Source of the DNA: Datisca glomerata
Lineage: Eukaryota; Streptophyta; Magnoliopsida; Cucurbitales; Datiscaceae
Length of the DNA: 64,000 nucleotides
Assembly (NCBI GenBank): GCA_003255025.1
Contig: QANY01005361.1
Location: forward strand, 709,388-773,387
Direction: 5' to 3'
Below, piece by piece: positions 1 to 64,000 of this stretch. The translations under genes were made by a program, and so were the position numbers. The notes under the pieces are model-generated. The model saw only the letters and a list, made by a program, of their open reading frames with translations, did not search any database and was not told the DNA's origin. Position 1 is the stretch's first letter; the number at the start of each line of letters is the position of its first letter.

Positions 1-47
1 TAAATAGCAATGTTTATAACACATCACATATAAGTAAGTGCTGAAGT

Positions 48-311
48 ATGGCAAAAAAGAAAAACTACTATCCAACATCCTGGAAATTTTTTTATGGATA
101 TAATATTGAAGGAAGACACCCAATACATATTGATTATTCTTATAAAGACGGAGTTCAACAAACTTATGAACTAAAATATAGTTATTGGGTCATTTCTAGA
201 AGTTTGAGTTGCAAGATGTCAAAAATGAGTGGCGCAATTCTCGACCAAGACTTGTTGTTTTCTTTCTTTAAAAGCTCACTACATTCTTTGAATTTGAAAA
301 GAATTAAATAG
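48..311 (+). CDS. Unidentified 87-aa ORF, possible exon remnant
   Basis: An open frame from ATG at 48 encodes 87 residues with fairly balanced composition for this AT-rich region (YYPTSWKFFYGYNIEGRH near residues 7-24, later ELKYSYWVISRSLS). I do not recognise the family. There is no signal peptide or membrane segment. The frame ends in TAG at 309-311 and sequence downstream is non-coding AT-rich DNA. The window begins just upstream, so this could be the last exon of a gene or pseudogene lying outside the window. It could equally be chance. Nothing around it indicates a role. Confidence 0.25.
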   Translation: MAKKKNYYPTSWKFFYGYNIEGRHPIHIDYSYKDGVQQTYELKYSYWVISRSLSCKMSKMSGAILDQDLLFSFFKSSLHSLNLKRIK

Positions 312-2329
312 TGCTCATACTTTCTTCAATATGTATACATACTGAAAATCACAGATTTCATCTGTTTTAGCAGCTTATCTATGATATATTAAAAGTGAAA
401 AGTGGAGAAGAGTTGAGAATCATTATTGAACAATTTTGTCCATTTATTATTGATGTATTACCAAAATTAACCTTATAAGTTACATGTGGCATTTAATAAT
501 ATGTTTCTTTTAAAATTATGATAAATTGATCAAGTATGCATTAGTTTCAAAATTATTCATCTATTTAATGAATTTAGAAAAAAATAATTAATAAATATTT
601 TTAAGTTAATTTTAATTGATAACTTTGATTGAATTGTAGCAAGTGATTTAAGAAGTTAGGTAGAGAAACTCAAATTTGTATTAAATTATTTTTAATGTAG
701 AGAAAAAATAAATTATCTCTATAAAAGATAAATAGTAGAATTTAAAATGTAATTCAATTATAACACACATTTAGAACTTTATTTATGCTATATTTCATAT
801 GTATAATCAACATGTTGTGTAAACATAATTACCCAAAAGTTACAAACAAAAAAAAATAAATTTACAATACAAGTAAAAAATCAAAATCAAGTTAAAAATA
901 AAAATAAAATAGATGATTTTATGATAATGACGTCACTCTTTCTTTTAATGTTGAGAATACATTTCTACTATATGCGTTTTCTTTTTCTAAAAATATACGT
1001 ATGACATCTACAACTTAGTTAAATAATAATTATAAGTAAATAACAACAATATAACATATTTTTTTTTATCTTACTCACATAAATTCAAAATAAATACGAT
1101 GTTAAATACATCTATGTTTAACTTATATAAATACAATATGGCTATGAGTAATAATCGTAACTAAAATACAATAAAAATATTTACACATGCAACGCACGCA
1201 TTTATTGACTAGTTCTACATAAATGTCTAATTGTTTTTGCATTTATGGCCGTTTTTTTACAATGTAATTAAATTGTCCCTATTCTTTTTTTTTTCTTTTT
1301 TGCCCTTGTCTTGCCCGAAGCTCAGCTGATGGTATTTTTTGGATTTTGAATTTTTTTTCTAGCTCGTTTTAGCTCGTTCTATTTTGAATTTATGAATTTA
1401 TTTTTCTTCTGTCATTTTGATATTGTTCTTCCCCCGTTCTTGAAGCTTCAGCGTGAGTTTTTTTTCTTCTCCTTCATGTGTTTTTTGGTTTACTATTTTT
1501 TTATTTCTTTCATCTACTTTATCTCATTCTCTTTCTTCTTTTGTTTCGTTCATATAAAGCATCTACATTGTTATTTTCCAGTTTAGTTGAGTTAAAAATT
1601 TTAAGTTCTTGTTTATTCGGTTTACAATATATATTTTTGTAACATTAGTTCATATTTGGCTTTGATTTTTAGGGTTTGTATAGAATGTTATTGCTTTTCA
1701 ATGTTCTGATTATTTTTATATGTAACATTATTAATTTATTGATGTTGTTGATTGTTCAGTGGTATGAAATTCTCTAAAATAGTATTTTCAGATATGTCGA
1801 AGATTCTATTATTTTGTTCCATGATGGTAAATGGTGTGATACGAATATGTAGGTAGATAACAAATTAAAACTAGTTTTTATTGATGTAGATTCAACTTAG
1901 GTGTTTTACTGGATTTGGTTGTATGTGAATTAGGTTTGTCTAATGCACGAGAAAATAAACATATTATGAAGGTTATTCTTAGTGTTGGTATGATGTCTTG
2001 TAAAGTTTTTGAAATTAAAGGATGATAGCAATAGTTTATGGTTGGCTTCTTTTGCAAAGAGTGTGCATTGCCTATTAGTTGTTGAGATTGGTCAATCTTT
2101 AGAAGTTTCACCCTTGGTCAATGATATTTGTTTTATGGTCAACACTCTTCTTCTAGTAATGTACTTGTTAAGTAACCGTCTGGTTGTCATTTTTTTGAGA
2201 ATGTTGATGTCGAGAATGCTCCGATTGATATTCATGTTAAGGAGAATGATTTGTTTGGTAGCAAGGTAGATTTGAAGAAAGCAAATCAACTTGTTTCATT
2301 AAAAAATATTTTTTAATTTAAGATGAAGA
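312..2329. other. AT-rich intergenic DNA, no gene recognised
   Basis: About 2 kb of strongly AT-rich sequence with many runs of A and T and a pyrimidine/T-rich tract around 1260-1560. The short frames here are low-complexity (Phe/Tyr-rich) and look like composition artefacts. I see no transposase, reverse transcriptase or RNA gene. Confidence 0.5.
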
Positions 2330-2987
2330 AGTCGAATGGTGAACGGTGATACGAACCTCACCAACGATTTGCAATGAAACCCGATAAAAATGATGGTTGA
2401 AGAACCTTACGATTGATTTTAAACCAAGAAATGATAGATGATTGACCTAATTCAAACTTGTTGAAGAGAAAAAATGTTATAAAGGTGAATGGTATGTCGA
2501 AGACGCCACAATCCGGGATGGATGAACAAATTGATAAGTCGGGGTGAACGCCACCGATACAAATCTGATAAGTTTGAAGAGTTCAAGAAGAACCAGAGAG
2601 AATTTCTCAAAAATATATAATCAATAATCTTTGCCATTTACAAAAGATAACCCCTCTTTATATAGAGGTTTGTTATAACACATAATAAAGGCAATTTAAG
2701 CCATTGGGAAAGATAAAAGACTCGAGAAAACTGAAATTAGATTTGAAATATGAAAAGACACATATTTTTAGTTTAATTGATAATTACTTCTTCAATTGCT
2801 TTGATGACATGGATAAAGTCTTGATTATCATTTGGACTCATCTCTGCGTGAAATTTTTCAGAATCTGCCCAAAACTCCTTGATTAGCCCATTAAGATTTT
2901 CTTTGAATTTATTAGATCTAACACTTGTAAATGGACTATTTGGAATGTGTAATTGGCTCTCTTAGGCTTGCTTCATGATTCTCATCA
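2330..2987 (-). repeat. Gypsy-like LTR fragment (minus orientation)
   Basis: Read on the minus strand, this stretch directly follows a purine-rich tract (AAGAGAGGGGGAA, 2988-3000). It starts TGATGAGAATC at 2987, carries a TATA-like box (2657-2664), and continues into a leader-like sequence. This is the order U3-TATA-R/U5 expected of an LTR. The distal end is not clear: I could not identify the terminal CA or a primer binding site, so 2330 is an estimate. No second LTR copy was found, so the element is truncated. Confidence 0.4.
2657..2664 (-). promoter_or_regulatory. TATA-like box in LTR fragment
   Basis: The minus-strand sequence CCTCTATATAAAGAGG contains TATATAAA. It lies about 325 bp downstream of the proposed LTR start, as expected for a retrotransposon promoter. 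The assignment depends on the LTR call. Confidence 0.3.
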
Positions 2988-3160
2988 TTCCCCCTCTCTT
3001 GGAAAATATTCATCCTCGAATCTTCACTTGTAATGGATCATCTCCTTTAGGATGTAGCTTAGTTAGAAATTTTTCTTGCATCATTTCTTTACATTCAAAA
3101 GAACTTTGGTAATTAAAAGTAAATGAAATTTGTTGCAACTCCATAATTCTCCTCTTTTTT
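2988..3160 (-). pseudogene. Gypsy pol C-terminal end and polypurine tract
   Basis: On the minus strand the sequence reads through a short decayed coding stretch ending in residues like EDSRMNIFQERG. This resembles the 'DLRTN-F-EGG' type tail that ends many plant Ty3/Gypsy polyproteins. It runs straight into the purine tract AAGAGAGGGGGAA that precedes the LTR. Stops occur in every frame upstream. The resemblance is short, so the family call is inferred from order (pol tail, purine tract, LTR) rather than from a catalytic domain. Confidence 0.4.
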
Positions 3161-3170
3161 TTTTTACAAA

Positions 3171-3364
3171 AGATAAGACAAGATAAGATAAGCTAAGCTA
3201 AGATAAGATAAGATAAGATAAGATAAGATATGATATGATAAGATAAGATATGATATGATAAGATAAGCTAAAATAAGATAGGATATGATAAAATATGATA
3301 TTATAAGATAAGATAAGATAAGATAAGATATGATATGATATGATATGATAAGATAAGATAAGAT
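3171..3364. repeat. AAGAT/GATAA pentanucleotide microsatellite
   Basis: Nearly 200 bp of (AAGAT)n with point variants (AAGCT, ATGAT). Each perfect junction reads GATAAG, identical to the plant I-box/GATA-factor core. The Ser/Tyr/Leu/Ile-rich frame on the minus strand is only a translation of this repeat. Confidence 0.9.
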
Positions 3365-3550
3365 ACTGTTGATAATGATGGCGTTTGGATTTAAAACTTT
3401 GGGTGAACGAGCTTGCCCTATCCAAGGTCGTAGAGCTAAAAAATCGGTTCGATTTGATATGTAATAGTAACTATTTCGACACCCAGGTCAAAAGTTATGG
3501 CCGTCTTAAGAGTCGTCGTCAAAATGAGAAAAATGTAGACCCATTATGTC

Positions 3551-4130
3551 AGTTGACGACACCTTCTTAAAGGGCAAGTATGTGCGCATTTTGTTACTTG
3601 CTTGTATTTTAGATGGTAACATCCAAATTTATCCACTAGCATTCTCTATAATTGGTTCATAGAATGATGGTTCGTGGATATTATATATTTTTGTATTGGA
3701 GATGTTGTTGATTTATTTATTGTGTCTGACATATACACTAGTATTTCTATGGCTATTAGTATTGTTTTTCCTAATGCTTATCATGGAGCATGCATGTACC
3801 ATCTATGTCAGAATTTAAAGACAAGGTTTAAGTTACCGAATAACATTGATCCCATTTTTTATGCATGTGCGAAGGCTTACCTTATGACTGACTTTTAGTG
3901 TCACATGCGGAGTTTGGACAAGATATCTCCACGAATTCGTTCATATTTAGAGTGTGTTGGATTTGATAGATGGGCATGGGCTTATTTTACTAGTAAACGA
4001 TTTAACATGATGACCTCCCATATCTCTAAAAGTATTAGTAATGTGTTAGTTCAAGCATGTGAACTTCCTATTATAAAGTTATTGAAATTTATACATCAAC
4101 TATGTTTGAGATGGTTTTAGGAGTGTAAGA
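3551..4130 (+). pseudogene. MULE (Mutator-like) transposase relic
   Basis: Two frames joined by a frameshift read as the core of a plant MuDR-type transposase. From 3551: FLKGKYVRILLLACILDGN, then IYPLAFSIIG and NDGSW. After the shift: IVSDIYTSISMAISIVFPNA, YHGACMYHLCQNLKTRF, then YACAKAYLMTDF, a stop, and YLECVGFDRWAWAYFTSKRF followed by N-MTSHISKSIS. The family has D-D-E chemistry; 'SD' of IVSD matches its second catalytic Asp, and the ISKS segment stands where NIAES is usual. At least two in-frame stops and one frameshift mean it is dead. No terminal inverted repeats could be tied to it. Confidence 0.8.
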
Positions 4131-4535
4131 CGACAACATCTTTTATGAAAATAAAGCTTCCACGTGGGCTGAGGATCATTTGAGGGAAGAGTACGTAGTT
4201 GCTCGAACTATGTCAGCATGTGTTATATACTTTAATTTAGTTATTGTATGGTTCCATTTAAATTAATGATTATTTACATTTTTAATACTTTTTCATGTCG
4301 GTTTAGTCATGGTGGGTTGTGTATGTTTTGAACTTGGGTAGTCATACATGTTCATGTTTGAGGTGAGAGTTAGATTAAATATCATGTGAATGCTTGTACT
4401 GTCTTTCGCAATCAGAACTTGAGTTCATATTCATATGTTAGTGATTGGTTATAGTGTATTGAATACGCTTCAACCTATAAAGGTGTCAATCGCCCATTAG
4501 GTAATGGAGCATGCTACCTAAGAATGTAGTTTAGG

Positions 4536-4667
4536 CACATATCTCTCTCTCCCTCTCTCTCACTATCTCGCTCTCTCTCTCCCTCTCCCCCCTCTCTCTC
4601 TTACTCTCTCTCTCTCTCTCCCTTACCCTCTCTTTCTCTCCCTCCCTTCCTACCCCTCTCTCTCACT
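4536..4667. repeat. CT-rich microsatellite
   Basis: About 130 bp of (CT)n with CCCT interruptions. It lies exactly between the MULE relic and the point where recognisable Copia coding sequence starts, so it marks the 5' truncation point of the Copia element. Confidence 0.9.
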
Positions 4668-5650
4668 ATGCTCACTAAGAATGATGTGAAAACTTTGTCG
4701 AAAGTAAAGAAGTGGTTAGGTGAGAAATTTCAAATGAAAGATTTGGGAGAGACAAGCTATATTCTAGGCATCCAAATCCTAAGGGATATGAATAATAAAC
4801 TCTTGATACTTTCTCAGACATCTTATATTGATAAGGTGCTGGAAAGATTCTCTATGAAAAATTTCAAAAAGGTCAATTACCGACTAAACATGAAATTATC
4901 CTTTCCAAGAAGCAATGTCATAAGACACCTCAAAAGAAAGATGATATGAGAAGGGTTCTTTATGCTTCAGTGGTTGGGAGTCTCATGTATGACATATTGT
5001 GTACGAGACTAGACATCTGTTATGCAGTAAGAATTGTCAGTCGTTATCAATCAAATCCTGATTTTGAACATTGGGTTGCAATAAAGTATATTCTTAAGTA
5101 TCTTTGAAAAACGAGAAATTACATGCTTGTTTATTCAGGAGGAGACTTGAACCCCACTAGATATAATGTTTCTTATTTTCAATCAGATATGGACAGTCAA
5201 AAGTCAATGTCTGGATCAATATTCACCACTAGGTGGAGGAGTTGCAGTCTAGAGAAGTATTAAACAATCCAATATTATAAATTTCACCATGGAAGCTGAA
5301 TATATAGCAATTTGTGAAGCTGCGAAAGAAACGATTTGACTCAAAAAGTTCTATACGGATCAGGAAGTAGTTCCAGACATGGATAAACCATTAATCTTGT
5401 ACTGTGACAACAATGGGGTAGTAGCTAATTCAAAAAAACCAAAGAGTCACAAGAGGGGCAACCACATTAAGAGGAAATACCATCTTGTAAGAGAGATTGT
5501 AAAATGAAGAGACGTGATTGTTATGAAGATAGCGTCAGATTAAAACCTGGCTGATCCTTTTACCAAGACACTTCCTACGAAGTCATTAACGATCATGTGT
5601 GAAATATGGGGTTGAGAGAGAAGCCACATTTGCTTTAGGAAAAATGGGAG
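4668..5650 (+). pseudogene. Ty1/Copia reverse transcriptase C-terminus and RNase H
   Basis: The translation shows the second half of a Copia pol: WLGEKFQMKDLGETSYILGI, then LSQTSYIDKVLERFSMKNF, the RNase H block MEAEYIAICEAAKETI, LYCDNNGVVANSKKPKSHKR and KRKYHLVREIV, and a C-terminus LADPFTKTLPTKSL. These match the family order (RT thumb, then RNase H). There are frameshifts after about 4949 and several stops (TAG, TGA in the RNase H part). Gag, protease, integrase and the RT palm are absent. The region ends in the polypurine stretch AAAATGGGAGAT directly before the LTR, so this is the 3' portion of the element. Confidence 0.9.
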
Positions 5651-5652
5651 AT

Positions 5653-7890
5653 TGTTGGGTATAGTGCCCTCAAAACATATATAAAGACATTTTAATTTGA
5701 ATTATTAAAATATTTTTTTTCTTATAATTGTGTTTTCTGAATTATTATCGAATAATTTGTATTAATATCTGAAAATTTCATATTCATTAATGAGACTATG
5801 ATCTTGTATTAGTACGAGGGGATTAAGATCATATATAATGAATAAAATAGTCCACAACATATTAAAGTATGAAGTCTTTAATGTATGGTTGCTAGTACGA
5901 TTCGCTAAGTATTTTGAATGTATGTGATCTAGATTCGAATTGGTATTGTAGATAGATATCTTAGTGAATGCACTTTATATAATTAGATTATATAGGACAT
6001 GACCGATGTGAATTAATATATTTATTAACTTACCGTTTATCATAAAGATTTAATATACATAAATCAGATGATCATATGTAGATCAATCTAACTCATGAGT
6101 AGTCATGAACACCTATAGATGTCTACTGGATCTTTTGATTCACTCGTTAAGATTTATTCGTAAAATAGGCTAGTAACTTTTATTTTGGAGATTCAGTGAC
6201 ATGGATGGCTGGGAACATGATCTTACAAGATTTAGAATCCAAGCTTTTCTGACGGATCATATATTGGTTCTCTTAAGTGTTAATTTTGGAATTGAATGGT
6301 TATTGAACTCAAATTTATATTACGATTATAAATTAATCATTCACTAGTGAATTAATGGTACTTAAGGATCAAGAGGTAATTAGAAGGATAAAACAATAAT
6401 TTTGACCAACTCTAATTTACGAACTAATAATTAGAGGACATAACTACATGCATTGATTATATCAATGAACTACACGAGACTACTCTATAAATATATTCTG
6501 TAATTACTAAGAGTGCAATTCCATATTTATAGTGGAGTAATAATGAAAACTAATAAATAAGTTTATTTAATTAAATAGTTTAATTAATAATCTGATTTAT
6601 TAGAGCTTAGAATTATGGGTCTATGATCTCCATGCCACCTTTGTATTATACAGTCTAGAATGTGAATATTTCAGGATATAAGAAAATGACTAGCTTGCAA
6701 AAAGAATTCAGTTTCTAAGGCAAATATATAATTATGAGATGATTAAGTGAAATTAATTAATTAAGAATTAATTATTGTAATTTTTAGAAATTATAATTAA
6801 TTAAATATATTGATTAATTTTTAAATTAATCGATAAGTGAAACAATATGCTTGATTTATGACTTTAAATAGTATTAAATTATTATAAGATAATAATTTGA
6901 ATTTGAATGAAGTAATATATTATTTTTGCACTAATAGATAAGTTAGTTGATAGGTGTGATTAGATAAGTTAATTTTGAGTTAACTGATATCTAAATATTT
7001 ATCTAATTAAAATAAATAATAAATTTGATAAAATTACTACGTGACATGTCAGACTGCCACATGTCAATCACTGATTTTTGAATCATGGATTGACTTGACA
7101 CACTGTAGTGTCACATCACACTCTATTGGCACGTGACATACTGTAGTGCCACATGACACTACAGTGATGTGTGTGACTCTGTAGTGCATCACGACACCAT
7201 AGTAGTTCACGACACACCACGGTGCCACACGACACTCCACAGTTCACAGTTCCACACGACACTCCACAGTTCCACATGACACTCCGCAGTGCCACACGTC
7301 ACTGCAGTGTGACGTAGACTGTAATGAGTCTCACTGTAACGGTACATTTGTAAATAATTTATTATTTTATGAAACTCTAAAAAATCTAATGAGCCTTGAC
7401 TTTGAATATATTAATAATGTTCTATTGGCCTCATAGAGCAATTATAGGTGTGATTAATTTGTTAATCAAAACTCTGTGAATTCTCCAATTCTCTCTCAAA
7501 GTTCCGTCTCAAAAGTCAATATCCAAATCTCTAGTTCTCATGTGTTGAGTACATCTAGAAGCGTAAAAATGTTCTTGATTTATTCTACGCACCCACATAA
7601 GTTATAATGTGTTTGAGGATTAGTTTGGAAGATATTTGTATGGATCTCACAGTTCACTTTTTATAGATCTTACGCTCATTATTTTACTAGAAGATACCGA
7701 TGTCGATTGATAGATTTCGAGAGGTATTATTATTTTTATGAATGTCTTTAATTTAATGTATGGATATATAATGGATCCGTTGAGAAAAATTATTTTCAGA
7801 ATTTTTTTTTGAAACTTGTCGCGTTGTGATTATTTTTTCAAATAAATTTTTTAAATAAATCGCCTCCGCTGCACGTCTTGATTTTCAACA
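5653..7890 (+). mobile_element. Copia 3' LTR (about 2.2 kb)
   Basis: Starts TGTTGGGTATAGTGCC right after the polypurine tract and ends TTTTCAACA, giving the expected TG...CA ends with an inverted TGTTG/CAACA. A homologous copy lies in antisense at 57602-59656, which fixes both borders independently. The long LTR and RNase H type suggest an Angela-like Copia lineage, but that is inference. The 5' partner LTR is not in the window, so a target duplication cannot be tested. Confidence 0.88.
7030..7330. repeat. Degenerate GACAC/CACAGT repeats inside LTR
   Basis: Short imperfect repeats built from TGTAGTGCCACATGACAC and CACACGACACTCCACAGT occur here. The related LTR at 57602-59656 has a shorter version (about 58120-58320), so this block has expanded or contracted since the copies separated. 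Confidence 0.65.
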
Positions 7891-9038
7891 CATACAAACT
7901 AAACATACTTAATGGAAAATTAAGTAAATAAATTAGATACTAATAGTAGGTAGTTAATAGTTTTACTGAAATGCGAGTAAATTTGCATATAGCCATACTC
8001 CAAAATTCATTCTTAATCTCGTAACTATTTTATCGGCCTATAGTAAAAGCACTTATAGTAAAATTTATAGAAACTTTTGTCATATTTTTTGGTTTCTAGA
8101 ATTCTGTATTGATTCTGTAGAAACTTCCTATTTATTTTTATGGATTCTTGCCGGAGATTAACTTTCTTTTTGTTCATGATGTTGTGGAGCTTGGATCGAT
8201 AGAGTGTGGAGTCGTGGGTTTTGTGAGTATCACGAGCTGTGTTTTGAAATGAAGAAATGTTTGAGTTGATGATTCGTGTAATTATAATCGAGTCGTCTAC
8301 ATTCTTACTCTATACGCGTGTCAAGGTTCAGGAAGTGCATTTGTTTTATTTTTTTATTTTGTGTTTGTCATTTTTTCTTTCCGTTTAAACACCGCCGTTC
8401 TTTTAATTGTTTTTAAATGGCCCATGTTCTTGGGCCTTTATTACAAGTAATTGTAGGGCGCGTTTCGTGCCCTGTTTCAATTAAGGGTGAAAAATGCCTT
8501 CACCATTTACTATTATTATTAGGTCGCCCAATCATTTATACAATTAAAAAGTTGAGCGATCATTTTATTATTGAATTAAACCTGTAAAAGCGTGCATCAT
8601 TATCGAACAACATAAGATGTAATCGGATGGTTTCATCCATGCATTTATTGATTTCCATAAATTCAATTTTAAGTTTGGAAGTTATGTATCTTCTATCTAG
8701 AAAAAGTTGAACAAATTTGTATCACTATGAATCATGGATGATTCTAATAGACTTTAAAGCGAGATGGAACAATAAGTGAAAATCCATCATTTTATCATTC
8801 AGAATAATATTTTTAAAATAGTTGAACAAAAAAATCAAAATTTAATTTTTTTTTTCATAGAAATTACACGAGCAATTTATTACTGTATAAACAAGCAATA
8901 AGATTTTAACATGAAAAACCACCCAACTACAGGATGCCATGTGTATGATTGTTGGTTTTCTTGGGAATTGTAAGAAAAATGTATCAACAACTTAGTAGAA
9001 AAATGTTCTAAATCTTCTGTTTAATATATTAAAGTTTA
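7891..9038. other. Unclassified spacer
   Basis: AT-rich DNA between the Copia LTR and the foldback unit. No long ORF or recognisable protein motif is visible. A less AT-rich patch around 8160-8480 has no readable domain. Confidence 0.4.
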
Positions 9039-9050
9039 GGAAAACTTTAC

Positions 9051-9074
9051 AATGCCGGACAAATTTCCGGCATT
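9051..9074. other. Terminal hairpin in left arm
   Basis: AATGCCGGA and TCCGGCATT form a perfect 9-bp stem with a 6-base loop, 12 bases inside the proposed end of the unit. The right end has only a decayed counterpart (CTGTCGGG). Confidence 0.6.
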
Positions 9075-9134
9075 GATATTCGGTAATTGTGGTTCTTAGA
9101 TTACTTTTGAAGTAATCTGAACCATACAAAACCC

Positions 9135-9890
9135 AGTAGGTAACAAGTTTTTTATGCGTTCAGTAGATACATACTGAGGTTCATCAATTACATACTGAGA
9201 TTTACCAATTACGTGTGGAGTTCACCAAATACGTACAAAAAAATAATTATTAGAGGAGTTCACCAATGACATACTGGGGTTCACTAATTACGTAATGAGG
9301 TTCACCAAATACGTACAAATTAATAATTCTTGAAGGAATTCACCAAATACATATTGGGGTTCACCAAGTATATACTGAAGTTCACTAATTATATAGTGGG
9401 GTTCACCAAACACGTATAAATTAATAATTCTTGGAGGTGTTCATCAAATATGTATTGGGGTTCACCTATTACGTACTGGGGTTCACTAATTACGTACTGG
9501 GGTTAACCAACCACGTACAAAATAATAATTCTTGGAAGGTTTCACCAAATACGTATTGGGGTTCACCAAATACGTATTGGGGTTCACCAATTATGTAGTG
9601 GAATTCACTAATTACGTACAAAATAATAATTCTTAGTGGGGTTCACCAAATAGGTGCTGGGGTTCATCAATTACGTATTGTGATTCACCAATTACGTATA
9701 AATTAATAATTCTTAGAGGGGTTCACCAAATACGTACTGGAGTTCACCAATTATGTACTAGAGTTCACCAATAACGTAGTGGGGTTCACCAAATACGTAC
9801 AAATTAATAATTCTTAGATATATTCATCAAATACGTACTGGGGTTCACCAATTACGTACTGAGGTTCACCAAATACGTAAAACCTAATCC
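9135..9890 (+). repeat. 21-bp TACGTA tandem repeats, left arm
   Basis: Units of GGTTCACCAATTACGTACTG type recur every 21 bp. They are broken about every 100 bp by a spacer reading AATTAATAATTCTTGGAGG. The right arm has the same units inverted over a tract about 2.6 times longer. Confidence 0.9.
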
Positions 9891-10964
9891 CCATACCTAA
9901 TAGGTGAATCACCTATTTTTAGCCCCTAAACGCCATTCTGAAGGTGCTAATCGCATTGTCAAAGCCAAGCGCTAGTTTTATGACTCAAACCACCTATTTC
10001 ATTCCCCAAACGCCATGTATAAATAGGTGATCGTCAATCTCCCTCCCAATCGTCAATTTTTTGGGCCTAATCGCCATTATTCATAATCAATCTTAAAATT
10101 GATATTTTTATAATTATTTACCGTACACCGAGAAAATTATTGATAAAAATAGAAAAAACTCATTATTTCAATGCAAACATTCATGAGACTCACTTATTAT
10201 GTGAAATTAGATTGGATTAATTAAGGATACTCGAAACAATTGAACACTTAATCATAAACTCGGTAAAAGTTGTCATTTATAATATTACTGTGCTTTTGTG
10301 ACAAGTATCGAGTGAGATGAGTTTTCACCAAATATAATTATATGTCGCGATGTTATGAGGGTCAGTAAATCCTATTCATCAGTTCGACGAACATGTATAA
10401 CCCTTAAGATCAGATTCTACTATTAAATCGAGCCTATCAGCTAAAAAATTTGAAATTAAATATTGAAATTTGAAATTTAACCTTTTATTTAATAATACTA
10501 ACCCCATAATTTTTGGAAAATAACCCTTTATATTTTAATTAATTTATAATCTTATTAATTTTGTACGTGAAATATTTTGGTGAACCCTTCCAAGAATTAT
10601 TAATTTTATACGAGAAATATTCTGGTGAACCCCTCAAGATTTTCTTTGTACCCCACTATGAAATTGGTGAACACCAAAATACAAGTCAATTTTGGTGAAC
10701 TCCTCCAAGAATTATTAACCTTTTCATTTTATAAATTATAACCCCATAAAATTTGAAAAATAACCTATTTACGTTTTAATTTATAATCCCATAAATGTAT
10801 TTTGTTACAAACCGTTAATCTATCCAATTGGATTCTACAAAGAGTAGATTCGCTCCTTATGTTATGGTTCATCTCGCACTTACAAACTTTCAATCTATCC
10901 AAACATTTTGAACTTCTAAATTTATTTTTATTTATCCATCCAGGTTTTTTAGGCATAATGGGGA

Positions 10965-11300
10965 GTATTGAGACTAAACGCTTGTGTGTCTGGTGTTTGG
11001 GGCCCAAACGCGATCAACATGCCCCAAACGCCAGTCATGGTAGGCGATTTTCCATCCATGACTGATGTTTGTGGCCCGCATGACACGTTTGATCCCCTAA
11101 CACTATAGTAACATGCGTTTGGCTCGTGTCCTAATGACACATGCCAAACACCTGTGTGTCTGGCATTTGGGGCCCAAACGCGACCAGCAGGCCCCAAACG
11201 CCAGTCATGGTAGGTGATTCGCCAATCATGATAGGTGATTTGCCAGTCATGACTGGCATTTGGGGCCTGCTGGACACGTTTGAGCCCCAAACGCCATTTT
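10965..11300. repeat. GC-rich palindrome island, left arm
   Basis: Repeated motifs TTTGGGGCCCAAACGC, CCCCAAACGCCAGTCATGG and TAGGCGATT occur on both strands of a roughly 330-bp GC-rich island in otherwise AT-rich DNA. Many motifs are self-complementary, so the strand could form several alternative hairpins. Overlapping frames in all directions are translations of this palindromic repeat and not genes. Confidence 0.75.
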
Positions 11301-11309
11301 CATGTAGTT

Positions 11310-12450
11310 GTTATGAAACACTTAGTCATTTGTACACACTTAGTCACATATATGAACTTAGTCATATTTTTGTACACTTATGCAATTTTCACACTTAATT
11401 ATTTTACATACTTAGTAATTTTTACAAAGTTATTTATTTTCAAACACTTAATTATTTTCACAGATTTAGTGATTTTCACACTTAGTTATTTTTTACACTT
11501 AGTAATTTTCACACATTTAATCACTCGTATTTGCGCACACTTAGTCATTTTCATGTACTTGTCAATTTTCACACACTTCGCATATTTATTTGCACACATT
11601 TAGCTATTTTTAATTACACACCCTTAGCATTATATAATTGTGTCTTACATTTATCATTTTCACACCTGAATATTTTAAATTTACTTAATCATTTTCATTT
11701 ATTCACTTAATATATAGTCTTGTAGAGGTCCTTCCATTTCATCAATTCAGATAAGGTCTTGGTGAAGGTCATATGCACGATTACTCTATGGAGTTACATA
11801 ATGTTTTTTCTTCCAAAATTCTCGATTTCTCAATACAAACATTAACAATTTTCACTTTGAAATTGAATTAAGTACCACTATAAATGAATATTTCTTCTGA
11901 TACAAATCCCTTCTAAATACACTTCAAACCTACTTCTATACATCACTACACAAATATCACCGGAAAAGCAGCATAACAAGATGTAAATCCTGGTACTTTT
12001 TAATGAATACTTTAGTTGCACCATTATACATATTTAGTAATTTTTAGACACTTAACCAATTTAACCATTTTCACATACTTAACCATTTTCACACACTTAG
12101 TTATTTTCAACGCTTAGCTACTTTTTTGCACTTGGTCATTTTCAGAACTTAGTCATTTTCACAAATTTACTAATTTTCACATATTTAACCATTTTTACAC
12201 ACTTAGTCATTTTTAAACACAACAATTTTCACAAACTTGTTTTTGACGCACTTAGCTATTGTCACACATTGACAATTTCATGTATTTGTTTAGATACACT
12301 TAGCTATTTTCTTGCACTTAGTTATATTTTCATACACTTAGCTATTTTCACATACACTTAGCAATATTCATTCACTTAGTAATTTTAACACACTTAATCA
12401 TTTTCATACCATAGCCATTTTTTGCACACACTTAATTAATTCATCAACAC
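11310..12450 (+). repeat. Degenerate TTAGTCATTTTCACACAC repeats, left arm
   Basis: Imperfect units of about 16-22 bp (CACTTAGTCATTTTCACA) fill most of this stretch, with a less repetitive interval around 11700-12000. The inverted counterpart is at 22760-23620. Confidence 0.8.
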
Positions 12451-12725
12451 ATAAAAATTATTAATTAAGATTCTCTTTAGAAAAAAGGATCTCATTCATT
12501 AGTATCATTACATATATCATTACTGAATAATTTTTTATACAAATCCCTTCTAAACACTAAAACACACTTCAAATTACTTGTGTACATAACTACACAAATA
12601 TTTTCATAGAGCACGAACAACCTTGCTACAAATATAAAGTAATTTCAGCTGCATCATTTTTACCCTCAAGATCAAGTTGTAATATATTCTCATCTCTGAT
12701 GTACTCTTCGTAGAGGCCATTCTAT

Positions 12726-13621
12726 CTTTTTAATCTGACCTAAATGGAAAAAGCAATCATGCTATAAGTAAACAAGAAAGAGAACAGATTTATTACTCTC
12801 TGAAGAGAAATAGTTGTTCTCATTTGAAAAAGACTTTCGAAGTAAAGAAAGAAGCAAAAGAACAAAAAATAAGAGCAAAATGAGCTAAAACTTAAAAATT
12901 TTATACTATGAACAATAAAAAATTTGGTTGGCCTACTTCAGTTACTTTTCTACTTCTAGGCTGACAATGGCATTCTTCTTTATAGAAACCCTCTGCTTAG
13001 ATGTATACCAAAAAACTTGAAAGAAACCTTAAATATAATTCATTTAGTGCATGACACAAAATGTAAAACTTGCTACCCTTGCCCTCCAAGCCATTGATTA
13101 CAAGAAAAATTTGTTATCCATAACATATCCCAACGACCACTAGATTTCAAAATAATCCATTCAAAATAAATCTTTCCTTGCCAGTTTGCCACTCTTCTAG
13201 TAATTAAAAATAGTCATCAAACTCACCTTCCTTGGTCATCACCAAGCCTCAAGGATGATAAATAGAATAGTCATGAAACGAATAACAAAAAATGTAAAGT
13301 CATGTTACAACAACAAACAACCCAACCTTAGTTATATAGGCATAAAAACAATATAGCTCCTTCCCAGAAATTCCAAGAACATTTTTTGGCACTACCCAAT
13401 CAAATCACCTAACTTTAGAAATTTTTTGATTTAAAAATGAAAATTTAGAGGGAAAGTTTGCTCCTACCGGCTATATTTTGAGGAAATTTTGGATAAATAA
13501 TTATTTTATTTAAAGAAACAGTTTAGCAAAATAACAATAAACACTTATTTCTGAAATTTACCAGCAACTAAACAACCTTTCATCATATAATCAAAGAAAT
13601 TTCTAAAACAACAGCATTTAC
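12726..13621. other. Interior of foldback unit, left part
   Basis: Non-repetitive sequence between the left arm and the CACTA insertion. It includes moderately balanced stretches (12960-13260) that could be decayed exon or UTR, but I cannot read a protein family from them. Confidence 0.35.
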
Positions 13622-14685
13622 AATCACGACTACAAATTTGGGTTTAAATGACATTAGGGTATTAGCTTTTATGACATGTCTCTTAAATCTCACATCTAAA
13701 AAAGGCTCTGGAGTGTAAAAAAAATTGATTTTCGCTAACATGACAAGTTTTACTTAACCTGTCATAATAAGTTCACCTATTATGTTTCACCTATTATGAC
13801 GGTGAAAAACTAAGCTGTCATAACCAAGAATGCACAATAATAATCTATGACAGTGATTGTTATCACTGTCATTGTACTAAAAATATTCAATAATTATAAA
13901 CTTACCACGTTATATGCTAACTCTAATTCCTTATCTTTCCGTTTTCACTTTTTTAGATTTAGGAATAGAGAGAGGCGACCAAGTCAGAGAACCTAGGGTT
14001 ATTCTCTTGCTTCTCTTCCTCTCTCTCTCTCTCTATGTTTTGACTCGATGAAGAGAAGCAAATGCATAAGAAGTTCAATCGGTCGGGTTCTTCCCCTCGG
14101 GCCTAGTCAGCTTATTTATCTAGTTCTATTCTTGCTATGGCTTCTCACTTGCTTTGCCATGTTCCTCTTATTCTCCTTCTTCTTTTAGTTGAAGAAGGAA
14201 GAAATTCCCACTTCGGAGAACCTCTTGGTAGCTCTAATTTTCATAGTGAAGACTTCTTAACATTGTTTTTTATGAGTCTGTGATACTTATTGACCAAGTT
14301 ATCTGTGTATTTTAGTAAATTACTCATTTTTCTAAATTTCAGTTAATTTTATTACTCTTGTAGATTTTATCTCCATCTTACATTCTCTCTAAATTTCGTT
14401 GTAGTCCATCTTTCCTACTGATTTTTAGATACTTTGGTATGATAATTTGTGTAGTAGTCTTTAGAGAAATTGTAGATATCTATTTCTAGTTTAGCATTCT
14501 TGCAGTACTGGCTAGTAACTAGTCTGGTGACTTAATTTTTTTGATTTGCTTCCAGTTGATTATTAAAATGTTCTGACCTACATGCAAAAAGATAATGTTC
14601 AAATTTGTTGAGCTTTACTTACACCCCTAAATATAGTCTACTTTTTTTTTAATTTTAGTTTTGATATTCACTTTACTTTTTTAAG

Positions 14686-15440
14686 GCAAACCTTTGGCTT
14701 TTGTGTTTCCTATTTTGGAGTCACTAACAAATGGGCCTGCAAAAGAAATAAAGAAAACTAGATATGGAAGGACTCCTCGTGTCTTGGTACTTTTACCGAC
14801 TAGGTAGTTGACCAAACATGTATGGAATTAATAGATTCAGTTAAACTTTGTTCTTGGGTGTTCCTTATTAGGATTTCTTATGGTTCAATTCAATCAGGTA
14901 CATGCTTACTTCGAAGTTTATAGTGGGTTATTGGGATTGGTATCGTGCTCGTTATATGGAGGAGCACCTTACCAACCCTAAAAAACTAAAGTAAAAAGAT
15001 GGGTTGATATAGTTATTAGAACTCCATACCGCATTAAGGTATACTTGTGAATACTTGCTCTGTAACATTTTTGTTAACTTTATGTTATATGTGGATAGCA
15101 TGACAGTTAACATCTTTGGAAATTTGATGTAGGATCACATTGAGAGGGGTAACATAGACCTGAGATGTTTAAAATTCAGGGTCCTTGATGAAGTTGATGA
15201 AATGTTGGGGATGGGTCTTTTTCCTGCAGTATGTGCATGTGTTTTTGAAAACCTGTTAATTTTTCAGCTTCTATTTATTATTCTGAATATGAGCTGCCAA
15301 TTTACCTTCGCTTGGTGTTAATGTTCACCATATTCTTTCAATCAATTTTTTGGTGACATTATTTGTTTTCTTTATCTGTAGAAAAGTTGAAGATACAAAT
15401 AAAGTCCAGACTCTTCTCAAATTCACTCTCACTCTCTCTC
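14686..15440 (+). pseudogene. Captured DEAD-box RNA helicase 7-like gene fragment
   Basis: Four exon-like blocks with matching GT-AG borders read as the helicase core of a plant nucleolar DEAD-box helicase (RH7-like, involved in rRNA processing). 14686-14819: KPLAFVFPILESLTNGPAKE then TPRVLVLLPTR. 14898-15038: VHAYFEVYSGLLGL, LYGGAPYQP and VKRWVDIVIRTPYRIK. 15133-15228: DHIERGNIDLRCLKFRVLDE then VDEMLGMGLFPA. From 15382: KVEDTNKVQTLL. Motif Ia (PTRELA) is PTR-stop, there is a further stop after YQP, and the DEAD box reads DEVD. Motif I Gly-Lys lies at the 5' edge, and everything upstream and after motif II/III is missing. It cannot be a working helicase. Introns are retained, so capture was at DNA level. 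Confidence 0.85.
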
Positions 15441-15804
15441 TCAAATTTTTGGGGTTGAGAAATTTAGGGAGCATTTATGAATTTCTTTTCCTGAATCAAC
15501 TATGATGTTTCTCTGTTGCAAAGTATTTTACTTTTCTGGATTCATTTGTGGATTTCTTTTTTTTTTGAATCAACCATGCCTCCATGACAGAGTCTCATCA
15601 TAACCCCGCTGACAGTGAGTTTCTCCTTTTAGGGTTTCCATCTATTTGAGATTAATGACTTCAGTTGAGTATAACACATAAATGATATATTGGTAGGTTG
15701 GTTGTATTGTAATTTGTGACTGTTTTTCTTCATATTTTTATATACTCTTTCATTGATGTAGTTATGAACTTATTATTATCTTTTTCATATCATAATATTG
15801 TTGA

Positions 15805-16410
15805 GGTTGCTGATACTGATGTTGGATTCAGCCCAACATCTTCTAAAGTAAGTAATGCTAATGGTTATGCAGTTGAATGTGTACAACCTCATTTCCTCAT
15901 TTTCTCTACGTGCTAATGTCTTTCTTATCATCATTATATGAATGTCTTTCATTTAGAAAATGAATGTGACAAATCTTTCAATTTAAATCCTAAGACATGT
16001 AAATATATGTAGAAGTATAGACTCTACAAGGTTAAGTGAGAAATGAATTATATTTAGAAATTTAGAGAAAAGCCTGAGAATTAAACCTAGCATCTTATGG
16101 ACAAGTTCATTGTTTACTTTTATTTTTTGATGACTACTTTTGACAGACAGATCTAGCCCATCATAGTCCGTTTACCATTGCTGTGAAGAACTTTGGCAAG
16201 AAACCTCTTGAGAAATAACAAGGTTAATTTCTTGTTTAGCTGTTAATATGTGGCTTTGGTCTAAAATGGTTATGTTTATTGCCATATCATGTTTTATTTT
16301 AGAAGCTCTCTCTGATTCATATGGGTCTGATTTAACGGTTGGGAGTGAAATTTCTTTAGCTGGAAAAATAGATTTTTCAGATGCATGATTGTTATGATGA
16401 AGAAAATGAC
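15805..16410 (+). pseudogene. Further exon-like fragments inside CACTA, family unknown
   Basis: Three short coding-looking blocks separated by intron-like AT-rich DNA: around 15805-15880 (VADTDVGFSPTSSKV), 16144-16215 (TDLAHHSPFTIAVKNFGKKP, ending at a stop) and 16303-16385 (EALSDSYGSDLTVGSEISLA). They share one strand and appear to be consecutive exons of one gene, different from the helicase. I do not recognise the family. Base composition is less AT-rich than the flanks, consistent with capture of a host gene. Confidence 0.45.
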
Positions 16411-16789
16411 TTTGGTGAAGATAAACTTGTGCTCTTAGTCAACCTTGCCAATAAAAAAGCAGTCGGGATTTCATCTGATGGTATGTAAGACAAACCTTGC
16501 TTCATCAAAATGCAACAAATAGAACTCGTTTTTGGTTTTCTAAGTTTTTGCTTACTTTGAGAATTCTGAATCAATTTAGTTGAATTCTAATTATAGCATG
16601 TCGCTATAATGTTGGCTACTTTATTATCAGTTTCTAGCTAATTCAACATTTACTTCCTTACTTCGTCTATTATCTAATTTAATTCTTTAAGTTGAGTTTG
16701 TGGTTGTGGAGAAGGTGGTGTTGAGGATTAAAATTAAATGATATTAATGAATAACTGTCATGGGAAGACATGTTTTTGCTTTCCATGCA

Positions 16790-17073
16790 GTTTTTTTTAA
16801 AAATGACCCTATAATGATGGGGATTCCGCGTCATTATAGGTGTTTTTACAGCACCTATAATGACGGACAATCCCTGTCATTAAAAGTATTTTTACGGCAA
16901 GTTTAATGAAGGGGATTCCCCGTCATCAAAAGTGTTTTGGAGGCACCTTTTGATGACGATTTTTAGTAAAATGAGTTTAAATGACAACCCGATAGATGAC
17001 AGTCATGTCCCCATCATTAAAGGGGTTTGATGACATGTTTTCACCATCATCTGAGCCTCATTTTATAGCAGTG
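16790..17073 (-). repeat. CACTA right-end subterminal repeats
   Basis: Clustered inverted and direct copies of TATAATGACGG/CCGTCATTA and TTTTGATGACG motifs run up to the terminal TATAGCAGTG. In this superfamily such subterminal motifs bind transposase; here that role is inferred from position only. Confidence 0.75.
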
Positions 17074-17076
17074 AAT

Positions 17077-18353
17077 GAATGCAATCATTTTCAAAATCTA
17101 AAAATGATAAGATTGCAAAAACATGTTCCCTTTGTTTTAATTTGCATGTAGCTTAACTTGCCTCATGCTCATATAACTATAACTAAGTGACATAAGTTAT
17201 GATGAAGTCGTCTTAATAGACAATGATGATGGTAGGCAATAAGTTTGTGTTCCAATGCACAAATGCAACATATGGGGACTAGGTTAAAGGAGATTTTAAA
17301 CTTCATAACATTGTTTCTAATAAATTTGAAAGTATTTCTATATAATTCTATCTCAAAATGCAAGATGAGTACTATCCTAATGATAATTTTAAAAAAAAAT
17401 AGATATATGATATCCAGACTCATTAACTTATCTCAATTACACAACTAAAGACATACATGCAACATATTAACAGAGAAGAATAAACAATTCATCAATCCCA
17501 ATTACTGAACTAAAACAACCCCAGCTCTAAACTAAAATGAAAACAGATAATAGTGGTTTCAATCTCAAGAAAATGAAAACAATTAGATTCCTGTGAAAAC
17601 AAATCTTGTGCAAACCAAATCACCGACATGGATGATGGTAGGCGACTAGGGTCAATCACTATCATCCTAGTGGTAATTAACTCTTAAACGCCACCTGCAG
17701 GCTCCAAATGTCAAGTGGTGTCTATGATCCTCAGTGGACTAGTGGCAATAACAGACACCTCATGGCGACTGGATCATTTGTATGGTGATTCGCCACCAAA
17801 TTCTTCCCTCATACACGCATATATAACCCAAAACCCAGTCTTTTTTGTATAATGCATACAAAACTCAAGAAAAATCCAGATTCATGCTAAGAAAAAACTC
17901 AGTTTTGGTTCTTATTCAGGTTCAACAACACATAGTAACTTAAAAATGACAAAAACATATCAATTAGAGAAACAAAAGAAAACTCTAACATGAATTTATA
18001 AAAAAAAAAACTCAAATTTGACAACCTAAAATCATACCTTTGATTTTGAAGTAATGATATAAGAAAGGAAATGAGTGATTCATAGACGATAATGAGAAAC
18101 AAAATCCACGGGATTTGTAGCAACAATCCTTAATGTTGAAAATTTTCTTGAGAATGTAGGAGAAGAAGAAGTGGGTGTGGGTTTGGGTTGATGGGAGGTT
18201 TGAGGTTTTTGAATGTTCTTTGTCTTTTTTTGGTGGGTGACCGGCTAAGAAAGTCACAGGCTTACAATTCATCCAACAGTCTAGATCTTTCTCAAAGATA
18301 TAGTGGACTATATATAGCTCAGCATCAATGTTGGGAGGAAAACTCCCATATTT
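17077..18353. other. Interior of foldback unit, middle part
   Basis: Sequence between the CACTA and hAT insertions. Around 17630-17800 there are motifs (GTAGGCGACT, AAACGCCACC) like those in the palindrome islands of the arms, which supports this being part of the same unit. No protein domain is readable. Confidence 0.35.
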
Positions 18354-18361
18354 GAGTTTGA

Positions 18362-19971
18362 TAGGGGTATTCACGGTTCGGTTTGGTCGGTTATTTGGAC
18401 AAAAATCAAACCGAACCAAAACTTTCAGTTCGGCTATGTACTGAACCGAACCGTGAAGGTCAAAAGAATCAAACTAAACCTAACCGTGAGTTTCGGTTCA
18501 GTTCGGTTCGGTTCGTCAGTTCGACATTAATAGTGTAAAAAATAATCCACGAAAATTATAACATCAAACTTGCAAACTTTACATGTCTTAAAACTAATAT
18601 TTCAACATCAAAATTAGGATAAAGACATTTTAGAATCTGTACAAGAAAAAAGTTAAAACTAAAGGTTGTGAAGAACTCGTACAAGCACATCAATTTCCTA
18701 GAAAAATCAACACAAATTGAACTAAAAATTTGTTATTACAAACCCTAAATAAGAAATAATCAAACTTAAATCTATTACAAATCCTAGATAGGTAAAAATT
18801 AAACTTAAACTCTATATAACTAAACCCTAAACTAAATCAAGAAAAACACTTATAATCTGTAATGCAGAATTGGCCGGTGAAATACAGTACAAAATGCAAG
18901 AAAATAATTCTAATAGTAAGGCAAACCATTGCTTTTATCACTAAACAAATTCTCCAAAATACAACACATACTTACATAATCAAAATTAACTACAGACCCT
19001 GATTTAAAACATTAGGGTTTCAAAATACAAAAATTGATGAAATTAGAGGCCTAGGTTAAAATTCTCCAAAATACAAACCTTAGATAACATGTTTAACACT
19101 CATACCCGAGTAGATATGCCTAGATTTGCTCAAATATAAGTGGATCTGAGTAGATTTGAGTAGATCTACTTAGATCTAAGACTGAGACTGAGCATATCTA
19201 AGGATTTCCAGTAGCCAACATGTTTGCTCAACCCTCTCGAGAAGAACTAAGGATGCCCTTGATGAATGAAGTCATCCTCTTCATGCCACCATTCGAGAAA
19301 ATCTGATCGTACGAAGAGAAGAGCTTGGGAAGGAGAGAGAGTTCGAAGAGAAGAGAGAGGGAAGGAGAGAGAGATCGAAGAGAAGAGATTGGGAAGGAGA
19401 GAGAGTTCGAAGAGAAGAGAGAGGGAAGGAGAGAGATATCGAAGAGAAGAGATTGGGAAGAAGAGAGAGTTCAAAGAGAAGAGAGAGGGAATGAGAGAGA
19501 GATCGAAGAGAAGAGATTGGGAAGGAGAGAGAGTTCGAAGAGAAGAGAGAGGGAATGAGAGAGAGATCGAAGAGAAGAGATTGGGAAGGAGAGAGAGTTC
19601 GAAGAGGGGAGGCATTACGTGTAATTGTAGAGAGACAGAAAGCTACGAACAGGAGAAAGGAGGGGAGAGCTCTTCGTACAGGAGAGGGGAGGAGAGAGAG
19701 GTTTGAAGAGGAAAGGGAGACATTTAGAAATGAGAAGAGCTGGGATTTTAGGGTTTGTAAAAATAGGTTTAGTATTATATATANTATATATAGATAATTT
19801 AGTTTATTTTATTTAGACTTCAGTTCGGCTCCGTTCGATTCTAAATCACATATTTTTTAACCGAACCGAACTTACGGTTCGGCAGATATATCGAACTGAG
19901 TCGAGATAACCTAAATAATCGACCGAACCGACCATTTTTGGTTCGGTTCGGTACCTATTTTTTCACCCCTA
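18362..19971. mobile_element. Non-autonomous hAT-like element
   Basis: The left end reads TAGGGGTATTCACGGTTCGG and the right end in reverse complement TAGGGGTGAAAAAATAGG, followed by several GGTTCGGTTCGG motifs on both sides. Flanks are GAGTTTGA (18354-18361) and GAGTTTAA (19972-19979), an 8-bp duplication with one mismatch, as expected for hAT. TAGGGGTG ends with GGTTCGGTTCGG subterminal repeats are common in plant hAT-type elements. No transposase is visible. The interior contains a GA-rich tandem array and one ambiguous base (n at 19784). Confidence 0.85.
19320..19615. repeat. GA-rich tandem repeats of about 60 bp inside hAT element
   Basis: Roughly five units alternating GAGAGAGGGAAGGAGAGAGA and GAAGAGAAGAGATTGGGAAG. 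They keep frames open on both strands (Arg/Glu-rich on plus, Leu/Ser-rich on minus) because of composition. I do not regard either as a gene. Confidence 0.85.
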
Positions 19972-19979
19972 GAGTTTAA

Positions 19980-22467
19980 TCCTAAAGTTTATAATAAATT
20001 CTATTTTTCTCTCTCTTCTCCCAAGAAAGCTTCCTATTTTTAGAAAACTTTTCCTTAAAGCTTTCCATTGCCTAGTGTTTTCTTTGAAAACTACTAAATC
20101 GGTATCATCAATCATGTATTTTAGTTACATTTCTTCCCTCTAAGTTTTAAATACTTGGCTATTTGATATTTGGCAATGGGGGTCAATCTCCCATGCCAGA
20201 AATGTTTTCCCGACATTCATGTCGGGATTAATCCTGACCGTTGGATCTAGCTAGATTAATCCCAGTCTGAAATTCTTTAAAGAGTGGGTTATTGATTAAT
20301 TAGGTAGCCGACTCCCATTTCACATTTTCTTTGTCTTTACCATTCAAACCCTAGGCAAAAATCAACCCCTCATTTGTGTCTCTCTCTTCGTCGTCCCCAC
20401 GGTTGTCATCTTCCTCGACAAATCATCCAAAGCTCAAATTCGAACTCACCGCCTCATTCGTGCTCTCTCTCTCTCCCTCCCCCAATGATGAATCCCAGGT
20501 GAAGCTCGAGATTCTGCCGCGTCCATCAAATCACGTCCTTTTATGACTTGTAGGAGATTCTAGTTGCATCCTTGAAAAATCTTAGAAGCTTCCCCTTCTT
20601 CTTCGACTTCAACCCAAAAGCTAGGCCATGCTATCACTCTCTCTATTGCGTACCATCGTATTCCACGTGAAGCTCCCCACGGAAACAGGTGAGCTCAACC
20701 CTAAGGTCATGATTTAGTTGTAGATATGGAATTTTATGTGATTTTACTTAAATCCTTTCTATGATTTCTAATTATTTTTTCTAATTCATGAAGCAAAGTT
20801 GGAATTTTCTGAGTATGTTGTATCTGAGATTTTGATGTTGACCTATGATTTTTGGATCTTTTGGCAATGTTGTTGTTCAGAAACATCTTAACCGCTGAAA
20901 CAAGTCAACTGTGGAAAAACATTGAGGTAATTTCTTTCTCTTCTTATGCTTTGTTTTTATCTATTTTCAAGAAACATGTTTTATTTTGGATTTTTTTATC
21001 CTCTCTCATATATCTATTATGCTATCTCATGCCAAATGAGTAAAATTTTACTGTTAAGAAGATGATTTGGTTGGTTTTAAGCTTAAGAAGGATAAGAAAA
21101 GCTTGATGAAGTGAGTTCGGTCTTGAAGGCACACATGGATTTTTGCTGAAGGATTTTGTGATTAAGGTAAGATTTGTAGTTTATTGTATAATATTAGCTT
21201 CTTTCACATATCAAATCCATTTTTCATAGTAAACAAATCTCAATGGTGTTGTACCTTTGAGGTTACCCGATTAAGTTGGAAGATAAATGAAGAGACTCTT
21301 GGATTGAACTAAATGTTGCTGAATTTTCAATTCGCTTATTTACTTTCGGATGCTCATTGATCGTCCATATCTGATAGCAACCGAGGGAATAGCTCCTAAG
21401 ATTTTTTTGTTTTGTCTTTCCTAGGATGTCTATATTTATTATTTTGCATCTTTCATTGCTGTTGTAATCTTAGATTCTAAAACTAGACATTAATATCGAC
21501 TACTTTGGTATTTAGGATTATTTAAAGGGCTTTCCATGTAAGTCATTGCTAGTTTTTCTTATGTACATAATCATCGGTTGATTTCTGATTCTTAGGGTTG
21601 CTGAAGGGGTCGAGGAATCTTGTTTTTCGGACAGTAAATGGGCCTCCCTATGAATGTCAATGGGTGCAGATATGTTATGGACATTTATGCACTAGTTTTA
21701 TTTTCTTAACCAAAGTGTATAAATAAGTATGTGATGGTTCCTCACCCTTTTTGTTGGTTTTGTTAAGTACTTTAAATGGATGTTACAGAGTTCCTTGGTC
21801 CATTTCAAGGGTCGTCGGGGGGATTTCTATATTTAGATAGCTTCGATTTGAATTTTTCACGAGGATACATTTAATATATCTTGATTCTTTTCAAAGGATT
21901 TTAACTGCAATCTAGGTCATGGACATGCTAGGACCAAGTCTTTGGGACATTTGGAATACAATTGTCCAGTCATAAGAAAAACAATGTTTCTCTTTTCATG
22001 GATGGTAACTCTTTATTAGCATCTTTAGTGAGTGTAGAAAATCTTTGATTTTTGTATAGATTTGAGGCGCTTAATTGTTGGCCAGTATTTGCAATTTTTT
22101 TCTCATTTTTATGTAAGAGGTATATTACTTGCATATGTATATGCTTAAAGTTCAAAATTGGCTTTAGTAGCTTTCATTTTGTAGGATACCCTTCATTCTC
22201 TCAGTAAAGCTACCCCCATTTAAATTGGTTTAGGTAATTGACAAGCCTATAGACTTGGGAACAATAAAAAATAAATCGTACTTGTGATTTCAACTATTAT
22301 GTGTCGTAGAACATGGTTGAAATGCAGGTTTCTAATGAAAATGCCAAACCAAATGACCAACCTTTAGAGACAAATTTGATGTGGATCATTTCGTTACCAA
22401 TGGCCAACCTTTGGAGATATGCATATTCCTAAAACCATCATTTTTTTAAATTATACTAAACTAAAGA
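19980..22467. other. Interior of foldback unit with gene-like composition
   Basis: From about 20330 the composition changes to that of a plant 5' UTR and first exon (CTCTCTCTTCGTCGTCCCC, AACCCTA motifs), with a plausible splice donor after GGAAACAG near 20690. Later there are alternating intron-like AT-rich and exon-like patches (21600-21960). I cannot name a protein, apart from the short block at 22234. A perfect 8-bp inverted repeat CCCGACAT/ATGTCGGG with 2-base spacer lies at 20209-20226. The stretch looks like captured or relic host gene sequence. Confidence 0.4.
22234..22287 (+). pseudogene. Bromodomain-like exon scrap
   Basis: After a TTTAG acceptor, 18 codons read VIDKPIDLGTIKNKSYL and then stop. 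The pattern VI-x-x-P-(M/I)-D-L-G-T-(I/V)-K-x-K matches the conserved ZA-loop segment of bromodomains (acetyl-lysine readers). The canonical PMDLGT is PIDLGT here. The match is only about 15 residues and no other part of the fold is seen nearby, so the call is tentative. It would be another captured gene piece within the foldback unit. Confidence 0.4.
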
Positions 22468-22759
22468 AATGGAAGAACCTCTACGAAGAGTAGAGTATAA
22501 ATTGGATATGAGAGACACATTGCAACTTGGAATAAAATGATGCAGCTGAAGCAATTATTAAAAATTCTTCATTATTGTATTTGTCTTATATCCAGAAAGT
22601 AAGTTAGAAGTGTGTTTGTAGAGTTTAAAATAGAAGGAATTTGTAACGAAAAAAGAATATACATATGTGGTGATACCAATGAATGATATACTTTTTAATG
22701 GAAAATCAGAATTTTTTTATTTACTTAGTAACGAGTTATTATTTTATAAAGATTTGCTA

Positions 22760-23620
22760 TGAGATTAGTATGTGAAATGATTAGGTATTTAAAAACGGTT
22801 AGAAGTGTGAACATGACTAAGTATGTGAAGTCTTTGAAGAGAGCTTGAAGAAATAAGACCTCTACGAAGAGTACATATTAGAGATGAGGCAAACATTAAG
22901 AATAACTAAGTACATTAAACTAGCTAGGTGCGTGAAAATGATTAAATGTGTGAAAATGGTTTAGTGTGTGAAAATAAAAATGGTTAAAGGTGTGAAAATT
23001 GCTAAGTATGTGAAAATGGGGAAGTCTATGAAAATGGTTAAATGTATTAAAATAAATAAGTGTATGAAAATTATAAAAGTATGTGAAAATGACTAAGTGT
23101 ATGAAAAATGGTTACGGGCATGAAAATAACAAAGTATGTGAAAATAATTAAGTGTGTGAAAATAACGACAGTACCTATGTGAAAACATCTAAATGCGTGA
23201 AAAATGGCTAAGAGTATGTCAAAATGCCTAAGTCCATGAAAATATGACTAAACGACAAAACAAGAGCATGAAAATGACAAAGGGTGAGAAAATGACTCAG
23301 TGAATGAAAATTGCTAAGTGTATGTGGTTAACTTGTAAAAATGACTAAGTATATGTGAAAATGCCTAAGTGTATGAAAATATGATTAAGTGATAAAACTG
23401 ACAAAGGGTGAGAAAATTACTAAGTGAATGAAAATTACTTAGTGCATGTGACTAAGTTATAAAAATGGCTAAGTGTATGTGAAAACGCCTAAGTGTATGG
23501 AAATAAGGCTAAGTGTATAAAAAATGTTAAGTTGTGAAAAAAGTTAAGTTATGAAAATGATGAAGTTGTGATAATGATCAAGGTTAATTTGTAAAAATGA
23601 CTAAGTGTGTGAAAAAGATA
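22760..23620 (-). repeat. AAAATGACTAAGTGTGTG repeats, right arm
   Basis: Degenerate 16-22-bp units, the reverse complement of those at 11310-12450 (AAAATGACTAAGTGTATGTG and variants). Confidence 0.8.
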
Positions 23621-23769
23621 AATGCAAGGCATAATTATGAGAGGGAGAGAGAGATATAGAATTTATAAGTATATGAAAAGGAATAATTGTGTGAAATTAA
23701 TATGTATGCCTAAGTGCATGAGAATAAATACGTGTATCAAAATAAATAGGGACAAACTCCACAATGGGG

Positions 23770-24095
23770 ACCTAAACGCCATCACCATGTGTTTTTCCGA
23801 GTCGCCATCCAAGACTGGCTTTTGGGGCTTGCTGGTCGCGTTTGGGCCCCAACCGCACACACATGCGCTTTGGCCCGTGGCACTGGGACACTAGCCAAAC
23901 GCATGTTACTATGGCGTTTGGGGCTCAAACGTGTCCAACGGGCCCCAAATGCCAGTCTTGGCTGGCGATTGGAATCGCCTACCATGACTGACGAGACACA
24001 CATGCGTTTGGCCTGTGTCACCAAGACACGAGCCAAACGCCTGTTACTATAGCATTTGGGCCTCAAACGCCAGGCACAGAGGCGTTTGGTCCCAA
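23770..24095. repeat. GC-rich palindrome island, right arm
   Basis: Inverted counterpart of 10965-11300 with the same ATGGCGTTTGGGGCTCAAAC, GGCCCCAAATGCCAGTC and TTGGCCTGTGTCACC motifs. Frames on both strands are shadows of the repeat. Confidence 0.75.
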
Positions 24096-24954
24096 AACTC
24101 TCTATTGGATCATGGCATACGCAGGTCAAATCCTGGAAGACGTAACCTTTAACTGTTTTAAGCACTTTCAGAGGTCCAAAAGTTGTTTTGGTCTTAATTT
24201 TGAGCTTTTTTGTAATTTCTATCTCTTTTAATTTTTAGAATTTTTTAGAACGGTATAAATTCATCTTATTCAATTATTTTAAACAGTTTTGATATTTTTA
24301 TGAGAAAATCGTCCTCCTTTTTTTCATTCAATTTCAAACTTTTAGTGGATATGTTCGATTTAAAGATAGAATCCGATCTTGAAGGTTATACGTGTTCGTC
24401 AAACCGATAAATAGTATTTATCGATCACCATAAAACATCACGACATATACTTATATATATGATGAAAACCCATCTCGCTTTATACTTGTCACAAAAATAT
24501 AACAACATTATTAATGACAACTTTTAATGAGTTATGAATAAATGTTCAATTGTATCGAGAATCCTTAATTAATCCAATCTAATTTCACATAATAAGTAAA
24601 TATCATGAATGTTTGCATTGAAATAATATGTTTTTTCTATTTTTATCAATGATTTTCCTGATGTACAGTAAATAATTATAAAAATATCAATTGTACGGTT
24701 GATTGCGAAGAATGAACGGTTGATTATGAAAAATGACGATTAAAGCCATATATATGGCGATTAGGCCCAAAAAGCTGGCGATTGGGAGGGAGTCTGGCGA
24801 TCGCCTATTTAGACATGGCTTTTAGGGAATGAACAGGCGATTAGAGGCATAAAACTAGCGCTTGGCTTTAAAGATGCGATTAGCACCTTCAAGATGACGT
24901 TTAAGGATTAAAAATAGGCGATTCACATATTAAGTATTGCGATTAGATTTTACG

Positions 24955-26935
24955 TAATTAGTTAACCCCACTACGTAATTGATGAGCACCAGTACATATT
25001 TGGTGAACTTCTCCAAGAATTATTAATTTGTACGTATTTGATGAACTCCACTACGTAATTGGTGAATTCCACTACGTAATTGGTGAACCCATTACGTAAT
25101 TGATGAATCTCACTACGTAACTGGTGAACCCCACTACGTATTTGGTGCATCCTTCCAAAAATTATTATTTTGTATGTATTTGATGAACCTCACTACGTAA
25201 TTGGTGAACCCCACTACGTAATTGGTGAACCCCACTACGTAATTGGTGAACCCCTCTACGTATTTGGTGAACCCCTCTACGTATTTGGTGAACCCCTCCA
25301 AAAATTATTATTTTATACATATTTGGTGAACCCCACTACGTAATTGATGAACCCCTCCAAGAATTAATATTTTGTACGTATTTGGTGAATCCCACTACGT
25401 GTTTGGTGAAACCCTCCAAGAATTATTATTTTATATGTATTTGATGAATCCCACTACGTAATTGGTGAACCTCACTACGTAATTGGTGAACCCCATTACA
25501 TATTTGGTGAACTCCTCTAAGAATTATTATTTTGCACTTATTTTGTTGACTTCATTACGTAATTGGTGAATCTCGCTACATATTTGGTGAACCACTCTAA
25601 GAATTATTATTTTGTATAAATTTGGTGAACCTCACTACGTAATTGGTGAACCCCACTACGTAATTGACGAACCCAACTATGTATTACACTTTAAGAATTA
25701 TTATTTTGTACGTATTTTGTGAACCCCACTACGTAATTGGTGAATCCCACTACGTAATTGGTGAACCCACTACGTAATTGATGAATCTCACTATGTAAAT
25801 GGTGAACCTCACTACGTATTTGGTGTATCCTTCCAAGAATTATTATTTTGTACGTATTTGATGAACCTCACTACGTAATTGGTGAACCCCACTACGTAAT
25901 TGGTGAACCCATCTACGTATTTGGTGAACCCCTCCAAAAATTATTATTTTGTACATATTTGGTAAACCCCACTACATAATTGATGAACCCATCCAAGAAT
26001 TATTATTTTGTACGTATTTGGTGAATCCCACTACGTGTTTGCTGAAACCCTCCAAGAATTATTATTTTATATGTATTTGATGAACACCACTACATAATTG
26101 GTGAACCTCACTACGTAATTGGTGAACCCCACTACATACTTGGTGAACCCCTCTAAAAATTATTATTTTGCACGTATTTTGTTGATCTCATTACGTAATT
26201 GGTGAACCTCGCTATGTATTTGGTGAACCACTCTAAGAATTATTATTTTGTACGTATTTGATGAACCTCACTACGTAATTGGTGAACCCCACTACTTAAT
26301 TGGTGAACCCCACTATGTATTACACTTTAAGAATTATTATTTTGTACGTATTTTGTGAACTCCACTACGTATTTGGTGAACCCCACTACATAATTGGTGA
26401 ACCCCACTACGTAATTGGTGAACTCCACTACGTCTTTTATGAACCCATCCAAAAATTATTAATTTATACGTATTTGGTGAATCTCACTACGTATTAGGTG
26501 AACCACTACATATTTGATGAACTCCTCCAAGAATTATTATTTTTTACGTATTTAGTGAACTTCACCACGTAATTGGTGAATCCCACTACGTATTGGGTGA
26601 ACCCCACTACGTATTTGGTGAACCCCTCCAAGAATGATTATTTTGTACATATTTGGTGAATCCTACTATGTAATTGGTGAATCCCACTACGTATTAGGTA
26701 AACCCCATTACATATTTGGTAAACCCCATTACGTATTTGGTGAACCCTACTATGTAATTGGTGAATCCCACTACGTATAAGGTAAGCCCCATTACGTATT
26801 TGATGAACCCCTCCAAGAATGATTATTTTGTACATAATTGGTGAATCCCTCCAAGAATGATTATTTTGTATGTAATTGGTGAACCTCACTACGTAATTGA
26901 TGAACTCCACTATATACATGGTGAACCCTATTGTG
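24955..26935 (-). repeat. 21-bp TACGTA tandem repeats, right arm
   Basis: About 2 kb of GGTGAACCCCACTACGTAATT units (21 bp) with spacers AAGAATTATTATTTTGTACG about every 80-120 bp. Blocks of several hundred bp are themselves duplicated: compare 25120-25450 with 25800-26080, which share CTACGTATTTGGTG and ATCCTTCCAA in the same order. This shows secondary segmental amplification within the array. Confidence 0.9.
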
Positions 26936-27101
26936 TATTTAATAAGAAAAAAACTTATTAACTGTTAAATTTTATGTGACTTAGATTATTTCAAAAATAA
27001 TTGGAGAGTCTAAATGACAAAGGATCAATGTTAAAAAATTATTCCCGACAGAATAAAATTTTCCTAGACAATCGTGACATGCAAGTTACTTTGGAGAGTT
27101 A

Positions 27102-28050
27102 GGATCTATTTGAGAATGGTTTTATAAAAGAGTTTTTTAAAAATTGTTGTGAGACTTTTGTTTATTAAAATACATGTAGAAAAAAATTGTTTGGATAAGT
27201 TTTTATAAAATTATTTTGTAAGTTTTTAAATAAAAATTATTTGTGTCAAATCAATAATGCTCACCCATATAAATTAATTCCTTTTTTTGCCAAAACCCTT
27301 TCTTGCACTCTCTGCCCAGCTCATTTCTCTCTCTCTCTCTAATTCTCTCTCTACTCTCTCCTATCTCATCTTCACGTTCTCTTCTACCTCAGGAACTCTC
27401 TCTCATTTTCTCTCTCCTCACACATTCTTGGCAATAAATCTATTCAATTGGGGATTAATGGAATTGTCGGCTAATTTGCTCTTGTTAAAATAATCATCTC
27501 GGTAGAAGATCCTCCACCATTAATGGTGGCTGCCATTGGAGCAAGATCTGGTTCATGATGAATTTCGCCCTTTGTCCACATCGCCTCTTCTTGACTTTTC
27601 TCAAATTAAATGAACTGAGTTGTTCCATTTTTCTTGATTTTTCTCATCTTTTATATTTGTCTCTATTTCTGGTTTCTATAGAGGGGAAATAAACAAAGAA
27701 AACATTGGGCATGGAGGGAGAGAAAAATAGTAGAAATGATGAAATGGTTTTTGATTTCATTGTAAATGAAGTAAAATATGGAATTTTTTGTGGATGATTG
27801 AAATTCGAACGTGGTTGTGGGATGAATGGAGGGCCTATTTGAAGGAGTGAAAACTGGGTTTGGAGAAGAACCATTTTTTAGGTCCTGGAGAGAGAGAGAG
27901 AGAGTTTTAATCGTACATAGAGTTAGAGATGTAAAAAAGAGAGAATTATTTTAACCGTACAGTTTTTTGTTTTGAGTTTTTTCAATTATTTTCAAAGGAA
28001 TTTGTTTTAAAAAGTAAAAAGAAAATTAAAACCCAGTTCCCAAACAACCC
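27102..28050. mobile_element. Tourist/PIF-Harbinger-like element
   Basis: The left end reads GGATCTATTTGAGAATGG and the right end in reverse complement GGGTTGTTTGGGAACTGG, both followed by T-rich sequence. The element is flanked by TTA at 27099-27101 and TTA at 28051-28053. A TTA duplication and a GGGxxTGTTTGG-type end are hallmarks of Tourist elements. The interior (CT-rich 27300-27420, other frames) contains no recognisable transposase. Confidence 0.7.
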
Positions 28051-28192
28051 TTAATACTCTATTAAGGGGTTCTGAATATCATCTCAATCGTTTGAGTTTT
28101 TTTCTTCTTTTACACTCGTGTGAGGCACTTTTCTTTCCATGTTCTTTTCTTCTCCATCTTTGGAGCTTCCCTTTTTGTCCTCCTCTTTGAGT

Positions 28193-28780
28193 ATGGAGAA
28201 TTTTACTGAGGGTTTTGATGGTTTTTTGGATTTGGAAGATGTGCTTCAAGAAAAATGTGTGAGTGTGGGTGGATGGTTAGTAGGGAAACTGTTTTCTGAA
28301 AAAGCTGTAAATTCCACTTTGATGCTTCCTGAACAGCGTAAAAATTGGGGATTGGAGAAAGGAATGGAAACGAACGTCCAAGATAATTTTTTTCTTTTCT
28401 AGTTTCTTGATCTAAAAGGCATGGAGAAGATTAAGACTAAAGGGCCCTGGACTTTTAATGGTTGGCTTACCATTCTGAAAGATTTTGTTGCAGGGACTCA
28501 ACCATCTGAAATTTGTTTTGATAGCTATATAAGGGTTCAAAATACATGATTTGCCACCAGACTGGGTGGTACTTTCATTGATAATATGACTGAGGTGGAT
28601 GATTATACAAGAAGAGACTGGTGCCTGAATTTATATCGTGAGAGGAACTCAATCTGGATAGACATTAGATACGACAGATTACCACAATTTGGCTTCAAAT
28701 GTGTTATCATGTCATGAAACTCGACATTGTGAGATGAAGAAGGATTTGGATGGCATAGATCTGATGTTTGGAGAATGATT
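28193..28780 (+). pseudogene. LINE ORF1 (DUF4283 and CCHC-like)
   Basis: The likely start is MENFTEGFDGFLDLEDV at 28193. The DUF4283 nucleic-acid-binding pattern follows: VGGWLVGKLFSEKAVN, NVQDNFFLF-stop-FLD, then GPWTFNGWLTILKDFVAG, and a CCHC-type region YDRLPQFGFKCVIMS and HETRHC at 28670-28740. The protein normally packages LINE RNA. A TAG after FFLF, a TGA in IRVQNT-stop and a frameshift near 28720 disrupt it. The knuckle has lost its second Cys in the usual CxxCG pair (it reads FKCVIMSH). Confidence 0.8.
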
Positions 28781-28814
28781 GAAGTCTGAACCTTTTAAAG
28801 ACTCCCCAGCCTGT

Positions 28815-29030
28815 GAGGGAGATGTCCTTCAAGAACCCACTGAAAGTATTCCTCCACCCTCCCTAATACCACATTATACAGTTCTTTCACAGGTTACCTT
28901 CTCAGCACTACTTGATGTGTTTTTCTTTCTTTAGGAATACTTTCAGTTGGATTCTTCAAGAACATCTCCCTCATCTAGTGGTGCTGAGAAGGCAGCCTGT
29001 GAAGGAACTTGTGGTATTAAGGAGGGTGGA
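28815..29030. repeat. Rearranged inverted duplication inside LINE
   Basis: Segment 28815-28853 is the near-exact reverse complement of 28933-28972, and 28854-28917 is the reverse complement of about 28973-29030. The two sub-blocks appear in the order A1-A2 and then A1'-A2', rather than A2'-A1' as a simple hairpin would give. Confidence 0.75.
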
Positions 29031-29862
29031 GGAAAGCTTGGGGCTCTATGTCATGGTGATATTGAGGGTGAAAAGGTAAATGAAGACTGGTGGTGGGGCT
29101 CAAAGCTTTTTCTTCTAGTTTTTGCTTTTCTGCTGAGGGAAGTGGAAAGAAGGTCACTAAGGGAAGTCAGGGAAAGGGTAGGCAGGTCGAAAACGAGGTG
29201 ATGACTAAATCTGTTGATAAAGTGCCTATTTAAAGGGCTAGATCTGATGATGCATAATGGAATTTAACAAACCTTCAAGAAGTGCAAGTGGAATCTACTA
29301 AATATGTTAATGTGGAGGTTATAGTGGCTTGCATGGAAAAGTCACCCAAGGTCCAATGAATGTCCTAATATGTGGAACTGTCAAAGTTTGGAGAGTTCCT
29401 TGACAGTCCAAGCTCTAAAGGATGATCTGCATTTTTTCAAACCTAAATGGTGTACCTGATGGAAACGTAGATGATGAAGAAGATTGTTGAGAGTCTTGTC
29501 AGAAGCTTAAGTTTGATTTTTCTTTTTGTTGTGAATTCAGAAGGTATGGTGGTCTCGTTGTTCTTTGGAAGTCTTCCTGTTCTGTCCAAAGCATTACTGG
29601 TTCAAGAAATAGGATTGAGTTTCTTGTTGATGAAGTAGGGAGGATTTTTTTGTATATGGTAGTAGAAATGAATATGATGAATTGAGTATATTGCTAATTC
29701 TTTTTCTAGCGGTAATGTACCTTGGATTGTTACTGGTGACTTCAATGAGCTTGTATCATCTGATGAGAAAATGGGAAGAACGACTGACTAAAATAAGGCT
29801 AGAAGATTCATAGAGTTATTAATAAACTTGGAATGTTAGATCTCAAATCCAAAGGTTGTTTC

Positions 29863-31148
29863 TGTAGGATCGCTATGGCCAACTAAGAGGGGGTGAATTG
29901 AATGAATGTGTGCAATTTAGAATTAAGCACTCAATTAATATAAATATCAACTCTTAGAATAATAATAATAAGTGCAGAAATGTAAATAACAAGTGTAGAC
30001 GTGAGAGAAATAAAAAAGTGCGCAAAAAAAAGATAGTAGAAAGAGTTACGACACACAATATTTCATTGTAGTTCGAGAAAGTTTATCCCTACGCCTACGA
30101 TTCAAGAATTGCACTTTGAAGATTTTTTATCCAACTCATTTTCTTATGGGAGAAGACCAAACATTTTACATTCCCTATTGGTTTTCGATCAATCAGACAT
30201 TGACAATGTAGCGTATCGAGATCTTAGAATCTCTTATAAAAAATTTCAAAAACTTTCTCACAACTTATTTTTCACTCACAACTATATTTTTTTCACTAAA
30301 CGAGATTTAGGAATTCTATGCTCAAGAACACGAGACAAAGTTGTTAGAATATAAGACATTTCTCACAACAATCCCTATTGATTTTGGAAACAATCAGACC
30401 TTAACAATGTAGCGTATCGAGATCTTAGAACCTCTTATAAAAAAATTTCAAAAACTTTCTCACAACTTATTTTTCACTCACAACTATATTTTTCTCACTA
30501 AACGAGATTTAGGAATTCTATGCTCAAGAACACGAGACAAAATTGTTAGAATATCAAAGAGAAGAGAAAATGCTTCTTTAGAAGTGTGTGGGAGAATGAA
30601 AAATGGCTTGCCTATTTATACACTTAGAAAATCGGCAAAAGCTGATCCAACCGGTTTGGAGAGCTGGTTGCTCCGATAATTGATTGAAGGTTGTTTCCCT
30701 TTCTAGACAAAATTGTATCAACTTCTTCTACAATTTTCCGGTTAGATAATTGAGGAAGGAATTCCTTAATTGCAAACTGATGCACCAGTTAGGAGCAACC
30801 GGTCTGACTGGTATCAACCGGTCTCCCACCGGTTTGACTTGTTTTGAACTCAAAACGTGCCAGTTCGTTGTATTTACTTACCATACAGATCTTACAAGGG
30901 CCTTGTGGACTTTTTGGATGATGGGGCTATTTGAACATATTTTGAGACCGAGATGGTTGATTATTTCCGCGCGGTGTGTTTTTTATTGTATTCTTGATAG
31001 AAAATTAAATCATTTTAAATGAGTTCATATTACAAAATACACGGAAATATAATCAATTATTCACGTCCTTTTCTTTTTCTTCAAACTTTTTATGCATCCA
31101 TCTTGTGATTATTCATGCGCAACACTCAACAATTTGTTATCATCAAAA
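29863..31148. mobile_element. Unclassified 1.3-kb insertion in LINE endonuclease
   Basis: Coding continuity of the LINE (KGCF / FTLE) shows exactly where this piece entered. TTC occurs on both sides (29860-29862, 31149-31151), a possible 3-bp duplication. The insert begins TGTAGGATCGCTATGGCC followed by AACTAAGAGGGGGTGAATTG and ends with TTTGTTATCATCAAAA. I know similar 'AGAGGGGGTGAAT' repeats occur widely in plant genomes, but I cannot assign a superfamily. It holds no transposase; the frame at 30750-31022 is unconvincing. Confidence 0.6.
30172..30553 (+). repeat. 200-bp direct tandem duplication inside the insertion
   Basis: The block starting TCCCTATTGGTTTTCGATCA at 30172 is repeated at 30372 with few differences, including a long shared stretch with GTAGCGTATCGAGATCTTAG and CTATGCTCAAGAACACGAG. 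Confidence 0.9.
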
Positions 31149-31615
31149 TTCACTTTAGAAGCAACAGGGTCAACCGTTTCTTTCAAGAGAGGCTTGATAG
31201 AGTCTTTGTTAATGCTGCTGTCTTAATCAAGTTTCCACACACACAATTTGAAATTCCTCCTGAGACAGGTCAGACCAAAACATGATGATTCTAAGTTTCA
31301 ATAGCAATATGCATCACTTAAAGAAGATTTTCAGATTCGAATGTAAATGGAAATTGGAGGTGGGTTTCTCTGATCTGATAATGAAAGAGATGGGATATCA
31401 CACAAAATAACAGAGGCATGGAAAACGTTATTGGTACGATGAAGAGCTGCTAAAGGGAGATTAGAAGTTGGCTAAAAGGGTAAAAGAATAATCCAAAACT
31501 TAAAATTAAAGATCTCAAGAGAGATCTTATAGCTATTAATGATGATGAGGAAGCTTAGAGAATTAAGAAAGGTAAGATACAACAAAATCTTGGTTTTCTT
31601 TGGAGAAAAGAAGAG

Positions 31616-31860
31616 TTGTATTGGGGCATTAGAGCTAAAAGACACTGGCTGAACTTTAGGGAGAAAAATTCCTCATTCTTCCATGCTTCTGTGCTTAAAA
31701 GAAGATCTCGTAACAAATCTGTAGAAGACAAAAATAACTTAGGAGGCTGGGTGGAGGGTGAAGAGGAGATTTCTAAGTTGCTGCATGAGTTTTATGAGAG
31801 AGTTATCCTTAGATGTTGATTTATTTCACAATTAGATGGTTTCTGTTATTGATGATGCAA
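31616..31860 (+). pseudogene. LINE ORF2 linker region
   Basis: The 67-codon frame ELYWGIRAKRHWLNF, REKNSSFFHASVLKRRSRNK, then VEGEEEISKLLHEFYE is the conserved segment between endonuclease and RT in plant L1 elements (W-x-x-R-x-x-x-W-L---D-N-T-x-F-F-H). It ends in a frameshift, then an insertion. Confidence 0.85.
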
Positions 31861-31862
31861 CC

Positions 31863-32680
31863 GACAACTGTTCGTGTTTCTTTTAATGTTAAAATTATAG
31901 TAATCAATTCTGTTTTTATAATCATTTCAGTTATGAAAAAAATAAAACATTCTTGATATTTTAGCGTTCTATATTCCGTTTCAAAAAAATTCTAGACATA
32001 CAAAATAATATTATAAAATTTATTCCAAGTAATATAGATAAGAAAAATTAAACCTGACATATAATATACAACAAAAAATAATTTATTTTTAAGTCAACAA
32101 GTATTAACAACTTCTAACTTTTTAAATATTTTAATAATTTTTTACACTATTTTTATTAACCTAAGACTACTTTTGAAATTAATAAAACTATTATACCTTT
32201 AATTTCTTTGTGGGTAACTCGAAATGAGACTCCATTAGAATATTAAATAATTTTATTCTTTTTAAAGATGTGTTAAGCATTAATTAAAAAATAAATAGAG
32301 AACTAAGTTTAACTAAAACATCTCAACCCGTTTTTCCTATTCACCAGTACATTGCGCGCTACAACTAGCGGCCCCTTGTTTTGAACTTCATGGGATTTGA
32401 CTCATGACCATGATGACGAAGAAAGTCTTCGCCTAAAATGATAATCAACTAGGCTGCTAATCTTTTATTACATATTATGTATAATGTTTTAATGTTTTTA
32501 GGCCTAGTCCGACTCATTTGGTATTTCACCCATTCCAGACAAAATACACATGTTCTGGGCGGAATGTTCTATTTTGGTTGGAATTGGCCAGAATTTTAAG
32601 ACCCCCCATTTTGTCCCATCCCCATCATGGAGCTAAAACTTCCACCCGTTTCGGTCTGAACGGAACAGCTTGACATTTAT
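31863..32680. mobile_element. Second insertion (or replacement) in LINE
   Basis: Between the L1 linker (about VIDDATD, 31840-31862) and the resumption AIFSLGGEK (32680 onward) lie some 800 bp unrelated to L1. It is AT-rich to 32340, then carries a less AT-rich part with GGCGGAATGTTC and GTTTCGGTCTGAACGGAAC. I see no clear inverted ends or duplication, so the mechanism is open; part of the LINE may be deleted. Confidence 0.4.
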
Positions 32681-34150
32681 GATCAAATCAGCTATATTTT
32701 CTCTTGGTGGTGAAAAAACAGTGGCCTTAATGGTATGTCTGGTCTTTTTTATCAGCAATAATGGGATAAGATGGGATTTGTTAATCAGACTTTTATCACA
32801 CTCATCCCAAAGTTAAGTAACCTGAGCTTCCTTCCCAATTTACACCCGCTACACTTTGTAACTTTAGTTACAAAATTTCTCCGATATTCTTGTTAACAAA
32901 ATTAAGCCATTTTTACAAAATTTCATTTCTGAGACTTAAGGTGCCTTTGTTATTGGTAGACTTATTCAAGGAAATATTATTATTGCTCAAGAAGTCTTTT
33001 ACCATATTAAGAAAAAGAAGGAAGGAAGGAGGGGGTTATGGCTCTTAAATAGACATGACAAAGGCTTATGATAGAGTTGATTGGTTCTTCTTAGAGCTTT
33101 GGTTTTCAAACTAGGCTTTGCAAGGAATGTGGTGAGCTCGATTATGACTTGTGTTACTTCTGTCAGTTATAGGCTACTAATTAATGGTAATCCTTCTGTA
33201 CCATTCCATCCACAAAGAGGCTTAAGACAACAAGATCCTCTTTCTCCTTATATGTTCATCATTATAGCTGATAGTCTAAGTGTTTACAGAATTCTGTAGA
33301 TGAATGTCCGGTGAAGCCTGCTAGAATGAAGAGAATTAGTCCTCCAATTTCACATCTATTTTTACATATCATTGTCCTTTCTTTTTGGAAGCTAGTGAGA
33401 CATCTTCTAAGAATTTGAAGGATTTTATTACTAAATACTGCAAAGTTTTGGTTTAGTGTCTTAATCTAAGGAAGAGCTGCTTGTGATTCATTAAAAATGT
33501 AAGTTCTCCAATGCAGCAAGCCCTTTCTGATATAATGGGAATTCATTTTTCTTCAAAATTAGAGTTCTATTTGAGATTGCCAACAGATCGGGGTGAATCT
33601 ATATCAAGTTTATGCTCTATTCTTTTTGGAAAGGATTGATAAGAGAATTGCAGGTTGGAAGATTAATAATCATTCTTTTGGAGGAAAGGAGGTCCTTTGG
33701 AAAGTCGTGGCTCTAGTTTTGCCCTGCTATGCCATGAGCATTTTTAGACTTCCTAAATCTTTATGTTTGAAGCTTCATTCAGCTATTACAGAGTGTTGGT
33801 GGTCAAAGGATGGTGATAACAAAGGTATGAGATGGTGCTCTCAAATGAAGCTAACTAGGAGGAAACATACTGATGGTCTTAGTTTTAGGGATTTTGAAGC
33901 TTTCAAGTTAGCTTTATCAACTAAACAGACTTGGTGTATCAATGAGGAGCCCAATAGTTTATCCTCAAGGATTCTTAAGTGTTTATATTTTCCAAACTAT
34001 AATGTCTTAAGTTCTAGCAAAAAGAAAACTTATTCTTGGGTTTGGAGGAGTTTATGGCAAGATAAGGAGGCTTTAAAGAAGCATGTTGTATAAAGGGTAG
34101 GTAATGGCCTAAGTATCAGTATTTGGGAGAATAGTTGGATCCTGAACTAT
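32680..34150 (+). pseudogene. LINE reverse transcriptase and C-terminal domain
   Basis: Visible blocks in order: GMSGLFYQQ (32730), NQTFITLIPKLSN, GAFVIGRLIQGNIIIAQEVF (32940), LGFARNVVSSIMTCVTSVSY, LINGNPSVPFHPQRGLRQQD then PLSPYMFIIIADSLS (33100-33290), and the 166-residue frame from 33593 with RIDKRIAGWKI, GGKEVLWKVVALVLPCYAMS, CWWSKDGDN and GLSFRDFEAFKLALSTKQTW. The GLRQGDPLSPYLF motif is recognisable with G to Q, while the YADD box is lost (33360-33400). Frameshifts separate the blocks. Near 34110 VGNGLSISIWENSW shows the usual post-RT motif. Confidence 0.9.
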
Positions 34151-34425
34151 CAAAATTAATCTTAGTTTAGGTTTAACAATGTGTCTAAGGAGACTGCTTT
34201 GGAACATTAAGATTGCTTAAAAAATAAAGTTTTTTGTTTGGATAACAGTATTGAACTATCTCCCTACTAAGTACAATCTGAACCTATAATTGTTTTAACT
34301 CATCTATCAATGGTTGCAAGTATATATCAATGTCTTTACCGGGTGATCTTGGACCAGAAATTAGTAACGAAATCATAAAGAACGATTCTTTCATACACTT
34401 CCATGGTGGAAGTTTATAAGGTACT

Positions 34426-35245
34426 TGTTATACCCATTTCTCGGCTATGTAGAAAGACAATTAAGGATAATAAGAGAGACACACAAGGTTTCGAGCCTTA
34501 GGGAAGCCAGTTCAGCCCCCCGTCCTGGTCCATGAAGTACTACACACTCGAAGTCAAGGGGTGTACCCATGCCCAAATTCCTTTCAAATAAAACATCTAA
34601 GGACTCTCGACAGAGAGAGGAGGACATGAGGGTGGGAAACATCACGCCTAAGTTTAAATTTGGCACCTTGGCCGAGGTAGAAGTATGCATGTGTCATCGA
34701 ATACATTTAATACACATAGACCGATCAGAGGGCATAGAACGATAGAAGGCATGAAGCTCAGCATCCAAGGAGTCAGTCAACCTGTGCCAAATAGAGTGTC
34801 ATCGTAAGCATTTAATACCATCAGTCCAATGGAAGCCGAGGAAGTGCATAGAGTGGTACCAGGACAGGCTGTCTTGACACCATCTGAGGTCATCACCTCT
34901 TACCTCGTACTTCGCCAAGGCAATAAGAGAAGTTGAAATGTGAGGGTTGGTCTGAAGAGGCACCCTATTGGAGGGAAGGCCTGCCACGGTACGGATACCA
35001 AACCCAGCCTCAAACCAACCCTCAACTATAAATACCTTAGCAAATGCATTTCAACAAGTACGCAATAACTTTGACCTACTTCTCTACTTTCCTATCATTC
35101 ATCCCTCACTGACTTAAGTTTCAGAGGGGTAAGAAGGAGACCACCCCCTCTCAACCTTGGTCTCCTACCATTGCATGTGCGAAGAAAGAGACGTGGAGAG
35201 AGACATTGTTGGCCCGATCTCTTCCCCGAGATTTAGCCATCAACA
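34426..35245 (+). mobile_element. Solo LTR, 820 bp, GTACT target duplication
   Basis: Begins TGTTATACCCATTTCTCGG and ends ATTTAGCCATCAACA (TGTT...AACA). It is flanked by perfect GTACT direct repeats at 34421-34425 and 35246-35250. A TATA box lies at 35027. No internal retrotransposon sequence is present, so it is a solo LTR produced by LTR-LTR recombination. The type is unknown; I favour Gypsy from composition and promoter layout. A minus-strand frame at 35151-35357 mixes LTR and TNP2 sequence. Confidence 0.92.
35027..35034 (+). promoter_or_regulatory. TATA box of the solo LTR
   Basis: TATAAATA in the context CTCAACTATAAATACC, about 600 bp into the LTR. A solo LTR may keep promoter activity; nothing here shows that it does. 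Confidence 0.55.
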
Positions 35246-36040
35246 GTACTAATATGACTAGCCACATGCTATATGAGTTGCTCATATTTTCAAATGGATA
35301 AAAGCCATTTGTTGCAAGTCCTAATATTACATTTCGAGCATCATTTGCGAACCACATATGTTACTTTTCAAAATCCTTCCAGCCTTCTGAGTCAACGAGA
35401 TGTCTCAATACACCTTCAACGTTGACACGTTTCTCCTTGTGTCATCTCATTTCAGAAGATGTGTATTTTGACTTGTATAATCTCTAAAGTCTGGGTATAA
35501 TAGAAAAGTGACAAATATTTTTGGGGAACTTTCTTACCCTTCCCATCATCTATTTTATATCTTCATTCACCACATTCAAGGCATTTGTCTTCTCCTTCAT
35601 TTTCTTTCAAGAATAAAACACAATTATATTTTTAAGAATGAATTGTGTGTTATCTCAACTCTAAATCTCTCAAATTTTTTTTGACTTCATAGTAAGATGC
35701 TGGAATTTTTTAACCTTCTAGATGAGAACTATTTAAAACTTCAAGTAATTGATCAAATGAATTATTGCTCTACTGATTAAGCACTTTGATATGCATAAAC
35801 TTCACAATAAAAGATAGTGAAATATACTTTCGACAGCCAGGATAAAGTTCTTCTCCAGCTTCACTAAACAAATCACTAAATTTGCTTAACGTCTATTCAT
35901 GTAGATTTATTCTATCAGTATTATCATCTCCAACTCGTTCAACATTCATTTTCATCCCACCAAAATCACACATGTTATCCAACATTTCCCTCATCTCACC
36001 ACCACCACCACCATCATCATCATATTACCACAAATGTGAG

Positions 36041-37489
36041 ATGTGGTACTATTCATCTCCATAATCGATGAATGGTGATATATTTGTATATCTTCACCAT
36101 GAAACACCCAAGATAGCTCAATCCATTCCATTTTGGGGACAAATGCATTTTGATTTTATTTAAAGATAATTGTCTTGAATTAAGATAATTTTTACATAGA
36201 CAACAAGCTTTCCCCTCTTCATAGAGATAATTACTATTGATACTCATAAATTATGAAATATCAGCAACATACTCATTGGACAATCTATTATGATTTATCA
36301 TCCAACTCTTGTCCATTTTTTCACTGTGTAAATTAAAAAAATTATTTAGAGAAACTCTCAACAAGGATCCCTAAACAAATAATATAACCTTAACATACTA
36401 AAAAGATCCCTAAGTAAATGGTATGTTAACATACTAATAGAGCTCTAAATAAATGAAATGTTAACATGCTAAAAGATCCTAGGCAAAGAAAACCTTAACA
36501 TACTAAAGGATCCCTAAGCAAATTCCTTTTAAGAAACAAACAATTAAAACTAATGATCTTGCACCTGCTGCACAGCAAATGCGATAAGACGCGCAACTGT
36601 GGGGAAGGACTAGTCAATTGAATAACAAGTCATCAAAGTATTGAACCAAATATAAATGTGATGAGAATAGTAAATGGCATGAACCATCTGTAACATATCT
36701 TGAAGTATAATCACAAAATTATGTACTTTCGATAAACATTTGTGTTACCATGTAAGAAATACCCAAACATATTAGAGAATAACTTACAATATCTTATTCA
36801 TAAAGACAAATTTAGGGAGCTTTAAATTAGGCAAAAGGAGCTAGTAACCTTTTTTATGAGGAATAGTATAATATAATTAATATCTCATAGTATTATAATA
36901 AGCTTTTAGTTCTCTTTTGGTGGGGAAATTTCATTGTCCTAATAAAAATTCTTTTTCGTTAAGAGAGAATCATGATGAACTTTTTACTTCAAAAAGTTCA
37001 AATCATTTGCTCTCCCGAGCTCTTTCTTTTCTGTCAAATTAGGCTTTACATACTCTCTCTTCCCCATCTTCCTAAGTGCAACCAACCAAAGAAAATTCAA
37101 TATGCAGGGGTCAAAGAATAGCTCACCTTGTTGATGAAGGAATCAACATAATGAAAAATGTTGAATCTTAAAAAATTCAAAAAATAATCATTTTTATGGA
37201 TTAGAAAAAATACATTTTGAAGCGTGAATATAAAAATCGAAACCTCGTAATTTTTCTTATTATATTTCAGAGCTTCAACAAAAATCGTAAGCACGTGGAC
37301 ACTTGAATAAAATCAGACCAAAACTAACTCATCTTTTCTTTTCCAAAAGAATAAATATTCGGCCATGCCTTTTCATTTCATGAAGAAATAAAGTGTATTT
37401 TTCTTTTTATTGTTGTTGAAGAATTTAATTATCAATTCCACAAAAAATAGTTTTCACTTAAAAGAACATCTGCAAAAAAAACACCCTTT
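36041..37489. other. Spacer: CACTA leader, short repeats, unclassified DNA
   Basis: The first 60-100 bp is the leader of the minus-strand TNP2 relic, matching the leader of the related plus-strand element near 39330 (CACCATTCA and AGATGAATA motifs). The rest contains a small degenerate tandem repeat (36365-36515) and AT-rich DNA with no readable domain. Confidence 0.45.
36365..36515 (+). repeat. Degenerate 34-40-bp tandem repeat
   Basis: Four to five units with GATCCCTAAGCAAAT and TTAACATACTAAA motifs. Confidence 0.75.
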
Positions 37490-39353
37490 CAAAAGGAAAG
37501 GCCATGGTTACAATTGTAACCATTTAAATGATTCGGTTGGGAATTTACTCCCATCCGTATCATTTTTTTTAATTTTAATTAATAAAAATTAAATTAATTA
37601 ATTTTAATTAATCTTTACCTTTTAGAATTAAGACCAAGTTACTTTTAAATCACTTGATTGATTATAAGTTATCCATGTTGAGTCACTTATTTCTCAAACA
37701 AGTCTTTATAAAGTAACCTAAATCCGAGTCTAGTGAGGGGATCATAAGGATAAAAATAAGTTTGACTATGTAATCAATAAACTCTATCGATTAAACCCAT
37801 AATCAAATTTATTAATTATTAATTACAATAAACTCTACTATAAAATCGTAATTGAACTTCAAATATATTTTATATTACTCGATATAACTATCATTGACCT
37901 ATTATTCATTATGTAATGCTCATCTATAATATAGTACCGTGTATAATTAGGTTAATTACTATCGAGCTAATATTTATACACACCTTGGTACCCTTAGGTT
38001 CCAAATTCATTCTATGAGTGACCTATAATTATTTTCATACTCAATGTTTCAAATAAAATTATCAAATCTATAGTACTCCATTAGAGATACTAAGAGCTTA
38101 GTTTATTGTGACTTCATAAATAAATTACCTAAGAGGTACTATATCACTTAATTAAAAGTGTCTATGAAATATACTATTGAGAATCTATGAACTCACTATC
38201 CAATAATCCAGTCATCCAACCTACAGAATATATTGACTCATTAAATCTCATTCTTGATAGATCAAAATAACTAAGTTATTAAATATGATCTCATAACTCT
38301 CTTAAGATTGAGAGCACTCGTAAAATAATAGCAACAAGTCTTGATTTTCATTTGATAGTATTTTATTGATAATCATACTCATTAGTCATTCAATGCATTC
38401 CAAATGCACTAGTACATTAACTAGGTACTCTACCTAGTGATCAAGGTAAGTCACTTTACATAATAGAGTTAATGTACTACAATCCATTCTTAGTAAAATG
38501 TCTAACTTCACGAGACTGTGAAATTAAATATCAAGTTATAAATAACTTTTGGTTAAATACATTTTTCCAAGAGTTAAACTCTAGAGTATCCACAAACACT
38601 ACAAGAAATACCTCTTTTAGCGACCAAGATTTTAGCCACGAACTTAATTTCGTGGCTAAAGGCGTCCTTTGGCGATCAACATTTTTGTTGGTCGTCAAAG
38701 ACCCTGATAATTTACTCGGGAAAGGAAAAGGAGTGGGTGTGAAATTTTTCTAAGGCTTTTGGCGACGCATATTAAAAATTTGTCGCTAAAAGTCATAGTT
38801 TTAGCGACCTAAATGCGTTGTTTCGTGGGAACCATAAAACACTCTGTTTTCCCTCATCTCCCCTGCGCGCAAAGACATTCCCCCTCCCACCCCCACGATA
38901 GATCGCCCCCATTGTCGCCGATGCTAGCTTGGTCCTTTCTCTTCTTCTTCGTCGACGGCCAGCCACCGAGGTTTAGGTAAGCAAACCTCCATCGGGTTCT
39001 TTCTCTTCTTTCTCTTCCCGATTGTTACTGAATTAATTATAGGGTTTTGTTCTTTCTCATTTTTTCTTCGTTTAGTCTGCTTAGGTTTAGGCTCTGTTTA
39101 GATTTACGCTATGTTTAGATTTAGGGTTTGATTTAGGATTTTGGTTTAGTGTTGATTTAACCTTTTCCAGTTGGATTAGTGAAAAAATTCCTGAGTTTCA
39201 AATCTGTTTTGTTCTGAAAAAATTCCTAAGTGGAAAATCTGTTACTTTCCAGTTGGGTTTATTGATTTCAAATCTATTCTGGCTCTGAGTTCAAATCTGT
39301 TCTGGCAGAAACAACTAAGCTCTGCTGAAGAATGTCAAGACCATTCACCAAAT

Positions 39354-39632
39354 ATGAAGATGAATAATACTACATCTCACCTTGATGGTGACGATGATGG
39401 TGATGATGGTGATGAGATGAGAGAAATGTTAGATAACATGTGTGGTTTTGTTGGGATGGAGGTGAATGGTGAACGAGTTGGAGAGGATAATACCGATATG
39501 ATAAATTTAAATGCAGAGATGTTAGATAGATTTAGTGATTTGTTTAGTGAAGCCGAAGAAGAACTTTATCCTTGTCAAAAGTATACTTCACTTATCTTTA
39601 TACAGGTTAATAATGTCTCCTGGAATAAATAG
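39354..39632 (+). pseudogene. TNP2 N-terminal remnant
   Basis: This 92-codon frame starts with an acidic stretch (GDDDGDDGDE), then MREMLDNMCGFVGMEV, MLDRFSDLFSEAEEELYPCQ and KYTSLIFI. It aligns closely with the minus-strand TNP2 relic at 35700-36040 (LSKFSDLFSEAGEELYPGCR), so both come from one CACTA family. After LIFI the rest of the TNP2 domain is absent: sequence jumps within about 130 bp to the second gene. An internal deletion is the likely reason. Confidence 0.8.
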
Positions 39633-39759
39633 TCATCTTCCAAATCTAGATACTGCTGTAGGATCTTCTACTAAAGAAGATGGTTCCCATTTAAGTATTT
39701 ACACTTTGTAATAGTTCTTATTATAATGGATTCTTATTCTTTGATTTTTTTTTATAGGG

Positions 39760-41524
39760 GCTTCATCTTCTTCGGGGAGTGCGAGAAGGTTTCGCGGGCC
39801 AATAAGAGGGATTGAGTTGGAGAGGTTAGTGTGCCAGTTCAGAAAAATTATCAATCGATACTCCTAGTACCGGTGTTGTTAGACCTGTTGAAAAGTGGAC
39901 CGTCCAATTCAACCTTGAGATTGGTGCCCTCGTATGACAATTCATACCACTTCAATATGAGGGTTGGTCCAATGTGCCTGAAGAATTCCTGGCAGTTATA
40001 ATTGATAGGATGCAGGTAATAATGATACATCTATTTATTGTTATATTTTCTTTATTGCGTGACTGATAGTAAAAGATTATTGCAGTTCTATTTTACTTTT
40101 GAATCAACCAATAATGCTATGATCGATTAGATTAAATTTAAAGCAGCGAACACATACAAGAGATACAAGTACACATTGCATAGACATTATAAAACATTCA
40201 AAGATCCAATAGTAGCATGACGACATCCTTCTAAGGGTGTATCACAGGATGATTGAGATTGGTTATGCACGGTTTGGGAGACGGAGAAAAATTTGAGGTA
40301 ATTCCTATTATCAAAGCTTATTTATTACATTTTGGTTATTAGACTAATTATTTCAATCATAAAACTCATTTATTATATAGGCACGCTCAAAAACCAATTC
40401 TCAAAACCGTCGAAACCTTCCATACAATCATTACGGAGGGAATGTATCTTTTCTTGATCATCAATTTCGTCAGGTGAATCAAAAATATTGTTTCAGTACT
40501 CTTAACAATGTTTAGTATATAATAATTAATGACTCAACTTTTGTTGCATTTTGGATATGAATCTTCAATTGGGTAGCACCTACTCGAATTGAAATATTTT
40601 ACAACACGCATTTCAGTGCTATAAAAGGTTGGCAGAATGATACGGCTCACGAAAGATATATGAGTAACCCCTCTTGAATATTTTTCTGAATTGATGCTCT
40701 TTATCTTGATAATAGTGTTAGTTTCAATGTGTGTGAGTATGGGGTTATCTTTTTACATCTGAGCGTGTTAGATGATTTTTGAATGTCTTCTGAATTGATG
40801 CTTCTTGTATTGATAATAGTGTTAGTTTCAATGTGGGTGTTGGAGGGCTTATCACTTTGTATCTGAGCGTGCTTGATGATGATATTTGAATACTTTCTAA
40901 TTGATGCTCCAGTACTGTATCTGAGCGTGTTAGATGATTTTTGAATATCTTCTGAATTGATGCTTCTTGTCATGATAATAGTGTTAGTTTCGTGTGTGGG
41001 TCTGTGGGCGTGTGGGGGGGGGGTGTTTATCACTTTGTATCTGAGCGTGATACATGATTTTTGAATATCTTCTGAATTGATGCTCCTTGTCTTGATAATA
41101 GTGTTAGTTTCAGTGTGGGTGTGGGTGTGTGGATGGGGGCTTATGACTTTCTATCTGAGCGTGCTTGATGATGATGTTTGAATACTTTCTAATTGATGCT
41201 CCAATAGTGTTAGTTTTAATTTAAAGCTTGACTCATTGTGATGTTACACAGGAATGCATGTGTGCTTTGTGAGATGAGCCTATCGTTGAGGATGCCACAC
41301 CTCACTCTGAAGAAGAGATAGTTGAAGAGGTTCTCGGGCGAAATAGAGGTCTTGGACATGGAGCCCCACCGACATCTTTCAAGAAAAAGAGTCGAGTTGG
41401 AGTTGAGAATATAGAACTAAAAAAACAAATCAAGTCGATGAAGAGTCAACTACAAAGCTTACATGCTTGGGCTCGTCAAAACGATTTTACATCTCTTGAT
41501 GATGACTCAACAACACAAACATGA
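39760..41524 (+). pseudogene. CACTA second gene, Transposase_24/TNP1-like
   Basis: Exon-like blocks on the plus strand read SSSGSARRFRGPIRGIELER, VEKWTVQFNLEIGALV then PLQYEGWSNVPEEFLAVIID, FESTNNAMID, YKRYKYTLHRHYKTFKDP, ARSKTNSQNRRNLPYNHYGG, APTRIEIFYNTHFSAIKGWQ and a C-terminus LGRNRGLGHGAPPTSFKKKS followed by a coiled-coil-like LKKQIKSMKSQLQSLHAW, stopping at 41524. This order fits the DNA-binding TNP1-like proteins encoded beside TNP2. GT-AG introns appear to separate them; several stops (V-stop-QFIPL, ID-stop-IKF) argue for a pseudogene. A 105-bp tandem array fills the last intron. Confidence 0.7.
40688..41235 (+). repeat. About 105-bp minisatellite in CACTA intron
   Basis: Five to six units with TTGATGCTTCTTG, GATAATAGTGTTAGTTTC and ATCTGAGCGTGTTAGATG. 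Spacing is 104-120 bp, with one truncated unit. The 110-residue minus-strand frame here is a shadow of the repeat. Confidence 0.88.
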
Positions 41525-41974
41525 GCTATAGAATATTTGTTAAGCTTTGTAGTTAACATCAAACTTTCTTTAAATACTCTCTTCTTTATTTTTCTTTGGA
41601 TACATTTGTGAATCAAATCCTATAATGAATTATGATTCGGGGATTTTTTAATGAACTATTATATTAATGATATGTTTATGTATTTTTAGAAAATTTCAGG
41701 TTTGATAAACTTTCTGATGATGTTAATTGTTATTACAGGTGATATTATTTATTATTACAACATTTTTGTAATGTAAAATTTGGTCGTCGAAAACATTTCG
41801 TGACAAAAAAATTGGTCGCGAAAAACCTTGGAGACCGAAGTACTATTATATTTGTGAACTTTTTTCAAGAATGTATCGCACATAATATGAGAATAAACTA
41901 TTTATTATTAATCATAATTAAATGTCTCAATAAATATAATAAAATTTCAGTATTTTTTAAGGCACAATCTTAAA

Positions 41975-44950
41975 AATTTCCCACTTGCCCAATAACACGT
42001 CTACAACCTGCTTAACCTCCATGTTCTCTATATGTGAGCCAAAGACTTTTGTGGCAAAAGTCTTCATAACTGGTCTGTTAGGTTCTATCGCTAAAGTAAT
42101 CTAATGAAAATTTGAATCTATACCCCCAACTGGTATGAGATTCTTACCATGTTAGACAAACACATAATCTATCGTTCTCGTAAGATACTTGAGTATATGC
42201 TTTACAACTATCCAGTGAAATTCTTTCGGATTTAACTGATATCTGCTGACTAAGCCTACTGTGAAATGTACATCTAGTGTACAATATAACATACTTAAGA
42301 CATCCCACTACCGAAAGTAAAGGAACTATCTTCATGTGATTTATTTAATCTTATGTCATAATACATTGACAGTATACATATGTTATAAACCTAAAGGGTA
42401 ACAAGCCCTTTCTTGGAATCCTGCATTGGATACCTATATAACATATTATTATCTACATAGATCATGATTAGCATATAATACTATATTTAAGTCTCGAAAG
42501 TACTTAATTCTTAAAATGAAGACCACTTTTCCAAAGTCTTTGATATCATAAATTCAAACAAACATGGCTTCATTATTGACATTTAATTCTACATCGTTCT
42601 TCATGATAAAATGACATCTATATAAAACACCTAGAAAATCATTATGTTTCCTTACTTTCTCTTGTACTAATATGACTCATTATGATCTTGATCAAAATCA
42701 AAACCTTGATTACATGATCAACAAAATGTTCTAAGTCCTTAATGCATGCTTAAGTCCACAACTGGACTAATACATCGTGTACATCATAATTATTGATCTT
42801 TAGTGACAAATCTGAAAATTGAGACATAAATATATTCACCTCAAGATCGCCATACAAGATAGCATTCTTGACATCCATTTGCCAAAAACCTTGTAAACGC
42901 GATGAGCTGCAATAGATACAATATCTTTATAGACATGGGTATGGCTATTTGTGTAAATGATCTGCTATACTTAATAACAATTCTCTAGGTATGCCATTTC
43001 TCACTAAGTATAGCCTTAAAAGTCTTGACATTTCGACTATGTCTCTTCCGCTTGTAGATTTTTGACACCCAATCCTCTTGGAGCTTCTACAAGCTTCCAT
43101 ACTCCATTAGAGTTAATTGAATCATTTTCAAATTTCATTACTTGAAGCTAATGATTTACTTTGCATCATTTACAACCTCTATGCATTTATTGGGGTCCGA
43201 GTCATGTTCCTATGAGATAAATCTCTGGCTTGAACATGAATCTCTCAGTTGGTCTTCATCCCTTCTACGACGTAGTGATTCAGATCTAGTTTATGTTCTG
43301 CCAGGATTACCAAACCAGACTCTTCTAAGAACTTTTATTTCTCATATGAATGAGAAATACTCCTACTACAACAAGGTTGTGTAGTACTAGGATGTACTTC
43401 ATTCTTGTTCTATTGACTAACTGGATTCTCACTAACTTTGGACTTATATGTTACCAACTAGATTGCGTGGCATATGCATTATCAAAAAATTCTTTTATGT
43501 TTGTGTTGCATCTAGATATTCCTTTTGAAATATAGTTTTCTTCCAAGAATACAATGTTTATACTTAAAGGCACTTCCCATTCTTGGTACTATAAAAATAA
43601 ATAACCCACATTCCTTTTGCATAAACTACAGTTAGATGTCATTTTGATCTACCACTTAGCTTGACAGCATTCTCCTTTAGCATTTGTGTTGGACATCCAC
43701 ATACATGAAGGTTACGTAAACTAGGTTTACAAACATTACATAATTCTTGTGGTGTGTCAGGTACTACCATTAATGATGTTAGATTCAAAGTATGTCATCT
43801 ATAAAGCTAATCCTAATAAGATGTGCCAGTTAAATAACTAAACATAGATCTCATCATGTTAAAAGAAAACATTTCTTCTTACTGTTATACCATTCTCTGG
43901 GTGATCCATATGTCACTAACTGGGATACATCTCGATATTTACCATGTAGCCTGTCAGTGACTTAGTTGTCTCTCAAATGTCTTCTTGACTTACGTTCTAA
44001 ATTTTTTGATTTCTCAAAAGTTTCAGAATCAGTAAGCATAACACAAACATAGTCATATCTAAAGTGTCCGTCAATAAAATTGACATTACACCCATAGTCA
44101 CCCCTAACTTAGAATTTCACTTCTTCACTCAAACAATATACTCCAACACTAACGTCACATGCAACTATGTCTTTTTATCTAAAAAAAGAAACTCTTGGTC
44201 GTATTCTTATCAATAATGGATTCGTTTAATGGTAAGAGTTCAAAAATCTATAGGCCATGAAGCATGTGTCTTTCTAGTATCTGAATCATACTTATATTAT
44301 ATGACCTAGACATATGTTATAAGCATATAGTTGGCTTGAAAAACTTTTCTCTACTCCATATGTTATAGACGATGTATACCATTACTTTACTCCATATCAT
44401 GCAGCAAAAATTTAAAAATAAATATACTTTCTAAAATAGTGCATATGCCTCTATCCAAAGAACAACATGCAATCCCTCCAATTTAGCTTTTTTGTTTTCT
44501 AGAACTTTCACAAAGAATTGTCAATGTGATTAGTGATTTCAAAGTCTACACACTAGGACATAGTAGAATCAATCACTTCTCAGTGAGATGCATGTTTCAA
44601 CTCTTTATAGTAAAGAAAACATTTTAATTGGTTTTCTTGTATCAAATCTTCCCGTAATATAAGCATTTCCCGTAAGAGCTTACTCTCTCTTTTTTACTCT
44701 AAGTCAACTCTATTTAAACATATTTATCTTCTTCATCTTATTTGGGCTAAACTTAAGCCCAAAAGAAGAAGTGGATTGGATCATGTTTAACACAAATTGT
44801 ATCTTCAAGATTCCCTTAGCTATCTAGAGTTCCTAGTTCAATTCGGCGCGATTAAACATTTCTGCATGTGCTATAGTTTAATCATGAACTGATGTGAGGA
44901 ATCTCAGGTATCCAAGACTATATTGGTCTTGGTGTTCCCATCAATTTTAG
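41975..44950 (-). pseudogene. Copia integrase-RT-RNase H relic (minus)
   Basis: Minus-strand reading from 44950 down: a pre-integrase trace (LGHI, near 44330), VNFIDGHFRYDYVCVM and SETFEKSKNL (integrase, 44095-43990), YRDVSQLVTYGSPREW, LRNLHVCGCPTQMLKENAVK (43720), RRVWFGNPGRT and EHDSDPNKCIEVVNDAK (43200), MDVKNAILYGDLE (RT palm, 42880), KGLLPFR, PLLSVVGCLKYVILYTRCTF (42310) and YTQVSYENDRLCVCL. The order integrase before RT is diagnostic of Ty1/Copia. Stops and shifts are frequent, and catalytic YVDD and most of RNase H are unreadable. No 5' LTR was found to the right. Confidence 0.82.
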
Positions 44951-46608
44951 CTATAGGAATCTCTATCTAGTTAAATAAAAACAACCATAAGAATATGGTC
45001 ATCAACCAGAGTTTCCTTTACCATTTTAGTGTTTAACATTATCCTTTCAGATATCTTACTGGAGATTATTAATTATATCAGCTTTCATGGAGAATGAATT
45101 CATTATAGTTCCAACATATTTGTCATATAATGACACTAAGTAACATGGAGTGAAATTCAATCAATCTATGTAGTCAATATTAATTTTATTCTCCTGAGTG
45201 GAACTTTAAGAAAGATCTAGGGTAGCGTTAATAGGAGTGTACTTGCTTCTTTTTAACGGTCAATTTTAAGTCTTAGTTAATATCCATTAATGTCAATAAT
45301 ATTTTCAATATAGATACTAATGGGCTCACGAACGCCATTTTAATTATTAAAAAGTAATAAAAATATAAATCATTACATGCACATTCTAATTAAAGCATAC
45401 ATCATAACATGAAGATAAAACTTAAATTAACATGCAATGTATGCAATGATATCCCAACTCTCATAAGCATACGGACGCTTAAGAAGAACGCACATTCAAA
45501 AGTTAGGTTAAATAGTCCAATCCAATTAATTACCAATCTGATATTGATATCTAGTAATCCTACTAATCCAGTAATAACATCCCGTAATTATCTAACATTC
45601 AACTTTAGTCTCTCAAAATAAGTAATAAGAACTGTTTAGACAGGTACCACAAAATGAGTCAAGTGTATATCATTATTTCACCCTCAGACTTGTGATATTG
45701 GACAATCCTTCCTAGGCAGATCGTTTCTACTTATTCACTTGTCAAGGTGATGATTATGAAGACCATACTTATAATATCTTATAATTCACATACCCTCCTT
45801 TAGGGAGCTTCTAAGATTGAAGATAAGGTACTCTAACATCTTATTATGATCCGATAATGGAGACCATGAGTTTCGATTAAGAATCTTGCTCGTACTTTAT
45901 TTTGTAAATCACGTAATTTTATTTTATCATGGTGACCCAAGTGACATTAGGTAATTAGTCAACCTAATCATTAATAATCTACTTTGATTAAGTAAGCATG
46001 CTCAGTTAGTATTATATTTAAGTTAATATATCTATATTCTAATAATCTCAAAATTTAATTAGTCAAAAATTAAATATCTAAGAAGATTAAAGAGAATCCC
46101 ACGTATAAGCTCCGGGTTTTCCCTAATTTCAGACCAAAAAGACGTGATTAGAGAGGATAGAAGTGAAAATAGTGTGCCCATACCAGCCCCCATGCTTGAA
46201 CAGTGCTGACTGTAGAGAGAGTGACGCGAGAACAGTGTAGAGCAGGTGAGGAAATGCTGTTGCGTGAGTGTGTTAATGAATAAAAAATGAGGAAAAAGAC
46301 GAAAAGAAGGGAAAGAAGAGGATTATATTCGGGGTTTAGGGGGCAACGTTGGAAGAAAAAAATCCATTGCCAACCAAACCATCAATCACCTCAATCCAAC
46401 AGCCTATGTCAAAAGTCATTATTAAAAGTAATGAAAACCTCAAAACACCCTAAAAACTTTGCTTGAAAATACGAAAGAACCCTTATCCACTACTAAAAAA
46501 ACAAACATCTCTAAGTAATTACTGGGTCATTAAGAGGGCATCATGGTAAATGGAATGGTGTAGAAAGTTTGACCATTCACTCTTATTATAACAAGATATA
46601 TATACGGT
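44951..46608. other. Unclassified AT-rich region
   Basis: No domain is recognisable. The region may include gag or 5' sequence of the Copia relic, but I cannot show it. A CACTACTAAAAAAACA string at 46498 resembles a CACTA end but has no partner. Confidence 0.35.
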
Positions 46609-47299
46609 TGATGTAAAAAATATTTCAACATTATGATTACATATATTTTTAACTTGGAAATCCTCTTGGACGGGAAATCTGCAAGACACAATCAAAGGAC
46701 CAAAAGAATGAGGAGAATCAGGGTCGCTTTCTCACCTAAAGATCTTCTATGTCTAAGTGAGTATCATGGTAGAAATTTGGTAAAATTTTCCTAAGGGGGG
46801 AATTGCATACATTTCCTCTAGGATAGATGGGGTATTTATATCTGAAGCATCGTGGGAGGATACGTGTAGGGGAAGTTTTTTGAAACGCGATGCACGTCTT
46901 TGATTGGTGGATGCGAGGTAGAATTTAATGACATTGTCTCCCGAGCTGACGTTAAGTGATGGTTATTAAATATTGATGTGTCGTCGAAGTGATTGAACGA
47001 GGGTTGATATGTCGCCCCATCATGACGATTGGACTCGTTAGACGTTCGGGCCTATAGGAGGACGCCACATGGAATGTTACTTTCGGCGGGTGATGATGAT
47101 ACTGACACAGAGTCTGCCGAGCTTTTTTCGCGGGCTCCATTATTGCTGTTCTTCGTCTTCTCAGGCGCGTAACCCGAGCTACTTGGGAACCGACCAGGCA
47201 AGGTTAGCATTCTCCTTCCGGGTGGTTGGGCCTTAAAACCTTCTCCTGGCATGAACCTTTTGGTGAGTGTGACACGTGGTACCATGATACTAGTGGTCA
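46609..47299 (-). repeat. 3' LTR of the LARD-like element
   Basis: Matches 52139-52839 along its length: GAAATCTG, GGTAGAAATTTGGTA, GTGGGAGGATACGTGTAGGGG, ATTGGACTCGTTAGACGTTC, CGCGGGCTCCATT, GGCCTTAAAACC and ACACGTGGTACCATG. The outer 60 bp is diverged, so the left border is approximate. The right border is TAGTGGTCA. The polypurine tract beside it is not convincing. Confidence 0.85.
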
Positions 47300-49269
47300 G
47301 GGAGCGCCTATAACTGTTGCCCTCAGTCAAAGATTTGAGAGGTCCTATCCAGCCAGGTCTGAAGACTTCTTTATTTCAATTCCATGTTTGAGCTAGCTTA
47401 ATGTGGTGTGATGCCAAGAGCTCAATTTGCCTTGAGCAATCCATACTTGTGTTTGAATCTTATTTAGTCGGGAGGTTCACGGATAATAGGATTAATTTCC
47501 TAGCAGTCTTTTGTCGTGACTTGTCAGGGCACGTGTATCCCTTACTTTTATTGCGATTCAAAATCATTCATTCATTGGGAGTAGGGACAATGATGGCGCG
47601 TAGACGTGTGAAAATGATGGTGAGAGTCACGAGGCTTGAAAATGATGGTGAGAGTCGCGAGACGTGTGAAAATGATGGTGCCACCTCACTTCTATGGACG
47701 GTAAGTGACGTTTAATTTCCTGAAACTGCCTCGTTGGTTCATAAAATAGTAGTTTCATGGTCATGGGGTTGCCTCAACGGTCATGATTGTAGTTTGCTTT
47801 AATGAGCAGTTTCCCCTTTCATTTTCTTTACCCACACTTTCCTGAGAGAGATGAGATCTTTGCTGACCCTCATTCTTGTCGCCAATTCTTCTTTCCTTCT
47901 TGCGAGAACAGAAGTTACCCTATTTTTTAGGCTCCCTTTATTTTGGAGGCTTTCTTTTGAACCTCTATTGATTTTCCTTTTTGTGGTCGTTGCCTCCATC
48001 TTCATTGTATTTTAAAATGTCGTGCCTCAAAGTCGCTGGTTTTTAGTCCGCGGTAGCTTTCTCGCCGTCGATGATTCTATGTGATAAGCCATTTGCCTTC
48101 GTTGGTTACTAGTTTAAAGTTGCAATTCCCCTTTGTTGCGAAATGTATGTAACCCATCAGTTAGTCTTGACATTTGATCTGGGATGAAGCAACTTTACCG
48201 ACCACAATCCATCATGTGCTTTCTGCTTCACCATCCCCATCTTTCACCGCCTCTGTCTTTTCGATCTTTCATCAACCTACGCATGGATGCTTCAGACTCC
48301 CATGTTTTTACTAGATGCTTCCTGGACACATCAATAGGCATGCCAAAGCTTGATTGGCGTAGGAGTCACACTTGGTGCTTCAAATGAGTTCCTCTTAGGG
48401 GCAATTTGGTTGATCGAAATGGGTGTAATAGTTCTTCCACTTGCAACCTTCAGGGTGATTTTGAGCTCGAGCACGTATGCTTCCTTTTCTTTTTCACTAT
48501 GTGGGAGAGATTGAAGCTTTTTTTGTCTTCCTTACGGAGGGACATGTTGCTTGCGACGAAGCAAATTGAGTTCTCTTTTGGCTCGACTTAGTGAGAGCAT
48601 CAGACCAAGTCATCGTGATCCTAAAATTCTAGTAAAAAGTGATCAGAGTCCTCAAAACTTTAATGAGCTCACGAAAGTTATGGAAACCCTACAACAATCA
48701 GCCCGTGTGAGGGGGGTCTCTTTTACCTTTAAGTCAGTCTCAGAAGGGGTTCGTCCTCCGTCGGAGGAGGAGGTTTCTATGACTTTTCATTTTTCTTTTA
48801 TTTGTAATTGTTTCCTCTTATTAATAAGAATGAGTTTTCTTTAATGGATCTAGCTCTTTCCTTGATTTTAGTTCTGCTCTTGTTTACTTCCTATTTGTTA
48901 TAACCTTTGTATTTGTATAACCTTGGTCATCAGGCTCGAGCTTGAATGAGCTTTAAGCAATAAACTTGATCTGTTAAGTACTTGATCTGTTAAGTAATTG
49001 ATCCTTAAGTAAATGAAGCTTCACTTTTACTCCCGTCGAGCTTTGATTTGTTCTGGATAAGACCTTAATCTTTTATTCACCCTTGCTTCTTCATTGGTTC
49101 GGGTTGTGAATGTTTTAAGTACTAAGGTTTACCGACATGAGCTACGAAGTTGTCCTGACCCTAAGCTTGAGTGAACCTTAAGTGGTGAGCTTGATCCTTA
49201 TTACTTCAATCCTAATGGGTTGCCCCTTTGCGGGAGGCCTGTTTAGCGGACCTGCCTGAAACGTGAGGG
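47300..49269. other. 3' internal region of the LARD-like element
   Basis: Contains a small GATGGTGAGAGTC(A/G)CGAG repeat (47600-47680) and two overlapping plus-strand frames (48184-48591 and 48551-48844), which are antisense to the element. The second reads SLLARLSESIRPSHRDPKIL then NELTKVMETLQQSARVRG. I do not recognise them. Antisense ORFs between pol and the 3' LTR are known in some Tat-lineage Gypsy elements, which is the only reason to note these. Confidence 0.4.
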
Positions 49270-50790
49270 GTCTTCACTTTTTATCTAGCAAGCTAGGGTG
49301 CAAGCCAGACTGCCTTTTCCTTTTCTCATCTTGTCAGGCATTCCTGCTCTAGCTAAAGCCTTTTTCTCGTCTAACGAGCTAGAGTGCAGACCATACCACT
49401 TTTTCCTTTGGCATCTAGCCAGGCGTTCCTGCTCTGGCTAGAGCCTTTTATCGTCTGGCGAGCTAGGGTGCAGGCCTGACTTCACTTTTTCTTTGTCATC
49501 TAGCCAGGCATTCTGGCAAGCCAGACTTCACTTTTTCCTGTGGCATCTAGCCAGGCATTCCCGCTCTGGCTAGAGCATTTCTCTTCTGGTGAGCTAGACT
49601 GCAGGCGAGGCTTCACTTTTTCTTGTGGCATCTAACCAGACGTTCCTTCTCTAACTAGAGCCTTTTCACATTTTACGAGCTGGAGTGTAGGTTAGACTTC
49701 ACTTTTTCTTGATCTAGTCAAGCGCTCCCACTCTAGCTAGAGCCTTTTCTCATTTGACGAGCTAGATTGCATGCCAGACTTCACTTTTTTCCATGGCATC
49801 TAGCCAGAACGTTTATGTTGGCTAGAGCCCTTTCTCGTCTAACGAGCTAGATTGTAAGCCAGACTTCACTTTTTCTTGTGGCATCCAGCCAGGCATTCCT
49901 GCTCTAGCTAGAGCTTTTTCTCGTTTGGTGAGATAGAATGCAAGTCAGACTTTACTTTTTCTTTGGCATCTAATCAGGCATTCCTGCTTTGGCTAGAGTT
50001 TTTTCTCGTATGGTGAGCTATAATACAAGCCATGCTACTTATTCCTTTGGTATCTAGCCAGGCGTTCCTACTCTAATTAAAGCTTTTTCTCATCTAGCGA
50101 GCTAGGGTGCAGGTCCGACTTCACTTTTTCCTTTGCGGTCTAGCCAGGCATTTCTACTCTGGCTTGAGCATTTTCTCATCTAGCGAGCTAGAGTACAGGC
50201 CAGACTTCACATTTTTCTATGGCATCTAGCCAAGCATTCCTACTCTAGCTAGAGTCTTTTCTCGTCTAACAAGCTAAAGTACAGGCCACACTTCACTTTT
50301 TCCTATGGCATCTAGCCAGGCATTCCTACTTTAGCTAGAGCTTTCTCTTCTAGCGAGCTATAGCGCAAGCCAGACATCACTTTTTATCATGTCTGACAAG
50401 CTAAAATGCAAGCCAAACATCACTTTTTATCTCATCCGGTGAGCTAAAATGCAAGCTAGACATCGCTTTTTATCCTGCCTAGCGAGCTAAAATGCAAGCC
50501 AGACATCACTTTTATCCCATTCAGTGAGCTAAAATGTAAGCCATACATTACTTTTTGTCTCATCTGGCGGGCTAAAATGTAAGCTTGACATCACTTTTTA
50601 TCTTATCTGGCGAGCTAAAATACAAGCCAGGCATCACTTTTTATCCATTCTTACGAGCTAAAATGTAAGCTAGACATCACTTTTTATCTCGTCTGGTGAG
50701 CTAAAATGTAAGCTAGACATCACTTTTTATCTCGTCTGGCGAGCTAAAATGCAAGTCAGACATCCTTTTTTTATCTTGTCGCACTTCATG
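49270..50790. repeat. 86-bp and 43-bp tandem arrays in the LARD-like element
   Basis: From about 49270 to 50370 units of about 86 bp recur (CATCTAGCCAGGCATTCCTG, CTCTGGCTAGAGCC, GTCTGGCGAGCTAGAGTGCA, AGCCAGACTTCACTTTTTCC), roughly 13 copies. From 50370 to 50790 the period drops to about 43 bp (GAGCTAAAATGCAAGCCAGA, CATCACTTTTTATCTCGTC), roughly nine or ten copies. The 43-bp unit corresponds to the second half of the 86-bp unit. AGCCAG and CTGGCT halves make the 86-bp unit partly self-complementary. Confidence 0.92.
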
Positions 50791-50999
50791 GAAGAGTCAG
50801 TTTTTATTTGACAAATAAATGCTTAGTGTACACGGCGTATTAAGGTCCTCCATACCTCGATGTTAGCTATTAAAGGGGGGATTACCTCCTCTTCTATGAT
50901 TGGGGGGCGAGGCAGAATTGAAGACCATCGGATCCCCTGTCTCCCTAGCTTCCGCCTTCATGTCCTATTGGAACCTGACACGCTAGGTTTCTTGGGTAT

Positions 51000-52110
51000 T
51001 ATCTTTGTTCTCATGGTGGAACCCCATGAGCTTCTCATTCTGCTCGGGAGTAAGCATTGACTCGGCCTGAACTATCATTTCCAGTTGTTCTAGTGAGTGA
51101 GCAATTGAACCCACCAGTTTTTCAAGTTCTTCTCTCAGCTGCTCTTCGGGCGTTTTCCTGGTTGCCTTTATTCTCGTATGTCTATATGCTCCATGTTGAT
51201 GCGTAGGTAAAGCATGCTCACATGTTCTACTATTAAATTTTGATCCCTTGGTGAAGATTATATAAGAAGTCTTGTGATTATTCTCGTCTTCTGATGAGAG
51301 TATTAGATTAGACTTGACTTATGAGCTAGTGTGTCAAATTTGACCTGGATTACTTCTTCCTACTTTACCTGAGGTGGGACTCTAGAGTTGGAGTCTACAT
51401 TAGCTTAGATTCACGATACATGGCACATATTTGTTACCTTTTGGGAAGGACCTATTACGGAGGACATTTTTGTGAAATAAGATTAGCGTTTGAACCAATT
51501 TCTTCAACCACTAAGAGTATGTAGTTTGGAAAGAAAACCTGATGCAAGGCTCTGTATCTCTTAACTGGGAATGATAAGGGCGACTTGTCAACATTTTCCT
51601 TCATCTTCCACAACCGCTCACATATTATCTCCAAAAGATTCTTCAAAAGTCTTTGCCTTCATTTATTATTTTGCATTCTTTGGTTGGTTCCAATCAAAGC
51701 CTCCACCACCAAGTGGAAGCTTGACCACTTGAAGCTTAGTTTCGCTTTGGTCTTGATTTCCTTAGGAGGATGCAATTTCTCCAAGTCAGGGGGTTGTCTC
51801 CCCTTTCCCAGATGGTCTTCCTCTTTGGCTCTCCGAGCGCGTGATGACTCTACCAGCGATCCTTTCTGCCGTGGGGGGGGGGGGGTTATTTCTACGTAAG
51901 AGGCCGTTACGATCTGACTGGGGCTATCATGTCCTTCATCATTCTCCTGGTCACCTTAGAGAGTGAGGCCACTGGCTCTTCTTATCTTCGAGAGGAAGAG
52001 GTTGGATCCCCCCTCTCGTCTCATCATGGACTTCGTCAGACTGGGAGGAGGATGATAAACTCATTTTTTACTCTTGTCTCAAATGTTTTGGAGAGGAACG
52101 ATTTTGATGT
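51000..52110 (-). pseudogene. Gag-like remnant of the LARD-like element
   Basis: Downstream of the primer site on the minus strand the sequence reads MSLSSSSQSDEVHDETRGG near 52060, PPPPTAERIAGRVITRSESQ near 51870, and a helical, charged block TPEEQLREELEKLVGSIAHS and LEQLEMIVQAESMLTPEQN near 51050-51170. Low-complexity start, basic/proline-rich linker and coiled coil fit a gag precursor N-terminus, but no capsid domain or zinc knuckle is visible. Stops and a G(10) run at 51876 interrupt it. Confidence 0.45.
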
Positions 52111-52112
52111 CA

Positions 52113-52131
52113 TTCCCACAGACGACGCCAA
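52113..52131 (-). other. Primer-binding-site-like sequence
   Basis: Minus-strand TTGGCGTCGTCTGTGGGAA lies 7 bases inside the 5' LTR. It resembles the TGGCGCCGTCTGTGGGAA seen after the LTR of several plant Gypsy elements, with one C to T change. Confidence 0.65.
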
Positions 52132-52138
52132 CTACTGA

Positions 52139-52839
52139 TGCCGAAAACCTCTCAACGGTATGAGTACATATGATCCCCTTCGTATCATGGAAATCATCTT
52201 GGGTGAGAAATCTGTAAAACACAAACAAAGAACCCAAAGAATAAATAGAACCAGAGAGTGGTTTCCTCACTTAAGGGCCTCCGATGCCTAAATTAATATC
52301 GTGGTAGAAATTTGGTAGAGTTTTCCTAAGGGAAGAATTGCTTACCTTTCCTTTGGGATAAAATGGAGTATTTATACTTGGAGCCTCGTGGGAGGATGTA
52401 TGTAGGGGAAGTTTTTTAGAATCGACGCCTGCCCTTGAACTGATGGATGGCAGGCGGCATTTAATGTTGTTGTCTTTAGAGCTAATGTGACGTGATGGTT
52501 ATTAAACATTGATGTATCTTCGAAGTGACTGAACGATGGTTGATTTGATGCCCCATCATGATGATTGGACTCATTGAGTGTTCGAGCCTAACAAGAGGAC
52601 GCTTCATGGAATGTTACTTTCGAAGAATGATGATGATGTTGACACAGAGTCTGTCGAGCTCTTTTCGCGGGCTCCATTCTTGTTGCCATTCGTCTACTCA
52701 GGTTGGCGTAACCTGAACTACTTGGGAATCGACCAAGCAAGATCGACTTTCTCTTTCTAGGTGGTCGGGCCTTAAAACCTGCTCCTAATGTGAACCTCCT
52801 AGCGTAGTGTGACACGTGGTGCCATGTTACCGGTGGTCA
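52139..52839 (-). repeat. 5' LTR of the LARD-like element
   Basis: On the minus strand it starts TGACCACCGGTAACATGG and ends GAGAGGTTTTCGGCA, with TG...CA ends. The homologue is 46609-47299. Several small indels and many transitions (CG to TG/CA) separate the two, consistent with an old, methylated insertion. Confidence 0.88.
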
Positions 52840-55830
52840 ATGAATGCATAGAGCTACATTTTTATGCTGAATTTTTTCAATCAAAACGTATAATCTACAA
52901 TCTATCTACAGTCTACATTCTATCTACAATGTACAATCTATCTAGAGCATATACTAAAGTGCCAAAATAAGAGACACATTTTTGGACTATTTTCTCGGTA
53001 GGATTTTTTCACTAATCTAAAATTGCCCTTTTTAATGACATATAGTCAGACTTTAATGAACTACTCATCTTTGAATTTTACGTTTCTATTAATTCTATTT
53101 TTTCTTTAAAACTTATCGAATTCTATTTATTAATAAAAATTTAGAAAGAGAATACTGTTTAGGAAATAAATCTAATAATTATTCCTGCATATGTAAAAAA
53201 TTGATAGAAAATACATTTGGCATTGTAACTATGAAAATTCAATGACATTGATGTTTGTTTTATATTTTTTTAGGATACATTTATTGTACTTATCCACGTC
53301 CATGCATTTCTTTTGATTAATTATGTCAATATATGAATACATGCATCTATGTAAAGTAATAAAGTTTTAGATTTACAAGTTGTTCTAATTTCTAGGCATT
53401 TAAAACACATTACCTACACATTGAGACTTTTTTTAATATTAAAAACTGTGTATAGTAAGACACGTGGCATTAAGGGAAGAATAAAATTAGTATCTAGTGG
53501 CACCATACGGGCTAAGGTGGAACAAGTGATGTAAATTTTTGTAAGGGATACCACCTAAGTATATGAAGGTGGCATGACCAATAATGTTTTTCCTTTGTGT
53601 TATTGTAATATCCTCTATCAGGGACACCCTTGAGCTTATAAAGGCGACAAACTCGATATTATACCTATTATATTCTCTCATTTATCTTCACCCACCACCG
53701 AGCTTATTGACAAAGGCTCGTGCATTTTCCCTTACCTGGGAATAATGTGGAGATTGTGGTTTAATAGGATTAGGGCAATGTTATGTTGTCTTGAGAAAGG
53801 TAAGCTCATTGATCAACATGACCGCCTTAGGTATCTTGCATGTGCCACCTTCTACTAGAGATGAGACGAGGACATGTAGAGCCACCTTTAATAATGAAAA
53901 CACTCAGAAACGCTGCCTTGATATACTCAACATCGGAGTAGAGGCCCTTCCTTTATCCATGGTCACAATGTGTGGAGTGTCACACATGTGACGGTGACGT
54001 AAGGGAGAACCGCTCTCCAGACGCCCTTATGGAATTGGCTAGGTTTGCTATGAAATTAGTGACTACTCGATGCCACATAAACATGGCTAATTTCACATGT
54101 CCCCACACTCCTATCTGTAAAAGATGGCCTTTGTCTTCATTATAGAGGTCATCATTTTCACACCTTCTTAGGCAACCAAGAATATTCTTATTATTGGAAT
54201 TCTCACTCAACCTTAGGGAAGTGACATTTTGTCACATTCTTGAGATAGACCTAAGGTGTTTATTCTTTACCCTTTAGACACACAACCTCCACATTCATAG
54301 GTCACTCCATCACACATCACACAAAACTCTTAAACAGAATCATAATAAAATTACAACCAATATTCAATTAATCTACTTTTATGGAATGAATAACTCTATT
54401 TTATAGATAAAGATTATAGCATTGTCAAGGAAAATCACAACATATAATTTAACCAAGGTAAAAAGGACCTACCATCACTAACATTTTCCTTATTTATGAT
54501 TCCAATTTAAAAGAGTGCACGCAATTGAACTCTACTGACTTCTTAGAAAAGAAAAGGTTACACTTGAAGCTGAATGATAGTTGGTGCTCGCATAGTTAAT
54601 CAAACCATGATTTTTGACGATTGAGGAGATGAGTCAGGGCCACAGGATTATTTATAGAAGTTTAATTTGCATTGAAATGTAACACTGCGTAATCTTAACT
54701 TATTAGACATTATATTATTTATTTTACAAAGTTACACATATATGACTTCCTGGAGTATAAAACTTCATTGAACGATAAAACTTTTATGTATGTTCTTGAT
54801 TTATCTGTTACTGAATTAAAGTTGTATTTATAATTTAAATATATTTGATATGATAATATATATTCAACATTTTTAATACATAAATTTCAATTTTCTTCTT
54901 AAGTTGTTCCCTACGTGCAATGCACTGGTTTTCGATAGTATGCGTTAAATACTTATATATGAACTTTTGTGTACTCCATATTGTTAAGGGCATATTATTG
55001 GTCTACTTTTAACTGAATGTTTGACCATTTAATATCCATATTATAGTTATTTACAGTTCTTGAATTAACTAACTACGCTCAAACCCATAGTGTTTAATTT
55101 TTTACCATGGTGTCTCACGATTTCTCTTGGAATAGTACAAGACACGCTTCATTGCCGCTGATGTTTCGATTTTAACCTTTCATCTCTCTCTCTCTCTATC
55201 TCTCAACTTTCTTTTATAAAGTCCCTATTATTTTCACCTTCATGCACAATAATATTATCATAATATTGGACTAGACTGCAGATTTGAGTGATCGATTTGC
55301 AAAGCAACAACACCGCCCATCCTGAATAGTCCCTCTCAAAATAAATTTGAGTTATACCGTGTACCTTACAAAATTGATGACACTAATAAGTTACTCTTTA
55401 TTTGTTTTTGTATTTTTTTCTATATGAAAATTTATGGTGTTGGAAAACCTTAATTCACGTGCCCAAGAGGCAGTTAGCTCATATGTTCTATCTCTTTTTT
55501 TGGTAAGCTCATATGTTATATCTTTTTATATTTCTAAATGAATCTAGTGTATGCACCAACTGTTTCAGAGCATTTTGTTGAACTTCAAACTATTGAATAT
55601 GAGTAAGAACTTAAAGGACTTTTCAACTTGTAGGAACATGTAAATTTGTATTTTAGTGGCTGAGAATGATATGGCTTGCTCATTGTCTTCATATTAACAC
55701 ACATATGTGAGGATACCTTGAGGTTGAGAGATTTCTCAAAGTCATTAACAAAAGAGCATACATATGGTATACTAATATGATGTTGGGGCCAATTTTGACA
55801 TGGCCACATATGGTTTCCACTATCATGACA
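52840..55830. other. Unclassified spacer
   Basis: About 3 kb with no readable domain. It includes a small CTACAATCTATCTACA repeat (52880-52940), a CT microsatellite at 55175-55205, and a less AT-rich part at 53460-54250 whose frames (for example 53791-53991) I cannot assign. Confidence 0.4.
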
Positions 55831-55849
55831 AAGTTCTTTTATAGGATAA

Positions 55850-57601
55850 TATGAGCATTCTAGAAATAGGGCATGAGCCTCGAAAGAAAGATGAGGACCT
55901 GATGACCTACATGAGACGCTTCAAGTACAAAGCTTGGATAGCCAAGAGGAATGGAAGGAGGAAGTCCTGGTGAAAATGTGTATCATTAGGATGATTAATG
56001 AATACCAAGCACATTTGGAGAACCTCAACATTGTTACATTCTCCCACCTCAATATAGTCACGTAGCATACTAACATCTATCTATCGAAGCTTAGAACCGT
56101 TAAACAAAGCAAGCACGAGGCTGCCTGGAAGCCTATACGTTACACCCCGGGTGGTAATGGCGCCACCTCAAGGGTAGGGAGCAAAGCAGATAAAGAACAC
56201 ATAGATGTTCTGCCTCCTTTCCCTTGCTCAATGGACAAGGTAGAGACGTTATTGGATGCCTGGATAAATGATAAATCATAAAGTAGTTGTCAGTGGAGAG
56301 GTTCCCTACCAGAAAGGAAAGAGAGTCACCTCAGTACTACCGCTATCATCGTAACACTACCCATCCGATAATGGACTGTAGGAACTTAAGGCAGATTTTT
56401 TATGGGATGCTGAAGAAGGGAGATATTATCACTGGTAAGATGGAGGTGTATGAGGAGTAGCCTTTTCCTACAACATGGAGTCTAAATATAATCAATACGC
56501 TTGAGGGACCCTCTACATCATACAAGATGACGGAGGAAGAGGAAGAAGAATATAAGGAAGGACGAACAAAGATGGACAAGACCTTCATAACATGGCTTTT
56601 GAGATCCAGGGTATGCAAGAATTTCTTTGATTCATTGCAGCTGGACCAACAAGAGCGATGCTAAGTAACCCAGACGTTGGTGAACGTCTCAAAGTAGAGC
56701 AAGGTGAGAGCACAATGTTATTTATCTCAGCGTCGTTGGGAAGGATAAGACAAAATGAGGAAGAAGCAATGACTTTCACGACTGCGGATCATATAGTGAA
56801 AAAAAAGGGCGTAACAGCTTACTCTATGATGAAGCTTTGGTTAAGTGATTGAAAGTAAGGCGGGCCCTATGGATAATGGGTCTAGAATTAATGTGATGTC
56901 ATTAGCTACGTTAAAGGAGACATGCATACTCGAGAAGAGGATAGTCAAGCAACAGATTACCATCACGAGGTTTTCATCAACACCTATTAGGACTCTAGGG
57001 TATGCAAATGTGGAAGTGCAAATAGGGTCAATCCACAATGAATTGCCTTTATATTTTATAATCTAAAATTGTATACCATATCTTGTGAGGGAGGCGTTGG
57101 ATACATGACCATGAGTGTGCCCCTTCTATGTTGCGTTAGTGCATTAAGTCAAGATGGAAAGGGAAGGATATTGCAATAACAGTTATGAACGCGTCATTTA
57201 ATGAGATCGAGGATCACTTGGTAGAAGCCACATTATTCGACGAAATACCCGTCGTGGGAACAGCTGCGCCAAGAAAGAATACGACCAACGCACTACCTAA
57301 ATAGGAAGATAAAGGCGGTGATAAAGGCAGGAAGTGAAATAGTCACGCTGGTGACCTTACTTAAGCAGGAAGCGTGCATATTGATTATGATGGTGCACGG
57401 GATCAGGAACAAGGCCTGAACTCGGTGATGATGGAAGAGAGAAAGACATAATGACGATGGAGTCATTCATGAACAGCAAGGCTGATGAGTGGAACATATG
57501 TAATGAATTGCAAGGTGCCAGAAGAACCTTCAATGCCGATATCATCATCATCACAAGAAGAACTAGATGGGGTTTTCCTCGATGGAGAGTCAGGGCATGG
57601 A
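55850..57601 (+). pseudogene. Gypsy gag and protease remnant
   Basis: Gag block LMTYMRRFKYKAW (55900), then a basic linker, and YCRYHRNTTHPIMDCRNLRQ (56330), the CHxxxxHxxxxC-type motif of this gag class. Next come LLSNPDVGERLKVEQGE-type residues (56660), FTTADHIV (56777) and a protease core DNGSRINVMSLATLKE (56870), where active proteases have DSG; here the Ser is Asn. NELPLYFII (57040) fits the C-terminal protease strand. Frameshifts and stops break every block. Confidence 0.75.
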
Positions 57602-59656
57602 TGTTGGAATTGCGGAGCGCGCAGCGGAGGCAGTTTAGTTAAAAAATTTTATCGATCAGAGAACAATTGCCACGCCACAGTTTCCAATTATTTTTTAATG
57701 AAAAATAAGTTTTCTCATGAGATCCATTATATATCTATACATTAAATCATAAGCATACAAAGAAATGAATTATAACTCTAGTAATCTATTAAGCGTCCTT
57801 ACTAAAAATGAACTTGAGATTGCACGAACAACGGACTGTGCGATCCACACCAAGATCTTCTAAACGAATTATTGAACACACTAGGACGTGTGTGGACACG
57901 TAGAATAATTCAAGAACACTTTTTTGTCTCTAGATGTACTCAACACATGAGATCTAGAGATTCAGAGAATGATTTTTTGAAACAGAGCTTTGGGAGAGAA
58001 ATGGAGAATTCGCAGAACCTTTGATTAACAATTAATCACATAGATCACTTCTTCAATGAGGCCTATAGAATAATATATTTAGGTTTAGGAATTTATTAAA
58101 ATAATAAATTATTTACAAATGTGTCACTGTAGTGGGACCCACTGCATTTTGCGCCATACTATAGTTGGACCCACTACAATGTGACGTGAAGTATTGTAGT
58201 GCCGTGTGAGACTACAATATCTCATCCCTATATTGTCATGCCGTGTGACACTGTAGTACTGTGGGCCTATCACTGATTCGAAATCAGTGATTGGTGTGTA
58301 TGGCAATCCTATGTGACACGTGACAAATTTTCAAAATTTATTATCTTAATTTAATTAGATAAATATCAAAATATCAGTTAATTCAAAATCTGATCACACC
58401 TATCAACTAATTTATCTATTAATTCAAACTAACAAATTAGTTAATTCAAATTTAAATTATTATCTCATAATAATTTAATATTATTTAATTTCATAAATCA
58501 ATTATACTGTCTCACTTATCGATTAATATAAAACTAATCGATATAATTATTTAATTATAATTTCCAAAAATTATAATAAATAATTTAATTTATTAATTTC
58601 ACATAATTATATACTTGCCCCAGAAATTTAATTCCTTTTAAGGGTTAGTCATTTTCTTATGTGCTGAAACATTCACACCCTAGACTGTGTAGTACAAATG
58701 TGACTCGAGGATCATGAACCTATAATTCTAAGTTCTAATAAACCAGGTTATTAATTAAACTCTTTAATCAAATAATCTTATTTTTTAATTCTATTATTAC
58801 TCCACTATAAATATGAAAATTGCATTCTTAATAATTACAGAATTTATTTATAGAATAATCTCATGTACTACATTGATTTTTTTCACGTAGTTCTATTCTC
58901 CAATTATTGGTTCATAAATTAGAGCTAGTCAAAATTACCGTTTTACCCTTCTAACTACCTATTGATCCTTAAGTACTACTAATTCACTAGTGAATAGTCA
59001 ATTTATATTCGTATTATAAATTTAAGTTCAATAACTATTCAGTTCCAAAATTAACACTAAATGGAACTAATGTATGATCTGTTAATAAAACTTAAATTCT
59101 AAATCTTGTAAGATCATGTTCACAGCCATCCATGTCATTGAATCTAAAAAAAAAAGTCACTAGCATGTTTTATAAACAAACTTTAATGAGTGAATCAAAA
59201 GATTCAGTAGTCATGTATAGGGGTCATGACTACTTATGATTTAGACTGATCTACATATGATCATCTAATTGAGGTGCATTAAATCTTTATGATAAATAGT
59301 AAGCTAATAAATATATTAATTCACATCGATCATGTCCAATATAATCTAATTATATAAAGTAAATTCTCCACATTAACGATCTGGATCAAGATCTTATGCA
59401 TTCAAAATATTTAGCGAATCGTACTAGCAACCATTCATTAAAGATTTCATACTTTAATATGTTGCAGACTATTTTATTCAATATCTATGATCTTAATCAT
59501 CTTGTACTAATACAAGATTATAGTCTCATTAATGAATATAAAATTTTTAGATATTTATACAAATAATTCAAGAGAACAATCATAAGAAAAATATAATTTT
59601 ATTAGTTTCAAATTAAAAATATCTTTACACATGCTTTGATGGCACTATACCCAACA
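57602..59656 (-). mobile_element. Solo LTR of the Copia family seen at 5653-7890
   Basis: Reverse complement starts TGTTGGGTATAGTGCCATC and ends GCTCCGCAATTCCAACA. Long stretches match the first LTR: GGTTGCTAGTACGATTCGCTA, TTAAGATCAT, CATATTAAAGTATGAA, AGTAGTCATGA. It interrupts Gypsy pol between protease and RT. Flanks are ATGGA (left) and GGAGA (right): no perfect 5-bp duplication. At 2055 bp it is about 180 bp shorter than the other copy, mainly in the GACAC repeat zone. Confidence 0.88.
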
Positions 59657-62499
59657 GGAGACCCATATTTTTATGAAGAAGTTTGTCCAAGGATTAGGGA
59701 GAAGGGTTGTTGGCTCTACTTAGAGAATTTCAAGATGTGTTTGCGTGGTCATATATATAGATGCCAGGACTGGACCCCGCTTTAGTAACTCATAAGTTGG
59801 GAGTTTTGGTGACATGCGTGCTAGTCAAGCAATCGCCACGACACTTCCGCCTTAAAATAGAATTACAGACCAAGGTTGAGATCACAAAGCTGATGGAAGT
59901 GAAGTTATAAAATCGATAAAGCACCTACTTGATTGGACAACATAGTCCCTTCAAAGAATAAAAATGTATAGATATGATGTTGCATCATCTTCAAAGATCT
60001 AAATAAGGCATGTCCAAAGGATGACTTCTCGTTGCCCAATGCAAGTGCTTTGGTAGTTGTGCCACAGCGGAACACGAGATTTTCTCTTTCATGGATGGTT
60101 TTAGTGGCTACAACCAGATTAGGATGGCATCAGAGGTGCTAAGAAAACCGCCTTTAAAACCCTCTTTGGAAATTTCTTCTACGTGGTAGTGCCTTTTGGT
60201 TTAAAAAATGTTGGGGCTACGTAAGAGAACTATTACAACTATTTTCCATGATATGATCCATGATTTTGTGGAAGACTTTGTCGATGATCTGGTTGAAAAA
60301 TCCAAGATGTCATAAATACACCTCACACACTTGAGAAGCGTATTTGAGAGATGCATGGTCTACATGTTCAAAATGGATCCATTGAAGTGCCTTACGGTAA
60401 ATTTTTAGGCTTTTGGGTTCACTAGCGCAAGATAGTCATTTATCAGACCAAGGTGAAAGCCATCATATCAGGTATATGCCTTTGTCGCAAACAACAAAGG
60501 AAATCAAGTCATTCTTGGGAAAGATGTCGTATGTCTGCCATTTCATACCCGCCTTGGCAGAGTCGATTAGTGGCTTACAGCCCTTGCTAAAGAAATGTTG
60601 TGATTTCAAGTGGACCATAAACCATCAAAAATGGTTTGGCCAGATAAAAAATGTTTTACTCACCTCATCTACCATGATACCGCCTTAGGTGGATGCGCCT
60701 CTGATACTGTATCTCACATCCACAACCAAAATTATTAAGGCATTATTGGTTCAAGAGCATGATGGACTAAATTCCCAGTATACTACCACATCAGAGTGGG
60801 GAGCTGAGATATACACTCTAGGAGAAGCATTGCCTTGCACTTGTCTTTACCACATAGAAGCTCTACCACTATTTTCTTAATAACAAAATCCATTTAAGGA
60901 CAATCTAATCTTATCTGTTTCTTGTTGTCTAGGACCGCTTTAAATAGGAGGCTTACTTGGTGATGATGCTATTGAGTGAATTTGACATAACATCGATGAT
61001 GCTCAAAGCGAAGAAAAGTCAAGCCCTTGACGATTTGCTGGCAAAATTTCCTAATGAGGAGTTAGAACCTTTTGATGACAACATCCTCGGGTGAATTCTA
61101 TGAAGTAAACCTCTACGAGGAGGCGGTATGGTGGCTCATATTTGATGGGTCTTCCACGCATGCTTGTTGAAGAAGGCATGTGTGTCTTAAATGCCTTCAT
61201 GAGGTCAGTTCTATGGACAGACAACTGCAGAAAATGGGATTTTATTGGCCAAATATGAACGAGGAAGCCCTTGCACTACAAAGGCATGTCTGAAATGTCA
61301 GCTCATGCGAGTCCCAAGGAGGTTAATGTTATATAGGTTATCACTGAATGGAGGTAGTCATCCATCACGTATTTGAAAGATGGAATCCTTCCTATAGACC
61401 CCGCAGAAGCAATAAACATCAAGAGACGAAGCTCGCACTTCTTTTTGTTGAAGGAAGAGTTATTGCAAAGAGGTATAAATGACCGCCCTCTCAAATGTCT
61501 TAATACCGAAGAACAAAGAATTATTATGGAAGAAGTACATGGAGGGGTGTATAGGAAACACCAAGGCGGAAGATGCCTTTACGAAGAATTGTTGAGAATA
61601 GGGTACAACTTGCCAAACATAGAGGTAGGCTCAATGGGATTTACGATGAAATGCTACGCCTGCCAAGTTTTAGGAAACATCATACTCGCGCCTTCAGTGT
61701 CCTTTTGGGTGCAAGGACACTAAAAAGGAAACATATGGATCCTAGCTACCATGATTTTTTTATAAAATGGATGGAGACGGTACCACTAAAAAAAGGTACA
61801 TGAGAGCAAGTATACAACTTCATCAAAGAGAACATCATATGTAGGTTCGGGCTACCAAGGAGGACTATCTCTGATAATGACACGGCGTTCACAAGCAAAG
61901 TAATGTCACAACTCTTTGAAAATTACGGCATACGTCATGATAGATCCTTACCTTATTATCCCAAAGGAAGCGGGCAAACGGAGGTGACCAACATAACATG
62001 ATTGAGGATTGAGTAGAATGGTCCATGAGGCTCAGCAAGCTTGGCATGAACTCTTACCTTCGACGCTTTAGGTGTACTGAACCTCAAAGCGGATACCAAT
62101 ACAGGCTATGCCATTGATATTGTGTATGGTATGAAGTCGTTGTACCGATAGAAGTGATAGTCCTATCTACTAAAATATTGCCGTCTGTGGGAATCGAGCA
62201 TTTTACACGCATTGAGGACTTCGAAGCATTAGACGAAAGAAGGGACAAAGCAAAGGAAAGTATAGAGACGTACCAAAAGTGGATGGCCCAGATTTACAAG
62301 GAAGTTGTCAGGCCACAAACCTTCATTGTCGGTGATCTGTTACAGAAGATGGCAGAACACATTATGAAAGGGAACACACCAAGAAATTTGATCCCTAGTG
62401 GGAATGGTCGTATGAAATCGCCTCCGTAGTTGATCCTCCAAACTCACTAAGTCCAGCCAAAAACTATCAACTTTAAATTAATTAAGAAATACTATGCAT
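59657..62499 (+). pseudogene. Gypsy RT, RNase H and integrase remnant
   Basis: LLREFQDVFAWSYIDMPGLD (59720) opens the RT. FMDGFSGYNQIRM (60091) holds the first catalytic Asp and EDFVDDLVEKSK (60270) is the FVDD active site. RNase H region: LSQTTKEIKSFLGKMSYVCH (60480), SGLQPLLKK and DFKWT. Integrase: EVHGGVYRKHQGGRCLYEEL and KCYACQ (HHCC zinc finger, 61540-61665), GLPRRTISDNDTAFTSK (catalytic Asp, 61850) and SLPYYPKGSGQTEVTN (catalytic Glu, 61950-62000). C-terminus: VVRPQTFIVGDLLQKMAEH (62300). Catalytic residues survive but frameshifts and stops are frequent. Confidence 0.88.
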
Positions 62500-62971
62500 A
62501 GTATTCTACATTTCATTCTTTTAGTTATCAAGGCAGTGAGGGATTTATAACTGATCCGTCATCCAAAAATGCAGTGGACAGTTAGAAATCGCTACACCAA
62601 AGATTTTAGCAAAGATAGATAGGCAATGTAAGGAAAAACAGGGTAATGCAGTGGAAGGCTATTATTGTTAGCCGCTCCAAAGACATTATTAATATGAAAA
62701 TATTTCATGATTATTTGCCTTGGCATAAATCCGCAAATTTGAACCATGACTAGCAAGGGGAAGTAACGACGAAATTACTATACCTCCCTATTATCAAGAA
62801 GGAACTTAGGCGCTATCACAGTTAAAGTGAAATTTGTGCGTTAGTATACATTTCTAAAACAAAACTTAAGTCTTTTAGACAAAAGGATAAGCATTACGCC
62901 ACTAGACTAAAAAATTACAAATGAGTTTTCACGCGGTAAAGCGAAATTATGGCCGCCAGTACTTGTTTAAC
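62500..62971. other. Post-pol region of Gypsy element
   Basis: AT-rich, non-coding sequence directly after the pol stop. Its position matches the untranslated region that precedes the 3' LTR in long Gypsy elements. No LTR start was found. Confidence 0.4.
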
Positions 62972-63328
62972 TTAAAGTTTGAATTCTTTTTTTATGAAAG
63001 ACTTGCATTGATAGTAAAACCGTATATGAAGGCAGAAAATAAAGTTAGCTAAAGGTAACAAGTGGATACGCATAAAAGGGGAAGTACAAGAAAATAAAAA
63101 ATAAAGATAAAAAGATAAAAGAGAACAAACCACTATGGTGGCCCGAACAAGTCCCTCACCACTTTCCCTAAAAAAAATAGACATGTCGGGGGCATGACGT
63201 TCCAACACAACACTATGGCTATTTATCTCTACATCAATAGCTTTCACCGCAGCCACAACAGTACCACAGAGGGTGACTTGATGCTCCAACTCTTTCTCAA
63301 GTGTTGATATATTCAGCATCATCATCAA
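62972..63328 (-). CDS. Possible antisense ORF downstream of Gypsy pol
   Basis: A 118-codon open frame on the minus strand: helical N-terminus ISTLEKELEHQVTLCGTVVA then AVKAIDVEINSHSVVLERHA, and a hydrophobic C-terminal half (ATIVVCSLLSFYLYFLFSCT) resembling a membrane segment. I do not recognise it. It is the longest open frame in the area and lies, in antisense, where some Tat-lineage elements carry an extra antisense gene. It may equally be chance or the start of a different element. Confidence 0.3.
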   Translation of the reverse strand: MMMMLNISTLEKELEHQVTLCGTVVAAVKAIDVEINSHSVVLERHAPDMSIFFRESGEGLVRATIVVCSLLSFYLYFLFSCTSPFMRIHLLPLANFIFCLHIRFYYQCKSFIKKEFKL

Positions 63329-63499
63329 ACACTATTGTAGCCTTCTACGTTTGCTGATTGCAAGGCGTAGCCACGCCAGTCCCAGCTGGGCATCTTGAGA
63401 TGAATCCTAACAAGCCTTCTTGCTGCTCTATGCCTTCTCATCTACTTTTCCCTTCGGCGCCTTCGCAACTCTCGTATATTGCCCGCCTCATGAGGATGC

Positions 63500-64000
63500 G
63501 GGTGATGGGTGTCGAATCCACCAAAATAAAACTAACTCAGTCCTAAAATAAATATATTGCAGTAGTGGTGAGAAGGATCGTCTCCTCAAGGAAATGGATG
63601 ATTTCAATTCTTCTTTAACCAAGGAATAAATCAAATAATCAAAAGGATTTTAGAAATTAAAAAAACCAATGACAATAAACTAAATTAAATTAACGGAACT
63701 AAGTCAATCAAAGAGAAAATCAATTTATCAAAATTTCTAGCCAAAGGTTTAATTTTCAGATTGGTGAATTGATCATTAAAGCAAAGAATTACTTTTATTA
63801 ATTAAACGAATCAGTTATAATTATCGGTCAGTCCTGCATAATCAATTTCTCCTTAAATCATAGAATAATTAGGTCGAGCGGATTAACTATTCTCTAACTA
63901 ACAAATAAACCTAGAGAAGCTCTTAGATTTTAATTTATCAATAGTATTAGAAACTAGAGAAACCTGATTTTAATCAATAAACACCGAAGCGGGTGTTTAT
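63500..64000. repeat. Probable dispersed repeat, partial
   Basis: The stretch GGTGATGGGTGTCGAATCCA, then TCCTCAAGGAAATGGATG, followed by AT-rich sequence, resembles a 'GTCGAATCCACAAGGA' repeat that I recall as dispersed in plant genomes. The window ends before its border. No gene is visible. Confidence 0.3.

Follow-up and report, generated by a model that had tools for sequence, protein, structure and literature searches.

The closest described systems, as set out in the relevant portions of the reports cited, are MULEs with large bodies, tandem arrays or foldback structure. In grapevine, the ULP-carrying, Jittery-like MULEs Jitvine-1 and Jitvine-2 measure 11.9 kb and 14.4 kb, the ULP sequence lies downstream of the transposase in some Jittery-like families, and MULE target-site duplications (TSDs), where found, are always of 9 nt (PMC2528002); ULP-carrying MULEs also occur in melon (PMC2528002, citing van Leeuwen 2007). 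In Arabidopsis, VANDAL and KI-MULE elements have degenerate or no terminal inverted repeats (TIRs), the noncoding tandem motif arrays of VANDAL elements differ between families, and KI-MULEs carry a ULP1 gene opposite to the transposase (PMC5735166, PMC10398659, PMC13317346, PMC2528002). Foldback structure is combined with a MULE-domain transposase in FARE, also from Arabidopsis, while the Mutator/foldback element Tm1 of root-knot nematodes has arms made of short repeats, variable in repeat number, together with 9-bp flanking repeats (PMC3169594).

The window analysed here is a stretch of 64,000 nucleotides from Datisca glomerata, in which the region 9039-27064 had been read in a first-pass annotation as a single foldback or giant MULE unit with an interior of about 10 kb. 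Our findings point instead, with a probability of about 0.9, to two independent insertions of one old, high-copy, asymmetric MULE family, oriented tail to tail and separated by a gap of ~0.2 kb (left element, 9039-19982; right element, 20180-27064; Table 1). Much of the earlier description is borne out: the arms at 9039-12760 and 22597-27064 do contain the same series of blocks in mirror order, they do exceed ordinary MULE ends in structure, and the outer borders 9039 and 27064 are exact, in agreement with the border common to ten termini elsewhere. The single unit with its 10-kb interior, however, gives way to the finding of one 3' end for the right arm at 20180 and another for the left arm at ~18241-18361. 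The mirror symmetry is thus most likely a coincidence, namely the chance orientation of two one-armed elements.

Table 1. Positions in the window of the two elements, their component blocks and flanking duplications.
Feature	Position	Strand	Remarks
Left element TSD, copy 1	9030..9038	.	TAAAGTTTA
Left element, asymmetric MULE	9039..19982	+	5' arm at left; shared 5' border, 3' end, 9/9 TSD
Left 5' terminus	9039..9086	+	GGAAAACTTTA, then palindrome (9050-9075), then GATATTCGG; fold z = -5.2
Left-arm 21-bp array	9168..9879	+	GTTCACCAAWTACGTA...
Left-arm unique (non-tandem) segment	9885..10480	+	
Left-arm palindromic island	10930..11310	+	
Left-arm 18-bp arrays	11318..12440	+	CACTTAGTCATTTT-type, two blocks
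Left-arm inner end	12440..12760	+	CTTCGTAGAGG
Part of putative captured host segment	14450..15950	+	DEAD-box helicase pieces; collinear copies 89-90%
Left element 3' end, first part	18241..18361	+	last 3 bp = 19980-19982
Nested hAT-like insert	18362..19971	.	TAGGGGT...ACCCCTA, 1610 bp; 8-bp TSD GAGTTTGA/GAGTTTAA (7/8)
Left element TSD, copy 2	19983..19991	.	TAAAGTTTA
Right element probable TSD, copy 1	20170..20178	.	TTGGCAATG, 6/9 to TAGACAATC
Right element, asymmetric MULE	20180..27064	-	5' arm at right; 6.9 kb
Right element short 3' end	20180..20329	-	palindrome-bearing, without arrays
Right-arm inner end	22597..22888	-	
Right-arm 18-bp array	22896..23748	-	
Right-arm palindromic island	23798..24070	-	
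Right-arm unique segment	24326..24945	-	
Right-arm 21-bp array	25031..26943	-	
Right element 5' terminus	27017..27064	-	palindrome decayed
Right element probable TSD, copy 2	27065..27073	.	TAGACAATC

The left element is 10.9 kb long, the nested 1.6-kb hAT-like insert included, and is flanked by an identical 9-bp duplication (9/9). Since TAAAGTTTA is AT-rich, and a scan of 15 kb returned a single exact match plus four that differ at one position, this agreement taken alone could be luck, and its weight comes from its position. The 3' end at ~18241-18361 is matched by the 3' ends of three sibling loci (C1326, C196 and C461) with scores of 53-57 against shuffled maxima of 31-46. As the target of six known 3' ends, it scores above the shuffled background with 3/6, that of C877 lying at background, and the 3' end of C725 and the right 3' end of the window give no match there as queries. 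With a profile model built without the window's own rows, it reaches 13.7 bits (E 2.3e-5, in a two-sequence search). The hAT-like insert interrupts this end, and TCC followed by TAAAGTTTA resumes after it; the profile match stops before the insert, so that the final bases were assigned to the element by eye.

At the right element, the 3' end of C725 used as query scores 50 at 20180, compared with 27 at the next-best place on the same strand, and this end reaches 68.5 bits with the profile model that excludes the window's rows. The inner-end base is ambiguous by one (20179 or 20180). The flanking duplication reaches 6/9 only with a one-base shift, and 3/9 without it.

The organization of the two elements recurs in the genome. 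The 5' end of the family consists of a ~50-bp terminus (GGAAAACTTTA and a palindrome), behind which lies an arm of several kb built from ordered arrays, and the 3' end comprises ~100-150 bp with a related palindrome; seven sibling copies show this same asymmetry. An exact search genome-wide with a marker from the unique segment of the arm returned 608 matches, compared with 0 for the reversed control, which argues against the arm blocks being a product of chance. Nine complete elements span 3.9-15.1 kb, each with 23-73 of the 21-bp units in forward and 0-2 in reverse orientation, the arrays lying at the 5' end only. Their flanks agree at 9,6,9,9,7,7,8,9,6 of 9 positions (mean 7.8 vs 2.6 for the null), and the match is at least 7/9 in seven of the nine, as against 0.54% of shifted null positions; the 9-bp length falls within the 8-11 bp (typically 9 bp) of the Mutator superfamily. 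Copies sharing termini and duplications of 8-11 bp, as the first-pass annotation had anticipated for a mobile family, are therefore present, but they are one-armed elements with a short second end. What stands of that proposal is a MULE-type family that is mobile, occurs in many copies and has termini in common; its delimitation by both arms does not.

A 3' end is present in 9 of the 17 arm-bearing loci examined, a share that rests on these 17, with arms L003, L004, L005, L007 and L008 (3.5 kb each) left out. No 3' end was found within the sequence read at C202 (28 kb), at C1116, C1275 and C724 (~18 kb each), at C179 and C243 (7.4 kb each) or at C512, and C813 yields a partial match only (E 0.056, HMM) that was excluded from the ends counted. 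Four further arms were chosen only by an intact terminus and unique segment; two of them, C1 and C879, both outside the model, match the 3'-end model with E values of 3.3e-22 and 3.2e-29, and over the 7.5 kb read none of the four has an additional arm facing inward. Short TIRs are also apparent, as the 3'-end model matches the 5' termini of loci outside the model on the opposite strand (C179, 1.4e-7; C202, 1.6e-6; C1275, 4.7e-6; C243, 6.9e-5), and alignment of the first 65 bases of each of the nine elements with its last 65 in reverse gives 34-46 identities over 59-63 columns, a raw count without shuffled baseline. The folds of the termini are single-sequence predictions with RNA parameters, and a consensus fold by alignment gives almost nothing. 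An interior shared by C196 and C724 was judged by eye, from its open frames, to be a nested copia-type retroelement and was set aside.

A giant foldback or long-TIR MULE that is bounded by both arms and moved as one 18-kb unit would account for the mirror block order and the clean outer borders, and C512 represents a second inward two-armed arrangement. However, the outer flanks of 9039-27064 have no duplication in common, as read by eye, and inside the segment a separate 3' end and a separate flanking duplication belong to each arm (9/9 left, 6/9 right). The arms accordingly most probably do not form one unit, and we reject an 18-kb foldback as very unlikely. In line with this, none of the nine complete elements has the long array arms at both ends that characterize a foldback, and among 100 marker matches listed, read by eye, no inward-facing pair occurs within 30 kb and one occurs within 50 kb (39 kb apart), while about 27 inward pairs would be expected in this set if all arms were paired, given a marker sensitivity of 6/11. 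By chance, 2 to 6.6 inward pairs are expected genome-wide at the spacing seen in the window. At C512 the two inward-facing arms are separated by 9.0 kb, in which no 3' end was found, and have no flank in common, and a true two-armed derivative may exist there.

The idea that the arm of ~3.7 kb is complete in itself, as a solo repeat, and that everything inside it is ordinary host DNA agrees with arms being usually single and with interiors that differ among many copies. It is scarcely credible, however, as nine elements have a conserved 3' end, located 3.9-15.1 kb away from their 5' border, together with matching 9-bp duplications, and as three loci have a transposase- or ULP1-bearing interior in common; the reading of the DNA between the window's arms as plain host sequence was dropped once a 3' end with a 9/9 TSD had been identified for the left arm. 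The first-pass annotation had also raised an inverted segmental duplication, to which an assembly artefact of a single arm may be added. The arms are indeed homologous and inverted, with a main match of 76.9% over 1380 bp, but their unique segments are only 83% identical, no closer than to most arms elsewhere, and their divergence equals that of unrelated copies; with separate flanks and 3' ends on each arm as well, we practically discount this origin. Two independent insertions thus remain the preferred reading, and the locus illustrates that mirror symmetry in raw sequence can arise from two independent one-armed transposons: without the target-duplication test, the region would be annotated as a false giant foldback element.

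Coding remnants point toward the affiliation of the family. Behind the same 5' arm, C813 shows successive matches to FAR1 (5.4e-15), MULE (PF10551, 6.4e-26) and SWIM (0.0012, just under the Pfam cut-off), and C202 shows MULE (PF10551) in two pieces (1.2e-6 and 9e-10); the MULE transposase pieces at both loci read away from the arm. The combination of FAR1, MULE and SWIM defines the Jittery/FAR1-like clade of MULEs, the FAR1 domain being linked to Jittery, and the family belongs to the Mutator superfamily, probably as a Jittery-like member. C725, a complete element, shares other interior parts with the transposase-bearing loci and carries on the minus strand a Peptidase_C48 (ULP1-like) piece (6.2e-4; 20.1 bits vs a cut-off of 20.7). 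No complete element with a MULE domain was found, C725 being devoid of a matching stretch and C202 and C813 of a full 3' end, nor was an unbroken transposase frame seen, those of C202 and C813 being broken. A transposase from fuller copies may have recognised the palindrome-bearing ends, and both elements of the window would then have moved by cut and paste.

The left element appears to have captured a putative DEAD-box helicase gene fragment, as a Pack-MULE does. Among ten pieces of the interior, two gave DEAD-box profile matches, which are collinear (14685-14804 and about 15139-15255; E 0.016 and 0.047) and both well under the Pfam cut-off, and copies at C1222, C363 and C892 are collinear and 89-90% identical over the whole 1.5-kb query. 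C1222 and C363 were considered as sibling Pack-MULE copies, an idea set aside as neither arm nor 3' end was found in the 2.5-kb and 0.8-kb pieces at the predicted places; a host gene origin is more likely for these copies, although the ends could lie outside these pieces as a result of an indel. The left element thus resembles Pack-MULEs in that a putative fragment of a host gene lies between its two ends, with a 9-bp duplication on either side of the element. Pack-MULEs are usually much shorter, and the left element differs from them also in its one giant arm.

With respect to the other systems, this family differs from VANDAL and KI-MULE elements in having a FAR1 domain among its transposase pieces and in the persistence of a short TIR that bears a palindrome. 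FARE, as a foldback element, has arms at both ends, whereas the arm is here at the 5' end only. Tm1 is similar in its array-built arms and 9-bp flanking repeats but differs in having arms on both ends, a nematode host, other repeat units and a Phantom-like transposase (PMC3169594). The likeness to the Jitvine elements lies in large, Jittery-related MULEs with a ULP or ULP1-like sequence and 9-nt TSDs, although the sections of that report on Jitvine-1 and Jitvine-2 give no TIR or TSD length and describe neither a one-sided multi-kb array arm nor palindromic termini (PMC2528002). A text search of the literature found no description of the family, the comparison being by text and not by sequence; of the earlier suggestion of an undescribed foldback or giant MULE family, the foldback part fails and an undescribed MULE family survives, unproven.

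A one-sided repeat block is unusual on a MULE, and the family constitutes a natural experiment in end asymmetry, with several kb of arrays at one end and ~0.1 kb at the other, both ends being used in transposition. VANDAL elements encode a protein which, on binding their tandem motif, causes methylation to be lost. By analogy, we tentatively consider, as a rather doubtful proposal, that the 21-bp TTCACCAAWTACGTA and 18-bp CACTTAGTCATTTT arrays are predicted binding sites for a protein of fuller copies that would strip silencing marks, so that non-autonomous copies with any interior would be mobilised. The arrays could be bound by an element-encoded or host factor, and the candidate would be the product of the putative ULP1-like gene on the reverse strand, as a counterpart of VANC/KIU. 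If true, a FAR1/Jittery-type MULE would possess a sequence-specific means of anti-silencing; whether one-sided arrays have this function, which has been shown for VANDAL elements, is a testable question. One hint that agrees with the proposal is the retention of CpG in the arrays, with an observed/expected ratio of 0.87 as against 0.33 for the left interior and 0.59 for the window, a difference that the CpG-containing unit makes partly automatic. In addition, unit variants differ among the 18 arms in which they were counted (chi-square 57, 17 d.f., p = 3e-6), a hint consistent with what is expected of arrays that turn over.

The mirrored series of blocks on which the first-pass annotation had based a single 18-kb foldback unit is real, and its outer coordinates (9039 and 27064) are exact. 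The two arms, multi-kb 5' blocks of ordered arrays, span 9039 to about 12760 and, reversed, 27064 to about 22597, and are 76.9% identical across 1380 bp. Our results point toward two one-armed MULE insertions lying tail to tail (table).

In the genome analysed (678 Mb, 1358 contigs, window at C523:709388-773387), which looks plant-like from genes such as a PPR gene and FAR1 domains, arms of this kind are abundant. A 601-base left-arm query gave 2186 first-look candidates, with at least 145 matches from the 40 scored, and queries with the unique segment, taken first from one arm and then from the other, found 2052 and 2072 candidates, 40 of which were scored in each case. When ten termini from nine further loci are aligned, they have in common an abrupt border at GGAAAACTTTA, beyond which the flanks are unrelated. 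A palindrome, CAATGCCGGGAA...TTCCCGGCATTG, sits eleven bases inside this 5' border, and its two halves vary in step (CCGTG/CACGG and CCGAG/CTCGG, for example); with RNA parameters, fold z was below -2 in 12 of 17 5' termini (mean -2.9) and in 2 of 8 3' termini (mean -1.8). The terminus pattern, at up to two mismatches, had 116+120 matches vs 5+2 for the control. Most arms stand on long tip branches (roughly 0.09) in a tree built from 18 unique segments, in which one locus appears twice. The window's two arms share 83% identity in this segment, and the left arm matches arms elsewhere at 81-88%, except for one partial copy at C512 (74%).

A degenerate marker of 20 bases was placed in the unique segment, where it fits 16 of the 18 segments used for its design; it had 296+312 exact matches genome-wide (control 0+0). 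Pairs were counted by eye among the first 100 matches listed in contig order, which do not include the window's contig; contigs to about C300 were taken as fully covered, and sensitivity was 6/11 relative to arms found by similarity on those contigs. No inward-facing pair within 30 kb occurs among these 100 matches, and one occurs within 50 kb (C19, 39 kb), whereas about 27 would be expected at 30 kb or less if all arms were paired; the arms are therefore mostly single, and the marker test speaks strongly against the foldback reading. Chance inward pairs at the window's spacing number 2 to 6.6 genome-wide, and given the size of the genome a single pair such as that in the window is no surprise. 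Among the loci fetched, a mirror arrangement recurs solely at C512 (L013/L014, C512:288501-308500), a cluster of several arms, two of which face inward 9.0 kb apart; their terminus subtypes differ, their flanks are unrelated and a 3'-end profile scan found no 3' end between them. A rare two-armed derivative is one possible reading of this locus; a pair of damaged elements is another.

The two-insertion reading rests as well on the short 3' end opposite the arm. Three arm-bearing loci (C202, C725 and C813) have a collinear interior in common, and C725, judged by eye, closes with a short palindrome-bearing sequence ending GACCC, then CCACTATAT, while CCACTGTAT precedes its 5' border. As a query this end scored 50 at window position 20180 (next place on that strand, 27), and a scan with these two ends found the same 3' end in C877, C1326, C196 and C461. 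A profile model of all six ends scores its own members at 103-141 bits by construction. Four new arms were then selected solely for an intact terminus and unique segment: C1 (E 3.3e-22) and C879 (E 3.2e-29), both outside the model, matched, and C179 and C243 have no 3' end within 7.4 kb. The 3' end is present in 9 of 17 arm-bearing loci, with a partial match in C813 and none in C202, C1116, C1275, C724, C179, C243 or C512; this count takes the window's arms separately and C512's several arms as one, and leaves out five arms on 3.5-kb pieces (L003, L004, L005, L007, L008).

With a model free of window rows, the window's right 3' end scores 68.5 bits. The left 3' end, split by a nested hAT-like insert, gives 13.7 bits (E 2.3e-5, two-sequence search) in a match that stops at 18347, short of the insert; the six-end model matches weakly at 18239-18347 (11.3 bits). 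Single-end queries from C1326, C196 and C461 score 53-57 there vs 31-46 for shuffled sequence; the C877 query stays at shuffled background, and the C725 and window right-end queries miss it. Target site duplications (TSDs) match on average at 7.8 of 9 positions in the nine complete elements vs 2.6 at shifted positions, with a slight bias toward a match because the end base of C877, C1 and the window's right element was set with the TSD in view. Since TAAAGTTTA is AT-rich, with one exact match and four at one mismatch in 15 kb scanned, the weight of the left TSD rests on its place directly behind the interrupted 3' end.

Features in the window and complete elements elsewhere in the genome (C-numbers, contigs)
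Feature	Window position	Strand	Size	Details
Block order, both arms				terminus, 21-bp array, unique segment, palindromic island, 18-bp array, inner end
Left element	9039-19982	+	10,944 bp	TSD TAAAGTTTA/TAAAGTTTA, 9/9
Right element	20180-27064	-	6.9 kb	TSD 6/9 after one-base shift, 3/9 without
hAT-like insert	18362-19971		1610 bp	TAGGGGT...ACCCCTA; 8-bp duplication GAGTTTGA/GAGTTTAA, 7/8
DEAD-box piece	14685-14804			profile positions 26-55, E 0.016, below Pfam cut-off
DEAD-box piece	from 15133			profile positions 109-145, E 0.047, below Pfam cut-off
C877 element			3,876 bp	TSD 9/9
C1326 element			6,535 bp	TSD 9/9
C196 element			5,297 bp	TSD 7/9
C461 element			5,533 bp	TSD 7/9
C725 element			15,126 bp	TSD 8/9
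C1 element			7,005 bp	TSD 9/9
C879 element			6,290 bp	TSD 6/9

Regarding coding content, successive open pieces of C813 match FAR1 (5.4e-15), MULE (6.4e-26) and SWIM (0.0012, just below cut-off), and C202 holds two MULE pieces (1.2e-6 and 9e-10); in both loci these pieces read away from the arm. C725 has other parts of this interior and, on the opposite strand, a Peptidase_C48 piece (6.2e-4, just below cut-off). Because it lacks the stretch carrying C202's MULE pieces, the MULE domain was not found in any single complete element. All transposase and ULP1-like frames are broken, and sequences were taken as they stand, none mended. C202 contains a further MULE-domain piece (L010:6174-6566, 1.6e-20), which lies on the opposite strand, some 14 kb inside the arm border; it was left out of the element and possibly belongs to another MULE family. 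In the window (9000-27100, frames of at least 80 aa), the longest open frame, 175 aa of low complexity, falls within the hAT-like insert, which also holds a 32/64-bp polypurine tandem array (19312-19606).

Among ten open pieces tested from the interior, two gave matches to the DEAD-box helicase profile. The surrounding 1.5-kb segment recurs over the full query at C1222, C363 and C892 (89-90%), with further partial copies elsewhere (at least 44 matches, 40 of 48 candidates scored). As neither arm nor 3' end was found in the pieces fetched at the predicted places, C1222 and C363 seem to be copies of the host gene, and the one in the window seems to have been captured. Two other stretches of the left interior (13859-14197 and 16739-17073) are 69-83% identical, in the same order, to DNA just outside the C1326 3' end (L015/L016), and may be a host segment in common or dispersed repeats.

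The 9-bp duplication and the MULE transposase assign the family to the Mutator superfamily. The FAR1 domain suggests that it probably belongs to the Jittery-like branch. Among described elements, the nearest found are grapevine Jitvine-1 (11.9 kb) and Jitvine-2 (14.4 kb), neither with a TIR or TSD listed; some Jittery-like grapevine families have a ULP sequence (PMC2528002). FARE and Tm1 were rejected as a home for the family, as both have arms at both ends, whereas here the arm stands at one end. Most likely, a FAR1-type MULE transposase would act on the palindrome-bearing ends by cut-and-paste, non-autonomous copies carrying assorted interiors. The best functional analogy is VANDAL, whose VANC proteins bind short motifs in noncoding tandem repeats and remove silencing (PMC5735166, PMC10398659). 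In the boldest reading, for which there are weak hints, the 5' arm may be an anti-silencing landing array.

At C179 (L033 4860-6941), a unit of about 0.9 kb that takes in some of the unique arm segment occurs in about three tandem copies near the arm. A direct pair in the window (46609-47299/52136-52839, 77.6% identical) flanks a 43/86-bp tandem array (49284-50780), possibly an LTR-like or satellite-bearing element. A second inverted pair, of another repeat family (5653-7875/57618-59656; 80.6% over 1.5 kb and 71% over 0.6 kb), spans most of the window.
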